From Hyphomonas adhaerens MHS-3 (GTDB lineage Bacteria > Pseudomonadota > Alphaproteobacteria > Caulobacterales > Hyphomonadaceae), in NCBI RefSeq assembly GCF_000685235.1, contig NZ_ARYH01000001.1, forward strand, positions 62,001 to 126,000: a stretch of DNA of 64,000 bases, in the 5' to 3' direction. Positions 1-64,000 of this stretch are shown in pieces; positions within the stretch are counted from its first letter, which is position 1; the number at the start of each line of letters is the position of its first letter. Position numbers and translations under genes: made by a program. Below the pieces are notes generated by a model, which was not told the origin of the DNA, ran no database searches, and worked only from the letters and a program-made list of their open reading frames with translations.

Positions 1-926
1 CCTGAAACCAGCGTATTGAAATTCTCCATCCGCGCCTTCTGCCAGCCAGGCTTGAGCGATTTCACCCACGCGTCATCCGTCGGCCGGTCACCGCGATAAT
101 CGACCGAGGACGGCGTACGCTGGAACACGTAGAGATGCTTTGCGCCGCGAGCGAGATGCGGCACGCACTGCACGGCCGTCGCGCCCGTTCCGATAATCCC
201 CACCACCTTGTCAGACAGTTTGTCGAGCCCGCCGGAACAATCGCCGCCGGTATAGTCGTAATCCCACCGGCTGGTGTGGAAGGAATGCCCCTTGAAGGTT
301 TCCACACCCGGAATGCCAGGCAGTTTCGGCCGGTTGAGCGGGCCGTTGGACATGACCACGAACTGCGCGGTGAAATCGTCGCCGCGATTGGTCAGCACCT
401 GCCAGGCGTTCTTTTCTTCAATCCAGTTGAGGCCGGTGATTTCCGTCCCCAGAAGGGCATTGCGGTAGAGGTCATAGTGCCGGGCAATCCGGCGGGAATG
501 TTCGAGGATTTCCGGCGCGCGGGAATATTTCTCCACCGGCATGTAGCCGGTCTCCTCCAGCAGCGGCAGGTAGATATAGCTTTCGATATCGCAGGCTGCG
601 CCGGGATAGCGGTTCCAGTACCAGGTACCGCCGAAATCGCCGCCCTTCTCGACCATGCGAATATCGCCGAACCCGGCCTCGCGCAGTTTCCCGGCCGCCA
701 GAAGCCCGCCAAAACCGCCGCCGATCACGCAGACTTCCACATGATCCGTCACCGGATCGCGTGGTTCGAAATCGCAATACGGATCATCTATGTAATGGGC
801 GAAATCGCCCGCCATGTTGACGTATTGCTCGTTGCCTTCAGTCCGCAGGCGCTTGTCGCGTTCCGCGCGGTACTTGTCGCGCAGGGCGTCCGGATCGAAC
901 GCCTCAGGCCGTGCATCGTCTGCCAT
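1..926 (-). CDS. Flavin-containing (Baeyer-Villiger-type) monooxygenase, 5' part only
   Basis: The reading frame is open from an ATG at 924-926 to the left edge, so the C-terminus lies outside the window. A strong AGGAGGAA ribosome site precedes the ATG. About 308 residues are visible. Residues 69-74 form the FAD-binding GGGFGG Rossmann motif, followed by the [14 protein letters not shown] stretch typical of the family. The segment [11 protein letters not shown] matches the Baeyer-Villiger fingerprint FxGxxxHxxxW, and a second, NADPH-binding motif IGTGATAVQ follows. The enzyme should be a cytoplasmic FAD/NADPH oxygenase inserting oxygen into ketones or aldehydes; the substrate cannot be told. 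It is divergent from the EamA exporter to its right. Class confidence is high, BVMO versus other group B monooxygenases moderate to high. Confidence 0.88.
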
Positions 927-1108
927 GGCCGCTTCCTCCTGATGTTTCCTCGTCCGGATCTTTGTCCGGTTGAGGCCAGTTTACCGGAACCGCGCGGCCT
1001 GAAACAGGCTGACCCAACGCAAACCTGAAGCAGAAAATGGATGCACCCGTTCAAGCCGTCCACTTCCCCGCTTGACGGAAAGCAATCCGCCAGCGAAGGC
1101 TCCGGCCC

Positions 1109-2017
1109 ATGCGTCTGCCCCACCCCATCATCCTTGTCTGTCTCGCCGTCCTCTGCGGCTGTACGCTCGACGCCACGATGAAAGGCGTCACGCTGGGTGG
1201 CACCGGCGTCATCACCGCAACGGCCTGGCGCTATATCCTGGCCTCGTTCATCATGGTGGGATTGTTCCTTGCCATGCGCCGCCCGATGCCGGGCTGGAAG
1301 GCGATCCGCTTCCACACGTTGCGCTCCATCGCGCAGGTGACGTCATCGGTTACCTTCTTCTACGCCCTCACCCAGATCACGCTCGCCGAAGCGGTCGTCA
1401 TGGGGTTTACCGCCGCGCTGATGATCGCACCGATCGCGCGGGTCCTGCTGGGGGAGCGGATGAGCCCGGTCACGGTCGGCGCGTCGCTGGTCGGTTTTGT
1501 CGGCGCCGCCATCGCCATTTCCGGGGAGCCCACCAGCATGCCGGAAGGCGGAACCCGTGTTTACGGCATCTCGGCGATGCTGGTCTCGGCTGTCGGATAT
1601 GCGCTCAATATCGTCCTGCTGCGGATGCGCACGAAGGAAGAAGACGCCATTACGCTGGTCACCTTCATGAACGTGCTGCCCGTTCTGTTCCTGCTGCCCT
1701 TCCTGCCTTTTGCCGGCGCGCTGCCGGAAACGAACACATGGCCGCTTCTGGGGGCAGCCTCACTCGCCGCCGTCGGCATCTGGTCGTTCATGACGCTCGC
1801 TTATGCCCGGGCCAGGGCGCAAACGCTGGCGCCGTTTGAATATACCGGCCTCATCTGGTCGTCCCTGTTCGGGTATGCCTTCTTTCAGGAGATCCCGAAT
1901 GTCCGGCTCTATGGCGGCGCGGCGATCATCATTGTCGCCTGCCTCGTCGTGGCGTTCGAAACGCACTTCACCGCCCGGCGCGAAGCCCGTGCGGCAGCCG
2001 CCGAAATCGCGCCGTGA
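1109..2017 (+). CDS. EamA/DMT-family transporter
   Basis: 302-residue polytopic membrane protein with about ten hydrophobic segments arranged as two similar halves, the architecture of the drug/metabolite transporter superfamily. It starts at an ATG right after the divergent monooxygenase promoter region. Features include the N-terminal segment HPIILVCLAVLCGC and the late glycine-rich helix containing SLFGYAFFQE, where EamA proteins carry a conserved acidic/aromatic turn. The C-terminal tail is arginine/alanine rich and probably cytoplasmic. Substrate unknown; family members export amino acids, nucleosides or small metabolites. It converges on the DUF1489 gene, with 3 nt between the stop codons. 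Confidence 0.85.
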   Translation: MRLPHPIILVCLAVLCGCTLDATMKGVTLGGTGVITATAWRYILASFIMVGLFLAMRRPMPGWKAIRFHTLRSIAQVTSSVTFFYALTQITLAEAVVMGFTAALMIAPIARVLLGERMSPVTVGASLVGFVGAAIAISGEPTSMPEGGTRVYGISAMLVSAVGYALNIVLLRMRTKEEDAITLVTFMNVLPVLFLLPFLPFAGALPETNTWPLLGAASLAAVGIWSFMTLAYARARAQTLAPFEYTGLIWSSLFGYAFFQEIPNVRLYGGAAIIIVACLVVAFETHFTARREARAAAAEIAP

Positions 2018-2020
2018 GGC

Positions 2021-2437
2021 TTACCAGACACCTGCATTTTTGAGGGCCGTGTCGAGGTCTGGCGGAATATCGAGCGCCGCTTCGCCAGACTTCAGGTCAC
2101 GCGGGGCATCTTCCGGCTTGAGATAGCGCCAGCCCTGGAAGGGCCGCTTGGGCTTTGCATAGGTGCGCACCAGCTCCGGATCGAAGATCAGGGCGCACAT
2201 GTCCCGCCCCTCTGAATCCTGTTCCTGCCGGATATCGACGATGCGCTGGCGCACGCGGATCGCACCTTTCACCACCCAATAGATGGACCCGCCGCGCAGG
2301 ATTTCTTCCGCACGCTTCGGGAACATGCGGGTGTAATGCGCCGGATTGGGCGACGTCTTCAGGTAGCGCGCCTGCCAATTGGCTATGTCTTCGACATCTT
2401 CGGAGCCGACGCTGAGTTTCACCATGTGAATCGTCAT
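2021..2437 (-). CDS. DUF1489 family protein
   Basis: 138-residue soluble protein starting MTIHMVKLSVGSEDVEDIA. An in-frame GTG/ATG-type extension upstream exists, but the ATG at 2435-2437 gives the N-terminus I associate with the family. The text TRMFPKRAEEILRGGSIYWVVKG followed by IRVRQRIVDIRQEQDSEGR resembles the DUF1489 family, which is conserved in alphaproteobacteria and has no assigned function. No signal peptide or membrane segment. It lies 41 nt downstream of the exported protein on the same strand and may be co-transcribed with it. Confidence 0.8.
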   Translation of the reverse strand: MTIHMVKLSVGSEDVEDIANWQARYLKTSPNPAHYTRMFPKRAEEILRGGSIYWVVKGAIRVRQRIVDIRQEQDSEGRDMCALIFDPELVRTYAKPKRPFQGWRYLKPEDAPRDLKSGEAALDIPPDLDTALKNAGVW

Positions 2438-2478
2438 GGGCAGAAGTCTAGCGCGCCCCGGCCCGGAGACCAAAGCAC

Positions 2479-3180
2479 CTACTGCGTCAGATGGACGGAC
2501 TCGAATTCCTGCTGGGCTTCGTTGCTGGCGAAAAAGAATTCGGCCTTCACGATATTCGCCGAATAGCGCCGGTCGATTGTGCGGAAGGCCGCGCGGGCCT
2601 GCAGGTCGATGGAAAAACCGGAGACATAGCTCATGCCCCAGCGCGGCTCTGTCCGGATGAAATAGGACTGGTCGTACCGGGTGAGCGTGCCGCCTTCCGG
2701 CCCGGCAACGGGATTCGGCAGCGTGTAGTCGATGCGCAGGAACCGCTCGCCCACCGGGTCCAACCAGGCGGTCGCCCGCAGGCGCTCTGCGGCCCAGACG
2801 TCGAACGCCCCGTCATTGCTGGAGGGCCGGTGGTGGAAGGAGACTTTCCAGGCCGCGCCCTTGTCGTCCACCGTCACTTGCGGGCCGAGGCTGGCGCGCA
2901 GGTCGTCCGGGAACAGGCGCCCGTCCGGGGCGGTCTCATGGGCCCATTCGGCGGCGACCGTGTCGAGTTCCTCGTCGTCGCCTTCCCAGGCCAGCGCCGT
3001 CCAGCGCGCCGGGCCCTTCTTGCGCGGATCGAAGCGGTAGACGCGCCGGGCGTGGGACGATTGCAGCTCCACCGTGAAGGCCGCCCGCAGGGTCGTCGGC
3101 GCTTCCGTCGCCTGCAGCGCGGAATTCATGGGGCCAGATCCGGTGGCCAGGGTGAAGGTGAGCAACCAGGCTAGAAACAT
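2479..3180 (-). CDS. Hypothetical exported protein
   Basis: 233 residues with a hydrophobic N-terminus (MFLAWLLTFTLATGSG) that looks like a short signal peptide or membrane anchor. The mature part is rich in aromatic and charged residues (VYRFDPRKKGPARW, FLRIDYTLPNPVAG) and looks like beta-rich periplasmic sequence, perhaps a lipocalin or LolA-like fold, but no diagnostic motif is visible and I do not recognise a family. The ATG at 3178-3180 is the first in frame. No function is proposed. Confidence 0.65.
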   Translation of the reverse strand: MFLAWLLTFTLATGSGPMNSALQATEAPTTLRAAFTVELQSSHARRVYRFDPRKKGPARWTALAWEGDDEELDTVAAEWAHETAPDGRLFPDDLRASLGPQVTVDDKGAAWKVSFHHRPSSNDGAFDVWAAERLRATAWLDPVGERFLRIDYTLPNPVAGPEGGTLTRYDQSYFIRTEPRWGMSYVSGFSIDLQARAAFRTIDRRYSANIVKAEFFFASNEAQQEFESVHLTQ

Positions 3181-3341
3181 GACAGTGACGCAATCCTCCA
3201 GACAGGGTTAGGCCCGGATTACGGCATCACTACGGCGGATCACGCAGGACTGAACCATGACCAAGGCGGATCACAGCATGCGCTCTCAATGATTTACGTG
3301 AGTTGAACGGAGCGGTCAGACGAGCAGCCGGCAGGTGCCCG

Positions 3342-3761
3342 TCAGTCCTTGTCGGCATCCTTGAGCGGGACGCCGTAGAGTTCCAGCCGATGATCGACCA
3401 GCCGGAAACCGAGCCGCTTCGCGATCAGCTCCTGCAGCTCCTCGATTTCCTCGGAGTGGAATTCGACGACTTCCCCGGTGCGGACATTGATCAGGTGATC
3501 GTGATGCTCGTCTGGCACCTCTTCATAGCGGGCGCGGCCATCGCGGAAATCGTGGGCCTGGATGATCCCGGCATCCTCGAACAGCTTCACGGTGCGGTAG
3601 ACCGTGGCCAGCGAGATGGAGGCATCCTGGGCATTGGCCCTGCGGTGAAGCTCTTCGGCGTCCGGGTGGTCCGTCGCGGTCGAAAGCACACGCGCGATCA
3701 CGCGCCGGGGCTCCGTCATGCGGAGGCCTTTCTCAACGCAGAGTTTTTCGAGTCGATCCAT
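3342..3761 (-). CDS. fur: Fur-family metal-responsive transcriptional repressor
   Basis: 139 residues with the Fur layout: winged helix at about 10-80 (TEPRRVIARVL, ISLATVYRTVKLFEDAG is the recognition helix) and a dimerisation/metal domain containing EEVPDEHHDHLINV and VEFHSEEIEEL. The usual CxxC after HHDHLI in enterobacterial Fur is replaced by INVRTGE, so the structural zinc site made of cysteines is missing, as in alphaproteobacterial Fur/Mur. The HHH haem motif of Irr is absent. It probably represses iron or manganese uptake genes when loaded with metal. It is the last gene of a unit with the glycosylase and methyltransferase upstream; the spacing to the glycosylase stop is 15 nt. Confidence 0.92.
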   Translation of the reverse strand: MDRLEKLCVEKGLRMTEPRRVIARVLSTATDHPDAEELHRRANAQDASISLATVYRTVKLFEDAGIIQAHDFRDGRARYEEVPDEHHDHLINVRTGEVVEFHSEEIEELQELIAKRLGFRLVDHRLELYGVPLKDADKD

Positions 3762-3776
3762 GCTACGTATTTGCCC

Positions 3777-4973
3777 TTAGCGCGACGGTAAGTCCAGTTT
3801 CAGATGTTTGTTCCGGACGACGCTGTCAACTCCGGCGAGCCGTGCGAAGCGAGCGAGTTCTGCTTCCAGACGGGCATCCCGGGCACTGGTCCACGCGACC
3901 CCGGGCTCCGGCCAGAGCCGTTCCACGCTCAGCGTTCCGGCGGCCCGGTCGGCTTTCACCTCCACCCGGCCGACCATACGGTCCCCTTCCAGCAGCGGAT
4001 AGACATAATAGCCCCAGCGGCGTTTGGCCGCCGGGACGAAGATCTCGATCCGGTAATCGAAACCGAACAGGCGCTGCAACCGGGCCCGGTCGCGGATCAC
4101 GGGATCGAACGGGTTCAGGATGCGCAGGCGCGAGGTCGGCGCGGGCGCGGTCTCCAGCCGGGTCTCGATGTCCGCCGGGGCGAGTGCGCTGACCCATTTG
4201 CCGTCTGCGCCTTCGATCCGCACCGGCACGAGGCCCGTCTGCTGCCCCGCCCAGTCTTTCACCTCGGCGAGGTCTGCTGCGTCCCAGAAGCGCTGGATAT
4301 CCCCTTCAGAGCCGAACGCCAGCCGGTCCAGCGCCTGGCGGCACAGCCAGTCGACCTGTTCCTCCTCCGGCGGTTCGTCCTCCCGGTGATGGCCGGGAAT
4401 GACCCGGTCTGTGAGGTCGTAGAATTTGGTGAAGTTTTCCCGGTGCGAGGTCGACAGCTCCCCCGCATACCACATGTAGTCCAGCGCCAGCTTGTGCGGC
4501 GGGCGGCGCCACATCTCGCGCGGCCCTTTGATTTTCGTGTCGAACGCCTTGGTGCTGAGCGGGCCTTCTTCGCGGATCCGGTCCACGATGCCGTTCCGGC
4601 CCGTCTCGTCCAGCATGCCGCGATGCCAGTCCCAGCCGCGGACTTTCGCCTCCAGACGGCGGAACTGGCGCCGCCAGTTGGGATAGAACTCCATCGGGAT
4701 GACCGAGGCGTCGTGCGTGAAATGTTCGAAGATCCCGCGATCCTTCCGCATCAGCTTGTCCAGCATGGGTTCGCGGTAGTTCTGGTTACGGGACCAGAGG
4801 ATGTGATGATGCGCCCGCGAGACGACGCGGATCGAATCGAGCTGGACGAAGCCGAGGCCTCGGATCAGGCCCGGCAGGTCCAGCGTTCCGGTTGGCGTGG
4901 CCGACAGGCCCTGGGCATGCAGCCAAAGCCGGCGGGCATCACGATTGCGGATTTCGAGCGGTGCTTTGGTCAT
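3777..4973 (-). CDS. YcaQ/AlkX-like winged-helix DNA glycosylase
   Basis: 398 residues with the HTH_42 fold of the AlkZ/YcaQ crosslink-repair glycosylases. The catalytic Q-phi-D motif is visible as VQLDSI near residue 45, the version carried by YcaQ/AlkX rather than the Q-phi-Q of Streptomyces AlkZ. Other family stretches are RAHHHILWSRN, PHKLALDYMWYAGELS and the C-terminal LRILNPFDPVIRDRARLQRLFGFDY. These enzymes excise bulky or crosslinked alkyl purines. I prefer the ATG at 4971-4973, 7 nt after the methyltransferase stop, over an in-frame TTG at 4988 that would overlap that gene. Downstream neighbour is fur. Confidence 0.88.
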   Translation of the reverse strand: MTKAPLEIRNRDARRLWLHAQGLSATPTGTLDLPGLIRGLGFVQLDSIRVVSRAHHHILWSRNQNYREPMLDKLMRKDRGIFEHFTHDASVIPMEFYPNWRRQFRRLEAKVRGWDWHRGMLDETGRNGIVDRIREEGPLSTKAFDTKIKGPREMWRRPPHKLALDYMWYAGELSTSHRENFTKFYDLTDRVIPGHHREDEPPEEEQVDWLCRQALDRLAFGSEGDIQRFWDAADLAEVKDWAGQQTGLVPVRIEGADGKWVSALAPADIETRLETAPAPTSRLRILNPFDPVIRDRARLQRLFGFDYRIEIFVPAAKRRWGYYVYPLLEGDRMVGRVEVKADRAAGTLSVERLWPEPGVAWTSARDARLEAELARFARLAGVDSVVRNKHLKLDLPSR

Positions 4974-4980
4974 CGGGGCA

Positions 4981-5565
4981 TCATTCAAACAGTTTCAGCT
5001 GGCCGCCGTCCGGGTAAACGCCCTCGCGCGCCAGCAGCGCTTTCTTGGTCAGCGTCCCGCCCGGTGCGGAGAAGCCCCCCAGCCAGCCATTGGCGCCCAG
5101 CACCCGGTGGCACGGCACGATCACCGGCCAGGAATTGCGCCCCATGGCGGTGCCGATCGCCTGCGCACCGCCCGGCCGTCCGATGGCAGAGGCGAGGTCG
5201 CCATAGGTCACCGTCTGGCCCCATGGCACTTTGCGCAGCGCGTCGTAGGCCGCCCGTTCAAACGCGGAATGCCGCGCCATATCGAGCCGCTGGCCGTCAA
5301 AGCCGGTCGGGTCACCGGCGAGGAATGCCTTCAGGGCCGCTATCACCTCGGCGATCTCCGGCGGAACGTCCGCCTCCTTCATCAGCTCAGCCCCATGGCG
5401 GGTGATCCGCGCAACGGTCTGCTCCGCGTCAGCCTCCGGCAATTGCACGCCGGTCAGGCCCGCTTCAGTCCAGGCAAGACCGCACCGGCCGATTGGTGTG
5501 TCAAAATGGGACGCCCACTCCTTGAACATAGAGGGAACATTTCTCAGTTTGAGATGCGAGTCCAT
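4981..5565 (-). CDS. ogt: Methylated-DNA--protein-cysteine methyltransferase (Ogt/MGMT)
   Basis: 194-residue suicide repair protein that moves the alkyl group from O6-alkylguanine to its own cysteine. The active-site PCHRV is present in IVPCHRVLGANGWLGGF, with the helix-turn-helix arginine-finger region YGDLASAIGRPGGAQAIG upstream. There is no Ada N-terminal domain. Two starts are possible: ATG at 5565, with a GGGACAGGG upstream, or ATG at 5529, giving MFKEWASHFDTPIG. I annotate the longer one. It heads an apparent operon with a YcaQ/AlkX-like glycosylase, so two alkylation-repair activities are made together. Confidence 0.93.
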   Translation of the reverse strand: MDSHLKLRNVPSMFKEWASHFDTPIGRCGLAWTEAGLTGVQLPEADAEQTVARITRHGAELMKEADVPPEIAEVIAALKAFLAGDPTGFDGQRLDMARHSAFERAAYDALRKVPWGQTVTYGDLASAIGRPGGAQAIGTAMGRNSWPVIVPCHRVLGANGWLGGFSAPGGTLTKKALLAREGVYPDGGQLKLFE

Positions 5566-5588
5566 CCCTGTCCCGGAACATATCGCGA

Positions 5589-6473
5589 TCAGGCGAGGTG
5601 TTTTGCGAAAAAGTCGAGTGTCCGGCTCCAGGCGAGCGCCGCCGCGTCCGCGTCATATCGGGACGTCGTGTCATTGTGGAACCCGTGGTTCACGCCCTCA
5701 TAGAGGTACACCTCGTACGGCTTGCCAGCCGCATTGAGCGCGTCCTGGTAACTCGGCCAGCCTGCATTCACGCGGTCGTCCAGCCCGGCGAGGTGGATCT
5801 GCAGCGGCACTTCCAGCTTTGCGGCGTCCTCGGCGCTCGGCCAGCCGCCATAATACGGCACGGAACAGGAAAGCCAGGGCTGTTTCACAGCCATCAGATT
5901 GGTGATGGCGCCGCCAAAGCAAAAGCCTGTGATGCCGACCTTGCCATTGGTCGCCTCATGGTCGCGCAGGAAGTCTGCTCCGGCCATGAAGTCCGCCAGC
6001 ATTTTCCCGCGGTCACGCTTGGCCTGAAGGGCCCGGCCGTCATCATCATTGCCGGGATAGCCGCCAAGCGGATACAGCGCATCCGGCGCAAAGGCGACAT
6101 AGCCTGCCTTGGCTGCGCGGCGGGCGACATCCTTGATATACGGATTGAGCCCCCGGTTTTCATGCACAACCAGCACACCGGGCCGGACCCCGCCGCCCGC
6201 GGGGCGCACGAGGTAGCCTGCCATCTCGCCCGCCCCATCGGGCGAGGCATAGGTCACCATCTCCGTAGTGATGTCGCCATCGTCTTCGGCGGTCTGCTGT
6301 TTCGAATAATCCGGCATCACGCAGGCCGCGAGCGAGGCGACGCTTAATCCGCCCACCGCATACTTTCCCAGCCCCTCGAAAAAGCCGCGGCGTGACAGGT
6401 GGCCGTGGCAATATCTGTCGTAAAGGTCGAACACGCCCTGAGGGATCTCTGCCGGTTTCATGTCGTCTGCCAT
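5589..6473 (-). CDS. Dienelactone hydrolase family protein with Tat-type signal
   Basis: 294-residue alpha/beta hydrolase. After about 30 polar residues comes LSRRGFFEGL, a twin-arginine signal, and then a hydrophobic stretch ending SLAAC, so the protein may be a Tat-exported lipoprotein. The nucleophile elbow is GFCFGG, giving a cysteine nucleophile as in dienelactone hydrolase, with the acid in LDDRVNAG and the histidine in NHGFHND. The oxyanion region VHENRG is also typical. The substrate is unknown; many such proteins are of the general carboxymethylenebutenolidase type and are not tied to aromatic degradation. It stands alone between ogt and rimI, all on the same strand. Confidence 0.87.
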   Translation of the reverse strand: MADDMKPAEIPQGVFDLYDRYCHGHLSRRGFFEGLGKYAVGGLSVASLAACVMPDYSKQQTAEDDGDITTEMVTYASPDGAGEMAGYLVRPAGGGVRPGVLVVHENRGLNPYIKDVARRAAKAGYVAFAPDALYPLGGYPGNDDDGRALQAKRDRGKMLADFMAGADFLRDHEATNGKVGITGFCFGGAITNLMAVKQPWLSCSVPYYGGWPSAEDAAKLEVPLQIHLAGLDDRVNAGWPSYQDALNAAGKPYEVYLYEGVNHGFHNDTTSRYDADAAALAWSRTLDFFAKHLA

Positions 6474-6553
6474 TGCGTGTCCTCCTGTTGCTGCGGGGAT
6501 CGTAGCGCAGATGCAGGATTTGGATAGGGCAAAGCGATCACGTCTGTGTGGGG

Positions 6554-7009
6554 TCAGAGGCCCATATTGCGCGACATGAGCACCGCATCGACTGGCACAT
6601 CGCGCCCGCTCGTATAGTAACGCGGACGGCGGCCATCCTCAGTAAATCCGAATCCCCGATAGAGCGCACGGGCGGGCGAATTGTCCTCGGCCACGTCCAG
6701 CGTGATGCGGGAGACGCCCCGCTCGCCCAAACGGCTGATGAGGGCACTGATCAGGGTGGCGCCGAGGCCCTTGCGTCGATGTTCCGGCGCGGTGGCAATG
6801 GTCAGGATGTCGCTCTCGCCTGCAACGGTCTGCGCCATCGCAAAGGCGGCGAGCCCCCCGTGCAGCTCCACGCCCAGTGTCAGGATGGACGTATCCAGCA
6901 ACAGGCCGCGGAACGAGATGGCGCTCCATGGATCGTCGAAACAGCGCATGTGCAGCTGGCTCATGCGCCCCGCATCGTCGGGGCGCAGGACGAGCACGGG
7001 ATGGGTCAC
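6554..7009 (-). CDS. rimI: Ribosomal-protein-alanine N-acetyltransferase RimI
   Basis: 151-residue GNAT. The acetyl-CoA motif is ATAPEHRRKGLGATL, followed by VAEDNSPARALYRGFGF, the usual RimI ending. RimI acetylates the N-terminal alanine of ribosomal protein S18. I place the start at GTG 7007-7009, which overlaps the tsaB stop as GTGA, a 4-nt overlap implying translational coupling. A longer frame reading back into tsaB is open but would overlap it by 270 nt. tsaB-rimI adjacency is common in bacteria and supports the call. Confidence 0.88.
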   Translation of the reverse strand: MTHPVLVLRPDDAGRMSQLHMRCFDDPWSAISFRGLLLDTSILTLGVELHGGLAAFAMAQTVAGESDILTIATAPEHRRKGLGATLISALISRLGERGVSRITLDVAEDNSPARALYRGFGFTEDGRRPRYYTSGRDVPVDAVLMSRNMGL

Positions 7010-7650
7010 TTCCGGGGCTCCGGCAGGGTCGCGTCCGGATCGCGGGCATAGACCGGGGACGGAGGATGCGTTGCCGGATCGAACTGCCCGCCCTTGATCG
7101 CCGCGGTGATCGCCGACGGCAGGAGTGGACGCAGGTCCAGCTTTTCCTTCATGTCGCCGACGGCATCGGCATTGTCCATGAAGATCGGCGCGTGGAAGCC
7201 TTCCAGCATGGGCAGCAATTGTTCGAGGCGCAGTTCCAGCACGTCGGCAATCCCCTGCCCCTCGCTGATGCCCTGGATCCACCAGGTCTGATCCGGCGGT
7301 CGTTTCTGACCGGCGAGGCAGCCCATCACAGTGTCTTCCATCCCGGCTGGCACGGCGGCTTCCAGGCTGGTCACGCCGACGCAGTCCGCCCCGGTCACCA
7401 GCGACAGGCCGCGCGCATAGGCAACGCCGATGCGGATGCCGGTAAAGCTGCCGGGGCCGGTGACGACGGCGATCCGGTCAACCTCGTCCAGCGTCACGCC
7501 CTCCGCATCCAGCAGGCCCTGGACGAGGGCCGGCAGATGCTTGTCCTGGCCGCGGGCCATCACCTCGCGCGCATCGGCGAGGATTTCACCGTCACGCACC
7601 AGCGCCACTTCCATGGCTGTAAAAGCGGTGTTCAGCCCCAGGACCAGCAT
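7006..7650 (-). CDS. tsaB: tRNA threonylcarbamoyladenosine biosynthesis protein TsaB
   Basis: 214 residues of the ASKHA-fold TsaB family. It begins MLVLGLNTAFTAMEVALV, the phosphate-1-like strand, and contains the signature VVTGPGSFTGIRIGVAYARGL. TsaB forms the TsaBDE complex that makes t6A37 in ANN-decoding tRNAs. It lacks the metal-binding histidines of TsaD, as expected. It sits 12 nt after the nitroreductase stop and overlaps rimI, so all three genes are probably one transcript. Confidence 0.93.
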   Translation of the reverse strand: MLVLGLNTAFTAMEVALVRDGEILADAREVMARGQDKHLPALVQGLLDAEGVTLDEVDRIAVVTGPGSFTGIRIGVAYARGLSLVTGADCVGVTSLEAAVPAGMEDTVMGCLAGQKRPPDQTWWIQGISEGQGIADVLELRLEQLLPMLEGFHAPIFMDNADAVGDMKEKLDLRPLLPSAITAAIKGGQFDPATHPPSPVYARDPDATLPEPRK

Positions 7651-7662
7651 CGTCTTTTCCGC

Positions 7663-8262
7663 TTAAAGAATGCGGCACGCCTCATCGAACGCCAGGCGCG
7701 GGGAGCGGTCGAAGATCGTCGTCCGGTCGCCATGGCCGATATTGCAGATGAAGTTCGCCTTCCAGTTCTTCATCTCACCGTCCTGGCTCTCGAAGAACTC
7801 CTTGTTGACGGCATCCATGTCGAAGCCGGACATCGGGCCACAATCGAGGCCGAGCGAGCGGGCCGCCAGCATCAGGTAAGCGCCCTGCAGCGTCCCGTTC
7901 CGGAACGCGGTCTCTTCCTTGATATGGTGGAACCAGTCCTTGGCGGCCGGCGCGTGCGGGAAGAGTTTCGGAATCTTCTCGTGGAACTCCATATCGTGCG
8001 CAATGATCACCGTCCACGGAGCATTCTGCGTCTTCTCGCGATTGCCTTCCGACATCAGCGGCACAAGGCGGGCCTTGCCTTCTTCGGAACTGATGAAGAC
8101 AAACCGCGCCGGGGAATTGTTGGCGCTGGTCGGGCCGAGCTTCGCAAGGTCATACACCGCGCGGATCAGGACTTCCGGCACGTCTTCCTCGCGCCAGCCA
8201 TTGTAGGAGCGCGCATCGCGGAAAACCACGTCCAGCGCATGGTCGTTCACAGGGTGGGCCAT
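7663..8262 (-). CDS. Nitroreductase-family, malonic-semialdehyde-reductase (RutE)-like protein
   Basis: 199-residue FMN-dependent nitroreductase-fold enzyme. The N-terminal ARSYNGW, LAKLGPTSANNSPARFVF and C-terminal LDCGPMSGFDMDAVNKEFF and NIGHGD blocks match the RutE/HadB-like branch. RutE reduces malonic semialdehyde to 3-hydroxypropionate in pyrimidine catabolism, but no other rut gene is nearby, so the physiological substrate is open. It probably uses NAD(P)H and acts in the cytoplasm. The stop codon lies 12 nt before the tsaB start. Confidence 0.85.
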   Translation of the reverse strand: MAHPVNDHALDVVFRDARSYNGWREEDVPEVLIRAVYDLAKLGPTSANNSPARFVFISSEEGKARLVPLMSEGNREKTQNAPWTVIIAHDMEFHEKIPKLFPHAPAAKDWFHHIKEETAFRNGTLQGAYLMLAARSLGLDCGPMSGFDMDAVNKEFFESQDGEMKNWKANFICNIGHGDRTTIFDRSPRLAFDEACRIL

Positions 8263-8333
8263 CAGGATAGTCCTTTTGCTTTTGGGGATATGCGGCCCGG
8301 CTTCGCGCGGGCCGTCAAGATGTCAGATCGAAC

Positions 8334-8912
8334 CTAGAGGACGGCTTCGACCGCCGTCACTTCCGGCACATAGGTCTTCAGCATGTTCTCGATGCCCTGC
8401 TTCAGGGTCATCGTCGATGACGGACAGCCGGCACAGGCCCCGCGCATCGACAAGTGGACGATGCCGGTATCCGGTTCAAACCGGTGGAAGATGATGTCGC
8501 CGCCATCCTGCGCCACAGCCGGACGCACGCGCGTCTCGATCAGCTCACGGATCTCTTCGACGATTTCGGCGGCTTCGCCTTCATAGGTCACGTCGGCCTC
8601 GGAAGAGGCGGAGGGTTCGGCGCCGTCTTCCACGACCGGCAGACCGGCCATGTAATGATCCATGATCGCGGCCAGGACCATCGGCTTCACATGCCGCCAG
8701 TCCTTGTCTTCCGCCTTGTTGATCGACACGAAGTCATTGCCGAGGAACACACGCTCGACCCCGTCGACCTGGAACAGCGCACGGGCCAGCAGGCTGATGC
8801 GCGCGCTGGCAACATCCGGAAAATCGAATGGGCCGCGGTCGCCTGCTACGTCATGTCCCGGCAGGAATTTAATCGTGTCCGGGTTGGGAGTCGGTTCGGT
8901 TTGGATGAACAT
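8334..8912 (-). CDS. NifU/Nfu family Fe-S cluster carrier protein
   Basis: 192 residues with an N-terminal Nfu_N domain (MFIQTEPTPNPDTIKFLPG, residues 1-90) and a C-terminal NifU domain (about 110-185). The Fe-S ligands are the two cysteines in GACAGCPSSTMTLKQGI. Nfu proteins take [4Fe-4S] clusters from the SUF scaffold to target enzymes. A linker with acidic and serine residues (EPSASSEAD) joins the domains. It is transcribed alone; the next gene on the same strand starts 70 nt downstream. Confidence 0.93.
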   Translation of the reverse strand: MFIQTEPTPNPDTIKFLPGHDVAGDRGPFDFPDVASARISLLARALFQVDGVERVFLGNDFVSINKAEDKDWRHVKPMVLAAIMDHYMAGLPVVEDGAEPSASSEADVTYEGEAAEIVEEIRELIETRVRPAVAQDGGDIIFHRFEPDTGIVHLSMRGACAGCPSSTMTLKQGIENMLKTYVPEVTAVEAVL

Positions 8913-9006
8913 CGCCGCCTGCCCTTTCTGTCAAAAGCTTCACCTGTGCAACAGATGGCGCGGACGGGCAGTCGTATCAAGGGCTGAAAGGCTTAAGAAG
9001 CCGGTC

Positions 9007-10083
9007 TCAGTGGGCAGCGCTGGCTATGGCCGGATCGAGCTGGGCCACTTCTTCGCCGGTTTCAGGCGCTTCGGATGGCGGCAGCGGCTGGTCGAGACGC
9101 TCGGCCAGCTCCAGAGAGGTCCGCTGGGCATCGCGCAGGAAGAAGCCGAGGCTGGCGAGATGGTTGGCCATGATGGCGCCATCGCCTTTCTGGTTGGAGA
9201 CGACCAGCGGGCGGATCCGGGCGGCACGTGTCCAGGCTGCTTCGGCCTTGTCATAAGCGGCCATCGTATCGGCATCGGCCAGGCTGTCACGGTCGGCCAG
9301 ACGGGCCGCTTTCAGCATCTGAAGAGCAATGTGGGCACGGGCCTTGGCGGCATAGAAAACGCGGATGTCCTGCTTGGAGGCGGGCCAGCCGGTCGATTCC
9401 TGATAGATCTGGGTGGACAGGTCGTCCTGGTCGGCTTCGGCCCAGCCAGCGAACATGCGGGCTTCGTCAGCGGCCAGCACCCGGCGGTCGGCGACGGTAA
9501 CGAGGCCACGGCTGGCGCGGGAGTCGAACCGGTTGAGGGCTTCGGCTGCGGCGGTCATGCGCGGGCGCATGTCTTCGCCGGGAATGCCATGCAGCAAACG
9601 CGAGGCGGCGATCAGGTCGGCATCCGGTTCGCCATTTTCGTCCGGCACGGCGGCGGCGGCCATGCGGGTAAATTCGGACAGGCCATCCGCGGTGGCTTCC
9701 TGCCAGGCAGGCATGGCCGTCAGGCGGGACTGCGGGTGCCAGTTCGGCTTGTCCTCGGCCCAGCCCTTCCCTTCCAGTTCACGCGCAATCTTGGTGATGG
9801 CGATGCCGGATTCCGGGAAGGCCCATGCCTGGCCTTTCGCAAAGACAATGTCGGAATCGTCGATCTTGTGGGACATGACCACGGAGAACGGATAGGCGCC
9901 GACCAGCGCGAACAAGAGGCTCAGCTTGAAAAGGAAAATCGTACGGCGCCAGAAGCCGCGGAAGAAATCCATGATCGGATGCGGCTCTGCCTCATCCAGT
10001 TCACGCAGATGTTCTTCGGACACCTCGTTGGGATCTGGTCCCTCTTCAAGGTAGGCAGCGTGCAAGCGGCTGTCGAAGGCCAT
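9007..10083 (-). CDS. Conserved-looking single-pass membrane protein of unknown function
   Basis: 358 residues. Residues 1-47 are charged and probably cytoplasmic, 48-70 (RTIFLFKLSLLFALVGAYPF and following) form one transmembrane helix, and the remaining 290 residues are helical, alanine-rich and presumably periplasmic. The periplasmic part contains QTRLTAMPAW-like and LLHGIPGEDMRPRM segments with no motif I recognise. The start is ATG 10081-10083. A perfect TTAA-N7-TTAA CtrA-type box lies 67-81 nt upstream, suggesting cell-cycle control. It might act in envelope growth or polarity, but that is inference only. Confidence 0.7.
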   Translation of the reverse strand: MAFDSRLHAAYLEEGPDPNEVSEEHLRELDEAEPHPIMDFFRGFWRRTIFLFKLSLLFALVGAYPFSVVMSHKIDDSDIVFAKGQAWAFPESGIAITKIARELEGKGWAEDKPNWHPQSRLTAMPAWQEATADGLSEFTRMAAAAVPDENGEPDADLIAASRLLHGIPGEDMRPRMTAAAEALNRFDSRASRGLVTVADRRVLAADEARMFAGWAEADQDDLSTQIYQESTGWPASKQDIRVFYAAKARAHIALQMLKAARLADRDSLADADTMAAYDKAEAAWTRAARIRPLVVSNQKGDGAIMANHLASLGFFLRDAQRTSLELAERLDQPLPPSEAPETGEEVAQLDPAIASAAH

Positions 10084-10149
10084 ACTCTACAAATCCCCGG
10101 CTTTGGCGCGGTGTTGCTTTCACAACACTATGCGTTCGATTGTGGCATT

Positions 10150-10164
10150 TTAACAGGTCATTAA
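10150..10164. promoter_or_regulatory. CtrA-type binding site
   Basis: TTAACAGGTCATTAA: two TTAA half sites separated by exactly 7 nt, followed by another TTAA five nt later. This matches the full CtrA consensus of Caulobacterales (TTAA-N7-TTAA). It lies upstream of the membrane-protein gene starting at 10083 and in the only intergenic gap of that neighbourhood. Confidence 0.6.
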
Positions 10165-10273
10165 CTGTTAAATGTCCGCAACCTGCAGTCTGTGCACGCA
10201 AATGCTGCGCCAAATGCGCCGGGGGTGTCAGTTTTCAGCCAGAACGGGGCTGTCCGCAGTCGGATCAAGCGGC

Positions 10274-10732
10274 TCAGTCGCCGAGTCCCTTGACCTCAGC
10301 GCTGGTCACCACCGTCTGCGAGGTGCCGTCCGAATCACGGAACTCCAGAGAGAGGTCGACCGTGTCGCCCACGGCCATGGCCGGATCGAGGCCGAACAGC
10401 ATGAGGTGGTTGCCGCCGCGCTGGAGCACGATGGGATCGCCTTCGGATGCGGTGAAGCTCTCCACCTGGCGCATCTGCATGACGCCGTCTTCCATCGTCA
10501 TCGTGTGCAGCTCGACCCGGTCGGCAATGTCGGTCGAGGCGCCGACCAGTTCCACCGGCGCGCCGGTGACATAGGCCATCAGGCCACCCCCGGCGACGTC
10601 GCGGCCCTCGGCCGGCTTGATGATGAAAGCGTCCTTCACTTCAATCACGGACTCGCCGGCGGGCGACTCGGCCGGACCGGAACAAGCTGCCAGCATCAGG
10701 GCGGCGGCGGGAATCAGAACGCGAAACAGCAT
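10274..10732 (-). CDS. PCu(A)C-type periplasmic copper chaperone (lipoprotein)
   Basis: 152 residues beginning MLFRVLIPAAALMLAACSGP, a lipoprotein signal peptide with a lipobox LAAC. The start is chosen at 10732 because it places the signal peptide at the N-terminus; two upstream in-frame starts are less suitable. The Cu(I) ligands of the H(M)x10Mx21HxM motif are visible in VELHTMTMEDGVMQM and GGNHLMLFGL. PCu(A)C proteins deliver copper to the CuA centre of cytochrome c oxidase. There is no SenC/Sco partner next to it here. The gene is monocistronic. Confidence 0.9.
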   Translation of the reverse strand: MLFRVLIPAAALMLAACSGPAESPAGESVIEVKDAFIIKPAEGRDVAGGGLMAYVTGAPVELVGASTDIADRVELHTMTMEDGVMQMRQVESFTASEGDPIVLQRGGNHLMLFGLDPAMAVGDTVDLSLEFRDSDGTSQTVVTSAEVKGLGD

Positions 10733-10826
10733 GGGGCACATCCTTTCAGAACCTGCGCGCAAGTCGTAGCCCGCCCGCCGGGCAGGTCAATGTGCCGGAA
10801 TGGCACGCTGACCTGTCAGGCAGATA

Positions 10827-11867
10827 TCAGGGTCGCCAGTATCCGACGGCGCGGCGAACATCTTCCATGATCGGTGCGGCGATGGCATTCGCCTTCTCGG
10901 CCCCGTCGCGCAGGATGGCGTCGATCCCGGACTGGTCTGCGAGGATGTCGCGGAAGCGCTGCGTGATCGGGGCGAGATGCGCCACCATCACATCGGCCAG
11001 CGCCGGCTTGAACACGCCGAAGCCCTTGCCGCCATATTCGGCCAGGACCTCTTCGACGCTCTGCCCGCTCACGGCGGAATAGATGCCGACAAGGTTCTCG
11101 ACCTCCGGGCGCCCTTCCAGTCCCTTCACTTCGGACGGCATGTCGCCTTCCAGGTCGGTCTTGGCCTTCTTGATCTTCTTGGCGATCAGGTCGGCATCAT
11201 CGACCAGGTTGATGCGCGACAGGTCCGACGGGTCGGACTTGGACATCTTCTTGTTGCCGTCCTTCAGGCTCATGATCCGCGCGCCGGGGCCCTTGATCAG
11301 CGGTTCCGGCAGCGGGAAGAAACCCGGTACGTCGTATTCGCGATTGAAACGGTCGGCGATGTCGCGGCTGAGTTCCAGGTGCTGCTTCTGGTCTTCGCCC
11401 ACGGGCACATGCGTTGCCTTGTAAGCCAGGATGTCAGCCGCCTGCAGGACCGGATAGGTGAACAGGCCGACGGAGGCCCGCTCGGCATCCTTGCCGGCCT
11501 TGTCCTTGAACTGGGTCATCCGCTCGACCCAGCCCATGCGCGCAACGCAGTTGAACACCCAGGCCAGTTCGGCATGGGCCGGCACAGAGGCCTGAGCGTA
11601 GACAATCGATTTCTTCGGGTCGATGCCGCAGGCGATGAACGCTGCCGCGATCTGGCGGGTCTGGTCGGCCAGCACCCCCTTCTCCACCGGCATGGTAATG
11701 GCGTGCATGTCGACGACGGAATAGACACAATCCCAGCCGTCATTCTGGAGGTCGACGAACTTCTTCAGCGCGCCGAGATAATTGCCGAGGTGGAGGTTAC
11801 CGGTCGGCTGGATACCAGAGAAGACCCGCTGGGGGCCGGTGTATTCGGATGTGTTTGTGTCAGTCAT
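10827..11867 (-). CDS. trpS: Tryptophanyl-tRNA synthetase
   Basis: 346-residue class I aminoacyl-tRNA synthetase. The HIGH-type motif appears as [12 protein letters not shown] with FSGIQPTG before it, and the KMSKS loop is intact in [10 protein letters not shown]. Length and C-terminal helical domain are normal for bacterial TrpRS. The start [11 protein letters not shown] (ATG 11865-11867) is preferred over an upstream in-frame start two codons earlier. It follows murJ by 24 nt and is the last gene of the glnD-murJ-trpS unit. Confidence 0.97.
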
Positions 11868-11891
11868 GCGCAAGCGCTGTAACCGATTTAC

Positions 11892-13448
11892 CTAGCGGCG
11901 CAAGGCCTGCGTGATGTCGCGGGGCCGGATCGCGCCGGTCAGGAAGGCCGCAACGGCATAGATCAGGCCGCCGGCGAGGATCACGATTGCAGCGGCCAGC
12001 GCGCGCGAGTCGATGATCGTGTCCCGCACCCACTGGAAATTGTGCACCATGAACCAGACCGCCCCGGCCATCAGGCCGCTGGCGATCAGGGCCCGCAGCG
12101 TGCGCGATACCAGAACCGGACCCGGCCTGTACCAGCCGCGGGCTGCCAGCGTGGTGCCCAGCAGCAGGGCGTTCACCCAAGCGGCCACCGATGTGGCGAT
12201 GGCGAGGCCGACAAAGCCAAGCTGCCCCTGACTGTTCAGCCAGAAGAACAGGCCTGCGCCGAGCGAGGTGTTGATCGCCACCGATGTCAGCGCGAACCGC
12301 ATCGGGGTTTTCGTGTCTTCCCGGGCGAAGAAGGCCGGGGCCAGCACCTTGATCAGCACGAAGGCAGGCACGCCCCAAGCATAGTGGAACAGCGCCCCGC
12401 CGGACGCCTCGGCATCCGATTGCAGGAATGCCCCGCGTACGAAGAAGGCTTCGATGAGGAAAACCGGAGCGACCAGCAGCGCCGCGGCAGCCGGAAGCGT
12501 CAGCGCCATGGCGAGGCCGATGCCTTCGTCCATCGTCGCCTGGCTGCCTGCATGGTCTTCACTTCGCGCGGCCCGGCTGAGGCGCGGCAGGATGGCAACG
12601 CCGACCGCGACGCCGACCAGTCCGAGCGGCAGCTGGTAAAGCCGGTCGGCGGTGTAGAGCCACGATTTGGCCGCCTGCTCGAAGCTGGCCAGCGACTGGC
12701 TGACAATGATGTTGATCTGCGTGCCCGACGCCGCAATCGTGCCCGGGACGGCCAGCGCCATGACCCGGCGCACGGCCGGCGTGATGCGCGGCCAGCCAAT
12801 CAGGCTGAGGCGCACCTTCTGGCGTGTGACGCCCCACCAGAGCAAGGCCACCTGAAGCACGCCCGCGATCAGGACCGCGACCGCCGCAGCCTTGGACACG
12901 ACCTCCGGCACGTTCGAAACCAGCGCCGCCGGGATAAGGCAGAGATTCAGCAGCGTCGGCACGCCAGACGACAGGATGAACCGCTGGCCGGAATTCAGCA
13001 CGCCGGACAAGAGCGCCGCCAGCGCCATACAGGTCAGGTATGGCATGGTGATCCGTGTCAGGAGCACAGCCAGATTGTAGTGCACATGGTCGTCAGCCTG
13101 TCCGCCATGGATAATCAGCAGCACCCAGGGCATGAAGATCTGGGCGAGAATGGTCAGCGCCGCAGTGAACGCGAAGAGGACGCGCAATGCCTCCTGCGCC
13201 ACGGCCTGCGCGGCCTCTGGTCCTTCGGCCTCCAGCGTGCGGGCATAGGTCGGCACGAAGGCGGACGCGAAGGCGCCCTCGGCAAAGATGCGGCGGAACA
13301 GGTTCGGGAATTGCTGGGCCGTCACCCAGGCATCATTGATGGGCCCCGCGCCCAGCTTCGCCACCAGAAGGATATCCCGGGCAAAACCGAGGATACGGCT
13401 GCCCAGCGTCAGCGAGGATTGCACCAGGGTGTTGCGGGCGATGCTCAT
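11892..13448 (-). CDS. murJ: Lipid II flippase MurJ (MviN)
   Basis: 518 residues with about 14 hydrophobic helices, the MOP-superfamily fold of MurJ. The N-terminus MSIARNTLVQSSLTLGSRILGFARDILL and the segment AFASAFVPTYARTLE are characteristic. MurJ moves lipid II across the inner membrane for peptidoglycan synthesis. It sits between glnD (22 nt upstream) and trpS (24 nt downstream), an order often seen in alphaproteobacteria. Essentiality is expected but not shown here. Confidence 0.96.
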   Translation of the reverse strand: MSIARNTLVQSSLTLGSRILGFARDILLVAKLGAGPINDAWVTAQQFPNLFRRIFAEGAFASAFVPTYARTLEAEGPEAAQAVAQEALRVLFAFTAALTILAQIFMPWVLLIIHGGQADDHVHYNLAVLLTRITMPYLTCMALAALLSGVLNSGQRFILSSGVPTLLNLCLIPAALVSNVPEVVSKAAAVAVLIAGVLQVALLWWGVTRQKVRLSLIGWPRITPAVRRVMALAVPGTIAASGTQINIIVSQSLASFEQAAKSWLYTADRLYQLPLGLVGVAVGVAILPRLSRAARSEDHAGSQATMDEGIGLAMALTLPAAAALLVAPVFLIEAFFVRGAFLQSDAEASGGALFHYAWGVPAFVLIKVLAPAFFAREDTKTPMRFALTSVAINTSLGAGLFFWLNSQGQLGFVGLAIATSVAAWVNALLLGTTLAARGWYRPGPVLVSRTLRALIASGLMAGAVWFMVHNFQWVRDTIIDSRALAAAIVILAGGLIYAVAAFLTGAIRPRDITQALRR

Positions 13449-13470
13449 GGGGCCTGTCGTGCAGGGGTTC

Positions 13471-16317
13471 TCAGAAACTGTCTACGGCCCGCGACCGGCG
13501 CAGCTTCCGGGCCGGTGTGTGCGGGGCATCCGGTTCATGGCGGCCCAATACGTCAAGAAGCTGTTCGCGCAGGGACTCTTTGAGGGCAGCATCCTGCTGC
13601 AGTTTCTGGCCGTCTTCTGTCTGCACATAGAAGGCATCGAACATCCGCTCGCCGAACGAGCCGACATGCGCCGAGTGGATCGAAATGCCGGAATCGGCCA
13701 GGCAGTTCGCCACATCGTAGAGCAGCGCCGGCCGGTCGCGCCCGGCAATGTCGATGACCGTGTGGTCGGCTGAAAGGTCGTCCCGGATCTGCACCGAAGG
13801 ATGCACCAGGAAGGCCGCTTGCCGTCGGCCCAGGCGCTCGCGCACCGACATGTCGACAGGCTCTCCGGCCAGCACCTTGTGCAGATCCGCCTGCAGCCGC
13901 TCGAGCCGGGCCGGGTCGTCCTTGCCGAACGGCTTGTCCTGAATGTCGTGCAGCATGAAGACGTCGATGATGCCGCCTTCGCGGCTGGTATAGACCTGCG
14001 CCGCGATAATGTTCGCGCCGTTGTGGGCAATCGTCCCGGCAAGGTCTGCGAACAGGCCGGGCCGGTCTTCGCCTGAGACGAACAAGGCCATCGCCCCGCC
14101 TGCCAGGGACAGGCGGTGATGGACCTGGTTGCCGCCGCCATTCAGGGCCTGCGCATGCCAGGCGAGATCGTCGATGTCGAAGCCGGTCCAGTAAGCCGTC
14201 TCCATTGCGAGCATCAGCGGAGGCACCATGCCCAGCCGGTCGACCAGTTCATTCTGGCGGCGTTCGGCGCGGGCTTCGAGTTCGGCCTGCACGCCCGCCT
14301 CGTCGGTCCGTCCGCCGCGCAGCGCGGCCGCTGTGTTGTGGTAGAGGTCCGTCAGCAGCTGGCCTTTCCAGGCATTCCACACACCTGGACCGACGGCCTT
14401 GATGTCGGCAATCGTGAGAATGTAGAGCAACCGCAGCCGCTCCAGAGAACCAACCATTTCCGTAAATTTGGTCACGGTCCGCGGATCGGAAATATCCCGC
14501 TTCTGCGCCGTCTCGCTCATTTCCAGATGGTGGCCCACCAGCCAGGAGACGAGCTCCGTTTCGTCTTCCGACAGGCCGAGCCGTTCACAGGCTTTCCGGG
14601 CGGTCTTCATGCCGGCGATCTGCTGGTCGCCCTTCCCCTTGCCGGTGTCGTGCAACAGCATGGCGAGGTAGAGCGCCCGGCGGTTCTCGATCAGGTCGAA
14701 CAGCTCGCCGACCAGTTTGATCGGGTGTTCATCGCGGCCATATTCCATCTCTGCGATGGCTTCCACGGCGCGGATCGTGTGCTCGTCGACCGTATAATGG
14801 TGATACATGTTGAACTGGGTCTGGGCGACGATGCCGCCAAATTCCGGGATCGCCCGCCCCAGAACCCCTGCTTCATTCATCCGGCGCAGGATACGGCCGG
14901 GATTATCCCCGCCCAGGATGGCGTCGAGGATCAGCGCCTGCGCTTCCGGCTTCTCGCGCGTCCGCTCGTTCAGGGCACGGAGCGCCCGGGTCAGCAGGCT
15001 CAGCGCGTGGGGGTGAATGTCCTTGCCTTCATCGCGCGCCACAATAAACAGGCGCAGCATGTTCAGCGGATCGGCCCGCATGGCCTTGTCGTCCTGAACA
15101 TTGATCCGGCCATTATCGATAATGAAGCCCGGCTCATCCAGTTCCACCGGTCCGCGCACCGGCAGGAAGCGGCGCAGGCCTTCCGGCTTTTTCTTCTGGT
15201 CCGCTTCCAGTTTTGCCGCGAGAATCCGCGTCAGGCCGCCGACATCCTTGGTGACAAGGAAGTAGCGCTTCATGAAACGCTCGACGCCCTGCTGCCCGCG
15301 CCGGTCACGATAGCCCATGCGCGCCGCGATCTCCGGCTGCAGGTCGAAGCTGAGGCGCTCCTCTGCCCGGCCGGTAACGAAATGCAGGTGGCAACGTACC
15401 GTCCACAGGAAACGCGCCGCGCGGATGAAGACAGTATATTCATGGTCCGTGAACGGACCGGCCTGCATCACGTCTTCCAGCGTATGCCCGCCATAGGTCT
15501 GTTTGGCGATCCAGTAGAGCGTCTGCAGATCGCGCAATCCGCCCTTGCCCTCTTTCAGGTTCGGCTCGACGACATAGCGCGCATCGCCCTGGCGGGCGTG
15601 GCGAGCGTCGCGCTCGGCCAGCTTGTCGGCAATGAACTGCGCGTCGCGTCCCTTGACCGCGCCCTCGTGGAAGGCGGTCAGCATCTCTTCGGCCAGCGCC
15701 TCGTCGCCGCAGATATAGCGGGCATCCAGCAGGCTGGTCTTGATGGTCACGTCTTCCAGCGACAGCTTCACGCAATCGCTTGGCGTACGGAACGCATTGC
15801 CCACCTTCAGCCCCATGTCCCACAGGGCGTAGAGCATGTATTCGACAACGCTCTCGGTGTGCGGGCTGACCTTGTAGGCGCGCAGGAACAAGAGGTCCGT
15901 ATCCGAGGACGGCCCCATCACGCCGCGGCCATAACCGCCGGTCGCCATGATGGTGATCCGCTCGGCCTCGGTCGGGTTGCGGGCCCGGTGCACGTGCGTG
16001 GTGGTGAAGTCGTAGAGCGCGCTGATCACCTCGTCCTGCACGGCGGAGAGGAGGCGCGCGGTGTCCAGCCCGTCGGCGCCCTGCTGCAGACGTTCCTGCG
16101 CGATCATGCGGCCGCGGAACATGGCCCCGTGCAAGAGGTCCAGCGCTGCCTTGCGGGCCGCCTGGGGGTCCCCGAAATTGTCGAGCGCCGCGGCGGTGAG
16201 CTTCACGCGCAGGGCGCGGCCGTCGATGATGTTGGAAATACGCCACTTGCCCGGCCGGCGCAGGAGCGGGCTACGGGTTTCGAGGAGTGTCGGGGCCTTG
16301 GTGGGCGGTAGGGTCAT
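13471..16317 (-). CDS. glnD: [Protein-PII] uridylyltransferase / uridylyl-removing enzyme
   Basis: 948 residues, the size expected for alphaproteobacterial GlnD. The nucleotidyltransferase active site is in ATGGYGRGVMGPSSDTDLLF (G-G-x12-D-x-D). A central domain is followed by an HD phosphohydrolase with LAMLLHDTGKGKG, and by two C-terminal ACT domains (GGAMALFVSGEDRPGLFADL and VIDIAGRDRPALLYDV). It uridylylates and de-uridylylates PII in response to glutamine. It is the first gene of the glnD-murJ-trpS unit. Confidence 0.97.
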   Translation of the reverse strand: MTLPPTKAPTLLETRSPLLRRPGKWRISNIIDGRALRVKLTAAALDNFGDPQAARKAALDLLHGAMFRGRMIAQERLQQGADGLDTARLLSAVQDEVISALYDFTTTHVHRARNPTEAERITIMATGGYGRGVMGPSSDTDLLFLRAYKVSPHTESVVEYMLYALWDMGLKVGNAFRTPSDCVKLSLEDVTIKTSLLDARYICGDEALAEEMLTAFHEGAVKGRDAQFIADKLAERDARHARQGDARYVVEPNLKEGKGGLRDLQTLYWIAKQTYGGHTLEDVMQAGPFTDHEYTVFIRAARFLWTVRCHLHFVTGRAEERLSFDLQPEIAARMGYRDRRGQQGVERFMKRYFLVTKDVGGLTRILAAKLEADQKKKPEGLRRFLPVRGPVELDEPGFIIDNGRINVQDDKAMRADPLNMLRLFIVARDEGKDIHPHALSLLTRALRALNERTREKPEAQALILDAILGGDNPGRILRRMNEAGVLGRAIPEFGGIVAQTQFNMYHHYTVDEHTIRAVEAIAEMEYGRDEHPIKLVGELFDLIENRRALYLAMLLHDTGKGKGDQQIAGMKTARKACERLGLSEDETELVSWLVGHHLEMSETAQKRDISDPRTVTKFTEMVGSLERLRLLYILTIADIKAVGPGVWNAWKGQLLTDLYHNTAAALRGGRTDEAGVQAELEARAERRQNELVDRLGMVPPLMLAMETAYWTGFDIDDLAWHAQALNGGGNQVHHRLSLAGGAMALFVSGEDRPGLFADLAGTIAHNGANIIAAQVYTSREGGIIDVFMLHDIQDKPFGKDDPARLERLQADLHKVLAGEPVDMSVRERLGRRQAAFLVHPSVQIRDDLSADHTVIDIAGRDRPALLYDVANCLADSGISIHSAHVGSFGERMFDAFYVQTEDGQKLQQDAALKESLREQLLDVLGRHEPDAPHTPARKLRRSRAVDSF

Positions 16318-16350
16318 GGGGCCTGTCTATAGCAGGTTCCGGGGCGGGTT

Positions 16351-16821
16351 CTATGCACCCTTTTCCACACGAACCGGCAGGATGCGGGACTTCTTCACAA
16401 CCCCGTAGGCAAAACTGGTCTCGATGGAGGCGATTCCCGGCAATTTCTGGATCGTGTGGCGCACGAGCTGTTCGTAATCGTCGAGGCTGCGGGCGACGAT
16501 TCGCAGCTCGTAATCGGCGCCGCCGGTCATCAGGTAACAATCGAGAATCGCTTCGGTTTCCGCGATTTTCTTCTCAAAGGCCTGCACGTTTTCCTGCGAA
16601 TGGTTGGCGAGCCGGATGCGGACGAGGCAGGTGATGGGATAACCGCAAGCTTTCTGGTCGACGAGGGCGGTGTAGCCCTGGATCACGCCGGCGGCCTCAA
16701 GGTTGCGCACGCGGCGTAGGCAGGGTGAGGGCGAGAGCCCCACTTCCTCGGCCAGTTCGAGGTTGGTGAGGCGTCCATCGCGCTGCAGGGCGCGGATAAT
16801 CCTGGCATCTATGGCATCCAT
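16351..16821 (-). CDS. Lrp/AsnC-family transcriptional regulator
   Basis: 156 residues with an N-terminal helix-turn-helix (DARIIRALQRDGRLTNLELA, LSPSPCLRRVRNLEAAGVI) and a C-terminal RAM/AsnC ligand domain (ILDCYLMTGGADYELRIVA). The start is ATG 16819-16821; a longer in-frame version would run through the palindrome and is rejected. It is divergent from a methionine gamma-lyase gene, the arrangement of mdeR/mdeA in Pseudomonas putida, so it probably activates that gene in response to methionine or a related amino acid. The palindrome at 16833-16849 is the likely operator. Confidence 0.93.
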   Translation of the reverse strand: MDAIDARIIRALQRDGRLTNLELAEEVGLSPSPCLRRVRNLEAAGVIQGYTALVDQKACGYPITCLVRIRLANHSQENVQAFEKKIAETEAILDCYLMTGGADYELRIVARSLDDYEQLVRHTIQKLPGIASIETSFAYGVVKKSRILPVRVEKGA

Positions 16822-16832
16822 ATACACCAGTA

Positions 16833-16849
16833 TTGGCATATTATGCCAA
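16833..16849. promoter_or_regulatory. Palindromic operator candidate for the Lrp-type regulator
   Basis: TTGGCATA T TATGCCAA is a perfect inverted repeat with 8-bp arms around one central base. It lies 11 nt upstream of the regulator ATG and about 80 nt upstream of the methionine gamma-lyase ATG, in the only shared intergenic space. AT-rich imperfect palindromes of about 15-17 bp are typical Lrp/AsnC sites. Confidence 0.6.
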
Positions 16850-16929
16850 TTTACAAGCAATATACGACGCAGTTCGGCACCTTTCGCCCACATTCCCATG
16901 GTAGAATCTCCTCAAATACGGAGACCCCC

Positions 16930-18132
16930 ATGGCATTCGATGCAACCCGCCCGCTCGGCCCCGCCACCCGCGCCATTCATCATGGCTATGACCCGGCTAA
17001 AAACGACTATGCGCTGACCCCGCCGGTGCATCTGACGTCTACCTTTGCCTTCCCGGATGCGCAGACCGGCGGCGCCCTGTTTGCAGGCGAGGCCGAGGGC
17101 CACATCTACTCCCGCATCTCGAACCCCACCGTCGCCCTGCTGGAAGACCGCGTCGCCAGCCTCGAAGGCGCCGAAGCGGGCCTCGCCACCGCCAGCGGCA
17201 TGGGGGCGATCAGTTCCCTCATGTGGACGCTGCTGAAACCGGGCGATGAGGTTATCACCGACCAGACGCTGTATGGCTGCACCTTCGCCTTCATGCGCGA
17301 CGGCCTCTCCCGCTTCGGCGTGAAGATCACCCATGTCGACCTGCGCGACCCGGCGAACCTCTCCGCCGCCCTCTCTGACAAGACGCGCGTCGTGTATTTC
17401 GAAACCCCGGCCAATCCGAACATGCGCCTGGTCGACATTCGGGAAACGGCCCGCATCGCGCATGAAGCCGGCGCGCTTGTGGTGGTGGACAACACCTATG
17501 CCTCTCCCCTGCTGACGCGGCCGATTTCGCTCGGCGCGGACTTCGTCGTCCATTCGGCGACCAAATATCTCGGCGGCCATGGAGACCTTGTGGCCGGCAT
17601 GGTGCTCGGCCGGGCGGAGGCCCTCAAGGAGGTCCGCATGTTCGGCGTGAAGGACATGACCGGCTCCGTCATGGCGCCTTTCAATGCCATGCTGGTGATG
17701 CGTGGACTGAAGACCCTGCAGCTGCGCATGGCGCGCCATTGCGAGAGCGGCCAGAAAGTGGCCGAATGGCTGGAAGCCCAGCCCGGCGTGGACACCGTCC
17801 ACTATCCGGGCCTTGCCAGCCACCCGCAGCATGAGCTGGCAAAGCGCCAGATGGACGGCTTTGGCGGGATGATCGCGTTCGAATTGTCCGGCGGTTATGA
17901 AGCGGGTATCGAGATGATGAACCGGCTGCAGCTGATCCGCCGCGCGGTCAGCCTCGGCGATGCCGAGACCCTGATCCAGCATCCGGCCAGCATGACCCAC
18001 TCGACCTACACCGAAGAAGAACGCCTCGAACATGGCATCAGTAATGGCCTGATCCGCCTCTCCGTCGGATTGGAGGACGTCGACGACATCCTGGCGGATC
18101 TTGCAGACGCGCTGGGAAGTAATGCAGGCTAG
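16930..18132 (+). CDS. megL: Methionine gamma-lyase
   Basis: 400-residue PLP enzyme of the Cys/Met metabolism family. The Schiff-base lysine is K212 in HSATKYLGGHGD. Residues 115-118 read YGCT, so the cysteine that distinguishes methionine gamma-lyase (C116 in P. putida) from cystathionine gamma-synthase/lyase is present at 117. It should convert methionine to methanethiol, 2-oxobutyrate and ammonia. The start is ATG 16930, giving MAFDATRPLGPATRAIHHGY; a longer open frame upstream crosses the regulatory palindrome. An Lrp regulator is divergent. Its stop overlaps that of the convergent EF-hand gene in the tetramer CTAG. Confidence 0.92.
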   Translation: MAFDATRPLGPATRAIHHGYDPAKNDYALTPPVHLTSTFAFPDAQTGGALFAGEAEGHIYSRISNPTVALLEDRVASLEGAEAGLATASGMGAISSLMWTLLKPGDEVITDQTLYGCTFAFMRDGLSRFGVKITHVDLRDPANLSAALSDKTRVVYFETPANPNMRLVDIRETARIAHEAGALVVVDNTYASPLLTRPISLGADFVVHSATKYLGGHGDLVAGMVLGRAEALKEVRMFGVKDMTGSVMAPFNAMLVMRGLKTLQLRMARHCESGQKVAEWLEAQPGVDTVHYPGLASHPQHELAKRQMDGFGGMIAFELSGGYEAGIEMMNRLQLIRRAVSLGDAETLIQHPASMTHSTYTEEERLEHGISNGLIRLSVGLEDVDDILADLADALGSNAG

Positions 18133-18974
18133 TCGGCAATCCCCCGCCAATACTCCCGCCAGTTCACAACGCCATTTCCATCGCGATCATAAACTGCGAA
18201 GCGCGCACGAATAAGCTCCGCCTGCATCGGCGTCGGCGCGTCCGCTTTACCGTGCAGCCAAGCCTTCCTGGTTTGAGCCTCGGCGGCTGGTATTTCCTTG
18301 TTCTTCGGTCCCCGCCCCCAATAGCCGCCTACATGGTCCCGGCCACGGCCGACTGGCGGATTGAGCGCTTCCTCCAGCCTGATCGCACGATCTCCATCCG
18401 CATCGATCTCATCAAACAAAGTGAGAAAGAGCGTTTCTTGTGACGCTTGGTATTCTGCCTTCGTCGCAATTCCATCTTCATTCGTGTCGTACCTGGCAAT
18501 GAAATGGCGCGCGGAGGCCCGGGCACTTTCCTCAGATGACGCCCTGACCCTCTCATAGGTCTCTTGCGGGAGATCCCGTCTGACCTCTTCCAGAAACATT
18601 GTCCTGGATTCAGAATTCAGAAAATCTTCCGGCCCCAGCACACCGTCGCCATTCGTGTCCTTGTGGGCAAAGTACTCAGCCCATCTCGGTTCCGGTTCCG
18701 CTTTTGACGGTAATGCCGCGACGCTCAAAGCCCCGGCGATCAGCGCCGCGAGCCCACCGCCGCGCACCCACCATGGCGTGCGGCGGACAGCTTCGATGGG
18801 GCGGGCGATCATGGGCTGGTGAAATCGCGCCACATATTCCTCGATCAGGCGGCGGATGACGCCGGAAGCGGACTCCCCCCGCTGTTCGCAGGTTTCGTGA
18901 AACGCCTGTTTGGTCTCGGGCGCGAGGCGCACCTCGATCTTGTCGGTCTTTTTCGATCTGCGCTGGTCCGCCAT
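18129..18974 (-). CDS. Ribbon-helix-helix / transmembrane / EF-hand fusion protein
   Basis: 281 residues with an unusual order. Residues 10-50 (KIEVRLAPETKQAF, SASGVIRRLIEEYV) look like an Arc/CopG-type ribbon-helix-helix DNA-binding domain. A basic segment with WWVR leads into one transmembrane helix at about 71-88. The rest holds four EF-hand-like loops starting near D106 (DTNGDGVLGPED), D163 (DTNEDGIATKAE), D191 (DADGDRAIRLEE) and D263 (DRDGNGVVNWRE). The positive-inside rule puts the RHH domain in the cytoplasm and the EF-hands in the periplasm. It could be a membrane-tethered, calcium-sensing regulator; alternatively the RHH part may only dimerise. The start is ATG 18972-18974. Confidence 0.8.
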   Translation of the reverse strand: MADQRRSKKTDKIEVRLAPETKQAFHETCEQRGESASGVIRRLIEEYVARFHQPMIARPIEAVRRTPWWVRGGGLAALIAGALSVAALPSKAEPEPRWAEYFAHKDTNGDGVLGPEDFLNSESRTMFLEEVRRDLPQETYERVRASSEESARASARHFIARYDTNEDGIATKAEYQASQETLFLTLFDEIDADGDRAIRLEEALNPPVGRGRDHVGGYWGRGPKNKEIPAAEAQTRKAWLHGKADAPTPMQAELIRARFAVYDRDGNGVVNWREYWRGIAD

Positions 18975-19092
18975 CGCTGCCTCCGTTTGCTTGCCCTCAT
19001 CACAAGCGAAACGGGTGCGGCCTGCCAACCCCCGATTGTGTCAGGCAGGCTGGATTTCGTGTCATGACATGCGGGAAACAGCGCCAGCCGCC

Positions 19093-20535
19093 CTACTCCA
19101 CCGGGCTTTCTTCATCCAGCAAGTCGGGCTCTTTGCTGCTGGCGCGTTCGGCGGCGACTTTTTCGTCGATAGTATTGTCGGCGGCGACGTCTGACGCTTC
19201 GCTTGTATCGACTGGCTTTTTCGGCGGCGCGGCTGGAGGGGACGGCGTACTGACGGTCGCACTGCCTGTGGAACCGCCTTTCAGCGCGTCCTCGATCTTG
19301 CTGTCGAAGCGCAGCTTGTAGATCGGCTCCGGCAGCGTGAAGCCGCCCTCTTCCAGGGCATCCTTGGTGGCGGCGATGGCGAGCCCCCGGCCCTTGGCGA
19401 AATTGGTCTCGGTCTGGTTCACCCAGCCCATGAAGCGCAGCACGATATTGGAGTCGCCGACCGTCTGGATGAAAGCTTCCGGCTCCGGATCCTTCAGCAC
19501 GAACGGCATCGCCTTCAGCCGGTCGAGACCGAGCTGCATCGCCGCCACAGGGTCGTCGGCCGCATCGACACCGAGGTCGAACTCAAAGCGGCGCTCGGGA
19601 TTGCGCGTATAGTTCAGGATCACCGACTTGAAGACGATCGTGTTGGGAATGCGCAAATGGTTGCCATCCAGCGTCATCAGGATCGTGGAGCGCGAGGTGA
19701 GGCGGATGACCTTGCCCTCGTGATCGTCGATCACGACATGCTCGTTCGCGCGGAAAGGCTGGCGCACACTGAGCATGATGGAGGAGATATAATTCTCCAG
19801 CGTATCACGCACCGAAAAGCCGATGGCGAGGCCGATCACGCCTGCCCCGCCCAGAATGGTGCCCATCAGCGTGGTGGCGCCGAGGACGTTCATCGCCATT
19901 ACCAGCGCCACGAGAAGCGCCACGATGCGGAATGCGCCGGAGACCAGTTCGACCAGGAACGGATTGGGCAGGATCAGGCGCCAGAAGCCGCGCCAGGAAG
20001 CAATCAGGTGCCCCAGCAGGGCAATGACCAGGAACACGGCCAGCGATACGCCATAGAGCGGCAGGGCGCGGTAGAGCTTTTGCAGGCGGCTGGACGAATC
20101 CCCGAACAGGCTGCCGGTGCTGTCTTCCACGGCCAGACGGCGCTCGATCTGGTTCTCGACCGTAACGACGCCGTTGACGCGCAGCGCCAGCTCTTCGGCC
20201 CGCGCATCGGCGGCGCTGCTGGACACATCCCCGCCAAGCGTCACCACGCCATGGTTCACTTCGACGGTCACCCGGCGAAGGGAGTCGATCTCGGCGAAAA
20301 TGTCCGTGATGCGCGTCCGGATGTCGGCGTCGCTGGCCTGTGGCGGCGGCGTCTGGATCGCGGGGGTCGGATCGGTTGGTTCGTCCGGCCCCGGCAATTG
20401 CGCCAGCGCGTGCGGCGCAGACAGAGCGAAGCACAAGAGAAACAGCCCGGCGCGCAGCCAGCGCGCCGCTGCGGCGGGGAACTCAGTCGGGTTTGTTTTC
20501 GGGCTCACCGAAGCACAACCCGCGAGACCGGACAA
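19093..20535 (-). CDS. MscS-family mechanosensitive channel with N-terminal BON domain
   Basis: 480 residues. A signal peptide (LRAGLFLLCFALSAPHALA) is followed at about 70-140 by a BON domain (VEVNHGVVTLGGDVSSSAADA), predicted periplasmic, then three to four transmembrane helices. The pore helix and beta domain follow: GTILGGAGVIGLAIGFSVRD, RANEHVVIDDHEGKVIRL and RIPNTIVFKSVILNYTRNP. The C-terminal tail is Ser/Pro rich. The annotated start is TTG at 20535; a GTG at 20508 is an alternative, and both keep the signal peptide. The channel should release solutes on hypo-osmotic shock; the BON domain may link it to the outer membrane or peptidoglycan. Confidence 0.88.
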   Translation of the reverse strand: MSGLAGCASVSPKTNPTEFPAAAARWLRAGLFLLCFALSAPHALAQLPGPDEPTDPTPAIQTPPPQASDADIRTRITDIFAEIDSLRRVTVEVNHGVVTLGGDVSSSAADARAEELALRVNGVVTVENQIERRLAVEDSTGSLFGDSSSRLQKLYRALPLYGVSLAVFLVIALLGHLIASWRGFWRLILPNPFLVELVSGAFRIVALLVALVMAMNVLGATTLMGTILGGAGVIGLAIGFSVRDTLENYISSIMLSVRQPFRANEHVVIDDHEGKVIRLTSRSTILMTLDGNHLRIPNTIVFKSVILNYTRNPERRFEFDLGVDAADDPVAAMQLGLDRLKAMPFVLKDPEPEAFIQTVGDSNIVLRFMGWVNQTETNFAKGRGLAIAATKDALEEGGFTLPEPIYKLRFDSKIEDALKGGSTGSATVSTPSPPAAPPKKPVDTSEASDVAADNTIDEKVAAERASSKEPDLLDEESPVE

Positions 20536-20555
20536 AGTTCCCTGAGCCGGACGAA

Positions 20556-20921
20556 TTACCCCACCACCTCCGTCTCGTCCCCGAACCAGAGCGGGGAGTT
20601 GGCGAGGTCGATGAACTTCTTCTCGTCCTCCAGCAGTTCGGCGCCGGCTTTTGCCGCCGCCTCGCTGGTGTTGGCGGCCATGGCCTCTTCGCTTTCGAAC
20701 CAGAGTTCGGCCACGCCGTCATAGGAAGGCGGCCCGCCACGGCTGGCCTGCATGGCCGCGTTCAGCGGGTCATGCGCGGTATGGTTCTGGACATATCGGA
20801 GAATGCCCAGAACCTCCGCATGCTTTGCCACCAGCGGGGCGTGCTGCTCCCGCCAGTAAGTCTGAAATTCCTCCCGGGAGAGGTGCGGCAGGCGCCTCAG
20901 GCAGAAGGTCAGCTTGATCAC
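20556..20921 (-). CDS. EthD-domain protein
   Basis: 121-residue ferredoxin-like alpha+beta barrel protein. The N-terminal IKLTFCLRRLPHLSREEFQTYW and REQHAPLVAKHAEVL segments are the EthD/dimeric barrel signature. It starts with GTG at 20919-20921, overlapping the acyl-CoA dehydrogenase stop as GTGA, so translation is coupled. EthD-like proteins occur with catabolic gene clusters and often have uncertain function. Its coupling suggests it acts on the same pathway as the dehydrogenase. Confidence 0.85.
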   Translation of the reverse strand: MIKLTFCLRRLPHLSREEFQTYWREQHAPLVAKHAEVLGILRYVQNHTAHDPLNAAMQASRGGPPSYDGVAELWFESEEAMAANTSEAAAKAGAELLEDEKKFIDLANSPLWFGDETEVVG

Positions 20922-22153
20922 AGCAAATCTCCGCCCGCTGCGGCGGCGCTGGTGCCGTCTTTCTTGAAGGCGCGGATGACGTTCTTGCCGGTGATCCATT
21001 TGTGCACCTCGTCCGGCCCGTCGACGAGGCGCTGGGACCGGATGTGCGTGTACCAGGCCGCCAGCGGCGTATCGAGCGAATAGCCGAGCGCGCCGTGCAG
21101 CTGGATCGCCGTGTCGACCACTTTGTGCACCATATTGGCCAGGAACACTTTGGCGATGCCATTCTCCTGGCGGATGTCCATGCCGTTCTCGGCCTTGTAG
21201 GCAATGTGCATCAGCATCAGGCGCGCGATGTAGAGCTGGCTGGCGCATTCGGCCAGCATGAACTGGACACCCTGACGGTCTTCCAGCTTCTTGCCGAAGG
21301 TTTCGCGGCTGGTGACATGTTCCGTTGCCAGATCAAGTGCGCGCTGGGCCATGGCGACATTGTGCATGCCGTGGCGCAGGCGGCCATAGGCGAGCCGGTG
21401 CTGGCCCATGGCAAAGCCCTGCCCTTCGCCGCCGAGCAAATTCTCTTCGGGCACAATCAGATTGTCGATCTTCACCTCGGCATGCCCGCCGCCCATCTCG
21501 GCATAGTGCGGCCCGTGCACCGCCATGGTGGGGATGTCGCGCAGGATGTTGTAGCCGGGGTTCGGCAGCTCCACGATGAAGGTGGAATATTGCTGGTGGC
21601 GCGGGGCGTCCGGATTGGTCTTGGCCATGACGACCGCGATGTCGGCGGCCGTCGCGGCGCTGGAGAACCATTTCTCGCCATTCAGGACGTAGTTGCCCTT
21701 GCCGTCTTTCACCGCTGTGGTCTGCATGCCGGTCGCGTCGGCACCCGCAGCCTTCTCCGTCATGGAGTAGCAGATCCGCTTTTCGCCATTGATCAGCGGT
21801 TTCAGGTATTTCTCTTTCTGGAAGTCCGTGCCGTGGGCCAGCAGCGTCAGCATGGTCGCGTCGTCCGGGCCTTGCGAGTTCATCGACAGCGCACCGAGGT
21901 GGCTCTGCCCCAGTTCCATCTGCACCAGCGCATTGGCCAGCGGCCCGAGCCCCATGCCGCCATGCTCGACCGGGAAGAAGGGCAACCACAGACCCTTGGC
22001 GCGGGCTTTGGCGCGCAGCTCGGCCAGCACTTCCTTGTAGGGCTTGCCATCTGCCATTTTCTTCTCGGCCGGGATGCATTCCTCCTGCACCCATTTGCGC
22101 ACGCGCTCGCGTACTTCCTTGGCCTCTTCCGGTATCGTGAAATCAATCGCCAT
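20918..22153 (-). CDS. Acyl-CoA dehydrogenase family protein
   Basis: 411 residues with the three ACAD domains: N-terminal helical (MAIDFTIPEEAKEVRERVRKW), middle beta (CYSMTEKAAGADATGMQT, NGEKWFSSAA) and C-terminal helical (AYGRLRHGMHNVAMAQRALDLA, QLHGALGYSLDTPLAAWYTHIR). The profile, including the final WITGKNVIRAF, resembles the ACAD10/11-like branch. It oxidises an acyl-CoA at C2-C3 using FAD and passes electrons to ETF. The acyl chain is unknown. An EthD gene overlaps its stop codon; a BON-MscS channel follows after 20 nt. Confidence 0.93.
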   Translation of the reverse strand: MAIDFTIPEEAKEVRERVRKWVQEECIPAEKKMADGKPYKEVLAELRAKARAKGLWLPFFPVEHGGMGLGPLANALVQMELGQSHLGALSMNSQGPDDATMLTLLAHGTDFQKEKYLKPLINGEKRICYSMTEKAAGADATGMQTTAVKDGKGNYVLNGEKWFSSAATAADIAVVMAKTNPDAPRHQQYSTFIVELPNPGYNILRDIPTMAVHGPHYAEMGGGHAEVKIDNLIVPEENLLGGEGQGFAMGQHRLAYGRLRHGMHNVAMAQRALDLATEHVTSRETFGKKLEDRQGVQFMLAECASQLYIARLMLMHIAYKAENGMDIRQENGIAKVFLANMVHKVVDTAIQLHGALGYSLDTPLAAWYTHIRSQRLVDGPDEVHKWITGKNVIRAFKKDGTSAAAAGGDLL

Positions 22154-22279
22154 GTTTCGCTCCCTTGTCTTTATGACCGAGAGGCTAGTGCCGAACGCCG
22201 TGCCCGCAAGCCTGACTTCGCGTCAGACGGTTCAAAGGCCCGGCCTTCATTCTGACGGGATCGTTCTTACCTCTACGGC

Positions 22280-24517
22280 ATGACACATGATCATTCCGGC
22301 CATCACGATCACGAAGAGTCCGGCAGCCACTGCCATCATGACCATGGGGCGAAACCGGACAAGCCAGACAGTGCGTATGACCATATCCCGCCCGGCTATG
22401 CCGGCACGGTGTGGACCTGCCCGATGCACCCTCAGGTGCGCGAAACGTCCAATACAGGCTGCCCGATCTGCGGCATGGCGCTGGAAGCTGAAACAGCGAC
22501 AACAGAAGAAGACACGTCCGAACTGGACGACATGACCCGGCGTTTCTGGGTCGGCGTCGTCCTGTCAGTGCCTTTGCTGGTGATCACGATGGGCGAGATG
22601 ATCCCCGGCGTCTCCCTGCCCGGCTTCACGAAGACGCCCGCTTTCAACTGGGTGCAGTTTGCGTTGGCGACGCCGGTGGTCGCCTGGTGCGGCTGGCCTT
22701 TCTTCGTGCGCGGCTGGCGTTCTGTCGCGAACCGCAGCCCGAACATGTTTACCCTGATCGCCCTCGGCACCGGGGTCGCCTATCTCTATTCGCTGGCCGC
22801 CACATTGGTGCCGGGCATCTTTCCGGAAACCCTGCGCGGGCCGGACGGGCATGTGCCGGTCTATTTCGAATCTGCCGCCGTGATCACCACGCTGGTCCTG
22901 CTGGGCCAGGTGCTGGAACTGCGCGCCCGGCGGGCAACGTCCGGTGCGATCCGGGCCCTGCTGCAGCTGACCCCGCCAACCGCGCGCATCGTCCGCAAGG
23001 ATGGCCGCGAGGAAGACATCCAGCTGGAAGACGTGAAAACCGGGGATCGCCTGCGGGTGCGACCCGGCGACAGCGTGCCGGTGGACGGCGAGATCCTCGA
23101 GGGCAATTCCAGCGTCGACGAATCCATGGTCACCGGCGAGCCTGTGCCGGTGGAGAAAGCGTCGGGCGACAGGGTGACCGGCGGCACAGTGAACCAGACG
23201 GGCACCTTCGTCATGGAGGCCACCCATGTCGGCGACGAGACGCTGCTGTCGCGTATCGTGAAGATGGTGGCCGAGGCCCAGCGCTCCCGCGCGCCGATCC
23301 AGGGCCTCGCCGATACCGTCTCCGGCTGGTTCGTCCCGGCGGTTGTGCTGGTCGCCATGGTGACGTTCGCGATCTGGCTGGCCGTTGGCCCGGACCCGCG
23401 CTTCGCCCATGCCCTCGTCAATGCCATTGCCGTCCTGATCATCGCCTGCCCCTGCGCCCTTGGCCTTGCCACGCCGATGTCGATCATGGTGGCCACCGGC
23501 AAGGGCGCGCAGGCGGGTGTGCTGGTGCGCAATGCCGATGCGCTGGAGACGATAGAAAAGGTCGATACGATCGTCGTCGACAAGACCGGCACGCTGACCG
23601 AGGGCCACCCGGAACTGGTCACGGTGGAACCGGCGGAAGGATATTCCGAAGAGAACCTGCTCACGCTCGCCGCCGGGGTCGAGACCTCGTCCGAACATCC
23701 GCTGGCCGCCGCCATCGTGCGAGGCGCGGAGAAACGCGACCTGAAACCGGGCGAGGCCTCCGGCTTCCAGTCCACCACCGGCGAAGGCGCCGAGGCCGAT
23801 GTGAACGGCAAGCGCGTCGCGGTCGGCAATGGGAAACTGATGCGCCGGATCGATGCCTTTGACGAAAACCTTGCTGCCAAAGCGGATGACTACCGCGCCA
23901 AGGGCCAGACCGTGATGTTCGTCGCCGTGGATGGCGCCCCCGCCGGCCTGATCGGCGTGGCGGATCCAATCAAGGACACGACGCAGGACGCCATAGACCG
24001 TCTGCATGCCGAAGGCCTGCGGATCGTCATGCTGACCGGCGACAACGAAACCACCGCCCGCGCCGTGGCCGACACGCTGGGCATCGACGAGGTGCATGCC
24101 GATGTCTCCCCCGAAGACAAGAAGGACGTGGTCGCAAAGCTGCAGGCAGAGGGCGCCATTGTCGCCATGGCAGGCGACGGCATCAATGATGCGCCTGCCC
24201 TTGCCCTCGCCAATGTCGGCATCGCCATGGGCACCGGCACGGATGTCGCCATGGAAAGCGCCGGCGTCACGCTGGTGAAGGGCGACCTGCTGGGCGCCGC
24301 GAAAGCCCGCACACTCAGCCACGCGACGATGCGCAACATCCGGCAGAACCTGTTCTTCGCGTTCGTCTACAACTCGCTGGGCGTGCCGGTGGCAGCGGGG
24401 ATCCTCTATCCTGTCTTCGGCCTGCTTCTGAGCCCGATGATCGCGGCGGCGGCGATGAGCCTCTCCTCCGTCTCCGTCATCACCAATGCCCTGCGCCTGC
24501 GGGCGTTGAAGCTTTAG
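22280..24517 (+). CDS. Heavy-metal-translocating P-type ATPase (Cu/Ag type)
   Basis: 745-residue P1B ATPase. The first 45 residues are histidine rich, then a heavy-metal-binding domain WTCPMHPQV ... CPICGMALE replaces the usual HMA domains. Six to eight membrane helices are present; the sixth carries [11 protein letters not shown], the CPC signature of Cu(I)/Ag(I) pumps. The phosphorylation motif DKTGTLTEG, the SEHPLAAAI nucleotide region (HP motif), and MVGDG-type [12 protein letters not shown] are complete. It should export Cu(I) or Ag(I) from the cytoplasm. No CsoR/CueR-like regulator is adjacent. It is convergent with truA. Confidence 0.95.
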
Positions 24518-24522
24518 CCCGC

Positions 24523-25260
24523 TCAGTCGTAATCGACATGCGTCAGGTAGAGTCCTTCGGCCGGGGCGATGGGGCCGCATTGCGTGCGGTCGGCGGCGGC
24601 GAGGATCTCCGCGATCCAGCCGACCGACTGCTTGCCCCGCCCGACTTCGACCAGGCTGCCCACCATGGAGCGGACCTGCCGGTGGATGAAGCTCTGCGCC
24701 CGGCAGGTGATGATGACACGATCGCCTTCCCGCGACACCGTGATCGCGTTCAGCGTCTTCACCGGCGTCAGCGCCTGGCAATCTGAATCGCGGAACGTGG
24801 TGAAATCGTGCGTGCCGGTCAGGGCCTGCGCGGCCTCGTGCATCTTCTCTGCACTGAGTTTCGACGCCACCCGCCAGGCAAGACCACGATCCAGGGCCAG
24901 GTCGGCGCGGCGGTTGGAGATCACATAGCGGTAATGGCGCTGGGTGGCATTGAAGCGGGCATGGTAGTCGTCGCGCACTTCCTCGGCCTTCAGGACGGCA
25001 ATCGGGTGCGGGCGCAAATGAAAGTTCATCGCATCGGCGACCTTACGGCCCCGATCAATCTGCAGGTCCATATGGGCCACCTGTCCGGTGGCATGCACGC
25101 CGCTGTCGGTTCGCCCCGCGCCGAACACATTCACCGGCGCACCGTCCAGCCTGGCAGCCGCATCCTCCAGCGTGCCCTGGATGGTCGGCACGCCGGGCAG
25201 CTTCTGCCAGCCCTGGAACGGGCCGCCATGGTATTCAATGAGGAGTCTGTATCGGGGCAT
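24523..25260 (-). CDS. truA: tRNA pseudouridine synthase A
   Basis: 245 residues. The catalytic aspartate is in FGAGRTDSGVHATGQVAH, and the FHLRPHPIAV and SFIHRQVRSMVGSLVEVG blocks are standard TruA. It makes pseudouridine 38-40 in the anticodon arm. It begins 11 nt after the GNAT stop codon and probably forms one unit with it and fmt. The stop is 5 nt from the convergent P-type ATPase stop. Confidence 0.96.
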   Translation of the reverse strand: MPRYRLLIEYHGGPFQGWQKLPGVPTIQGTLEDAAARLDGAPVNVFGAGRTDSGVHATGQVAHMDLQIDRGRKVADAMNFHLRPHPIAVLKAEEVRDDYHARFNATQRHYRYVISNRRADLALDRGLAWRVASKLSAEKMHEAAQALTGTHDFTTFRDSDCQALTPVKTLNAITVSREGDRVIITCRAQSFIHRQVRSMVGSLVEVGRGKQSVGWIAEILAAADRTQCGPIAPAEGLYLTHVDYD

Positions 25261-25271
25261 TTGCCCCGCCC

Positions 25272-25760
25272 CTAGCCGAAGGCAGCGGGATAGGTCAATT
25301 CACCGGATTCCGGTGCGCCGGGATTGATAGCCTGCGCCATGAAAGCCGGACCGGACCACGGCGCCCGGAACGGCTTTGCCAGATCCGCTGAAAATCCAAG
25401 GGAGGAATAGAAATCCGGATGGCCGAGAACGAAGACGAGGCTTTCCCCCCGCCCGGCCATGACAAGCAGCCCCATGCGAATCAGGGAACTGCCAATCCCG
25501 CGCCGCTGCAGGTCCGGCCGCACGCTAACCGGCCCCAGCCCGACGGCGGACGGCTTTCCATTGATGAGGATACGAAAAAGCTCGATATGGGCGACCAGCG
25601 CGTCGTCCCGGTGCGCGACGAGCGACAGCAGGGATTCATGATTGGCATGCAGTTTCCGCACGATGCCGGCTTCTTCTGTTCCACCGAAGGCCAGCGTATT
25701 CAGGTCTGCAACCGCATCAATGTCTTCTGATTTGAATCGGCGGATCCAGGTTTTATTCAT
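25272..25760 (-). CDS. GNAT-family N-acetyltransferase
   Basis: 162-residue GNAT related to the YhbS-like branch. The acetyl-CoA loop is RPDLQRRGIGSSLI, followed by VLGHPDFYSSLGF, the usual second motif of this branch. The start MNKTWIRRFKSEDID (ATG 25758-25760) is chosen over a longer in-frame start that has a non-GNAT leader. The acceptor is unknown. It lies between fmt and truA, with 172 nt before it and 11 nt after. Confidence 0.88.
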   Translation of the reverse strand: MNKTWIRRFKSEDIDAVADLNTLAFGGTEEAGIVRKLHANHESLLSLVAHRDDALVAHIELFRILINGKPSAVGLGPVSVRPDLQRRGIGSSLIRMGLLVMAGRGESLVFVLGHPDFYSSLGFSADLAKPFRAPWSGPAFMAQAINPGAPESGELTYPAAFG

Positions 25761-25932
25761 GTTATGGCCGTTCTGGTCGCAACGACAGGGTATGCGGACC
25801 CTTTCGGATCCCCATATCCAAATCAACTTTCCCATTTGACGTCCGGCATCCGCCCCCAAGCGCACGCATACACCCTAAGGGAGAATGGTTGCGCATGCAA
25901 CAATTCAGTGGGTCTGCCGTGATGGCATCCGC

Positions 25933-26886
25933 TCAGAACAGCATCGTATCCGGAGGAATTGGCTGGCCATTCAGGAACATGTCCGCATCCAGCGGTTTTC
26001 CGCCCGGCTTTTGCAGGCGCGTGAGGCGGACCGCGCCGCCATCCCCGCAGGCCACGAGCAGATTGTCATCCAGAATCATGCCGGCCGGGGCGGACGTTTC
26101 ACAGCCTGACCGGCGGCTATCCAGCAGCTTCAGCCGCACCGGAGAGGTGCTGCCCGGCGGGAGCCATTCACACCAGGCGCCGGGGAATGGGGACAGCCCG
26201 CGGATCTGGCAATCCACCTCGCGGGCCGGGCGGTTCCAGTCCACTTTCTGGTCGGCCGGGCCCAGCTTGTGGGCGTAGGTGATCCCCTCTTCCGGCTGGG
26301 CTTCCGGCGTCAGGCTGCCATCGGCCAGGCCCGCAAGAGCAAACGGCGCCAGGTCCGCGGCCAGCTCCATCAGGCGGTCATGCACGCTGCCGGCCGTATC
26401 TTCGGTGCTGATCGGGGTGCGCCGGGAGGCGAGCACAGGGCCTGTGTCCAGTCCTGCATCCATCAGCATGGCATCGACGCCGGTCTCGGTATCGCCCGCC
26501 ATGATGGCGCGCTGGATCGGCGCGGCGCCCCGCCAGCGCGGCAGGATCGAGGCGTGCATGTTGAGACAGCCAAGGCGCGGCGCATCCAGCACGGCCTGCG
26601 GCAGGATCAGGCCATAGGCAACAACCACGGCGGCATCCAGATTGAGGGCTGCGAAGGCCTCCTGTTCCGGCGCCTTCTTGAGGCTTTTCGGTGTGCGGAC
26701 TTCAAGGCCCTGAGAGTCCGCGAAGGCGTGGACAGCTGTGGGAGTAAGCTTCTTGCCCCGGCCGGCCGGGCGCGGCGGCTGTGAATAGACGCAGGCAATA
26801 TCGTGGCCCGCTGCGATCAGCGCTTTCAGCACGCCGACGGCGATATCCGGGCTTCCCATGAACGCGATACGGAGTTTCTGGCTCAT
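25933..26886 (-). CDS. fmt: Methionyl-tRNA formyltransferase
   Basis: 317 residues. It starts [18 protein letters not shown] and carries the 10-formyl-THF site and catalytic Asn/His/Asp set in [17 protein letters not shown] and the [15 protein letters not shown] segment. A C-terminal OB-fold domain binds the initiator tRNA. It formylates Met-tRNAfMet. Peptide deformylase, its functional partner, lies one gene upstream on the same strand. Confidence 0.96.
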
Positions 26887-26942
26887 GGGCGCGGACTTAC
26901 CGGCAATTCCGGGACTTGCAAAGCGGCAGGCTGCCGCCTGTC

Positions 26943-27932
26943 TTAAGCGCCACCATCTGCAGCGACTTCCAGCACAACCTTGCCGGTGCCCTTGCCCGAA
27001 AGCGCCGCTTCCATCGCCGCGCCGAACTGATCGAACGGATACACGGTTCCAACCGGCGGCCTGATCTTGCCCTCAGCCGCCCAGCCAGCAAGCTCCTGCA
27101 AAGTGGCGATCGCCTGCGGAAGCTCTTTTTCCATGTGCTGGCGGACATCGACGCCCATCAGGGCCGCGCCCTTCATCAGGGTGAGATTCGCCGGCAAGGC
27201 CGGGATCGGTCCGCCGACAAAGCCGACCACCATGTGACGCCCGCGCCACCGCAGCGAGCGGAAGGCGAGTTCAAAGAGCGGGCCGCAGACCGGGTCGAAC
27301 ACCACATCCGGGCCTTTGCCACCAGTCAGCGCCTTGAGCCTGTCACGCCAGCCTTCGGGATCTGTGTCGATCGCTTCGTCGGCGCCGTGCGCCAGAGCAA
27401 AGGTGCGCTTTTCTTCCGTGGACGCCGCCGCAATGACGCGGGCACCAAGGGCTTTGGCGACCTGAATGGCCGCGGATCCAACGCCGCCTGCCGCCCCGAA
27501 AATCAGAACCGTCTCACCTGCTGCCAGGGCCGCGCGATCCTTCAGGCCGTGCGAAACGGTCAGGTAATTCAGGGGGAGGCTTGCGGCCTCGGCAAAACTG
27601 AGCGTCTGCGGAACGGAAATGACCATGGCCGCCGGTGCCAGCGCGTATTCGGCGAAGCCGTTTGCCGTCATCGTCATGACCCGGTCACCCGGCTTCAAAT
27701 TCGTGACGCCCTCGCCCACGGCTTCCACTGTGCCGGACACTTCCCGGCCGGGCGTATGCGGCAAGGGCGGTTTGACCTGGTAGCCGCCCAGCGCGACCAG
27801 AGCATCGACATAGCCGACGCCGCACGCCGCGACACGGATCAGCACCTGCCCCTTCTTTGGCGCAGGCTTTTCCAGATCCTTGAATTTGTAACTCTCGATC
27901 GACTCGAGCGTATCGGCGACAACGGCTTTCAT
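26943..27932 (-). CDS. Quinone oxidoreductase / zinc-free alcohol dehydrogenase-like (MDR)
   Basis: 329-residue medium-chain dehydrogenase/reductase. The NADPH-binding motif is [20 protein letters not shown], and the N-terminal [17 protein letters not shown] with [18 protein letters not shown] fits the QorA-like branch. The zinc ligands of alcohol dehydrogenases are not evident. It should reduce quinones or enones with NADPH. The start is ATG 27930-27932, five codons inside a longer open frame. It interrupts the def-fmt block, leaving 46 nt to the def stop. Confidence 0.9.
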
Positions 27933-27978
27933 TGAGGAGCCCCCCACAAGGCTGGATGTCTTGCGCCGATCCTTGTGA

Positions 27979-28509
27979 TCAGGCTGCGCTTTCGCGCATC
28001 GCGCGCAGTTTGGCTTTCTTCACCTTGTCGACCGCGCGCTGGCGTTTGAGACGCGAAAGATGGTCGATGAACAGCGTGCCTTCGAGATGGTCCATCTCGT
28101 GCTGGATACACACCGCATAGAGATCCTCGGCCCATTCCTCGACCTTGAAGCCATCATAATCCAGATAGCGGATCAGGCATTTCACCGGCCGTTCGACCTC
28201 GTCGAAAATGTCCGGCACGGACAGGCAGCCTTCTTCATAAGGCGTTGTCTCTTCGACGGTTTCGACGATTTCCGGGTTCACGAAATAGCGCGGCGCCGGC
28301 TCTTCGTCTTCCTTGGCGAGGTCCATCACGATGACGCGCAGCGGCACGCCGATCTGGATCGCGGCCAGGCCGATGCCCGGCGCGTCGTACATGGTTTCCA
28401 GCATGTCATCCATGAGCGCGCGGATTTCGTCGGTGACGCCGCCCTCAACGGGCTTCGACACCTCTTTCAGGCGCGGATCGGGGACAGTGAGAATTTCGCG
28501 AATAGCCAT
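27979..28509 (-). CDS. def: Peptide deformylase
   Basis: 176 residues. The three signature motifs are complete: [10 protein letters not shown] (GxGLAAxQ), EGCLS and QHEMDHLEG (HExxH-type, metal ligands Cys and two His). The longer length and the C-terminal basic tail ([18 protein letters not shown]) are normal for type 1 deformylases in this group. It removes N-formyl groups from nascent proteins. fmt lies two genes downstream. Confidence 0.96.
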
Positions 28510-28566
28510 ATTTTTCAGATAGGCGCGCGCCCCCGCCCGGTCAACGGGTGAGGCTGCGCAGGCAAT

Positions 28567-29907
28567 TTATTCCGCGGCGGGCAGTTTGCGGGTCTCTCCG
28601 AGGTCGAGCTGGCCGGTTTCGGGCGTCGATGTGCGGGATTCGATCTGCTTCGGCTCTGCCAACGGCTTGTTGGGCGGGGCGATCTCCATGTCCTCGAACT
28701 TGCGCAAGGTCGGCAGCACACGCTTGTCGAAGGAGCCCATGGCCGAATTGAAATGGTCGACCGATCCATTCAGGGATTTTCCGAGCTTCTCGATATGCCC
28801 CAGCATCACGCCCATCCGGCCATAGAGTTCAGCGCCGAGTTCTGCGGCGGCCATGGCATTCTCGTTCTGGTGATGCTGGCGCCAGAGATGGGCGACGGTC
28901 TTGGCCAGGGCGATGAGGGTGGTCGGCGTGGTCACGATCACCTGTTTGGACATCGCGCGCTCAATCAGGTCGGGCGCTTCCTGCAGCGCGGCGGCGAAGA
29001 AGTTCTCCCCCGGAATGAACATGGCAATATAGTCAAACCGGTTGCCGAGATTGGACTGGTAGTCCTTCGAGGCCAGCGTGTTGACGTGGCGCTGCACGCT
29101 GGTCGCATGGGCCTTCAGGTGCGCGAGTTTCTGGGCCGGGTCTTCGGTTTCCACCGCCGCCATGTAGGAGGCGAGCGAGACCTTGGAATCGATCACGATC
29201 TGGCGGTCGCCCGGCAGACGGATGATCGCATCCGGGCGCTGGCGGCCCGCCTCGGTGTCGTCATGCACCTGTTCGGAAAAGTCGCAATGAGCGGACAGGC
29301 CGGCCTGTTCCATCACATTGCGCAGAGTCATCTCGCCCCAGCGCCCGCCGCCCTTCGGCGCGGTCAGCGCGTTCACCAGCTTGCCGGTCTCGGCGGTGTT
29401 GCGGTGCAGGCTTTCGCTGATCGCCTTGACCTGTTCGGACAGAAGCGACTTGTCCGCGGTGCGGACTTTTTCAAGTTCGTCGACGCGTTTCTTGAAGGCA
29501 TCGAAATTGTCGCCAATGGGCTTCATCAGCTCTTTCAGGTGGCCCTGCGCGCCTTCCTTGTGCTTCTCGAATGTCTCGTTGGCGAGCTGCAGGAATTGCG
29601 CATTCGCCTGACGCAGCACGCCCTGCGCCATGTCGGCAAATTTCTTCTCGTCCTCTGCGCTGCGGGCCCGGGATTCGGCAAGGGCGATCTCGGCCTCACG
29701 CAGGTTTGCTTCGAGCGTCACCACACGCTGACGGGCAGCTTCACGCTCGTCAGTGGCGTGGTCGCGCTCCATCTGCAGCCGCTCGGTCTTCTGCTGTGCG
29801 GAGCTGAGCTGCATCCACGCAATGACGCCTGCCCCGAGGGCGAGGAAGAAGAGGATCAGGTGGGCAAGATCAAAACTCTGCCCGGCAATGGTGACAATCG
29901 GTTCCAT
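28567..29907 (-). CDS. rmuC: DNA recombination protein RmuC
   Basis: 446 residues with an N-terminal membrane helix (FDLAHLILFFLALGAGVIAW), a long coiled coil at about 35-150 and the RmuC core containing KGGGRWGEMTLRNVMEQAGL, IDSKVSLASYMAAVE, and FIPGENFFAAAL. RmuC limits inversions at inverted repeats and is predicted to have a PD-(D/E)XK-like nuclease fold. The C-terminal tail is Pro/Lys rich. It lies in the same orientation between ybaB and def. Confidence 0.94.
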   Translation of the reverse strand: MEPIVTIAGQSFDLAHLILFFLALGAGVIAWMQLSSAQQKTERLQMERDHATDEREAARQRVVTLEANLREAEIALAESRARSAEDEKKFADMAQGVLRQANAQFLQLANETFEKHKEGAQGHLKELMKPIGDNFDAFKKRVDELEKVRTADKSLLSEQVKAISESLHRNTAETGKLVNALTAPKGGGRWGEMTLRNVMEQAGLSAHCDFSEQVHDDTEAGRQRPDAIIRLPGDRQIVIDSKVSLASYMAAVETEDPAQKLAHLKAHATSVQRHVNTLASKDYQSNLGNRFDYIAMFIPGENFFAAALQEAPDLIERAMSKQVIVTTPTTLIALAKTVAHLWRQHHQNENAMAAAELGAELYGRMGVMLGHIEKLGKSLNGSVDHFNSAMGSFDKRVLPTLRKFEDMEIAPPNKPLAEPKQIESRTSTPETGQLDLGETRKLPAAE

Positions 29908-29963
29908 TCAGCCTCTCTGGCATGATTCCGGAGGAACATATACGGAACAGGAACAGGTGTCGA

Positions 29964-30287
29964 CTAAAACGGCATCTTGAAGCCCGGCATCATGCCGCCG
30001 AAGCCGGAGGTGGCTTCTTTCATGGCCGCTTCCATGGCCTCGTCGAGGCGGCGGCGGGCGTCGGCATGGGCGGCCTTGATCAGGTCTTCCAGGATTTCCG
30101 GCTCGTCGCCCATCAGGCTCGGATCGATGCTGAGGGAAACGAGTTCCCCCTTGCCGCGCAGGCGCACCTTCACGAGACCCGCGCCGGACACGCCATCGGC
30201 CTCGGTCGACTCGATCTTCTCCTGCGCTTCCTGCATCTTGCCCTGCATCTGCTGGGCCTGCTGCATGATCTTGGCGAGGTCTTTCAT
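29964..30287 (-). CDS. YbaB/EbfC family nucleoid-associated protein
   Basis: 107 residues. An N-terminal helix (MKDLAKIMQQAQQMQGKMQEA) forms a coiled coil, followed by a beta/alpha core with VRLRGKGELVSLSIDPSL and the LIKAAHADARRRLDEAME helix. YbaB dimers bind DNA without strong sequence preference. dnaX ends 11 nt upstream, the usual dnaX-ybaB pairing; recR, often third, is not present here. Confidence 0.95.
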   Translation of the reverse strand: MKDLAKIMQQAQQMQGKMQEAQEKIESTEADGVSGAGLVKVRLRGKGELVSLSIDPSLMGDEPEILEDLIKAAHADARRRLDEAMEAAMKEATSGFGGMMPGFKMPF

Positions 30288-30298
30288 GATCGGGTCCT

Positions 30299-32002
30299 TC
30301 AGGCTTGGCGGCGGGTGCTCAGGTCTATGACGTTTTCGGCATCGGCGGGAATTTCGGGATTTGCCCGGTCCTCGTCGACAACATCCACAATGGTGGCGCC
30401 CGGCAGGCTGTTCAAGGCCGCCGCGATGATCGGATGCGCCGCCGCTGCCGCGAAGCGCTCTTCCTTTGTGCGGATCTCGGCCGCGCGCACGGTTTCCGCT
30501 CCGCCGCGAATTTGCTCAACAATCCAGTCGTCACCGGTCTGGCGTTCCAGGAACCCTTTCAGGCGGGCCAGCACATCCGACGGTGCCGACGGCTCCAGCT
30601 CGCAGGTGAAGTGGCCGTAGCTGACCGGGCCGGGCTTGATATAGCGCTCCATCTCGACCTGGAGATTGATCTCCCGCAGGGCCGTCAGATGGGCAAGGAT
30701 ACTCTCAAAGCTGTCCAGCCCGCCGGGGTCTGGCGGGGCCTCAGCCTGTCCTTCAGGCTTTCCCGGCGAAGCTTTGCCCTCCGCGATCATGCGGGCGGCT
30801 TCTTCCGGGGACGGAAGACTGGCAGAGGCAACAAGGCGCAGGATCACCATGTTGAGGGCCGTGGCCGGATCCGGCGCGACCTGAAGCACATTGTAGCCGG
30901 ACAGCAGGATCTGCCAGGTACGGGACGCTTCGGCCGGCGTCAGGCGCTGGGCCATGGCGCGCGTGCGCTCCACCCAGTCGGCCGGGCCGCCGGGCTGGTA
31001 GTCATCGCCGGTGGCTTGCGCGATGGAAATATCGGCGGCGATTTCGAGCAGGTCCTTCAGGATCACCGCCGGGTCTGCCCCGCCGCGCACCTGGTCCTGC
31101 ACTTCTTCCAGCGCGGCTTTCGCTTCACCGGCGATGGCTTTCTCGAACGCGTCCATCAGGCGGCCCCGGTCGCCCAGGCCCAGCATGTCACGCACGGCCG
31201 CGCCGGTGACCGTCTCCCCTTCCATCGTCTGGACGATGGCCTGGTCGAGAATGGACAGCCCGTCGCGGACAGAGCCTTCGGCGGCCCGCGCGATCAGGGC
31301 GAGGCCTTCTTCGGACACAGTCGCGCCTTCGTTCTTCGCGATCCGCCCCAGATGCATCGCCAGCGCCGCAGGTTCCAGCCGTTTCAAGTCGAATCGCTGG
31401 CAACGCGACAGCACCGTGACCGGCACCTTTCGGATCTCTGTCGTGGCGAAGATGAACTTCACATGCGGCGGCGGCTCTTCCAGCGTCTTCAAGAGCGCGT
31501 TGAAACTGGCGTTCGACAGCATGTGCACTTCGTCGATGATGTAGACTTTATGCTTGGCCGAGACCGGGGCGTAGCGGGCCCCGTCCAGCAGGTCGCGCAT
31601 GTCAGCCACCCCGGTGCGGCTGGCGGCATCCAGCTCCAGCACGTCCGGATGGCGCGACGCCATGATCGCCTCGCAATGCTCACCCAGCGGCCTCAGGTTC
31701 ACCGACGGGCCGTCATGATCCTCTGACGTGTAGTTCAGCGCCCGGGCCAGCAGACGCGCTGTGGTCGTCTTGCCGATGCCGCGCACGCCGGTCAGCATGA
31801 AGGCATGGGCGATACGGCCGGTCTCGAAGGCGTTCCGGAGCGTGCGGACCATGGCCTCCTGGCCGATCAGGTCTTCGAAGGTGCGGGGCCGGTATTTCCG
31901 GGCGAGCACTTCATAGGCGCCGGGCTTTGCCGGGGCCTCGTCTTCCCCGAACATGGAGAAGGTCGCGTCGTCGCGCTCGGTATCGGAATCGGTCTCGCTC
32001 AT
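30299..32002 (-). CDS. dnaX: DNA polymerase III subunits gamma/tau
   Basis: 567-residue clamp-loader ATPase. The P-loop GVRGIGKTTTARLLARAL and the Walker B/sensor region YIIDEVHMLSNASFNALLKTLEEPP are intact, with the SRCQRFDLKRL sensor motif. The zinc module is degenerate: the segment from ALNYTSEDHD to EHCEAIMASRH holds only one cysteine where E. coli has four. Similar loss is usual in alphaproteobacteria as far as I know. The tau-like C-terminus is shorter than in E. coli. It is co-transcribed with ybaB. Confidence 0.95.
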   Translation of the reverse strand: MSETDSDTERDDATFSMFGEDEAPAKPGAYEVLARKYRPRTFEDLIGQEAMVRTLRNAFETGRIAHAFMLTGVRGIGKTTTARLLARALNYTSEDHDGPSVNLRPLGEHCEAIMASRHPDVLELDAASRTGVADMRDLLDGARYAPVSAKHKVYIIDEVHMLSNASFNALLKTLEEPPPHVKFIFATTEIRKVPVTVLSRCQRFDLKRLEPAALAMHLGRIAKNEGATVSEEGLALIARAAEGSVRDGLSILDQAIVQTMEGETVTGAAVRDMLGLGDRGRLMDAFEKAIAGEAKAALEEVQDQVRGGADPAVILKDLLEIAADISIAQATGDDYQPGGPADWVERTRAMAQRLTPAEASRTWQILLSGYNVLQVAPDPATALNMVILRLVASASLPSPEEAARMIAEGKASPGKPEGQAEAPPDPGGLDSFESILAHLTALREINLQVEMERYIKPGPVSYGHFTCELEPSAPSDVLARLKGFLERQTGDDWIVEQIRGGAETVRAAEIRTKEERFAAAAAHPIIAAALNSLPGATIVDVVDEDRANPEIPADAENVIDLSTRRQA

Positions 32003-32127
32003 TGCGCCGGACCTTAGCCGCTGCGAGGGGCTGGGCCAATGGGCTGCTGCGGTAGAGATGGAAACCGCGCTGCCAGCTCACAAAACCGTAACTCCCGCGC
32101 GCAGCCGCCTGCCGCTACAGGTTGCAG

Positions 32128-32940
32128 ATGGGCGGATGGCAGAACCTGCGGGCACATTGCCTGAAAATACTGCGGACACGGGCGGCGCAGGCCGCGCTGT
32201 CTGTTGGCGGGCACGTCCTCGTGCTGGGCGGGCTGCTTCTGGCCAATCCGTGGAGGCCTGACCCGGTCTTGCCCGAACCACCGCTGATCGTGGACCTCGT
32301 CACCCTCACAGTGGCGGAGGAAGAGAAAACCGAAGAGGCGCCCGCGCCGGGGCGTCCTTCCCCACCGCCCCCTGTGCCAAAGCCAGCCCCCAAGCCGGCG
32401 ACCGTATCGAAGCCCGCTCCTGCGCCTGCCCGCAAGCCCCCAAATGATCGCCCACCTGCAAGCGAGATCATCCTCGCGCCCATGGACGCGCCCGGCCCAG
32501 CAGACACTCCGGATAGTGGTGATGCGATCGCGGCCACGCCATATCCCGGCGCGGCAGGCGTCGATCCGGCGGTGGGTCAGGCCATCGCCGCCCTCTTCTG
32601 CCGCCGCATGGACGAGGACGAACGCTATGCCGCCGGGTGCGCCGAGCAACCCGCCATCGACCCGTTCGAACGCCCGCCCGCCATCGCCATGCTGACCCCG
32701 GAGGAGCGCCGCATCCAGGCGGTCCGAACACAGCAGCTGGCCCGGACGGCGGGCTATGGCAATTTCCTCGAATGGTATCTGGCGCATGACGCCGTGATCC
32801 CCAAAACCCTTCCGGGCGGGATCGACAATTCCATCTTCATGGACCGCAAGGACGAGGCGACGATGCAGCAGGAGCGCCTGATGCGCGGCGGCACGCCTGA
32901 CTGGGCCGCCGACATCGCCCGCGCCCACGGGCAGGAGTGA
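32128..32940 (+). CDS. TonB/TolA-like single-pass proline-rich membrane protein
   Basis: 270 residues. A basic N-terminus leads to one membrane helix at about 20-38 (AALSVGGHVLVLGGLLLA), a strand-like VDLVTLTVAEEE stretch and a Pro/Lys/Ala-rich linker at about 70-112 (PVPKPAPKPATVSKPAPAP), the periplasm-spanning style of TonB and TolA. The globular C-terminus contains two cysteines (CRRMDEDERYAAGC) and does not show the canonical TonB YP motif. I choose the ATG at 32128 rather than a TTG two codons earlier. Function unknown; perhaps an envelope adapter. It is divergent from dnaX. Confidence 0.75.
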   Translation: MGGWQNLRAHCLKILRTRAAQAALSVGGHVLVLGGLLLANPWRPDPVLPEPPLIVDLVTLTVAEEEKTEEAPAPGRPSPPPPVPKPAPKPATVSKPAPAPARKPPNDRPPASEIILAPMDAPGPADTPDSGDAIAATPYPGAAGVDPAVGQAIAALFCRRMDEDERYAAGCAEQPAIDPFERPPAIAMLTPEERRIQAVRTQQLARTAGYGNFLEWYLAHDAVIPKTLPGGIDNSIFMDRKDEATMQQERLMRGGTPDWAADIARAHGQE

Positions 32941-32958
32941 GCGCGGTTCCGCTCCGCC

Positions 32959-33738
32959 TCAGCCTTCCAGCAGTTTCTCGCGGATTGTGTCCTGCTGCGC
33001 TGGCGTCACGCCGAGGGTTTCGGTGAGGTAGGTGTCGAGCGAGCCGACTTCGCCGATGATCGTGCCCATCGCGGTTTCGAGATAAGGCAGCCGCACGCCG
33101 ATGAAGGGGCGGAAGACTTCCGGCTCATAGTTCTTGCCGATATGGGCGTTGAACATGGTGGCGATCTCGCCAAGGCGCCCGTCCACGTCGACGGCCTCAT
33201 TGGTGAGGATATAGTCGGCGTGGATGTCATCCTGCGCGACGCCCAGCACATGGTGGGTCAGCGCGCAGAGAATGCCCGTGCGGTCTTTCCCCGCGGCGCA
33301 GTTCACGAGGCCGGCCTCGTCATCTTTCAGCTCCGCCAGATGGCTGAACCAGGTGGAGAACAATTCCTTGTGGTGCGCCTTGAACGGGGCGACTCGGTAA
33401 TAATCCGTCATCCAGGCCTCGGCCTTTTCGGCGTCGGCCTCGACTTTTGTCAGAAACTGGTGGTGCGGCGCCTCATGCTCGCGGCCGCCGTCATGCGTGA
33501 TGGTCATCGGGGCGGACCATTTGCCCGGCTGGCGCTCGCGCTCGTCGGGGCGGCGCAGGTCTGCCTGCACGGCAATCCGCTTCTGCCGTATCTGTTGCAG
33601 ATCGCCATGCGTGGCCTCGGCATAATGGCCGGAGCGGAACAGCCGCCCCTGCTTCACGTGGCCCCCATGGCGGGAGGCATAGCCCCCGAAATCCCGGAAA
33701 TTGCGAACGCCTTCAAGCGGCAGGATACGATCTTTCAT
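32959..33738 (-). CDS. Tyrosine-protein phosphatase
   Basis: 259 residues. The N-terminal VRNFRDFGGYASRHGGHVK and the active-site loop VNCAAGKDRTGIL (HCx5R-type CX5R with C and R) place it with the lipid/tyrosine phosphatases of the PTP family (YP_3-like). Upstream LFRSGHYAEATHGD and LRRPDERERQPG segments are usual for the group. Substrate could be a phosphotyrosine protein or a phosphoinositide-like lipid. It converges on the TonB-like gene, with 18 nt between the stops. Confidence 0.9.
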   Translation of the reverse strand: MKDRILPLEGVRNFRDFGGYASRHGGHVKQGRLFRSGHYAEATHGDLQQIRQKRIAVQADLRRPDERERQPGKWSAPMTITHDGGREHEAPHHQFLTKVEADAEKAEAWMTDYYRVAPFKAHHKELFSTWFSHLAELKDDEAGLVNCAAGKDRTGILCALTHHVLGVAQDDIHADYILTNEAVDVDGRLGEIATMFNAHIGKNYEPEVFRPFIGVRLPYLETAMGTIIGEVGSLDTYLTETLGVTPAQQDTIREKLLEG

Positions 33739-33788
33739 GTTAGGGCAGCTAGCGCGGCCCCGCGCGCTCGTCTACCCTGACCCTATGA

Positions 33789-33842
33789 CAAGCCTTTCAA
33801 TTTGAGGCTTGGGAACCGAAGGGCCTGCCGGGCGTTTCGGTT
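33789..33842. promoter_or_regulatory. Two small stem-loops ahead of the SYLF gene
   Basis: CAAGCCT (33789-33795) pairs with AGGCTTG (33805-33811), and AACCGAA (33814-33820) pairs with TTCGGTT (33836-33842). The second lies about 30 nt upstream of the SYLF start. They may be promoter operators, a leader RNA or part of a terminator; no poly-T run follows. Confidence 0.3.
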
Positions 33843-33872
33843 TGGATATTTCAACAGACCCAGGAGTCTCAA

Positions 33873-34430
33873 ATGGCCCGTATTCGTTCAATGATTGCTG
33901 CTGCCTGCCTTGCAGTGGGGACAGTTTCCGTCACTGCCTGCTCTACCCTGCCTGACGAAGTTGACCGCGCCCAGATCGACACTGACAGCCGCCAGGCACT
34001 GAACCAACTCTATGCCAAGAACGATGCCGCCCGCGCCATTGGCCAGCAGGCCCGCGCCGTGCTGATCTTCCCGTCGATCGTGAAAGCCGGTCTCGGCATT
34101 GGCGGGGCCTATGGCGAAGGTGAGATGCGCCAGGGCGGCGGCGTCACCGGCTACTACTCCACCTTCACCGGCTCGTGGGGCCTGCAGGCCGGCGCGCAGC
34201 AATATGGCTATGCCGTGTTCCTGATGAACGACGACGCCGTGCAGTATGTGCGGGAATCCGAAGGCTGGGAAATTGGCGTCGGCCCGACGGTTGTGCTGGT
34301 GAATGCGGGCGTCGCGCAGAACCTGTCGACCACGTCGCTGAAGGAAGATGCCTACGCCTTCATCTTCGACCAGAAAGGCCTGATGGCCGGCATCTCGATC
34401 GAAGGCACGAAGATCAACAAGCTGCACTAA
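33873..34430 (+). CDS. SYLF-domain lipoprotein (YSC84-related)
   Basis: 185 residues with a lipobox signal (AACLAVGTVSVTACSTLP, cysteine near residue 23) followed by the SYLF/YSC84 domain. The signature appears in ARAVLIFPSIVKAGLGIGG and GMREG-like GEMRQGGGVTGYYSTFTGSW, and IFDQKGLMAGISIEGTKI ends the domain. SYLF domains bind phosphoinositides in eukaryotes; bacterial versions are exported and function is unclear. An AGGAG site precedes the ATG. A strong terminator follows. Confidence 0.92.
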   Translation: MARIRSMIAAACLAVGTVSVTACSTLPDEVDRAQIDTDSRQALNQLYAKNDAARAIGQQARAVLIFPSIVKAGLGIGGAYGEGEMRQGGGVTGYYSTFTGSWGLQAGAQQYGYAVFLMNDDAVQYVRESEGWEIGVGPTVVLVNAGVAQNLSTTSLKEDAYAFIFDQKGLMAGISIEGTKINKLH

Positions 34431-34449
34431 GCTGATCGCAAAAGACAAA

Positions 34450-34484
34450 GGGGCTGGCCTGTCACCGGGCCAGCCCCTTTTTTT
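34450..34484. terminator. Bidirectional intrinsic terminator
   Basis: GGGGCTGGCC (34450-34459) pairs with GGCCAGCCCC (34468-34477), a 10-bp GC stem with an 8-nt loop, followed on the + strand by seven T. On the - strand it is followed by TTTGTCTTTT. It ends the SYLF transcript and that of the convergent MscS gene. Confidence 0.85.
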
Positions 34485-34499
34485 GTTCCGGTCAATGGA

Positions 34500-35327
34500 T
34501 CAGGTCTCGTTGACCAGGATGACTTTGCGGTGCGGGAACGGGATCTCGATCCCGGCCGCATCCAGGGCCTTCTTCACCTGTTCGGGCACGGAGAACCGGA
34601 CCGTGAAATAGTCCTCGCCGTTGACGAAGGGACGCGTCGCAAACTCGACCGCGCTGTCGCCCAGCGTGTTGACCACAACGACCGGTTCCGGATCATCCAG
34701 GATCAGTGGATGATCCGCGAAGACCTTGCGGATGACTTCCTTGGCCTTGTCGATGTCTGTGTCATACGACACGCCGAACGCCATCTCGACGCCGCGGATC
34801 GGGTGATGGCTGTGATTGACGATCTTCTCGCCCCAGATCTGGCCATTCGGAATCACGACCTGCTGGTTGTCGAACGTCTGCAGGACGGTGGTGAACAGCG
34901 TGATTTCCTCGACCTTGCCGAAACTGCCGGCCGCATCGACGAAATCCCCGACCTTGTAAGGCCGGAAGATCATCAGCATGACGCCTGCCGCGAGGTTGGA
35001 CATGGCGCCCTGCAAGGCGAGCCCGACCGCCAGGCCGGCAGCACCGAGCAGCGCAACGATCGAGGTCGTCTCCACCCCGAACCGGTTGAGCACCGCAACG
35101 GCCACGAAGGCCATGATGACGTATTTGGCGACACTGCCCAGGAACCGGAACAGCGTGTCATCCAGTTTCTCGTGCCGCTCGCCCATCCGGCGCACGGATT
35201 TGCCGATCCTCCCGGCAGCCCAGAGGCCGACAATGAGGATCAACAGCGCCAGCAGGATATTTGTTGCCCACCCCAGCAGGCCGGGCAGGTATTGATTGAT
35301 GTCCAGTTGCTCGATCCAGTCTTCCAT
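34500..35327 (-). CDS. mscS: Small-conductance mechanosensitive channel MscS
   Basis: 275 residues, close to E. coli MscS (286). Three membrane helices precede the pore helix GAAGLAVGLALQGAMSNLAAG and the beta-domain segments DFVDAAGSFGKVEEI and VIPNGQIWGEKIVNHSHHP. The start is MEDWIEQLDINQYLPG (ATG 35325-35327); a longer open frame upstream lacks support. It opens on membrane tension to save the cell from hypo-osmotic lysis. A second MscS paralogue with a BON domain is at 19.1-20.5 kb. Confidence 0.94.
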   Translation of the reverse strand: MEDWIEQLDINQYLPGLLGWATNILLALLILIVGLWAAGRIGKSVRRMGERHEKLDDTLFRFLGSVAKYVIMAFVAVAVLNRFGVETTSIVALLGAAGLAVGLALQGAMSNLAAGVMLMIFRPYKVGDFVDAAGSFGKVEEITLFTTVLQTFDNQQVVIPNGQIWGEKIVNHSHHPIRGVEMAFGVSYDTDIDKAKEVIRKVFADHPLILDDPEPVVVVNTLGDSAVEFATRPFVNGEDYFTVRFSVPEQVKKALDAAGIEIPFPHRKVILVNET

Positions 35328-35446
35328 CAGCTTTCCCCATGTTTGCTCAATCGGAGCGTGAACAATTCCACGCCTGAATGGAAGCCGGGTTTTCCATTCA
35401 TCCGGCATTCATATCATGGCTGACGGGCGCTGGCGCCCGCCCTGCC

Positions 35447-35487
35447 GGCCAGCTTTATCGGCCAGCTTTTATCGGCCAGCTTTTATC
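35447..35487. repeat. Triple tandem repeat, 13-14 bp unit, at the amn 3' end
   Basis: GGCCAGCTTTATC at 35447-35459 is followed by two copies of GGCCAGCTTTTATC at 35460-35473 and 35474-35487. The last copy overlaps the amn stop codon (TAA on the - strand at 35483-35485). It probably arose by slippage. Confidence 0.85.
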
Positions 35488-36934
35488 GGAACGGCGGCTC
35501 GTCGAAGCTGCGGAGCTTGCGGCTGTGCAGCTTGGCGCCCTTGTCGGCGGCGAGGCGTTCGAGCGTCTCGATGCCGATGCGGATGTGCTCGCCGATGGCC
35601 CGCTCGTAGAAACGGTTGGCGGCGCCGGGCAGCTTGATCTCCCCGTGCAGCGGCTTGTCCGACACGCAGAGCAGCACGCCATAGGGCACGCGCAGGCGGT
35701 AGCCGTTCGCCGCGATGGTCGCGCTTTCCATCTCGATGGCGATGGCGCGTGACTTGTTGAACCGCGGGGCCGAGGCTGAAAAGCGAAGTTCCCAGTTGCG
35801 ATCGTCCGTGGTCACCACGGTGCCGGTCCGCAGGCGCTTCTTCAGCTCGTCGCCAGATTCCCCGGTGACATGGGCGGCGGCTTCCTGAAGGGCGATCTGG
35901 ACTTCCGCCAGCGCCGGGATGGGGATCTCCGGCGGCAGGACCGAGTCCAGCACATGATCTTCACGCAGATAGGCGTGCGCCAGAACATAATCGCCGATGG
36001 CCTGCGAATGGCGCAGCCCGCCGCAATGGCCGACCATCAGCCAGCATTGCGGACGGATGACCGCCAGGTGATCGGTGATCGTCTTCGCATTCGCTGGGCC
36101 GACACCGATATTGACCAGCGTGATGCCGGCATTGTTCGGGGCACGCAGGTGATAGGCCGGCATCTGCGACCGACGCCAGGGGGACGCATCTATTTCGGCG
36201 CGGGAGTTGGCCGTCGGCTCGGAAATCTCCAGCCCGCCCGGCACCGAAAGAGAGGTGTAGCGCGAGCCATTGCCCAGCTGCTCCAGCGCCCAGTCGCAGA
36301 ACGCATCGACATAGCGGTGGTAGTTCGTGAACAGAATATAATGCTGGAAGTGCTCCACCGGCGTGCCGGTATAGTGCTGCAGGCGTTTCAGCGAGAAATC
36401 CGAGCGCAGCGCATCGAACAGGGCGAGCGGACGTTCGGTGAAAGGCTCGTACAGTTCGCCATCGGCCACCTCGTCCCCGATTTCCGCCAGGTCCGGGCTC
36501 GGGAAATGGCGGGCGAGTTCTGCCGGGGAGATTTCCTCAAGGCCGGAGGCCTGCCCCTGCTCCCACACATAGGCGTAAGGCATTTCCGATTGCGAGCGTT
36601 CGACGAAGACCTCGATCTCGTAATACTTCAGCAGCGGGGTCAGCTGTTCCATCAGGTACGGGCGGAAAAAGTCCGGCCGCGAGAAGGTGGAGATATAGGT
36701 GCCCGGTTCCGAGATACGGCCGAAGGACCGTGAGATGCGCGGGGCTGGCCCCTCCGGATTGTAGACGATCCGGATCTGCGGATAGCAGAAGGCGCCGGAT
36801 GCGCGCAGTTGCGGATCGGGCGGCGTGCCTTCGTGCAGGAAGGTGTGAAGGGCGGCGGATTGCGCCTCGACAGCCTCGGTATAAAGCGCTTCGAGGGCGT
36901 CAATGACGGCTTCAGGTGTAGTGAGTTTCGACAT
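35483..36934 (-). CDS. amn: AMP nucleosidase
   Basis: 483 residues, normal for bacterial Amn (E. coli 484). An N-terminal regulatory domain (PDPQLRASGAFCYPQIRI) is followed by a nucleoside-phosphorylase-fold catalytic domain with NIGVGPANAKTITDHLAV, MVGHCGGLRHSQAIGDYVLA and IAIEMESATIAANGYRLRVPYG. It splits AMP into adenine and ribose-5-phosphate, adjusting adenylate pools. The start at ATG 36932-36934 gives MSKLTTPEAVIDALEAL. The gene is monocistronic; three copies of a 13-14 bp repeat touch its stop codon. Confidence 0.95.
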   Translation of the reverse strand: MSKLTTPEAVIDALEALYTEAVEAQSAALHTFLHEGTPPDPQLRASGAFCYPQIRIVYNPEGPAPRISRSFGRISEPGTYISTFSRPDFFRPYLMEQLTPLLKYYEIEVFVERSQSEMPYAYVWEQGQASGLEEISPAELARHFPSPDLAEIGDEVADGELYEPFTERPLALFDALRSDFSLKRLQHYTGTPVEHFQHYILFTNYHRYVDAFCDWALEQLGNGSRYTSLSVPGGLEISEPTANSRAEIDASPWRRSQMPAYHLRAPNNAGITLVNIGVGPANAKTITDHLAVIRPQCWLMVGHCGGLRHSQAIGDYVLAHAYLREDHVLDSVLPPEIPIPALAEVQIALQEAAAHVTGESGDELKKRLRTGTVVTTDDRNWELRFSASAPRFNKSRAIAIEMESATIAANGYRLRVPYGVLLCVSDKPLHGEIKLPGAANRFYERAIGEHIRIGIETLERLAADKGAKLHSRKLRSFDEPPFR

Positions 36935-37052
36935 GTCGCCATCTGCCCCAGAGGGAGAGGTCTGTCAATTCACCATAATATGAAATCGGCCAGCACCCCT
37001 GCCCGGCACGGGGCGGGCCCGGCCGGTGAAATGCCTGTCTTTTCAGACGGGT

Positions 37053-37742
37053 TCAGCTGGAATCGAGAATGGGCAACCAGGACAGGGCTGCATCGTGCAG
37101 TGTCCAGAACAGTTCGCGCAGGACGGGCGTGTTCTGCCGCCCGGTACAGGCGGCGGGCGGCTCGTTCGCGACGGGCAGCGGCAGGGATTTGTCGGCCCGG
37201 ATGCGGGCGAGCGTGCGGCGGAACCGGGCGACCTGCGCCTCCGGATCGCAGAGCGCCTGTTCCAGCGCGGCGAAGCGATTCATCAGCCGCTTTGCCGGCA
37301 CAAGATCCTGCGGGCCCGGCCGCGCCTCGGGGTCTGAACGGGCACCTTCATAGCGGGCGCGTGCCGCAAGCCGCGCGGCGAGGCGGGACGCTTTCTTTGC
37401 GGGCGACAGCGATGCCTCGGTCAGGCGGAAGACAGGCAGCCCAAAGACCCGGGGGCCTGCCCCGTCTGCGGGCGGGGCGGCCTGACAGACACCCTTGCGC
37501 TGCGGTGCGGGGCCCGCCTCCGGCAGAGGGGTCTCCATCGCGGTCAGGAACAGGATGCGGCGCACCATCGTCTCCAGCCGCTTCAGCTCTGCATCCACCG
37601 CCCGGCATACCGCTCGCGGCAGGAAGGCGCGCACCCCCAGCGGACCGAGGCCAAGCTTTGTGGCAAGCGCCGCGGCCTGCTGGCCGGCATAGGCCCAGGC
37701 AAGGCCGAGCGATGTGGAAAGGCGAACGGGGGGAATCATCAT
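37053..37742 (-). CDS. Hypothetical protein
   Basis: 229 residues, basic and alanine/arginine rich, with helices such as LSPAKKASRLAARLAARARYEG and ALEQALCDPEAQVARFRRTLARIR. No signal peptide, membrane span or recognised motif. I take the ATG at 37740-37742 (MMIPPVRLS) rather than a TTG at 37799 upstream. The C-terminus ends TLHDAALSWLPILDSS. It could be a soluble helical protein found widely in this family. It is followed on the left by amn; on the right is a 700-nt gap. Confidence 0.6.
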   Translation of the reverse strand: MMIPPVRLSTSLGLAWAYAGQQAAALATKLGLGPLGVRAFLPRAVCRAVDAELKRLETMVRRILFLTAMETPLPEAGPAPQRKGVCQAAPPADGAGPRVFGLPVFRLTEASLSPAKKASRLAARLAARARYEGARSDPEARPGPQDLVPAKRLMNRFAALEQALCDPEAQVARFRRTLARIRADKSLPLPVANEPPAACTGRQNTPVLRELFWTLHDAALSWLPILDSS

Positions 37743-38489
37743 GGCGCCACTCTGCGTCCCGCCCTTCCCCGGAGGATTGAGAGGCGCGCTCCCCCACAAC
37801 TGGCGGCCCGGAAAGCGCGCGGATCGCGGCGTACGCCACCGCGCTTGTCCAACACGCGATGCTGGATATCGACCCGGCTATCCCCACGATGGGCAGCCCA
37901 TCCGGCACAGCAGACCGCAACGGCGAACACCATCCGTAGAAGGAATATTTATTTTTATCTGCAAACGGATAGTCTTGCCGATCCCCTTAGACCCGGAAAG
38001 GATTTAAGGTTAACGCGGACACAGCCGGAACACTTGACGCGGCGGCATCTGCAGCACCGCCCTCAGGCATCCGGACACAGAGCACTTCGCCCCTTTTCGC
38101 AAGGCAGCATTGCGTTGCTGCAAGGGTCGTCCGGATGGAGATTTTTGACAGAATTCTGACGGTTCGCCCGACAGCGGGTGAATGCAGTAAACACTGCCAA
38201 TGGCGACTGGCGGCAAAGGTTTGGGCAATCCTGCCTGAACAGCAGGCGGACAGGATTCTTACAGGCTTCCGGATGCAGTTCGCTGAGAAAACACTCTTGT
38301 AATGCTGCGCTTGCGAGATGATTGTTGCGGTGCAGCACGCGGCCGCTTCGGGGCTGGCCAACGTCTGCCCGGTGAGTGTGTGTCCGGGCCGGCGTGTTTC
38401 GAAGCGAATTTCCCGCGTGATGCATGCTTGAGGGAGGAGTTTCAAAGCCGTCGAGAAGACGGCACCAAACTCTGAAGGACTAAATTCTG
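37743..38489. other. Intergenic gap without a convincing gene
   Basis: About 750 nt. Short open frames here have poor composition and no ribosome site. The right half contains a structured element (38227-38257) and several AT-rich stretches, for example near 37942-37965 (ATATTTATTTTTATC). No tRNA-like cloverleaf or repeat was seen. It probably holds the promoters of the flanking genes. Confidence 0.5.
38227..38257 (+). promoter_or_regulatory. Possible leader hairpin ahead of the urcA-like gene
   Basis: AATCCT pairs with AGGATT and, inside it, GCCTG pairs with CAGGC around an AACAG loop, with a 4-nt bulge (GGAC). It lies about 233 nt upstream of the UrcA-family start codon. No poly-T run follows, so it is unlikely to be a plain terminator. 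It could be part of a regulatory leader or mere chance. Confidence 0.3.
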
Positions 38490-38843
38490 ATGATCAAACA
38501 AATGTTTACGGCCGCCGCCCTCGTCGCCGTGGTTCCGTTTGTCGCTTCGGCTGAAACCTCCACGCCGATCACCGTTGAAATCTCCTATGATCACGACCTG
38601 CTGGCATCCAATTCGGGCGCCGAGCTCATGCTCTCCGAAATCCGGTCCCAGGCTCGCAGCGCCTGCACCTCGTCGGGCAGCAAGTTCGGCCGCGCCCCGA
38701 TGGTCGACCGCGACTGCGTCGATGCCGTGATGGCCCAGGCGGCTGTCAAAATCCTCAAGGAACGCGAAGAAATGGGCCTGAAAACGGCACCGGTCTTCGC
38801 CCGTCTCGGCACCATCGAGACCGCATCATACGAACAACGCTAG
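38490..38843 (+). CDS. UrcA family protein
   Basis: 117-residue exported protein. A signal peptide (MIKQMFTAAALVAVVPFVASA) precedes ITVEISYDHDLLASNSGAEL, the UrcA-type Y-x-D-x-DL-x-S start, with two cysteines (ACTSSGSK, DRDCVDAVM) that may form a disulfide. UrcA was named for a Caulobacterales protein; its role is unknown. An AAGGA site lies just upstream of the ATG. A strong hairpin follows the stop. Confidence 0.85.
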   Translation: MIKQMFTAAALVAVVPFVASAETSTPITVEISYDHDLLASNSGAELMLSEIRSQARSACTSSGSKFGRAPMVDRDCVDAVMAQAAVKILKEREEMGLKTAPVFARLGTIETASYEQR

Positions 38844-38870
38844 ACCATTTCCTCCCGGAATAGCGTTGGA

Positions 38871-38926
38871 GGGGCGCCCGCGGCCACGGGCGCCCCTCAC
38901 TGATTCCGGGGACAGGGTCCGGAATC
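38871..38926 (+). terminator. Strong hairpins after the urcA-like gene
   Basis: GGGGCGCCCG (38871-38880) pairs with CGGGCGCCCC (38887-38896), a perfect 10-bp stem. GATTCCGG (38902-38909) pairs with CCGGAATC (38919-38926). The run after the first stem is TCACTGATT, not a poly-T, so it is a weak intrinsic terminator or an mRNA-stabilising structure. Confidence 0.5.
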
Positions 38927-38936
38927 CAGGCGCAAG

Positions 38937-38961
38937 AAAAGCCCGGCCGGGAAAACCGGGC
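38937..38961 (-). terminator. Intrinsic terminator of the YXWGXW gene
   Basis: GCCCGG (38941-38946) pairs with CCGGGC (38956-38961). Read on the - strand, the stem is followed by TTTTCTTGCG, and the YXWGXW stop lies 33 nt upstream. Confidence 0.6.
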
Positions 38962-38993
38962 TCTTCCCACTGGTCCTGACTGCTGATGGGGGT

Positions 38994-39350
38994 CTACTTC
39001 CAGCGGCCAGGTTTTCGGTACCAACCTCGATTGGATTTCACCCACTGGTCAGGCACCCAGAGAGCGCCTGCATGCGGGGGTGACCGGTCCCAATGACCGT
39101 CGATCCAGACAAAATCAGTCCCGGTCCAGCTCCAATAGCCACTGATCCAGACTGACAGGGAAGTCGGACGCGGCGGGATGATAACGGTCCGCGGCGGAGG
39201 CGGTTTGGCCGTGATGTAAACGACGCCCGCCGGAGGCGGACCATAGTGCCGATGCGGGCCATAGCCGGCGCAGGCGGTCAGACCTGCGAGGGCAAGGATG
39301 GCAACGGCAGAAAGAACGCGTCGGCTTGCCAGATCTCTTCTGCTTTCCAT
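38994..39350 (-). CDS. YXWGXW repeat lipoprotein
   Basis: 118 residues. A lipobox signal (LSAVAILALAGLTACAGYGP, cysteine near residue 27) is followed by a proline-rich linker and aromatic repeats WISGYW, WIDGHW and WVPDQW, the WxxGxW/YXWGXW motif. Such proteins are outer-membrane-associated lipoproteins of unknown role. The arrangement is convergent with the UrcA-like gene; both are small envelope proteins. An EF-hand protein lies immediately downstream in the numbering, on the same strand upstream in transcription. Confidence 0.85.
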   Translation of the reverse strand: MESRRDLASRRVLSAVAILALAGLTACAGYGPHRHYGPPPAGVVYITAKPPPPRTVIIPPRPTSLSVWISGYWSWTGTDFVWIDGHWDRSPPHAGALWVPDQWVKSNRGWYRKPGRWK

Positions 39351-39363
39351 GTCTCACTTCCTG

Positions 39364-40032
39364 TTACATGCCGCGATTGTAGGACTGCAGCTCGCCCCAG
39401 CTCAGCGTGCCGTCATCATTCGTGTCGGCTTCCAGCCAGGAATGCTCGCCAAAGCGCATGTATTCCTCACGGCTGACGATGCCGTCGCCATTGCCGTCCA
39501 TGACCCGGTAGCGCTCGGTCTTGCGCAGGTTCGCCTGCTGGCGCATCAGCGCCTGGCGTTCCGGATTGGCATTGCTGTAAGGACCGGGGCCGAAGCGCGC
39601 GGCATGGTACTCTTCCAGCGTCAGGCCGTTTCCGTCAGCATCCATCTGACCGAACATGTCGCGGTGCCAGTCTTCGAATTCTGCGCGGTTCACACGGCTA
39701 TCGCCATCGCGGTCGAATTTGTGCAGGCGGTCCTGCGTTCCGAGATAGCGCCGGTCACGATCCGGATCGCGCATCATGTCGCGGTCCCGGTCGCGGTCCT
39801 GCAGCTTGTCACGGCCGGAAGCGGGATCCATCACGCGCAGCCGGTCACGGTCCATGTCACGGTCCATGTCACGGTCCATGTCACCGGCCATGGAGCCCAT
39901 GCCGGCGCCCGAGCCGCTTCCGCCCTGTCCACCGCCACCCGGTCTATTACCGCCCTGCGCAACCGCAAGGCCGGACATCGCGACAGCGCCGACCAGAATC
40001 GCCGCGGCTCCCAGGAATTTCAGTTTCAGCAT
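39364..40032 (-). CDS. Secreted EF-hand calcium-binding protein
   Basis: 222 residues. A signal peptide (LKFLGAAAILVGAVAMSGLAVAQ) is followed by a glycine/serine-rich stretch, a run of MDRD repeats coded by a 12-bp tandem repeat (gtcacggtccat) and a very acidic/basic DRDRD region. The C-terminal half holds EF-hands: FDRDGDSRVNRAEFED, MDADGNGLTLEEYHA, MDGNGDGIVSREEY and ADTNDDGTLSWGEL. It probably binds Ca2+ in the periplasm. The start is ATG 40030-40032. It lies 13 nt upstream of the YXWGXW gene and may be co-transcribed. Confidence 0.85.
   Translation of the reverse strand: MLKLKFLGAAAILVGAVAMSGLAVAQGGNRPGGGGQGGSGSGAGMGSMAGDMDRDMDRDMDRDRLRVMDPASGRDKLQDRDRDRDMMRDPDRDRRYLGTQDRLHKFDRDGDSRVNRAEFEDWHRDMFGQMDADGNGLTLEEYHAARFGPGPYSNANPERQALMRQQANLRKTERYRVMDGNGDGIVSREEYMRFGEHSWLEADTNDDGTLSWGELQSYNRGM
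39841..39888. repeat. 12-bp tandem repeat inside the EF-hand gene
   Basis: The unit CATGTCACGGTC occurs three times in tandem and encodes the MDRD repeats. It is in frame, so unit number can change without frameshift. Confidence 0.75.
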
Positions 40033-40249
40033 TTCTGCCTCCTCATGCTGAACATGCCGCGAACCAACCGCCGCAGCCTTGCCCTCCCAAGCAGGTGCCA
40101 GTATTCCACAGCACGCTGACAACAGCCTGACGGGCGTGCTTATTTCTCGAAGATGCGTTCGCGGCGCGTATCGTCCGGCGGCAGGACGCAATGCCTGAAC
40201 CGGCCTGCCGCGGCTTATCCTTGCCCCTTGGTTAATGAGGTGCGGAAAC

Positions 40250-41566
40250 ATGGCGCCGATTGTTTCCCATATCTCAACAAGACCGCGTTACCTGCGCAGT
40301 ATGGAAAACAGTCTCTCGCATCTGACGAGCTCGTTGATATCGAAGGATTCCGATATCATGGGCGCAGGCAAGTCAGATCTCTTTGATTCCGCGCTCGCCG
40401 CGGTTCGCGAACATCTCGGCCTGGATGTCACCTACATTTCGGAAATCAGCGACCGGCACATGGTTTACCACCATGTCTGCGACCCGGCAGGCCAGGACAC
40501 CCCGGAAGACAACCGGCTGAGTGCCGGCGATAAGCTGGCGCACAAGAAAACCTACTGTCACAATGTCGCCGTCGGGAATTTGCCCGAATTGATCTGCGAC
40601 ACGCAGGATATCCCGCTTGCACGAGACCTGTCCGCGACGAAAAACCTGAACATCGCCTCGCATATCGGTGTCCCGGTTCAGCTGAAGGACGGGCGCATCT
40701 ACGGCATGATGTGCGGTTTCAGTCACCAGCCCAACAAGACGCTGAACGAGCGCGACCTGGCGACGATGCGGATCTTTGCAAATCTGGTGGGCGAGCACCT
40801 GGACGAAAAGCTCCGTACCGAGTCCATCATTGAAACCAAACTCCGCCGCGTACGGGACGTGCTTGATTCAGACGCGCTGGACGTCGCCTTCCAGCCGATC
40901 GTCAACATCACAAGCATGCAGACCGTGGGCTATGAAGCCCTGAGCCGTTTCTCCGGCCCCAGCGCCTGCACACCGGACATCCTGTTCGCAGAAGCCGGCG
41001 ATGTCGGCTGCCGCACTGAACTGGAACTGCACGCCATCGAAAAGGCCCTCGGCGCCATGCCGCGGCTGGAACCGCGCCAGTTCCTGTCGGTCAACGCGTC
41101 ACCGTCCACCCTCGTCAGCGAGGATTTCCTGCAACTGGTTTCGCGATACCCGCTGCAGCGTATCGTCGTCGAGGTGACCGAGCATGCGCAGGTCGGCTCT
41201 TACGACCAGCTGTCGGCCGCCCTCGCCCCGCTGCGCCGGCAGGGCACGCGCCTTGCCGTGGACGATGCTGGCGCGGGCTATGCCTCCATGCGCCATATCC
41301 TCCAGCTGCATCCTGACATCATCAAGCTGGACATGAGCATCACGCGGGACCTGGATTCCTGCGCGTCCCACCGGGCGCTCGTCCGGGCACTGGTGTCGTT
41401 CACGCAGGAAACCCGCGGCCATGTGGTTGCCGAAGGCATCGAGAAGGACTCGGAGCTCAGCATCCTGCGCGAACTCGGCGTCCACAAGGGCCAGGGTTAC
41501 CTGCTGGGGCGCCCGTCGAAGACACTGCCGGACCTGCCCGAACCGGACATGCGCCTGCGCGCCTGA
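40250..41566 (+). CDS. GAF-EAL cyclic-di-GMP phosphodiesterase
   Basis: 438 residues. An N-terminal GAF domain at about 45-185 (VTYISEISDRHMVYHHVC, SHIGVPVQLKDGRIYGMMCGF) is followed by an EAL domain at about 205-430. Catalytic residues are conserved: EAL in GYEALSRF, N in SVNASPSTL, E in VEVTEHAQ, DD in AVDDAGAGYAS, K in IIKLDMSIT, E in VVAEGIE. It should hydrolyse c-di-GMP to pGpG. No GGDEF domain. The start is uncertain: I use ATG 40250, preceded by GAGG, over an ATG at 40235. Confidence 0.92.
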   Translation: MAPIVSHISTRPRYLRSMENSLSHLTSSLISKDSDIMGAGKSDLFDSALAAVREHLGLDVTYISEISDRHMVYHHVCDPAGQDTPEDNRLSAGDKLAHKKTYCHNVAVGNLPELICDTQDIPLARDLSATKNLNIASHIGVPVQLKDGRIYGMMCGFSHQPNKTLNERDLATMRIFANLVGEHLDEKLRTESIIETKLRRVRDVLDSDALDVAFQPIVNITSMQTVGYEALSRFSGPSACTPDILFAEAGDVGCRTELELHAIEKALGAMPRLEPRQFLSVNASPSTLVSEDFLQLVSRYPLQRIVVEVTEHAQVGSYDQLSAALAPLRRQGTRLAVDDAGAGYASMRHILQLHPDIIKLDMSITRDLDSCASHRALVRALVSFTQETRGHVVAEGIEKDSELSILRELGVHKGQGYLLGRPSKTLPDLPEPDMRLRA

Positions 41567-41584
41567 TCGAAGACGGCCAGCAGA

Positions 41585-41626
41585 AACAAAAAAAGCCGCC
41601 GGCAGAGCATGCCGGCGGCTTTCTTG
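41585..41626. terminator. Bidirectional intrinsic terminator between EAL gene and nrdB
   Basis: AAAGCCGCCGGCA (41592-41604) pairs with TGCCGGCGGCTTT (41610-41622) around a 5-nt loop. The T-run on the - strand, for nrdB, is CTTTTTTTGTTTC; on the + strand it is TTTCTTGTT. Confidence 0.85.
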
Positions 41627-41648
41627 TTCCGGACGCCGGGCGCCTGAC

Positions 41649-42686
41649 CTATTCGGCCGGGACGTTATCCGGCTTGGCGGCGGGGCGCTTGTCGAACTTG
41701 GTCCAGACACCTTCATCGCCGTGCCAGTCACCCTTCGTGGCGCCTTTGGAATATTCCGTGGCGCGCTGTTCGAAGAAGTTCGCGTGCTCGACCCCGTTCA
41801 GGATCTCTGTCAGCCACGGGATCGGGTGGACGGTGACACCATAGATCGGCTCCAGCTTCAGCTGGCCGAGGCGCCAGTCCGCGATGTAGCGGATATAGTT
41901 CTTGATGTCGTCGGCCGTCATGCCTTCGACCGGGCCCATCTCGAAGGCCAGCTCGATGAACTTGTCTTCCAGCGCCACCACGGTGCGGCAGCATTCGCGG
42001 ATCCGCTCGCGCAGCTCATCGTTCATGACGTTGGTTTCGGCGCAGAAGGTGTGGAACAGCTTGATCATGCCTTCGCAGTGCAGCGACTCATCGCGCACCG
42101 ACCAGGAAACGATCTGACCCATACCCTTCATCTTGTTGAAGCGCGGGAAGTTCATCAGCATCGCGAAGGACGCGAACAGCTGAAGGCCTTCCGTGAACGC
42201 ACCAAACACAGCCATGGAGACGGCAATGTCTTCGTTCGACTCACAGTCAAACTGGCCGAGATAGTCGTGCTTGGCGGCCATCTCCTTATATTCCATGAAG
42301 GCCGAGAATTCGCTGTCCGGCATGCCGATGGTTTCGAGCAGCAAGGCATAGGCCGCGATGTGGATCGTCTCCATGTTGGAGAAGGCCGACAGCATCATCG
42401 ACACTTCCACCGGTTTGAAACGCGGCATGTAGTTCGTCATGTAGTTGGCGCCGACCTCGACGTCCGACTGGGTGAAGAAGCGGAAGATCTGCGTCAGCAG
42501 ATTGCGCTCTTCATCGGAGAGTTTCACCGCCCAGTCCTTGCAGTCCTCGCCCAGCGGCACCTCTTCCGGCATCCAGTGGACCTGTTGCTGCGTCTTCCAG
42601 AAATCATACGCCCACGGGTAACGGAACGGCTTGTAGGCCACGCTTGGGGTGAGCAGTCCGGGAAGAGAAGAATCGGTGGCAGCCAT
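41649..42686 (-). CDS. nrdB: Class Ia ribonucleotide reductase beta subunit
   Basis: 345 residues of the R2 family. Iron ligands and the radical tyrosine are visible: D in FTQSDVEVG, E and H in METIHIAAYALLLE with tyrosine four residues after the histidine, E in TEGLQLFASFAM, and E/H in VRDESLHCEGM. It holds the diferric-tyrosyl radical cofactor used by NrdA. No ATP-cone at the N-terminus. ATG 42684-42686 follows an AAGGAGG site, so the upstream in-frame ATG is not used. An NrdR box lies at 42729-42744. Confidence 0.96.
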   Translation of the reverse strand: MAATDSSLPGLLTPSVAYKPFRYPWAYDFWKTQQQVHWMPEEVPLGEDCKDWAVKLSDEERNLLTQIFRFFTQSDVEVGANYMTNYMPRFKPVEVSMMLSAFSNMETIHIAAYALLLETIGMPDSEFSAFMEYKEMAAKHDYLGQFDCESNEDIAVSMAVFGAFTEGLQLFASFAMLMNFPRFNKMKGMGQIVSWSVRDESLHCEGMIKLFHTFCAETNVMNDELRERIRECCRTVVALEDKFIELAFEMGPVEGMTADDIKNYIRYIADWRLGQLKLEPIYGVTVHPIPWLTEILNGVEHANFFEQRATEYSKGATKGDWHGDEGVWTKFDKRPAAKPDNVPAE

Positions 42687-42728
42687 GATGGGCCTCCTTG
42701 GCAAGCGAGTCGGTTATAAGGGTAATCA

Positions 42729-42744
42729 ACACCACATATAGTGC
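42729..42744. promoter_or_regulatory. NrdR box upstream of nrdB
   Basis: ACACCACATATAGTGC is a near-palindromic 16-mer matching the NrdR consensus (ACAC...GTGT). It lies 43 nt upstream of the nrdB start. Compare the box ahead of nrdA, which differs at two positions. Confidence 0.82.
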
Positions 42745-42874
42745 TTAAGAAGCGTTAACGACGCAAGATGCAGCATGCCGCACGCGACATTAGTCCACAG
42801 GGTTGCGCACAGAATTGGCTTGCACTGGGCAGAAGCCTAGCACACTCCGGCAGGGATCAGAACAAGCGCAGCGC

Positions 42875-42906
42875 TCATGCTGAACGAAGGCGAAGCACGG
42901 GCGCGG
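42875..42906. repeat. REP-like repeat, copy 1
   Basis: TCATGCTGAACGAAGGCGAA followed by GCACGGGCGCGG. Twenty-nine of 32 positions match the copy at 43543-43574. The TGCT...AGCA core can fold as a small stem. Similar TCATGCTGAG-type intergenic elements are common in alphaproteobacterial genomes. Confidence 0.65.
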
Positions 42907-42992
42907 GCTGGCACGCCGCAAGGCACCGATAGTAAAGTAGGCGCAGGACAAGGGGGACCCGTGACCATGCCGAATCGCCAAAAGGGCACGCA

Positions 42993-43538
42993 ATGAACCG
43001 CGCCTTGTTCACCCTGGCGCTACCGGAATTTGCGCCCGGTGCCCGCGAATGGGTGGACCGTGTCCGTGTCACACACGACCGGGAGTTCGCCGACCGGGTT
43101 GGTCCGCACTTCACGCTCGTCTTTGGTGACACCTCCATCGATCAGGAAGCCTACTTCGCTCATGTGGGCGAGGTCGCGGGCGCGGCACCCCCCTTCCCGT
43201 TTGCCTGCCGCAGGGCCGAGGTCGGGACGGACCATCAGAACGACACCGGCTATGCCTTTCTGGTGCCTGACGCGGGCCACAGCGAACTTCTGGATCTCAG
43301 GGCTGCGCTGCACACGGGCCTCTTCGCACCCCTCCTGCGGCTGGATATTCCGTACAATCCGCACATCACGGTCGGCAGGTTCGAGCGTGTTGGCCCGGCC
43401 CGGCCGATTTGCGACGCGCTGAATGCCTCCGGGATAGACGTGTCAGGCAGGATCACCGGTTTAACGGTGGTCGCCATGCAGCCGGATGGACGCATTGACG
43501 AGGTGGCTGGTTTTCCCCTCGGCGCACGCGCGGGCTAG
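42993..43538 (+). CDS. 2'-5' RNA ligase / 2H phosphoesterase family protein
   Basis: 181 residues. The two HxTx-type motifs of the 2H phosphoesterase superfamily are present: GPHFTLVF near residue 39 and NPHITVGRF near residue 124. The fold hydrolyses or forms 2',5'- or cyclic phosphodiester bonds. The biological substrate is unknown; RNA ends or cyclic nucleotides are possible. It is bracketed by two copies of a REP-like repeat (42875-42906 and 43543-43574) and convergent with the truncated haemoglobin gene. Confidence 0.85.
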   Translation: MNRALFTLALPEFAPGAREWVDRVRVTHDREFADRVGPHFTLVFGDTSIDQEAYFAHVGEVAGAAPPFPFACRRAEVGTDHQNDTGYAFLVPDAGHSELLDLRAALHTGLFAPLLRLDIPYNPHITVGRFERVGPARPICDALNASGIDVSGRITGLTVVAMQPDGRIDEVAGFPLGARAG

Positions 43539-43542
43539 GCCT

Positions 43543-43574
43543 TCATGCTGAGCGACGGCGAAGCACGGGCCCGG
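43543..43574. repeat. REP-like repeat, copy 2
   Basis: TCATGCTGAGCGACGGCGAA followed by GCACGGGCCCGG. It lies between the stops of the 2H-phosphoesterase gene and the truncated haemoglobin gene and is a direct repeat of the copy at 42875-42906. Confidence 0.65.
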
Positions 43575-43577
43575 TTG

Positions 43578-43937
43578 CTACTGCCCCACGACCTCATTTT
43601 TCATACTGAAGAAGACGAACAGGACTTCCTCCTTCTCGCGCTGGCCGACGCCATTCTTGTCGAGCGCGATGAGCACGTCGTCCAGAACGGCGACGAACTC
43701 GTCATTCGAGATATTCATGCCGCGGTGCGTACCGACCATGTCCTTGCCGGTATAGACATTCGGCCCGCCGGTCCCCGTGGTGAAAAACTCCGCCGCTCCC
43801 TGCTTGGCTTTCGGAATGTCGCTATCGACATAGCGGCGCGCGATCACGGGGTTCTTAAGGTGGGTATCCAGCAGGTCGCTGGCGAGCTGGGTGATCCCCG
43901 CCTCACCCCCAAGGCGTTCGAACAAAGTTGCAGACAT
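43578..43937 (-). CDS. Group 1 truncated haemoglobin
   Basis: 119 residues. It begins MSATLFERLGGEAGITQLA, the truncated-globin N-terminus, and contains FFTTGTGGPNVYTGKDM with the proximal histidine in GTHRGMNISNDEF. It binds haem and may bind O2 or NO. The start is ATG 43935-43937 with a downstream-of-GAGGAG ribosome site; longer in-frame starts have no globin-like leader. It is divergent from an HxlR regulator 141 nt away, suggesting control by that regulator. Confidence 0.92.
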   Translation of the reverse strand: MSATLFERLGGEAGITQLASDLLDTHLKNPVIARRYVDSDIPKAKQGAAEFFTTGTGGPNVYTGKDMVGTHRGMNISNDEFVAVLDDVLIALDKNGVGQREKEEVLFVFFSMKNEVVGQ

Positions 43938-44078
43938 GACGCTCCTCCTAATGAGCAGGTTTCGATCAAAACCAGCCAGCCCTGGCTGCCCGGTGGACCA
44001 TGCCTGTGCTGCCGGGATCGAAGCGTCCAGTTCAATAAGTGTATCTAAAAGGACCGAAATCGCCCATACAGGGCCGGT

Positions 44079-44774
44079 ATGACCGCCAGCTACAAGCAAT
44101 TCTGTCCCGTCGCGATGGCAGCCGAAATTCTGTGTACGCGGTGGACGATGGTCCTGTTGCGCGAATTGCTGGCAGGATCGACCCGCTTCAACGAGCTTCG
44201 CCGGGGCGTACCGCGCATGTCGCCAGCCCTGCTCTCCCGCCGCCTAAAGGAACTGGAAGCAGCCGGAATCGTCGAACAGGTTCAGCGGGACGGAGACGGC
44301 GCAAACGAATACCGGCTGACCGAGCCCGGCAGAGACCTGCGCCCGGTGATCGAGACATTCGGCATCTGGGGGCAGCGCTGGGTCGATGCCGACCTGTCAC
44401 TCGAAAACCTCGATCCGTCACTGCTGATGTGGGACATGCGCCGCAGTCTCAACACCTCTCCTCTGCCGAACGCGCGCAGCGTGGTCCAGTTCATCTATTC
44501 GGACCTGCCGGCCTCCCAGAAATACTGGTGGCTGATCGTCGAACCGGACGGCGAGGTCGACTTGTGCTCGGTCGATCCGGGCTTCGAGATCGACCTTTAT
44601 GTGACAACGCACCTGCGCCCAATGACGGCCATCTGGATGGGCCTGTCGACGGTCAAGGCAGAGCAGAAAAACGGCTGGCTCCATCTCGACGGCGATGCAG
44701 ATCTTGCCGAGCGAATGCAGACCTGGCTGGGGCTGAGCCCGTTCGCGGCCGAGGCCAAGCGCATACCGAACTAG
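44079..44774 (+). CDS. HxlR-family regulator with C-terminal SCP2-like domain
   Basis: 231 residues. The N-terminal winged helix (CPVAMAAEILCTRWTMVLLREL, MSPALLSRRLKELEAAGIV) is the HxlR/MarR-like domain, and the remaining 110 residues resemble the SCP2-like sterol-binding domain seen in some HxlR fusions (WWLIVEPDGEVDLCSV, GLSTVKAEQKNGWLHLDGDADLAERMQTWLGLSPF). The fusion suggests control by a lipophilic ligand. The truncated haemoglobin gene is divergent. Confidence 0.85.
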   Translation: MTASYKQFCPVAMAAEILCTRWTMVLLRELLAGSTRFNELRRGVPRMSPALLSRRLKELEAAGIVEQVQRDGDGANEYRLTEPGRDLRPVIETFGIWGQRWVDADLSLENLDPSLLMWDMRRSLNTSPLPNARSVVQFIYSDLPASQKYWWLIVEPDGEVDLCSVDPGFEIDLYVTTHLRPMTAIWMGLSTVKAEQKNGWLHLDGDADLAERMQTWLGLSPFAAEAKRIPN

Positions 44775-44791
44775 CCTATCGCGGAGAGCGC

Positions 44792-46507
44792 TTACCTCTC
44801 ATCCAGCATGGCCAGCGCCTTGGCCTGGGCGGTCTTGATGTCCGGTTCCACGAAGACATCCGGCGGGCCGACATGGTGGGCCTTGAGGGCCGCTTCGGTC
44901 GCTGGGTTCAGGCCGGTGATCCAGACAGCAATCTTGTGGCGGGCCGCCGCCTCGACCAGACCCTCGATCGTGTGGGCGGCGGTCGAATCGACGAAGGGCA
45001 CCTGCGAGAAATCCACGATCAGGGCGCGGTGCTGGTCGCCGATCCGGTCGAGCACGGAGCCGATGGTCGCCGCTGCGCCGAAGAAGAATGCGCCGGAGAT
45101 GCGATAGACGATCACATCGCGGCGGGTGTTGGTGGCCTCGTCATAAGGCACGCGATCCCGCAGATTGTCGGCCTCGTCCGGCCGGACGAGCGGCGCGCCG
45201 AGGTCCACCGTTGCGGCCTGCGACATGCGCTGGATGAACAGGGCCGCGCCGAGGGCGAAGCCGACGATGATCGCTTCGGTCAGGTCGCGGAACACGGTCA
45301 GGCCGAAGGTGGCGAGCAGCACAGCGGCGTCCCCTTTCGAGGCCTTCAGCAGCCGCCAGAAGGCGTGCTTCTCGAACATGTTCCAGGCAACCACCGCCAG
45401 CACGCCTGCCAGCGCTGCCATCGGGATGTAGGCGATCAGCGGGGCGGCGATGATCATCATGCCCAGCAGGAAGACCGAGTGCAGCATGCCGGAGACCGGC
45501 CCATGCGCCCCTGCCCGCACATTCGTGGCCGTCCGCGCAATCGTGCCGGTCACACAGATGCCGCCGAACAGGGCCGAGCCGATATTGGCCGCGCCCTGCG
45601 CCACCAGTTCGCAGTTCGAGCGGTGGCGCCGTCCGGTCATCCCGTCCGCCACCACGGCAGAGAGCAGCGACTCGATGGCCCCCAGCAGGGTGAACGAGAT
45701 CGCCGCCGGCAGCACGTCCATGACCTTTGCCATGGACAGCGCCGGAACATGCGGCATGGGCAGGCCGGCAGGCATCGCCCCGAAGCGTGTGCCGATGGTG
45801 GCGATGTCGAGCTTTGCCAGGGCCGTCACCAGCGCCGCCAGCACCACCGCCAGCAGGATGCCCGGCCAGCCGGGCCGGTAACGTTTCAGCGTGAAGATCA
45901 CGGCCATGGTGCCTGCCGCGATGGCGAAGGCGTGCCAGTCCGCCGTCGGCGCAGCGGCGGCCAGGACGGGCAGCTTTTCGAGGAACGGCCCCGGCTCTGT
46001 CCCGGAGAGGGTCAGGCCGAACAGATCCTTCAGCTGGCTGGAGCCGATGATGATGGCGATGCCTGCCGTGAAGCCCACCGTCACGGGGTACGGCACGAAC
46101 TTCACGAATGTGCCCAGCCGCAACCAGCCCGCGAGTGCCAGCAGGATGCCGGACATCAGCACCGCCAGGATCAGCCCGTCCATGCCATGGGTCGCCGCGG
46201 TCGTGTTGACCAGAACGATGAAGGCGCCCGCCGGTCCGCCGATCTGGAACCGGCTGCCGCCCAGAAGCGAAACGAGAAAGCCGCCGACGATCGCCGTGAT
46301 CAGGCCCTGTGCCGGGCTTGCCCCTGATGCCACGGCTATGGCGATGGATAATGGCAGGGCCACGATGGCAACTGTGAGACCGGCAATCGCATCGGCCCGC
46401 AACCGGCCGAGATCATAGCCTTCACGCAGCACCGTTATGAGTTTCGGCGTGAAGAGGTCGGAAAATCCGGGAGTTGGCGGCGCGGCTTTTTGCGTGAATG
46501 AAGTCAT
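44792..46507 (-). CDS. SulP-family anion transporter with STAS domain
   Basis: 571 residues with about 12 membrane helices (AGLTVAIVALPLSIAIAVASG, AGIAIIIGSSQLKDLFGL, GCRNGERLVA-like segments) and a C-terminal STAS domain (VIVYRISGAFFFGAAATIG, ALIVDFSQVPFVDSTAAHTIEG). SulP proteins transport sulfate, bicarbonate or dicarboxylates. The substrate cannot be told. It ends 18 nt from the HxlR stop; the CPA2 antiporter follows on the same strand to the right. Confidence 0.93.
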   Translation of the reverse strand: MTSFTQKAAPPTPGFSDLFTPKLITVLREGYDLGRLRADAIAGLTVAIVALPLSIAIAVASGASPAQGLITAIVGGFLVSLLGGSRFQIGGPAGAFIVLVNTTAATHGMDGLILAVLMSGILLALAGWLRLGTFVKFVPYPVTVGFTAGIAIIIGSSQLKDLFGLTLSGTEPGPFLEKLPVLAAAAPTADWHAFAIAAGTMAVIFTLKRYRPGWPGILLAVVLAALVTALAKLDIATIGTRFGAMPAGLPMPHVPALSMAKVMDVLPAAISFTLLGAIESLLSAVVADGMTGRRHRSNCELVAQGAANIGSALFGGICVTGTIARTATNVRAGAHGPVSGMLHSVFLLGMMIIAAPLIAYIPMAALAGVLAVVAWNMFEKHAFWRLLKASKGDAAVLLATFGLTVFRDLTEAIIVGFALGAALFIQRMSQAATVDLGAPLVRPDEADNLRDRVPYDEATNTRRDVIVYRISGAFFFGAAATIGSVLDRIGDQHRALIVDFSQVPFVDSTAAHTIEGLVEAAARHKIAVWITGLNPATEAALKAHHVGPPDVFVEPDIKTAQAKALAMLDER

Positions 46508-46582
46508 GGCTCGCCTACCCCGCTATCCGAGAACGCATACCTCTACACCACCAGAAGGTGTAGATGAAAGAGGCGAAACAAC

Positions 46583-48328
46583 TCAGGTCTGCTCCAGCGT
46601 GGCCTTGCGGTATTCGGCATCGCGCTCGGCACCGATGAGCGAACGGACCGTATCTGGCGTGTAGCCAAACTGTTCCAGCGCCCGGGCCGACATCTGCAGA
46701 CCGGCCTCGATGGCATCCGGCACGACATGTGTGGCCCCGGCCTTGAACAGGCTGCGGGAATGGTCTGCATCCTGCGCGCGGGCGAGAATCGGAATTTCGG
46801 GACGGCCCCGGCGTACGGCGCGTACGATATGCTCGGCGGCCTGCGGATCGTCGATGGTCACCACGACCATGGCCGCACCCGGCAGGCCGGCCTTGTCGAG
46901 GATTTCCTTGCGCGCGCCATCACCGAAATAGACGCTCCAGCCCTGCTTGCGCAGGCGCGCCACCGTATCCGGCCGGCTGTCCAGCGCCACGACCCGCGTG
47001 TTCTCCTCGTCGAGAATGCGGGCCACCGACTGCCCCACCCGGCCAAACCCGGCGATGATGACATGGTTTTCCAGCTCTGCATTCTCGGCCGGCAGGGTCG
47101 TGGCATGGCCCTGCCCCTTGTTCTGCATCCGGCGCATGAGGGATTGCGACCCGCGCCAGGTGACCGGGATCAACAACATGGACAGGCCCGCCACAGCCGA
47201 AACCAGCGTCGCCTGATCGCCGCTGATCACGCCGCCCGCCACGCCGGCGGCCAGAACGACAAAGGCAAACTCCCCCGCCGGGGCCAGCAGGCCGGCGGTC
47301 TCCGTGGCCAGTTCCCGGCTGCGCCCGAAGATGCGGACGGCGACCCACGCGATGGCATATTTCACAACCAGCAGGGAGATCAGTCCCGCCAGCACCAGCG
47401 GCCATTGCTGCGCGATGACGCCAAGGTCCAGCCCGAGGCCAACCGTCATGAAGAAGAGGCCCAGCAGCAGGCCCTTGAACGGGTCGAGGTCCACTTCCGT
47501 CTGGTGCTTGAATTCCGTCTCGCCCAGCATCAGGCCAGCCAGGAACGCGCCGAGCGCGATGGACAGGCCCGCGCTGGCCGTCAGCACCGCTGCGCCGACC
47601 ACGGTGAGCAGCGTAATGGCCATCAGGAAATCCCGCCCGCCGGCATCTGCCGCCATCTGGAACAGGCGGCGCAGAAGGAAACGGCCCACCAGCAGCAGGA
47701 TCCCCACCGCCAGAACGCCCTGTACGGCGGCCTCCAGAAGGACAGTGCCAAGGTTCCCCCCGGCGTCCGTCGAGGCAAACCCGACAAAGATGAGGATTGG
47801 CGCAACCAGAATGTCCTGGAAAAGCAGAACCCCCAGCGCCGTGCGCCCGACAGGTGCCGAGGCCTGGTGATTGGCCGTCATCAACTGCATCACGACGGCG
47901 GTGGAAGACAGCGCAAGCGCCAGCCCGACCACGATCGCAGCGGTCAGGTCGAAGTCGAAAACAGTCGCCAGGACCGCCAGCAGGATCGCACTGGCGGCGG
48001 CCTGCACGATGCCCGCGCCGAACACGATCCGCCGCAGCGACCAGAGCTGCTCCACCGACAGCTCCAGCCCCAGCAGGAACAGGAGGAACAGCACGCCCAG
48101 TTCGGCGAACGGCGCAGCGGCTTCGGGCTCGGCAATGGTAAACATGCCAAGCGGCGCCCAGGTGTCAGAAAAGGAGCCAAGGCCCCACGGCCCCAGGGCT
48201 ACGCCGGCCAGAATGAAGCCGACAACCGCCGGCAATTTCAGCATCCGCAGCGCCGGGACGACAAGGCCCGCAGCGATCAGGAAGACCAGCGCATCCTTGA
48301 TGAGGATTTCATGGCTTCCATCGTGCAT
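46583..48328 (-). CDS. Monovalent cation:proton antiporter-2 (KefB/C-like)
   Basis: 581 residues. The N-terminal half is a 12-helix Na+/H+ exchanger domain (VGLALALSSTAVVMQLM, FLAGLMLGETEFKHQTEVDL); the C-terminal half is an RCK/TrkA_N domain with the Rossmann motif VIIAGFGRVGQSVARIL and DSRPDTVARLRKQGW. It should exchange K+ (or Na+) for H+ and respond to NAD(H) or glutathione ligands. It begins 76 nt upstream of the SulP gene and may be co-transcribed. Confidence 0.93.
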   Translation of the reverse strand: MHDGSHEILIKDALVFLIAAGLVVPALRMLKLPAVVGFILAGVALGPWGLGSFSDTWAPLGMFTIAEPEAAAPFAELGVLFLLFLLGLELSVEQLWSLRRIVFGAGIVQAAASAILLAVLATVFDFDLTAAIVVGLALALSSTAVVMQLMTANHQASAPVGRTALGVLLFQDILVAPILIFVGFASTDAGGNLGTVLLEAAVQGVLAVGILLLVGRFLLRRLFQMAADAGGRDFLMAITLLTVVGAAVLTASAGLSIALGAFLAGLMLGETEFKHQTEVDLDPFKGLLLGLFFMTVGLGLDLGVIAQQWPLVLAGLISLLVVKYAIAWVAVRIFGRSRELATETAGLLAPAGEFAFVVLAAGVAGGVISGDQATLVSAVAGLSMLLIPVTWRGSQSLMRRMQNKGQGHATTLPAENAELENHVIIAGFGRVGQSVARILDEENTRVVALDSRPDTVARLRKQGWSVYFGDGARKEILDKAGLPGAAMVVVTIDDPQAAEHIVRAVRRGRPEIPILARAQDADHSRSLFKAGATHVVPDAIEAGLQMSARALEQFGYTPDTVRSLIGAERDAEYRKATLEQT

Positions 48329-48494
48329 GCAGATTTCCCCTTATCGCGACTCATCGGCCCCGGTGCCGTCACATTTCCATCCTATCGGACCGGGCCTGTA
48401 CTCTCCAAGGAAAGACATTACGTTGCATCAAGATTCACCGGAAATGCTGACACATGGCGTTCCATACCGGCGTCTTGTATGGAAGGTATCCGTC

Positions 48495-49349
48495 ATGCGT
48501 TTCATTTTTACCGCGTTTCTGTGCTTGTTTGCCTGGATGGCCGTATCAGGGCCAGCCTCGGCCAAGGTGTATCGCGATGTGGTCTACAACCACATGCCGG
48601 CGGTCAGCGATGGCAACTTCATCATGGACATCTACGCCCCGGACGAGGCGGAAGACACGCCGATCATCATCATGGTGCATGGCGGCGCGTGGACCTTTGG
48701 CAACAAGCAGAACGCCATCGGGCCGAAACAGGCAGACTTCTTCACCGATGAAGGCTTCATCTTCGTCTCGATCAATTACCGCCTGGCCCCCGACCATCCC
48801 TTCCCGGCCCCGGTTCAGGACCTCGCAAGCGCCATCTCCTACCTCTACCGCAACGCCGACACTTATGGCGGCGATCCGGATTCGATCTTCCTGATGGGGC
48901 ATTCCTCCGGCGCCCATTCCGTGACGATGGTCTCGATCGACCCGCAATACCTGCGTGCCGAAGGCCTGAACCTGGGCGTGATCAAAGGCACGGTGGCGCT
49001 GGACGGGGCCTCTTACAACCTGGTGCGCACGGGCAAGAAGCGGGGGGAGCTGCCGCGATTCTACCGGCCCGCCTTTGGCGGCAAGGAATCGGTCTGGCGT
49101 GCCGCCTCCCCGACCCTGCATGTGATGGACGGCCGGCGCATTCCGCCCATGCGGCTTTTTTATGTGGACCGGCCGGTGTCCCCGAGCCGCGCCAAGGAAC
49201 TGGCCGAGACGCTGCGTGACCATGGCTATGACGCCAAGGCCGTGCTGGCCAAGAAGCGCTCCCACAAAAGCCTCAACAAGAAGCTTGGCACTGACGGCGA
49301 CAAGTTCGCCCCGATGATCGTGGACTTCTTCCGCAGCCAGATGAAGTAA
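48495..49349 (+). CDS. Exported alpha/beta hydrolase (esterase/lipase family)
   Basis: 284 residues. A signal peptide (FIFTAFLCLFAWMAVSGPASA) precedes an alpha/beta hydrolase with the oxyanion segment VHGGAWTFGNKQ, the nucleophile elbow GHSSGAHS and a late histidine in SHKSLNKK. The HGG(A/G)xW arrangement fits the hormone-sensitive-lipase/BD-FAE-like branch. The substrate is unknown. ATG 48495 is the start; a longer open frame upstream is a shadow of the antiporter gene. It is convergent with the TerC gene. Confidence 0.88.
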   Translation: MRFIFTAFLCLFAWMAVSGPASAKVYRDVVYNHMPAVSDGNFIMDIYAPDEAEDTPIIIMVHGGAWTFGNKQNAIGPKQADFFTDEGFIFVSINYRLAPDHPFPAPVQDLASAISYLYRNADTYGGDPDSIFLMGHSSGAHSVTMVSIDPQYLRAEGLNLGVIKGTVALDGASYNLVRTGKKRGELPRFYRPAFGGKESVWRAASPTLHVMDGRRIPPMRLFYVDRPVSPSRAKELAETLRDHGYDAKAVLAKKRSHKSLNKKLGTDGDKFAPMIVDFFRSQMK

Positions 49350-49420
49350 CTGCCGGTTCGCTGGATGCGATCCTCATCAGGGCGCGCTTTCTCTCTACGC
49401 GCCATGCCTCACCTGCCTGG

Positions 49421-50110
49421 CTAGCGGCAGGCTGATGGTGTGTCGAGGCCGAGGAGCGGCAAGCCGTCGGCACACAATTCGTGGCCGCCTTCCCAGATCA
49501 TGTGCAGCGCCACATAGAGAATGATGGCGAGGCCTGCAAAGGCGATCCAGCGATGACGGGTCAGCACTTTGGCGATGAAGGTGGATGCAATGCCCATCAG
49601 AAGGATCGACAGCGCAAGGCCAAAGACCAGCACGACCGGGTGTTCCCGCGCCGCGCCCGCGACACCGAGCACATTGTCGATCGACATGGACACATCCGCG
49701 ATGATGATCTGCGTCACGGCCTGACGCAGCGTCTTGCCGGACTTCTGCCCTGCGACTGTACCGTCGGCGTTCAGGTCTGCGCCCGCCAGCGCCTCTTCGG
49801 CATTGTGTTGCGCCTCTTCCCGAAGTTCCCGCCACATCTTCCACGCGACCCAGAGCAGCAACACACCGCCTGCAAACAGGAGACCGATGATCAGCAGCAG
49901 TTCCGCCGCAACGAGGGCGAACGCGATGCGCAGGACGGTGGCGAAGATAATCCCGATCAGGATGGCCTTGGCACGTTGCTGCTTTTCCAGCCCCGCCGCC
50001 GCGAGGCCAATGACAACGGCATTGTCGCCCGCCAGCACAAGATCGATCGCCACAACGGCGAAGAAAGCCTGCAGGAGTTCCGGAGAAATCAAGGAAAAGT
50101 CGAAGACCAT
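49421..50110 (-). CDS. TerC-family membrane protein
   Basis: 229 residues with about seven membrane helices. The TerC signature is IDLVLAGDNAVVIGLAAAGL and, in the second half, IIIADVSMSIDNVLGVAGAA, each with the acidic residues thought to bind metal ions. A hydrophilic loop (EEALAGADLNADGTVAGQKSG) separates the halves. TerC proteins are linked to tellurite resistance and manganese export or cotranslational metalation. No ter operon is nearby. Confidence 0.9.
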   Translation of the reverse strand: MVFDFSLISPELLQAFFAVVAIDLVLAGDNAVVIGLAAAGLEKQQRAKAILIGIIFATVLRIAFALVAAELLLIIGLLFAGGVLLLWVAWKMWRELREEAQHNAEEALAGADLNADGTVAGQKSGKTLRQAVTQIIIADVSMSIDNVLGVAGAAREHPVVLVFGLALSILLMGIASTFIAKVLTRHRWIAFAGLAIILYVALHMIWEGGHELCADGLPLLGLDTPSACR

Positions 50111-50230
50111 CTCGGCCAGTGCCTTTTACGAGCCCGGCCAGAATGACGGGGAACGGCCCCTCAATATGGGATAAGCCGTTCCGGCCCGCAATGAGACGTC
50201 ATCAGTCCCATTACAGGCCGGCGGTATGTC

Positions 50231-52207
50231 TTATGGTTCGACGACGTTGAACCAGAAGGGCGGGGTTTCCAGCGCGCTGAACCAGGCGAGCAGCGCACTC
50301 GGGTCACCCTCCACTTTCGCTTCCCCTGCCTTGGCAATGTCCTGGAAGCTCCGTGTCTGGAGAATCAGGTCATTGAAGGCAGCCCGGGAAATCGTCAGCG
50401 TTGCCGCCGGCGATCCGGACGCAGAGCCCGGACGCGGGAAGGCCGTGCGGGTGCCAACGTCCAGCATGAGTGTCTCTTCCGTATCCGGGAAAACGAAGTT
50501 CAGCGTGAACGGATCGCGCGTCAGCTTCTCAGGCGCGTAGCGCACGGCCAGCGCATTGAACAGTTCCACCGTCGGCACGCCCTTCAGGAAGTCGAGATTG
50601 CCGAGGCGGATCGCCTGATCGAGAGGCAGGCCGCGGCGCAGCTCGGCCGCGCCGGTCAGGTAATAGTCACGCCAGGCGCCGGACTCGGCCTGAAAGCCCA
50701 TCTGTTCGTAGGTGGAAGCCAGCCAGTCACGGGCAAGCTTGTTTTCCGGATTGGTGAAAACAACCGCGTTGAACACTTCTGCGGCCCAGCGATAGTCGCC
50801 TTCGTTGAAAGCGTCCTCACCTGCGACCAGGGCCGCGTCTTCCCCGCCGGCCAGTGCCACCATGCGCTTCGAACGCTCTCCCATCGGCCAGGCATTGTAG
50901 GTGGCAGGCACGCCATCCCACCAGCCGAAATAGTACTGGTAGACCGCCTTGGCGTTGTGGTTCAGCGTGCCGTAATAGCCGCGCGTATCGAAATGGGTTT
51001 CCTGAACGTCCGGTTCCGGAATGTCCTCCGCGACTTCAAACTGGGTCTGCCCTTGGTTCGCCCGGCGTACCGTCTGGTCGTGGGTATAGCGGTAGACGTC
51101 GCGCTGTCCGCGCAGATAGTCCTGCACATTCTCCGTGCCGAAGGTCGGCCAGTGGTGCGAGGCGAAGGACAGGTCGGACTTGTCCGCATAATTGACCAGC
51201 ACATAATCCAGCACGCGGCTCCATTCGAGGAAGTCCCGCACCTTCGCACCGCGCAGGGTGAGGCCGTTGTGGAACGTCGCCGTGGCGACCTCAGCCGTGC
51301 AGAGGGCGCGGAAGTCCGGCAGGTAGAACATGAATTCTGCGGGCGCTTCTGTGCCGGCCGCATCGATGAATTCGAATTTGACGCCATCGATCGTGCGCTG
51401 CGTGCCGCGGCCGGAAATCTCTTCCGTCGGCGGAATGAAACCGGCTGTACCCCGCGACAGGGCCGGCCCCAGACCGGTGCCAACCTGCCCGGCGGCATCG
51501 TTCGGGAGTGTGCCACCGAACATGAGGATCGCCCGGCGCGACATGTAGTTGCCGGCAAGCAGGTTTTCCGCGATGGCGTTTTCGGTGAATCCGATCGGGG
51601 CGAGCACCGGCACGCCATTGGCGATGTCATCTTCTGAAATGACGCCCCGGGCACCGGCGAAATGGTCGGCATGGGAATGGGTGTAGATGACGCCGCTGAC
51701 CGGGCGCTCGCCCAGCGTGTCATTGACCAGCTTGAGGGCGGCCGCTGCGGTTTCCTTGCTGGTCAGCGGGTCGACGATGATCCAGCCGGTCTCCCCCCGG
51801 ATGACGGACATGACCGCCAAGTCGTAGCCACGCACCTGGTAGAGCCCGTCCTTGACCTCGAACAGGCCATGCTTTGCGAGCAGCTGCTGCTGGCGCCACA
51901 GCGACGGGTTCACCGTGGCCGGTGCCGCGCCTGTGATGAAATCCTGCGCATGAACGGCCCAGACGACCTTGCCGGTCTCGTCGACAATGTCTTCCTGAAT
52001 CTGGGCGAGCAGGCCGTGATCGGCATCTTCGAAGTCACCGGGCTGGTCCAGCGGGAGGCGCTCTGCCAACGCCGTATTCGCTGCTTTGGTGGCGTCGGTG
52101 GCGACACCGGCAGGCGGGGCTGCATCGGCTTTCGGGGTTTCCGCTGCCTGTTCGGAACAGGCGGCAAGGCTGATCAGCGCAGCAAGTGCGAGCGCGGCAT
52201 GTCTCAT
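50231..52207 (-). CDS. Alkyl sulfatase, metallo-beta-lactamase fold (SdsA-like)
   Basis: 658 residues. A lipoprotein signal (LALAALISLAACSEQ) is followed by the metallo-beta-lactamase domain with YTHSHADHFAGARG, the zinc site, and further histidines in FASHHWPTFG and YTHDQTVRRANQ. The middle alkyl-sulfatase dimerisation domain (GYYGTLNHNAKAVYQYYFG, WDGVPATYNAWP) and an SCP2-like C-terminal domain (FNFVFPDTEETLML-like) follow. It should hydrolyse primary alkyl sulfates such as SDS in the periplasm. Two GTATGTATA-type repeats lie upstream. Confidence 0.93.
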   Translation of the reverse strand: MRHAALALAALISLAACSEQAAETPKADAAPPAGVATDATKAANTALAERLPLDQPGDFEDADHGLLAQIQEDIVDETGKVVWAVHAQDFITGAAPATVNPSLWRQQQLLAKHGLFEVKDGLYQVRGYDLAVMSVIRGETGWIIVDPLTSKETAAAALKLVNDTLGERPVSGVIYTHSHADHFAGARGVISEDDIANGVPVLAPIGFTENAIAENLLAGNYMSRRAILMFGGTLPNDAAGQVGTGLGPALSRGTAGFIPPTEEISGRGTQRTIDGVKFEFIDAAGTEAPAEFMFYLPDFRALCTAEVATATFHNGLTLRGAKVRDFLEWSRVLDYVLVNYADKSDLSFASHHWPTFGTENVQDYLRGQRDVYRYTHDQTVRRANQGQTQFEVAEDIPEPDVQETHFDTRGYYGTLNHNAKAVYQYYFGWWDGVPATYNAWPMGERSKRMVALAGGEDAALVAGEDAFNEGDYRWAAEVFNAVVFTNPENKLARDWLASTYEQMGFQAESGAWRDYYLTGAAELRRGLPLDQAIRLGNLDFLKGVPTVELFNALAVRYAPEKLTRDPFTLNFVFPDTEETLMLDVGTRTAFPRPGSASGSPAATLTISRAAFNDLILQTRSFQDIAKAGEAKVEGDPSALLAWFSALETPPFWFNVVEP

Positions 52208-52298
52208 GGGGTTCCTCCCGGATTTTATCCCTGCAGTCTGCGCCGGGCCTGTTGGACAGGCAAGGAATCTCAGCGATCCGGCCCCGCAGTCATAGAAC

Positions 52299-52387
52299 CG
52301 GTATGTATAGTATACCCCAATGAATGCCTAGTATTTACTGGCACCCATCGCGCCAAATGACGCATCTCCATACTATCGGTATGTATA
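52299..52387. promoter_or_regulatory. Direct and inverted GTATGTATA repeats upstream of the alkyl sulfatase
   Basis: CGGTATGTATA occurs at 52299-52309 and 52377-52387. In the first copy GGTAT pairs with ATACC 12 nt later; before the second, CATAC pairs with GTATG. They lie 92 and 170 nt upstream of the alkylsulfatase start and could be regulator operators. The sequence here is AT-rich for this genome. Confidence 0.35.
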
Positions 52388-52443
52388 AATGCGCCGGTCT
52401 GCCCTGTGCCGGAAACCAACGCAATCCCTGGTGCCGCGCGGCC

Positions 52444-53520
52444 CTAGTGGGCGACCGAAATCGAAACCGCCCCGAATCGCTGGGGGCCATCCTGATAAGC
52501 GAACTGTTCCGTCCGGTTCACCCAGGTGAAGGCGACCTGCACATCACGATAGTGAACCACAACGCCCGCCTGTAGGTCGCCCACCAGCGCGCGGCGGTCT
52601 TCAATCCGCGCCGAGTCGCGCCACAGATTGCCATCCAGGAACATGTCCCGCGCGACGGCGCGCCCATCGACACCGACAAAGGCATATCCGCCCCACGGAT
52701 TTTCATTGGTACCGGGAATGAACTCCCCTGCTCCGGCCAGTGCCGGGCGGATACGCGGCGGGCCGAAACCGGAATCGAGATCCCATCCGATCCGCGCCGT
52801 CAGGCCTGTGTTGGCATAGGTGCGGACGTTGCCGAGGGCGAAACCGGCATGGCCGCCAAAATCCGCCTCCAGCCCAAGCAGCAGGTCGACCTTGTTCAGC
52901 CGTTGCAGACGCTGGGCGATGATCTCCACACCTGGTTCATCTTTCAACTGGTGGTCCCAGCCCTGAGCCCCCGGAATACCCAGCATCTTGTGCCAGTTGT
53001 TCTGGACGAACTCCCCTCCCGCGGACGGGCCGACAATGCCGAGATTGACCTGCAGCGTATCCTGCACGCCCTTCTCGATGTCGGTGGCAATGACTGTCGA
53101 GGAAAAGGAGAGCCAGCCGGCATAGGGCCGGTCCTGCGGATTCGGATTTGTCAGGGTAATGTCTTCCGGCGTGAAGATGGCGTGCGACAAGCCGAAACCC
53201 TGCCGCAAATCGGTCCGTTCCACCTCAAGCCAGGGCAGACGGGCCGCGACCCATTTCAGGCCGGGATGCACCTTGTCGGCGGCTGACACATGTTCGAGAC
53301 GCACGCCATTGGAATAGTTCCGGTCTGTGCCGGAGCCAAACATGTCGTTTTCCGACGTGAGCGACCAGACACCGGGTTTTCTCGGCGCGACCGGACCGGT
53401 TGGCGCCTGATCGTCCGCAGACGCCGGAGGGGCCAGCCCGCAAGCCGCGCCAATGAAAAGGGCCGCTGCTATCCGCGCGGCCCCTGTCCCAGTCCATGTT
53501 CCAAATCGGGTCAGTTTCAT
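52444..53520 (-). CDS. lpxR: LpxR-family lipid A deacylase
   Basis: 358 residues of the DUF2219/LpxR outer-membrane beta-barrel family. The signature is ENDMFGSGTDRNYSNGVRL, holding the conserved N/D pair, followed by the barrel strand PYAGWLSFSSTVIA and the active-site region QNNWHKMLG. The last strand reads VGDLQAGVVVHYRDVQVAFT. LpxR removes the 3'-acyloxyacyl chain of lipid A, using Ca2+. A signal peptide precedes the mature domain. A diverged relative lies directly downstream in numbering. Confidence 0.88.
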   Translation of the reverse strand: MKLTRFGTWTGTGAARIAAALFIGAACGLAPPASADDQAPTGPVAPRKPGVWSLTSENDMFGSGTDRNYSNGVRLEHVSAADKVHPGLKWVAARLPWLEVERTDLRQGFGLSHAIFTPEDITLTNPNPQDRPYAGWLSFSSTVIATDIEKGVQDTLQVNLGIVGPSAGGEFVQNNWHKMLGIPGAQGWDHQLKDEPGVEIIAQRLQRLNKVDLLLGLEADFGGHAGFALGNVRTYANTGLTARIGWDLDSGFGPPRIRPALAGAGEFIPGTNENPWGGYAFVGVDGRAVARDMFLDGNLWRDSARIEDRRALVGDLQAGVVVHYRDVQVAFTWVNRTEQFAYQDGPQRFGAVSISVAH

Positions 53521-53537
53521 GCCCCGAGCGATAGCAC

Positions 53538-54413
53538 CTAACGGCGCATCGTGAAACTAACTCCTGCGAAATCTTCATTCTCGCTGAAGCCACCATTCCG
53601 GTCGCGATACTTCACTTCGCGGCGGATATAGGACAGCGATAGCTGGCCGCCGCCGCGCTGGATCGAGACCCCCGCCTGAAGGTCACCGACGGTCACCTGA
53701 TCCGTCAGGGACATATTGTTCAATTGCGGAGTAAACCCGTTCCGGTCTGCATCCCAGACCAGGGCCTCGCCATCGGCACCGGCGAACAGGTACCAGCCCT
53801 GAGGCTGGCCATTCGAATCCAGTAGATCGAAGTCCTGACCGATACGGACCTCACCACCGAAGCGCTGGGTCAGAACCTCGCCATCTTCGCGCACCGCGAT
53901 ACGCGGGGCGACCCCGACATCGAACTTGAGACCGGTCATCTCTTTCGGAGCCGAGAACGCGACTTCAGCAGCGATATCTTTCTCGACCTTGGCCAGGGCC
54001 GGATTCAGCGCCTTCGCCGCAGACCGTTCAGCGGTCACGGCCGTCAGGGCGCCGGAACCGGACCAGCCCAGTTCAGGTTTGTCCAGCGACGGTGCGGCAA
54101 GCGAGCCTGACGAAAAGTCAGCAGGCGTGCCGGCAAATGCAACGGTCGCGATCTCGCTGCCAAGGCCAAGCGGCGTGCCGGTGAACCGGCTCGGCAGACC
54201 ATCGACGACATGAACGGAAATCGCGGCGCGGTCGGTCGCAATCGGCGACGCATCTGATTGGGTGTCGGGTGCGGCCATCATCATGCCGACCGTGGGCGGC
54301 ACAGCCGGTTCGATCCGCACCTGATCGTGCGGAGAGACGGCCACGCATCCCTGGCAGGCCATCGTCAATACTGCACTGGAAATTGCCATTACCATTCGAC
54401 CCACACCTCTCAT
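53538..54413 (-). CDS. LpxR-related exported protein of unknown function
   Basis: 291 residues. A signal peptide, probably lipoprotein type (MVMAISSAVLTMACQGC), is followed by a region without recognisable motif and then a C-terminal third that resembles LpxR: WYLFAGADGEALVWDADRNGF and VGDLQAGVSIQRG align with YAFVGVDGRAVARDMFLDG and VGDLQAGVVVHYR in the neighbour. The LpxR catalytic ENDMF-type signature is missing. It may be a partial barrel or a degenerate paralogue. Its stop is 18 nt upstream of the lpxR start. Confidence 0.7.
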   Translation of the reverse strand: MRGVGRMVMAISSAVLTMACQGCVAVSPHDQVRIEPAVPPTVGMMMAAPDTQSDASPIATDRAAISVHVVDGLPSRFTGTPLGLGSEIATVAFAGTPADFSSGSLAAPSLDKPELGWSGSGALTAVTAERSAAKALNPALAKVEKDIAAEVAFSAPKEMTGLKFDVGVAPRIAVREDGEVLTQRFGGEVRIGQDFDLLDSNGQPQGWYLFAGADGEALVWDADRNGFTPQLNNMSLTDQVTVGDLQAGVSIQRGGGQLSLSYIRREVKYRDRNGGFSENEDFAGVSFTMRR

Positions 54414-54796
54414 GGCTGCTTCCCCCGGATAAAACCGTTAACGGGAATTAGGCCATCGTTCATTTAATGTAGCATGAAGGACACGGGCGCCTCAAACCAC
54501 TTTCCACTCAAAAAAGATTAATTCCGATTACTCCAACGCTTTTCTGTAGAGTCTGTTCCAGACTCCGGTTTTTTTGAGGTATTTTCGCGCAAATCTTGCG
54601 CCAAATGGTCAAATTCCAGAATTAACCTATTGAAAAATTTAGAATAAGCGCACGCAATCCAAACGCGTGAACGAAATGTAATGCGCCATCCTGACGCGAA
54701 ATCGTGCATGTCCGCCCGCTTTTGACACACGCAAACGGCGAGAACCTTATCCCGGTTCCCGCCGCACGCGATCAATATACAACTTCCAGATGACGC
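54414..54796. other. Intergenic gap, AT-rich
   Basis: 383 nt between the LpxR-related gene and nrdA. It is AT-richer than its surroundings and holds a hairpin (54736-54764). A short open frame on the - strand (54518-54775) has no ribosome site or recognisable product. Confidence 0.5.
54736..54764 (-). terminator. Weak terminator-like hairpin after nrdA
   Basis: CGGCGAGAACC (54736-54746) pairs with GGTTCCCGCCG (54754-54764) with one mismatch or wobble. On the - strand it follows the nrdA stop by about 32 nt and leads into TTTGCGTG, so the poly-T is short. Confidence 0.4.
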
Positions 54797-56665
54797 CTAC
54801 TGGCAGGCGAGACACTCGTCATAATCGGTGTTCGGTGTCTCCATCTGCCCGGCTTCCGCCTTTTCGGAGCCCGCGAAGGCGGCCCGCTGGACCGACTTCG
54901 AGCGGCAGTAATAGAGTGACTTGAGCCCCTTCTCCCAGGCCGTCCAATGCAGCATGTGCAGGTCCCATTTGGCGATGTCACCCGGCAGGAACAGGTTCAG
55001 CGACTGCGACTGGCAGATGTAGGGCGTACGGTCGGCCGCCAGTTCCACAATCCAGCGCTGGTCAAGTTCGAAGGCCGTCTTGAACACGTCGCGCTCATGC
55101 TCGTCGAGGGCTTCCAGATGCTGGACCGAGCCTTCATGTTCCAGGATCGATGCCCAGGTTTCCGGCGTATTCAGGCCCTTGCTTTCCAGCAGGGTTTCAA
55201 GCTGCGGGTTCTTCACCGTGAAGGAGCCCGACAGGGTCTTGTGGGTGTAGACGTTGGCCGGGATCGGCTCGATGCCGGCCGAGGTGCCGCCACAGATGAT
55301 CGAGATCGACGCGGTCGGCGCAACGGCCATCTTGTGGCTGAAACGCGCCATCATGCCGGCGTCGCGTGCGTCTTCGCAGGGCCCGCGCTCTTTCGCGAGC
55401 TTCACCGATGCCGCATCGGCGCCCTTGCGCACGTCCTTGAAGATCTTCTCGTTCCAGACCTTCGCCATGGCGCTTTCCATGGAGACATTCATTTTCTGAA
55501 GGAAGGAGTGGAAGCCCATCACGCCGAGGCCAACGGACCGTTCGCGCTTGGCGGAATAGACCGCACGCTCCATTTCGGACGGCGCGCGCTCGATGAAGTC
55601 TTCCAGAACATTGTCGAGGAAGCGGAAAATGTCTTCCAGGAAGTTCTCGTCCTTGGACCATTCCAGATACTTCTCGGCATTCACCGAAGAGAGGCAGCAA
55701 ACGGCCGTCCGGTCTTCCCCGCGGTGATCGACACCGGTCGGCAGGGTGATTTCCGAGCAGAGGTTCGACTGCGTGACCTTGAGGCCCAGCTTGCGCTGGT
55801 GCGCCGGCATGGAATTGTTCACCGTGTCGGTGAACAGCAGGTAGGGCTCGCCGGTCTGCATGCGCAGCTCGAGGATCTTCTGCCACAGCTTGCGGGCATT
55901 GACCTTCTTCAGAACTTCGTTGGTCTTCGGCGAGATCAGGCCGAACTCTTCATCATTGCGGACGGCTTCCATGAAGGCGTCGGTGATGTTGAGACCGTGG
56001 TGCAGGTTCAGGGACTTGCGGTTGAAGTCGCCCGACGCCTTGCGGATTTCCAGGAACTCTTCGATTTCCGGGTGGTGGATGTCGAGATAGCAGGCAGCCG
56101 AGCCGCGGCGCAGGGAACCCTGCGAGATCGCCAGCGTCAGCGAGTCCATCACGCGGATGAACGGGATGATGCCGGAGGTCTGTCCGTTCTGGCCGACTTT
56201 CTCACCGATGGAGCGGACATTGCCCCAATAGGTGCCGATGCCGCCGCCATTGGACGCGAGCCAGACATTCTCTGTCCAGGTGCCGACGATGTCGTCGAGC
56301 GAGTCGCCAACCTGGTTGAGGAAGCAGGAGATCGGCAGGCCACGGTCCGCGCCACCATTCGACAGAACAGGCGTCGCCGGCATGAACCAGAGTTTCGACA
56401 TATAGTCATAAAGGCGCTGGGCGTGGGCCTGATCGTCGGCGAAGGCTTTGGAGACCCGTGCGAACATGTCCTGATAGGACTCGCCTGGCAGCAGATAGCG
56501 GTCTTCCAGCGTTTTCTTGCCGAATTCGGTGATGTTGGCATCGCGGCTGGAATCGGTGACGACCTCAATCGTCGAGACCACCCGCAACTGCGCATCTGCA
56601 CCCGACTTCGGCTTTCCCTTGCGGGTCGCGTTTTCAGTCACAGCGTTGGCGTTGGTTGCAGACAT
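54797..56665 (-). CDS. nrdA: Class Ia ribonucleotide reductase alpha subunit
   Basis: 622 residues, starting at ATG 56663-56665 after a GGAGG site. Catalytic cysteines are conserved: LPISCFLNQ, the thiyl-radical NLCSEITLP, and AVCCLSSVN, plus the radical-transfer tyrosines in SLYYCRSKS and the C-terminal ECLACQ pair that is recharged by thioredoxin. It lacks the N-terminal ATP-cone of E. coli NrdA (761 residues), so dATP feedback through that domain should be missing. It reduces NDPs to dNDPs with NrdB, encoded 12 kb away on the same strand. Regulated by an NrdR box at 56745-56760. Confidence 0.96.
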   Translation of the reverse strand: MSATNANAVTENATRKGKPKSGADAQLRVVSTIEVVTDSSRDANITEFGKKTLEDRYLLPGESYQDMFARVSKAFADDQAHAQRLYDYMSKLWFMPATPVLSNGGADRGLPISCFLNQVGDSLDDIVGTWTENVWLASNGGGIGTYWGNVRSIGEKVGQNGQTSGIIPFIRVMDSLTLAISQGSLRRGSAACYLDIHHPEIEEFLEIRKASGDFNRKSLNLHHGLNITDAFMEAVRNDEEFGLISPKTNEVLKKVNARKLWQKILELRMQTGEPYLLFTDTVNNSMPAHQRKLGLKVTQSNLCSEITLPTGVDHRGEDRTAVCCLSSVNAEKYLEWSKDENFLEDIFRFLDNVLEDFIERAPSEMERAVYSAKRERSVGLGVMGFHSFLQKMNVSMESAMAKVWNEKIFKDVRKGADAASVKLAKERGPCEDARDAGMMARFSHKMAVAPTASISIICGGTSAGIEPIPANVYTHKTLSGSFTVKNPQLETLLESKGLNTPETWASILEHEGSVQHLEALDEHERDVFKTAFELDQRWIVELAADRTPYICQSQSLNLFLPGDIAKWDLHMLHWTAWEKGLKSLYYCRSKSVQRAAFAGSEKAEAGQMETPNTDYDECLACQ

Positions 56666-56711
56666 GCGGCAGCCCTCCGGATCTATTGAAAATATAGGAA
56701 CTTCAGCCCCA

Positions 56712-56730
56712 AGCGCCAACATGTGGCGCT
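56712..56730. promoter_or_regulatory. Second, degenerate NrdR-type inverted repeat upstream of nrdA
   Basis: AGCGCCA (56712-56718) pairs perfectly with TGGCGCT (56724-56730) around ACATG. Its centre is 31.5 nt from that of the NrdR box at 56745-56760, the three-helical-turn spacing that tandem NrdR sites show. The sequence itself departs from the consensus. Confidence 0.4.
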
Positions 56731-56744
56731 CTCCGTCGTTCCTG

Positions 56745-56760
56745 ACACTACATATAGTGT
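56745..56760. promoter_or_regulatory. NrdR box upstream of nrdA
   Basis: ACACTACATATAGTGT is close to the NrdR consensus and differs at two positions from the box upstream of nrdB. It lies 79 nt upstream of the nrdA start. Confidence 0.85.
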
Positions 56761-57391
56761 CCGAAGGTTAACACTCGGTCAACGTGGTTTGTCCGCAAAC
56801 CTTCACATTCGCCGTGGAAATCTGGTTAACAAAGTCTAACCGGAAGCCTGAAAACTCAAGTGCCACGGGCCTTCTGGCCTGTGGAAATCACAGGTGAAAG
56901 CAGACCGTCGGACCGGGTGGCCGCCGAAAAATCGGGCATGCCCTGTTCAGCGGAAAAGCGGGAAAACCGGCCTGCTCACTATCCCTAGTAGGTGCCTGCT
57001 GGCGAACACACGCAGAAAACGATTCCTGAACACGCCGATTCCCTGATGAGGCGAGCCGGATGAGTCGCCCTGCCCCGCGGCAGGCGGGTCGGAAAGCCAT
57101 GTTCATTTATTGGATATGGAGAAGGAAGAAGGAGACAGGCGAGCGACCCGGGCGGAAAACTCGTTGGGGCTGCTCCGTTCCCGGCCTGACCCGGTTGGCG
57201 AGCGGCCCGTCCGCCACCTGCCTCCCGGGGGCTATATGCGCAGAGGCCGCCCCGGACGCAAGAGCCAGAGTGAGTCCATGCCATGCGCATACCGGACCAG
57301 GCCGGACGATAACGGACCATCAAATGCTGTTCTCCGCATCAGCCACATGCTAGCCATGACCTTTCTTGTTTAAAAATGGGAGGGTTTCTCA
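56761..57391. other. Intergenic gap between nrdA and the S9 peptidase
   Basis: About 630 nt. Besides the nrdA promoter end it contains a hairpin CCTGCC/GGCAGG at 57069-57084. No tRNA, riboswitch or convincing open frame was found. Confidence 0.5.
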
Positions 57392-59467
57392 ATGAGACAG
57401 AAACTGCTTGCGATGGCCGCGGTGGCCGCATTGCTGAGTGCAACGCCGGCTTTGGCGAAGGATGACGACGCCCCATCGAAACGCTTCACCGCCGAGCGCG
57501 TCTTCGACATGGAATACGCAACCGACCCGCAGGTCTCCCCGGATGGAAAGACCGTGGTCTATGTGCGCCATTCCATGGACAAGATGACCGACCGCGACAC
57601 GGGGCACCTCTGGTCCATCGACCTTGAGAGCGGCGCGCACCGTCCCCTGGTGACCGATGTCGCCGCCGCCCGCCCGCGCTGGTCGCCGGATGGTTCGCGC
57701 ATCATCTATATGTCGTCGAACGGCGAAGGCCCGGAGATGCGCCTTCTCTATCTCGACAGCGGCCGCAGCTTCTCGCTGGCCCAGTTCACCGAGGAGGGCC
57801 CGAGCCAGGCCGTCTGGTCGCCGGACGGCAAACAGGTCGCCTTCTCCATGTTCGTGAAGGGCGAGACACCGAGCTTCGCCAAGCCCCTCTCCCCGCCCGA
57901 AGGCGCCAAGTGGAATGAGGGCGTGAAGGTGATCAACGACCTCACCTTCCGGTTCGACGGTGCTGGCTATCTCAAGGATGGGGCCGAGCAGGTGTTCGTG
58001 CTGACCGTCGATGGCGGCACCCCGCGCCAGGTGACCTTTGAAGAGGCCGATCTCGGCGGGCCGCAATGGCTCGACAATGACACGCTGCTGGTCACCGGCA
58101 ATCTGGCCGAAGACCGGGACATGGACCCGGTCGAGAGCGAAATCTATACGGTTGAACTCGCCGACAATTCGATCAGCCCCCTGACCAGCCGCGATGGGCC
58201 GGACATCGGCCCGGTCGTCTCGCCGGACGGCAAGACCATCGCCTTCCGCGGCTATGACGATCACCTGAAGGCCTATGAGCAGGCCAATCTCTACCTGATG
58301 GATGCCGATGGCGGAAATGTGCGGGAACTCGCCGCGGACTTCCCGCTGGAATTCGGCAGCATCGCCTGGGCCCCGAACGGCAAGAGCCTGCTGGCCCTGT
58401 GCGAAGACCATGGCGTGCTGAGCGTCTATAATGTCGACCTCAACGGCAAGGTCAGCGAAGTCGTCACCAATGTCGGCGGCGCGTCCATTGGGCGCCCCTA
58501 TGCCGATGGCAGCTTCTCCGTCAGCGAAGGCCGCCGGCCGGTGATCGCCTACACGGCCGGTTTCTCCGACCGCCCGGCCGAGGTCGCCACGATCGGTGCC
58601 AATGGCAAGGACAACAAGGTGCTGACCGAACTCAACGCCGATGTCCTCCCCTTCCTCGATATGGCAACCGTGGAGGAACTCCACGTCGCCTCCAGCGCCG
58701 ATGGCCGCGAGATCGAGGCCTGGGTCGCCCTGCCGCCGGACTTCAAACCCGATGGCAGCTTCCCGATGATCCTGGAAATCCATGGCGGGCCATATGCGAT
58801 GTACTCGCCCTTCTTCGGCAGCGAGATCCAGCGCTATGCCGCCGAAGGCTATGTCACCGTGTGGAGCAATCCGCGCGGCTCGACCGGCTATGGGGAAGAG
58901 TTCGCCCAGCTGATCGACCTCGCCTATCCCGGCAATGACTATGACGACCTGATGAGCGTCGTCGATGACCTGGTCGCGAAGGATTATGTCGATGAGGATC
59001 GCCTGTTCATCACCGGCGGGTCCGGCGGCGGCATCCTGACAGCCTGGACCGTGACCAAGACCGACCGCTTCGCCGCGGCCGCCTCCATCAAGCCGGTGAT
59101 CAACTGGATGACGATGGCATTGGCCGGCGACATCTCCCAGTTCGTGCGCCGCCACTGGATCCGCGCCGACCCATGGTCTGATCCGGAAGCCTTCCTGAAA
59201 TTCTCGCCGATCCGCTATGTCGACAAGGTGACAACACCGACCATGATCATGGTCGGTGAGGAAGACTACCGCACGCCGGCCTGGGAAGCCGAACAGTTCT
59301 ACACTGCGCTGAAAATGAATGGTGTGGACACGGTCTATGTCCGCGTGCCGGGCTCGCCGCACTATATCGCCTCGCGCCCCTCCCGCCTGATCGCCAAGAC
59401 CGACAACATCATGGGCTGGTTCGCGAAATATGATCCGGCGAAGAAAAAGGATGCGGCGGAGGAGTAG
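57392..59467 (+). CDS. S9-family prolyl oligopeptidase / dipeptidyl peptidase-like
   Basis: 691 residues. Signal peptide (MRQKLLAMAAVAALLSATPALA), then a WD40-like beta-propeller with VSPDGKTVVYVRHSM and WSPDGSRIIYMSS repeats, then an alpha/beta hydrolase. The catalytic serine is in FITGGSGGGILTAW (GxSxGG), the acid in VGEEDYRTPAWEAE and the histidine in PGSPHYIASRPS. It is predicted periplasmic and should cleave dipeptides or short peptides. A GGGAGGG site precedes the ATG. Confidence 0.93.
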   Translation: MRQKLLAMAAVAALLSATPALAKDDDAPSKRFTAERVFDMEYATDPQVSPDGKTVVYVRHSMDKMTDRDTGHLWSIDLESGAHRPLVTDVAAARPRWSPDGSRIIYMSSNGEGPEMRLLYLDSGRSFSLAQFTEEGPSQAVWSPDGKQVAFSMFVKGETPSFAKPLSPPEGAKWNEGVKVINDLTFRFDGAGYLKDGAEQVFVLTVDGGTPRQVTFEEADLGGPQWLDNDTLLVTGNLAEDRDMDPVESEIYTVELADNSISPLTSRDGPDIGPVVSPDGKTIAFRGYDDHLKAYEQANLYLMDADGGNVRELAADFPLEFGSIAWAPNGKSLLALCEDHGVLSVYNVDLNGKVSEVVTNVGGASIGRPYADGSFSVSEGRRPVIAYTAGFSDRPAEVATIGANGKDNKVLTELNADVLPFLDMATVEELHVASSADGREIEAWVALPPDFKPDGSFPMILEIHGGPYAMYSPFFGSEIQRYAAEGYVTVWSNPRGSTGYGEEFAQLIDLAYPGNDYDDLMSVVDDLVAKDYVDEDRLFITGGSGGGILTAWTVTKTDRFAAAASIKPVINWMTMALAGDISQFVRRHWIRADPWSDPEAFLKFSPIRYVDKVTTPTMIMVGEEDYRTPAWEAEQFYTALKMNGVDTVYVRVPGSPHYIASRPSRLIAKTDNIMGWFAKYDPAKKKDAAEE

Positions 59468-59478
59468 GCCGCATTCAA

Positions 59479-59511
59479 GCGAGGGTTGCCATAAGGCTGG
59501 CACCCTCGCAT
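59479..59511 (+). terminator. Intrinsic terminator-like hairpin after the S9 peptidase
   Basis: GCGAGGGT (59479-59486) pairs with ACCCTCGC (59502-59509), with an inner GCC/GGC extension. The run after it is ATTCTCTCC, so the poly-U is weak. Confidence 0.55.
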
Positions 59512-59539
59512 TCTCTCCCCGGATGGAGGGACGTCCGGA

Positions 59540-61588
59540 ATGAAGACCGTTTCCGCAGTGACGCTCAGCGGTCTGGTAACCGTAGCAGCCGGTGTGCTGA
59601 CCTACATGGCCAGTGAAGACGCGGGCATCAGTATAGGCGTCTCAACCGGAATCGGCATTGTCAGTTTCGGGCTAACTCTCTTCTCAACCCTGACACAACC
59701 CCGGGTCCAGTCTGAAGATGACGCTGTCGCCGCACAGGGCAAGATACTGCAAGACGGCATTGAGGCCCAGCGCGCGACACGGGCTGAAGGAGCCGTCATT
59801 CGAGAAACTGTGCGGGAAGACGGTGAAGCCACCCGCAGCCTGATCCGCCAAGAGCTGGCCAAAATCGGTCAGGACAGCGGCCTCACCCCTAATCAGACCC
59901 GCGCGATCCTCGCCAGCTTCGGACACGAAAATGTTCCGGAGGAGATGTGGGAGACAAAGCTCCGGGAAAGTGCGGAACGGCTCGCTGAACTGGAAGCGCG
60001 CCTAAAAACGCTGACCAATGACGAACCCGAGATCGCCAATCTCCTGCGGCGTGCGGGCGACGCGATTGACGCGGCGGATTTCGAGACGGCAGATGCCTTG
60101 CTGGCAGAGGCAGAACAGCGCGATGTGGAGGCAGGCGAAATGCGGCTCACCCGCGCCGCGCGAAGCCGGGAACAGCGGGGGGACCTTGCCCGCTCATCCG
60201 GCAAATATGTCGAAGCCGCGGAACATTATGCGAAAGCCGCCAGCAGGGTTCAAAGTCTCGATCCGCTGGACTGGGCGCGCCTGAAACACAATCAGGGCCG
60301 CGTGCTTTGCGAACGTGGCCAGTTCGATCCGGAACCGCAGCTTCTCCTGCAATCGGTTGCCGCCTATCGCGAAGCACTAAAGGAGCGCACACGCGAGCGC
60401 GTCCCGCTGGACTGGGCCACGACCCAGAACAATCTCGGCAGTGCGCTATGGACCCTCGGCGAGCGCGGCGATGACGACGCCCTCGGTGAGGCCATCACTG
60501 CCTTTCGTGACGCCCTCAAGGAGCGCACACGCGAGCGCGTCCCACTGGACTGGGCCATGACTCAAAACAATCTCGGCGCCGCGCTCTTTACCCTCGGCAA
60601 GCGCGGCGACGACGACGCCCTTCGTGACGCCATCGCCGCCTATCGCGAAGCTCTCAAGGAACGCACACGCGAGCGCGTCCCGCTGGACTGGGCCGCGACC
60701 CAGAACAATCTCGGCAATGCGCTCCTGGCTTTCGGCAAGCGCGGCGATGACGTCGCCCTCCATGACGCCATCGTCGCCTATCGCGAAGCTCTCAAGGAAC
60801 GCACACGCGAGCGCGTCCCGCTGGACTGGGCCGCGACCCAGAACAATCTCGGCAATGCGCTCCTGGCTTTCGGCAAGCGCGGCGATGACGTCGCCCTCCA
60901 TGACGCCATCGTCGCCTATCGCGAAGCTCTCAAGGAACGCACACGCGAGCGCGTCCCGCTGGACTGGGCCGCGACCCAGAACAATCTCGGCAATGCGCTC
61001 CTGGCTTTCGGCAAGCGCGGCGATGACGTCGCCCTCCATGACGCCATCGTCGCCTATCGCGAAGCTCTCAAGGAACGCACACGCGAGCGCGTCCCGCTGG
61101 ACTGGGCCGCGACCCAGAACAATCTCGGCAATGCGCTCCAAGCCCTTGACGCGCGCGGCGATGACGACGCCCTTCGTGACGCCATCGCTGCCTATCGCGA
61201 AGCCCTCAAGGAGGGCACACGCGAGCGCGTCCCGCTGGACTGGGCCACGACCCAGAACAATCTCGGCAATGCGCTCACGACTCTCGGCGAGCGCGGCGAT
61301 GACGACGCCCTCGGTGAGGCCATCACTGCCTTTCGCGACGCCTTCAAGGAGCACACACGCGAGCGCGTCCCGCTGGACTGGGCCGCGACCCAGAACAATC
61401 TCGGCAATGCGCTCTGGACCCTCGGCGCGCGCGGCGATGAAGACGCCCTAGAACAGGCCAAAGAAGCGTACATGCTAGCACTGGAAGAGTGGACAGCTGA
61501 AAGGGCTCCCTACTACCATGAGATCGCTTCACAAAGCCTCGCCCGGGCCGAAGCACTGCTGGAGGAGCGGAAGAATGGCACAGACTGA
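59540..61588 (+). CDS. Membrane-anchored TPR protein with eight 46-residue repeats
   Basis: 682 residues. Two predicted membrane helices at about 4-24 and 29-51 are followed by a coiled coil (about 55-155), a short TPR region (165-260) and eight 46-residue repeats with the core RERVPLDWAxTQNNLGxAL and DALxDAIxAYREALKE, a TPR variant. Copies 3-5 are identical in protein and DNA. The C-terminal capping helix ends at NGTD. It probably acts as a scaffold on the inner membrane; partners are unknown. Its stop overlaps the globin-like start by 14 nt. Confidence 0.85.
   Translation: MKTVSAVTLSGLVTVAAGVLTYMASEDAGISIGVSTGIGIVSFGLTLFSTLTQPRVQSEDDAVAAQGKILQDGIEAQRATRAEGAVIRETVREDGEATRSLIRQELAKIGQDSGLTPNQTRAILASFGHENVPEEMWETKLRESAERLAELEARLKTLTNDEPEIANLLRRAGDAIDAADFETADALLAEAEQRDVEAGEMRLTRAARSREQRGDLARSSGKYVEAAEHYAKAASRVQSLDPLDWARLKHNQGRVLCERGQFDPEPQLLLQSVAAYREALKERTRERVPLDWATTQNNLGSALWTLGERGDDDALGEAITAFRDALKERTRERVPLDWAMTQNNLGAALFTLGKRGDDDALRDAIAAYREALKERTRERVPLDWAATQNNLGNALLAFGKRGDDVALHDAIVAYREALKERTRERVPLDWAATQNNLGNALLAFGKRGDDVALHDAIVAYREALKERTRERVPLDWAATQNNLGNALLAFGKRGDDVALHDAIVAYREALKERTRERVPLDWAATQNNLGNALQALDARGDDDALRDAIAAYREALKEGTRERVPLDWATTQNNLGNALTTLGERGDDDALGEAITAFRDAFKEHTRERVPLDWAATQNNLGNALWTLGARGDEDALEQAKEAYMLALEEWTAERAPYYHEIASQSLARAEALLEERKNGTD
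60375..61480 (+). repeat. Tandem 138-bp repeat array (eight units)
   Basis: Eight successive 138-nt units encode the TPR repeats. Units starting at 60661, 60799 and 60937 are identical to each other over all 138 nt, so they reflect very recent duplication; the other units diverge by several bases. The array is in frame, so copy-number changes keep the gene intact. Confidence 0.85.
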
Positions 61589-61982
61589 TCTCCTCACAGA
61601 CAGCCTCACCCTGCTCTCTGAGCGGGCCGGGGACGTGACGGGCCTCGTCTATGCACGGCTCTTCGCGGCCTATCCGGAGCTGGAAGACCTGTTCCTGATG
61701 GATACGGATGGCGGGGTGCGCGGCTCGATGCTGTCTCAGGCGTTCGAGTGCCTGATGGACCTCGCCGAAGGGCCCGGCACGATGGCGGAGACGGTGATCC
61801 GGTCGGAACGCGTCAATCACGACACGTATGACGTACCGGCCGGCATGTTCGAGGTGTTCTTCGACATCATCCGGGATGTGACGAAAGAAGTGGCGGGCAG
61901 TGACTGGTCGCCGTTGATGGAGGCTGCGTGGGCATCAGTCCTTGCCGATGCGTCGCGCCTCTCCCAGCCCCTGCCCGCCTGA
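61575..61982 (+). CDS. Globin-like protein
   Basis: 135 residues. The pattern VTGLVYARLFAAYPELEDLF, SMLSQAFECLMDL and VNHDTYDVPAGMFEVFFDII with WSPLMEAAWASVL resembles a single-domain haemoglobin; the histidine in VNHDTYDV would be the proximal haem ligand. The start is ATG 61575, inside the end of the TPR gene (14-nt overlap), so the two proteins are very probably translated together. The globin may bind haem and sense or scavenge O2 or NO. Confidence 0.75.
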   Translation: MAQTDLLTDSLTLLSERAGDVTGLVYARLFAAYPELEDLFLMDTDGGVRGSMLSQAFECLMDLAEGPGTMAETVIRSERVNHDTYDVPAGMFEVFFDIIRDVTKEVAGSDWSPLMEAAWASVLADASRLSQPLPA

Positions 61983-62029
61983 AGCGCCAGCGGCCCTGCC
62001 TTTGACCGCGGCGCCCCATCCGGAAAGTT

Positions 62030-62215
62030 CTAATCGTTGGCGGGCGACTCATCGCGCCGGCGCGTCTTGCCGACGCCGATCACCATGCCGAGGCCAAACA
62101 GCGTAAACGCGCCGACGGCAATCCAGCTCGGTTCGATCCCGAGCAGGAAGGCCCCATAGGCGAGCCCCGCGATAAAGATCACGAAGCCGATCAGATACAG
62201 AGAAAAAGACGACAA
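62030..62215 (-). CDS. Small two-helix membrane protein
   Basis: 61 residues with two hydrophobic helices (LIGFVIFIAGLAYGAFLL and AVGAFTLFGLGMVIGV) and a basic C-terminus (KTRRRDESPAND). It begins at a TTG (62213-62215) with a GGGAG sequence 8 nt upstream; no ATG is available in frame. Unknown function; may be a membrane-interacting small protein. It lies downstream of the LysE gene on the same strand. Confidence 0.6.
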   Translation of the reverse strand: MSSFSLYLIGFVIFIAGLAYGAFLLGIEPSWIAVGAFTLFGLGMVIGVGKTRRRDESPAND

Positions 62216-62292
62216 GACTTGCGCTCCCGGTTTTTTGTTATTCCAGGAACAAACGCCTCACATGCCGTCCGGTTCCGCCCGGACTGATGCGG

Positions 62293-62919
62293 TCAGTGCA
62301 CGGCAAGGTCGCCTGATGTCAGGATCGGCCACAGGGTGGCGACCAGCAACAGCGACGCCGTGACGTTGAAGACGCGCAGACGCAAAGGGCTGTGCAGGAA
62401 CCGCCGCACCTGCGTGCCCATGACTGCCCAGGTCGAGGTGCTCAGCAGGCTGATCCCGGCAAACACGCCTGCCATGATCGCCAGGCTGATGAAGGGATGC
62501 CCGGGCAGCGTGTAGGCGCTGATCGCCGTCAGGGCCATGGCCCAGGCCTTCGGATTGACCCATTGGAACGCCGCCGCCTGCAGGAAGCTGAAGGGCTTGC
62601 CGGCGGAGGCATCCAAAGCCGAATCCGGCGGCGGCGCAGCATTGGCGATCTTCCAGGCAAGGTAGAGAAGATAGGCCGCGCTCACCCCTTTCAGGGCGAC
62701 GAGCGCCACAGGAAACAAATCGAAGACCCTCGCCAGTCCAAGGCCGACCAGCACGATCATCAGCGTGAAGCCGACGGTCACGCCGGCCATGTGCGGCAAG
62801 GTCCGCTTCAGGCCGAAATTCGTGCCGGATGCCATCAGCATCAGATTGTTCGGCCCCGGCGTGATGGAGGCGATGAAGGCGAAAACGAAAAGTGCGAGGA
62901 GGAGTTCAAACGGCATCAT
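62293..62919 (-). CDS. LysE-family amino acid exporter
   Basis: 208 residues with about six membrane helices. The start MMPFELLLALFVFAFIASITPGPNNLMLM is the LysE/RhtB N-terminal signature with TPGPN. It should export an amino acid or related compound. An Lrp/AsnC regulator is divergent 72 nt away, the usual arrangement in which the regulator controls export. Two adjacent ATGs (62917-62919 and 62914-62916) are possible starts. Confidence 0.92.
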   Translation of the reverse strand: MMPFELLLALFVFAFIASITPGPNNLMLMASGTNFGLKRTLPHMAGVTVGFTLMIVLVGLGLARVFDLFPVALVALKGVSAAYLLYLAWKIANAAPPPDSALDASAGKPFSFLQAAAFQWVNPKAWAMALTAISAYTLPGHPFISLAIMAGVFAGISLLSTSTWAVMGTQVRRFLHSPLRLRVFNVTASLLLVATLWPILTSGDLAVH

Positions 62920-62930
62920 CCCGCAACTTT

Positions 62931-62959
62931 ATGCGAGCATTGGCGCAATGTGCTTGCAT
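62931..62959. promoter_or_regulatory. Operator candidate between LysE and Lrp genes
   Basis: ATGCGAGCA (62931-62939) and TGCTTGCAT (62951-62959) form an inverted repeat with 8 of 9 matching positions and an 11-nt spacer. It fills the intergenic gap of the divergent LysE/Lrp pair. Confidence 0.5.
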
Positions 62960-62991
62960 ATTCACCTGCCCGGAGACTAATTTCACAATCC

Positions 62992-63444
62992 ATGACCAAT
63001 ATCGACGCCATCAACCGAAACATATTGCACGAACTTCAGGCAAATGGCCGGATCAGCAATCTGGAGCTGGCCGAGAAAGTCGGCCTGTCGCCATCGGCCT
63101 GCCTGCGCCGCGTGCAGGAACTGGAACGCAGCGGCGTTATCCAGGGGTACCGGGCCGTGGTCGACCGGACGGCAACCGGCGGCGGCTTCCTGGCCTATGT
63201 CACGGTCGGCCTGTCCCGGCATACTAAGACGGATCAGGCGGCCTTCGAGAAAGCCATGCACAAAGCCCCGGAAGTCCGCGAGTGCCACAATGTGACGGGC
63301 ACGGTCGAATACCTGTTACGTGTCGAGGTCGCCGACCTCGCCGCCTACAAGCATTTCCATACGGAAGTGCTGGGCACAGTCCCGCAGGTCAGCGCCATCA
63401 CGTCCTATATCGTGATGGGCTCCCCCAAGGACCAACGCGCCTGA
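62992..63444 (+). CDS. Lrp/AsnC-family transcriptional regulator
   Basis: 150 residues. Helix-turn-helix (NRNILHELQANGRISNLELA, LSPSACLRRVQELERSGVI) and the ligand domain with VRECHNVTGTVEYLLRVEVA. It starts at ATG 62992; an open frame reading back over the LysE gene is a shadow. Divergent from LysE, which it probably activates or represses in response to an amino acid. The second Lrp-type regulator in the window; the other at 16351-16821 serves methionine gamma-lyase. Confidence 0.92.
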   Translation: MTNIDAINRNILHELQANGRISNLELAEKVGLSPSACLRRVQELERSGVIQGYRAVVDRTATGGGFLAYVTVGLSRHTKTDQAAFEKAMHKAPEVRECHNVTGTVEYLLRVEVADLAAYKHFHTEVLGTVPQVSAITSYIVMGSPKDQRA

Positions 63445-63452
63445 CGTCAGGA

Positions 63453-64000
63453 TCAGGTGTCGGATTTCTTGGCGTTGCGCTTGCGCTCGTGCGGGTCGAG
63501 GAAGATCTTGCGCAGGCGGATATTCTCCGGCGTCACTTCCACGAGTTCGTCGTCGGAGATGTAGGCCAGCGACTTTTCCAGCGTCATCTGAAGCGGCGGG
63601 GTCAGGCGCACGGCCTCGTCCGAGCCGGAGGCCCGCATGTTGGTCAGCTTCTTGCCTTTGAGCACGTTCACTTCGAGGTCGTTGTCGCGCGTGTGCTCAC
63701 CCACGATCATGCCGCCATACACCTTGTCGCCCGGATGGATCATCATCGGCCCACGGTCTTCGAGGTTCCACAGGGCGAAGGCCACGGCCTCCCCCTGCTC
63801 CATGGCGATCAGCACACCGGTGTGACGGCCCTGGATGCGGCCCTTGTGCGGGGCGTATTCATGGAAGACGCGGTTCATGATGGCCGTGCCGCGCGTATCC
63901 GACAGCAGCTCGCCCTGATACCCGATCAGGCCGCGCGTCGGGGCGTGGAACACCATGCGGGTGCGGCCGGCGCCTGAGGGGCGCATGTCCAGCATGTCGG
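63453..64000 (-). CDS. typA: GTP-binding protein TypA/BipA, C-terminal part
   Basis: The last 182 or so residues are visible; the gene starts beyond the right edge. The segment FHAPTRGLIGYQGELLSDTRG and the YGGMIVGEHTRDNDLEVNVL block are the TypA C-terminal domain, followed by KGKKLTNMRASGSDEAVRLTPP. It is a ribosome-associated translational GTPase involved in stress adaptation. The final SDELVEVTPENIRLRK tail is complete. Its stop lies 8 nt from the Lrp stop. Confidence 0.95.
   Translation of the reverse strand, partial: DMLDMRPSGAGRTRMVFHAPTRGLIGYQGELLSDTRGTAIMNRVFHEYAPHKGRIQGRHTGVLIAMEQGEAVAFALWNLEDRGPMMIHPGDKVYGGMIVGEHTRDNDLEVNVLKGKKLTNMRASGSDEAVRLTPPLQMTLEKSLAYISDDELVEVTPENIRLRKIFLDPHERKRNAKKSDT

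Follow-up and report, generated by a model that had tools for sequence, protein, structure and literature searches.

An autogenous regulator may be built into an envelope calcium-binding protein: a ribbon-helix-helix domain, a hydrophobic segment and four EF-hands in one chain of Hyphomonas adhaerens

What does a DNA-binding domain do on a protein whose other end is predicted to bind calcium outside the cytoplasm, and which DNA would it recognize? This question is raised by one gene in the 64,000-nucleotide stretch of the Hyphomonas adhaerens MHS-3 genome analysed here (the window). The best explanation of the whole, to which we give a probability of about 0.6, is that a calcium-binding protein of the envelope carries a built-in autogenous regulator. 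The reading frame (18129-18974, minus strand) is open throughout its 281 amino acids, from the ATG at 18972-18974 to the TAG stop at 18129-18131. The first-pass annotation had described a ribbon-helix-helix (RHH) domain, one membrane segment and four EF-hands, and was right in their order, side and coordinates. A DNA-binding domain, a transmembrane (TM) segment and a periplasmic domain are thus laid out in one chain, judged by sequence.

18129..18974, minus strand: coding sequence of 281 amino acids with RHH domain, linker, hydrophobic segment and four EF-hands (ORF call, Pfam, model)
18980..18984, minus strand: Shine-Dalgarno element GGAGG before the main ATG, shared by L003 and L004
18825..18953, minus strand: RHH domain, residues 8-50 (RHH_9 at 8-48, model helices, conserved residues)
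18759..18824, minus strand: juxtamembrane basic linker, residues 51-72, with 19 of 22 residues identical to Hyphomonas jannaschiana
18708..18758, minus strand: single hydrophobic segment, about residues 73-89 (hydropathy, model)

The N-terminus is a real RHH domain. The family RHH_9 (PF19839) gave 23.4 bits on the whole protein, exactly its gathering score, and 26.3 bits on residues 1-72 alone, and RHH_1 gave 17.5 and 20.1 bits, both below its cut-off of 20.5. A profile of the N-terminal part from 15 relatives matched solved RHH chains in the PDB, namely DinJ (3.5e-5), ParG (6e-4) and ORF56 (1.2e-3). In the AlphaFold model built from an alignment (38 sequences, mean pLDDT 88.9), helices at residues 19-31 and 36-51 follow a presumed strand at 11-17, with block means of 90-97 over residues 11-50. 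This model has high confidence at residues 11-50 and 91-281 but reaches just 59-69 for residues 51-90, the linker and hydrophobic segment; it is a model of a single chain, and the RHH strand pairs only in the dimer. A model built on the one sequence alone scored poorly (38.5). Profiles and structure prediction together bear out the fold first proposed from the letters alone. The lists of structure matches were filled by the EF-hand part (EF-hand proteins, calmodulin-like), so the RHH part was barely probed there. Among 105 family sequences R16 and K22 are invariant, and K8, K9, S37 and R41 are present in at least 90%. Alternate residues on the strand are what RHH proteins use to read DNA. The presumed base-reading strand residues K12, E14 and R16 have the same i, i+2, i+4 spacing as Lys18, Val20 and Arg22, the strand residues by which AmrZ is described to read bases (PMC3325190).

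A mis-called start, with a plain secreted protein beginning at Met55, is ruled out here, because the RHH end is conserved (46 of 50 residues, 92%, identical between H. adhaerens and H. jannaschiana), GGAGG precedes the ATG at 18974 and Met55 lacks a Shine-Dalgarno element. As to homologues, the domain order is kept in L003/L032, L004/L033 and L005, where the L003 protein equals the L032 protein (H. jannaschiana) and the L004 protein equals the L033 protein (the metagenome-assembled genome BRH_c29). Homologues with a plain signal anchor at the N-terminus had been named as evidence against the RHH idea, and the outcome was mixed: the RHH domain is kept in the three syntenic Hyphomonas genes, but six loci that match the TM/EF-hand part alone encode EF-hand proteins with a plain signal peptide and no RHH. 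The operator described below is absent at these six loci within the stretch examined, and we read them as general EF-hand relatives elsewhere, not as orthologues. We also rejected a type II antitoxin (DinJ/RelB) of a toxin pair, as no partner gene adjoins it in the three syntenic Hyphomonas loci, where it is flanked by a convergent gene for a Cys/Met PLP enzyme and by a BON-MscS gene.

The neighbourhood had been thought to give no target gene. On the contrary, a target can be predicted in the gene's own promoter, as two boxes.

19060..19069, no strand assigned: perfect palindrome TGTCATGACA, operator box 1, predicted site of the protein's own RHH domain
19039..19047, minus strand: TGCCTGACA, degenerate operator box 2, lying about two turns of the helix away from box 1

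Of the 105 family genes, 73 have TGTCNNGACA in the 400 nt upstream, against 1/105 for the reversed control; the ORF bodies contain it 0 times and the 400-nt downstream stretches four times. After clustering at 70% RHH identity it is present in 42/67 clusters; the perfect site is missing in 32/105 genes. In 40 of 72 genes, the start of box 1 is followed at a distance of exactly 23 nt by that of a second GTCNNGAC with at most one mismatch (nine of these copies are exact), so that equivalent bases are set about two helical turns apart. Comparison by eye revealed a 15-nt element, TGTCATGACACGAAA, around box 1 that is common to L001, L003, L004 and L005, and L005, from another genus, keeps it though its upstream region is otherwise little alike. 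The flanks of the palindrome are conserved too, with the consensus TGTCCGGACACGATTTTTCTGGCGTCCGGAC. When 150 genomes were scanned with the DNA alone for exact CGTGTCCGGACACG, eight places were found, six of which have an RHH-TM gene 86-194 nt downstream. Scanning six genomes for TGTCCGGACAC gave 14 distinct places, six of them before an RHH gene including the newly found L147; four of the eight misses fall in G039, whose own two RHH genes are of the AT type (see below). L147, from position 1645 onwards (plus strand), is a divergent RHH-TM gene found through the DNA site alone, with an RHH profile match of about 1e-8. Outside the order, three of the seven class-level matches have a hydrophobic segment, each of them with TGTCCGGACA upstream. 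A sigma-70 scan detected no promoter near the operator. TGTCATGACA occurs at three places in the H. adhaerens genome, once here and twice not before an RHH gene, so that the predicted regulon would be essentially the gene itself. Taken as a comparative prediction, the most likely target of the RHH domain is the promoter of its own gene.

The centre of the palindrome varies with residue 12 of the protein. Of 134 ORFs, 130 were used for this count (L128, L147, L195 and the truncated L218 ORF were left out), and 14 of 43 new RHH matches had been set aside beforehand for having no hydrophobic segment. The centre is AT in 18/18 proteins with Lys12 and in 1/89 others, the lone exception having Arg12; when only perfect ten-mers are counted, the figures are 11/11 and 0/77. 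Proteins with S12/D14 have CT, CC or AG in 8/8 cases. By eye, two of the omitted ORFs read as K with TGTCATGACA (L195) and S with TGTCCGGACA (L128). An earlier reading of the strand residues had dropped 4/105 ORFs whose strand was missed by the pattern. On a tree with residue 12 masked, the best topology has six changes of Lys12 (18 rows), and an earlier tree had four (one row left out). A single origin of the Lys12/AT pair was not rejected (AU p 0.494 with 12 rows, 0.341 with 18 rows), and the well-supported branches hold one Lys12/AT contrast only. Therefore, we take the pairing as a strong association, not as proof by many independent events, and the events behind it may be few. Co-occurrence with the operator and the pairing of residue and centre give strong, if indirect, comparative support for sequence-specific binding, in line with the first-pass proposal of a DNA-binding regulator. 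The genus of the window also has a second RHH-TM type (L096, L098, L103, L116) with a non-EF periplasmic part, Lys12 and TGTCATGACA.

The family comprises 105 distinct ORFs in which RHH and a hydrophobic segment are followed by a periplasmic part that varies (EF-hands, TonB_C-like or other); they were selected by an RHH match, and the presence of RHH is thus by construction. Pfam (E 0.01) assigns EF-hand_1 to 65/105 and TonB_C to 14/105, and other members have periplasmic parts without an assignment. The same-family search gave matches in 48/105 genomes, the N-terminal profile reached 153/398 genomes and 32/59 genera of the order Caulobacterales, and a class-wide draw matched 9/385 genomes, two of the nine in the window's own order. 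In its own genome the gene is single copy. Some short members of group f2 stop after one EF-hand, and if a pair of EF-hands is needed, a lone one per chain would pair within the dimer. Tandem RHH-TM genes were seen at L022, L066, L016, L082 and L119, the first two pairing an EF-hand type with a TonB_C-like type behind it.

Four EF-hand loops follow the hydrophobic segment of the window protein.

18624..18659, minus strand: EF-hand loop 1, residues 106-117 (Pfam, loop reading)
18453..18488, minus strand: EF-hand loop 2, residues 163-174 (Pfam, loop reading)
18369..18404, minus strand: EF-hand loop 3, residues 191-202, with Arg, not Gly, at position 6
18153..18188, minus strand: EF-hand loop 4, residues 263-274 (Pfam, loop reading)

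Several EF-hand families scored well above their Pfam cut-offs (PF00036, 3.9e-11), and all four 12-residue loops have, by eye, D/N at positions 1, 3 and 5 and D/E at position 12. Calcium binding by the four loops is predicted from these ligand residues. The regulatory end of the gene is conserved and the periplasmic end is fast-changing: compared with H. jannaschiana, the periplasmic part has 52/189 identical residues (about 28%), and the DNA identity is 0.85-0.98 over 18801-19040, 0.77 in the next block, 0.27-0.48 over 18141-18740 and again 0.95 at 18021-18080. The syntenic neighbours in H. jannaschiana and BRH_c29 stand in the same order and are 79-98% identical. We considered whether the EF-hand part was swapped in from a plain secreted EF-hand protein, but its best match is still the H. 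jannaschiana orthologue (27%), and fast divergence is therefore the simpler reading. Such divergence argues against a finely tuned allosteric sensor, and no gain of calcium control could be read from the sequence.

18696..18710, minus strand: PSKA/E, signal-peptidase-I-like site of the LPSxA type (sequence pattern; cleavage putative)

Positive charge is heavier on the N-terminal side of the hydrophobic segment in 105/105 family ORFs, and from this N-in bias the long form would insert with its N-terminus inside and its EF-hands outside. A hydrophobic 15-mer (mean hydropathy at least 1.6) follows the RHH domain in 103/105 ORFs. A site of the form [AGSTV]xA is present in 101/105, against 83% in scrambled sequences, and a stricter signal-peptidase pattern in 85/105, against 45%. 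The segment may be an anchor or a cleavable signal peptide, and in most relatives it could act as an ordinary signal peptide when translation begins at an internal start. The earlier description as membrane-anchored is therefore uncertain, and the periplasmic part may be released; because LPSKA fits signal peptidase I, the chain may be cut or may stay whole.

In many relatives a second start seems to lie inside the gene. In 90/105 ORFs a Met opens the hydrophobic segment or stands a little ahead of it, and the 15/105 without such a Met include the short f2 members. A Shine-Dalgarno tetramer 8-15 nt upstream accompanies 71/90 chosen Mets (the best Met being taken in the 29/90 proteins with several) versus 23/279 control Mets further downstream. 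Counted otherwise, the figures are 65/90 for the Met nearest the segment, 72/121 for all candidate Mets and 42/55 for 70% RHH clusters. The internal element peaks sharply at -13 to -10. The preceding pentapeptides differ across genes (58 kinds) and the element occurs in all three codon phases, so that what is conserved appears to be the nucleotide sequence and not one peptide motif. From the Met bearing the Shine-Dalgarno element to the AxA the median distance is 29 residues (n=73), which is the normal length of a signal peptide. Against a null of synonymous codons the mean energy is -5.98 versus -4.07, and individually only 3/90 genes are below p 0.05; the case for an internal start thus depends on how these Mets differ from control Mets and on the 58 pentapeptides, not on codon choice. 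Many relatives would then make two proteins, the second being RHH-free and secreted, and gene models with a single product would miss this predicted protein in most members.

18810..18812, minus strand: internal Met55, at the position of the relatives' proposed start; no Shine-Dalgarno, E -1.5 and synonymous null -1.5

The clade of the window lacks this signal: the Mets of L001, L003 and L004 have no Shine-Dalgarno element and L005 has no Met. Since the internal start is without this element, the long form is probably the main or only product in this clade.

Fold, site and pairing are read from the sequences themselves; repression, anchoring or cleavage, and calcium control are the steps that we infer. 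In the autogenous reading, RHH dimers would repress their own gene by binding TGTCATGACA in its promoter, and they would also occupy the second box, about 22 bp off, hence probably as two dimers. The EF-hands would be located in the periplasm, and the state of this part (calcium-loaded or not, exported or not) would alter the amount of free RHH and set the gene's own level. Calcium binding may act on the dimer from across the membrane, or the act of export may take the repressor off the DNA. In most relatives, the internal start would yield the second, RHH-free secreted form. Weighing against the autogenous reading are the genes that lack a perfect site, the TGTCCGGACAC and TGTCATGACA places that precede no RHH gene, the degenerate box 2 and the LPSxA site, which suits a cleaved signal peptide. 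A fuller version, which we hold only tentatively, is a one-gene feedback device: nested in-frame starts would give two products, a precursor that binds DNA and a secreted protein that lacks RHH, the RHH form would repress until the cargo is exported, folded or calcium-loaded, RHH and operator would be kept while the cargo is hypervariable or exchanged, and the window gene would be a derived case with the long tethered form only. If this is true, DNA binding reports the state of an envelope cargo.

Sensing at the membrane is not needed if autoregulation is coupled to export, that is, if the gene encodes a cleaved signal peptide with RHH on its n-region, the precursor or an RHH stub represses, and the mature protein is a periplasmic calcium binder. 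We think this rather unlikely but worth weighing: the LPSxA-type sites (both counts above), the 29-residue median from Met to AxA, the plain signal-peptide EF-hand proteins in the same genus and the varied periplasmic cargo are all consistent with it. However, the linker is conserved nearly like the RHH domain (19/22), beyond the need of an idle n-region, the chance rate of the AxA pattern is high, and short one-EF-hand relatives without the internal Met (L083, L102, L121) make sense as dimeric long forms.

It is improbable that the palindrome is bound by another factor, such as an ECF sigma factor or a separate repressor, while the RHH domain does something else. The conserved flanks TGTCCGGACACGATTTTTCTGGCGTCCGGAC could hold promoter elements and sites exist without an RHH gene, but the palindrome centre tracks an RHH strand residue, each genome searched has few such sites, most of those in the DNA-only scan (6/8) go with RHH-TM genes, and a CopG/Arc-type dimer on a palindrome needs no extra factor. 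Finally, the protein might be a calcium-binding envelope protein and no regulator, its N-terminus being only a signal anchor or a cytoplasmic tail, as the bare cut-off score of RHH_9 on the whole protein would suggest; the alignment-based model, the PDB profile matches, the invariance of R16 and K22 in 105 sequences and the operator make this very improbable.

MetJ and Arc are RHH regulators, and together with AmrZ, DinJ and ParG they share with the window protein the same fold, small palindromic or repeated sites and autoregulation (here predicted); the difference is that they are soluble, and the window protein adds a membrane segment and a periplasmic domain. ToxR and CadC use a winged helix-turn-helix, whereas the window protein has RHH. 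In layout the ToxR/CadC type is the nearest, since transmembrane transcription regulators are described as a cytoplasmic DNA-binding domain, a single hydrophobic segment and a periplasmic domain in one chain (PMC10269533), the same three parts as here. The words ribbon, RHH and CopG are absent from the main text of that paper, and its Table S1, with more than 100 DNA-binding domains, may hold an RHH entry. As an autogenous RHH repressor that shifts between DNA and membrane, PutA would be the nearest precedent: it carries an N-terminal RHH on a larger polypeptide, represses its own regulon and switches between the two (PMC5293562). The likeness lies in the N-terminal RHH on a larger chain; autogenous control of the window gene is a prediction from the operator in its own promoter, by comparison only. 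In contrast, PutA is a cytoplasmic or peripheral flavoenzyme without a transmembrane segment or EF-hands, and Pfam finds no PRODH, P5CDH or other enzyme domain in the window protein. The CaBP of the related bacterium Caulobacter vibrioides (CCNA_02838), an EF-hand protein of 133 amino acids linked to sigV, is likewise exported via an N-terminal signal peptide, in its case a plain Sec type, but differs in that no RHH is described for it in the text available to us (PMC13171946). Our literature search found no description that combines RHH with transmembrane, membrane-anchored, EF-hand or ToxR-type regulation, and for TGTCCGGACA no bacterial regulator topic by title among the matches listed; as far as this search reached, the RHH-TM family is undescribed.

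If our reading is true, RHH joins the DNA-binding folds of transmembrane or secretion-coupled regulation, and the family offers a ready operator with a natural specificity switch, residue 12 versus palindrome centre. How a cell gauges an envelope calcium-binding protein that carries its own DNA-binding domain would become testable in ordinary laboratory bacteria.

Some further observations were made on the window. The upstream neighbour (19093-20535, minus strand) has a signal-like N-terminus, a BON domain (3.2e-11) and an MscS-type channel domain (MS_channel_2nd, 8.1e-14), and it is conserved in two other Hyphomonas loci. On the other side, an Lrp/AsnC-type regulator (16351-16899, minus strand) is divergent from the Cys/Met PLP enzyme ORF (16843-18132, plus strand); their called starts overlap and the enzyme may start further in, and the 3' end of the enzyme ORF overlaps the end of the RHH gene by 4 nt. 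Far from these genes, 57128-57225 (minus strand) matches the bacterial small SRP RNA (RF00169, 51.9 bits).
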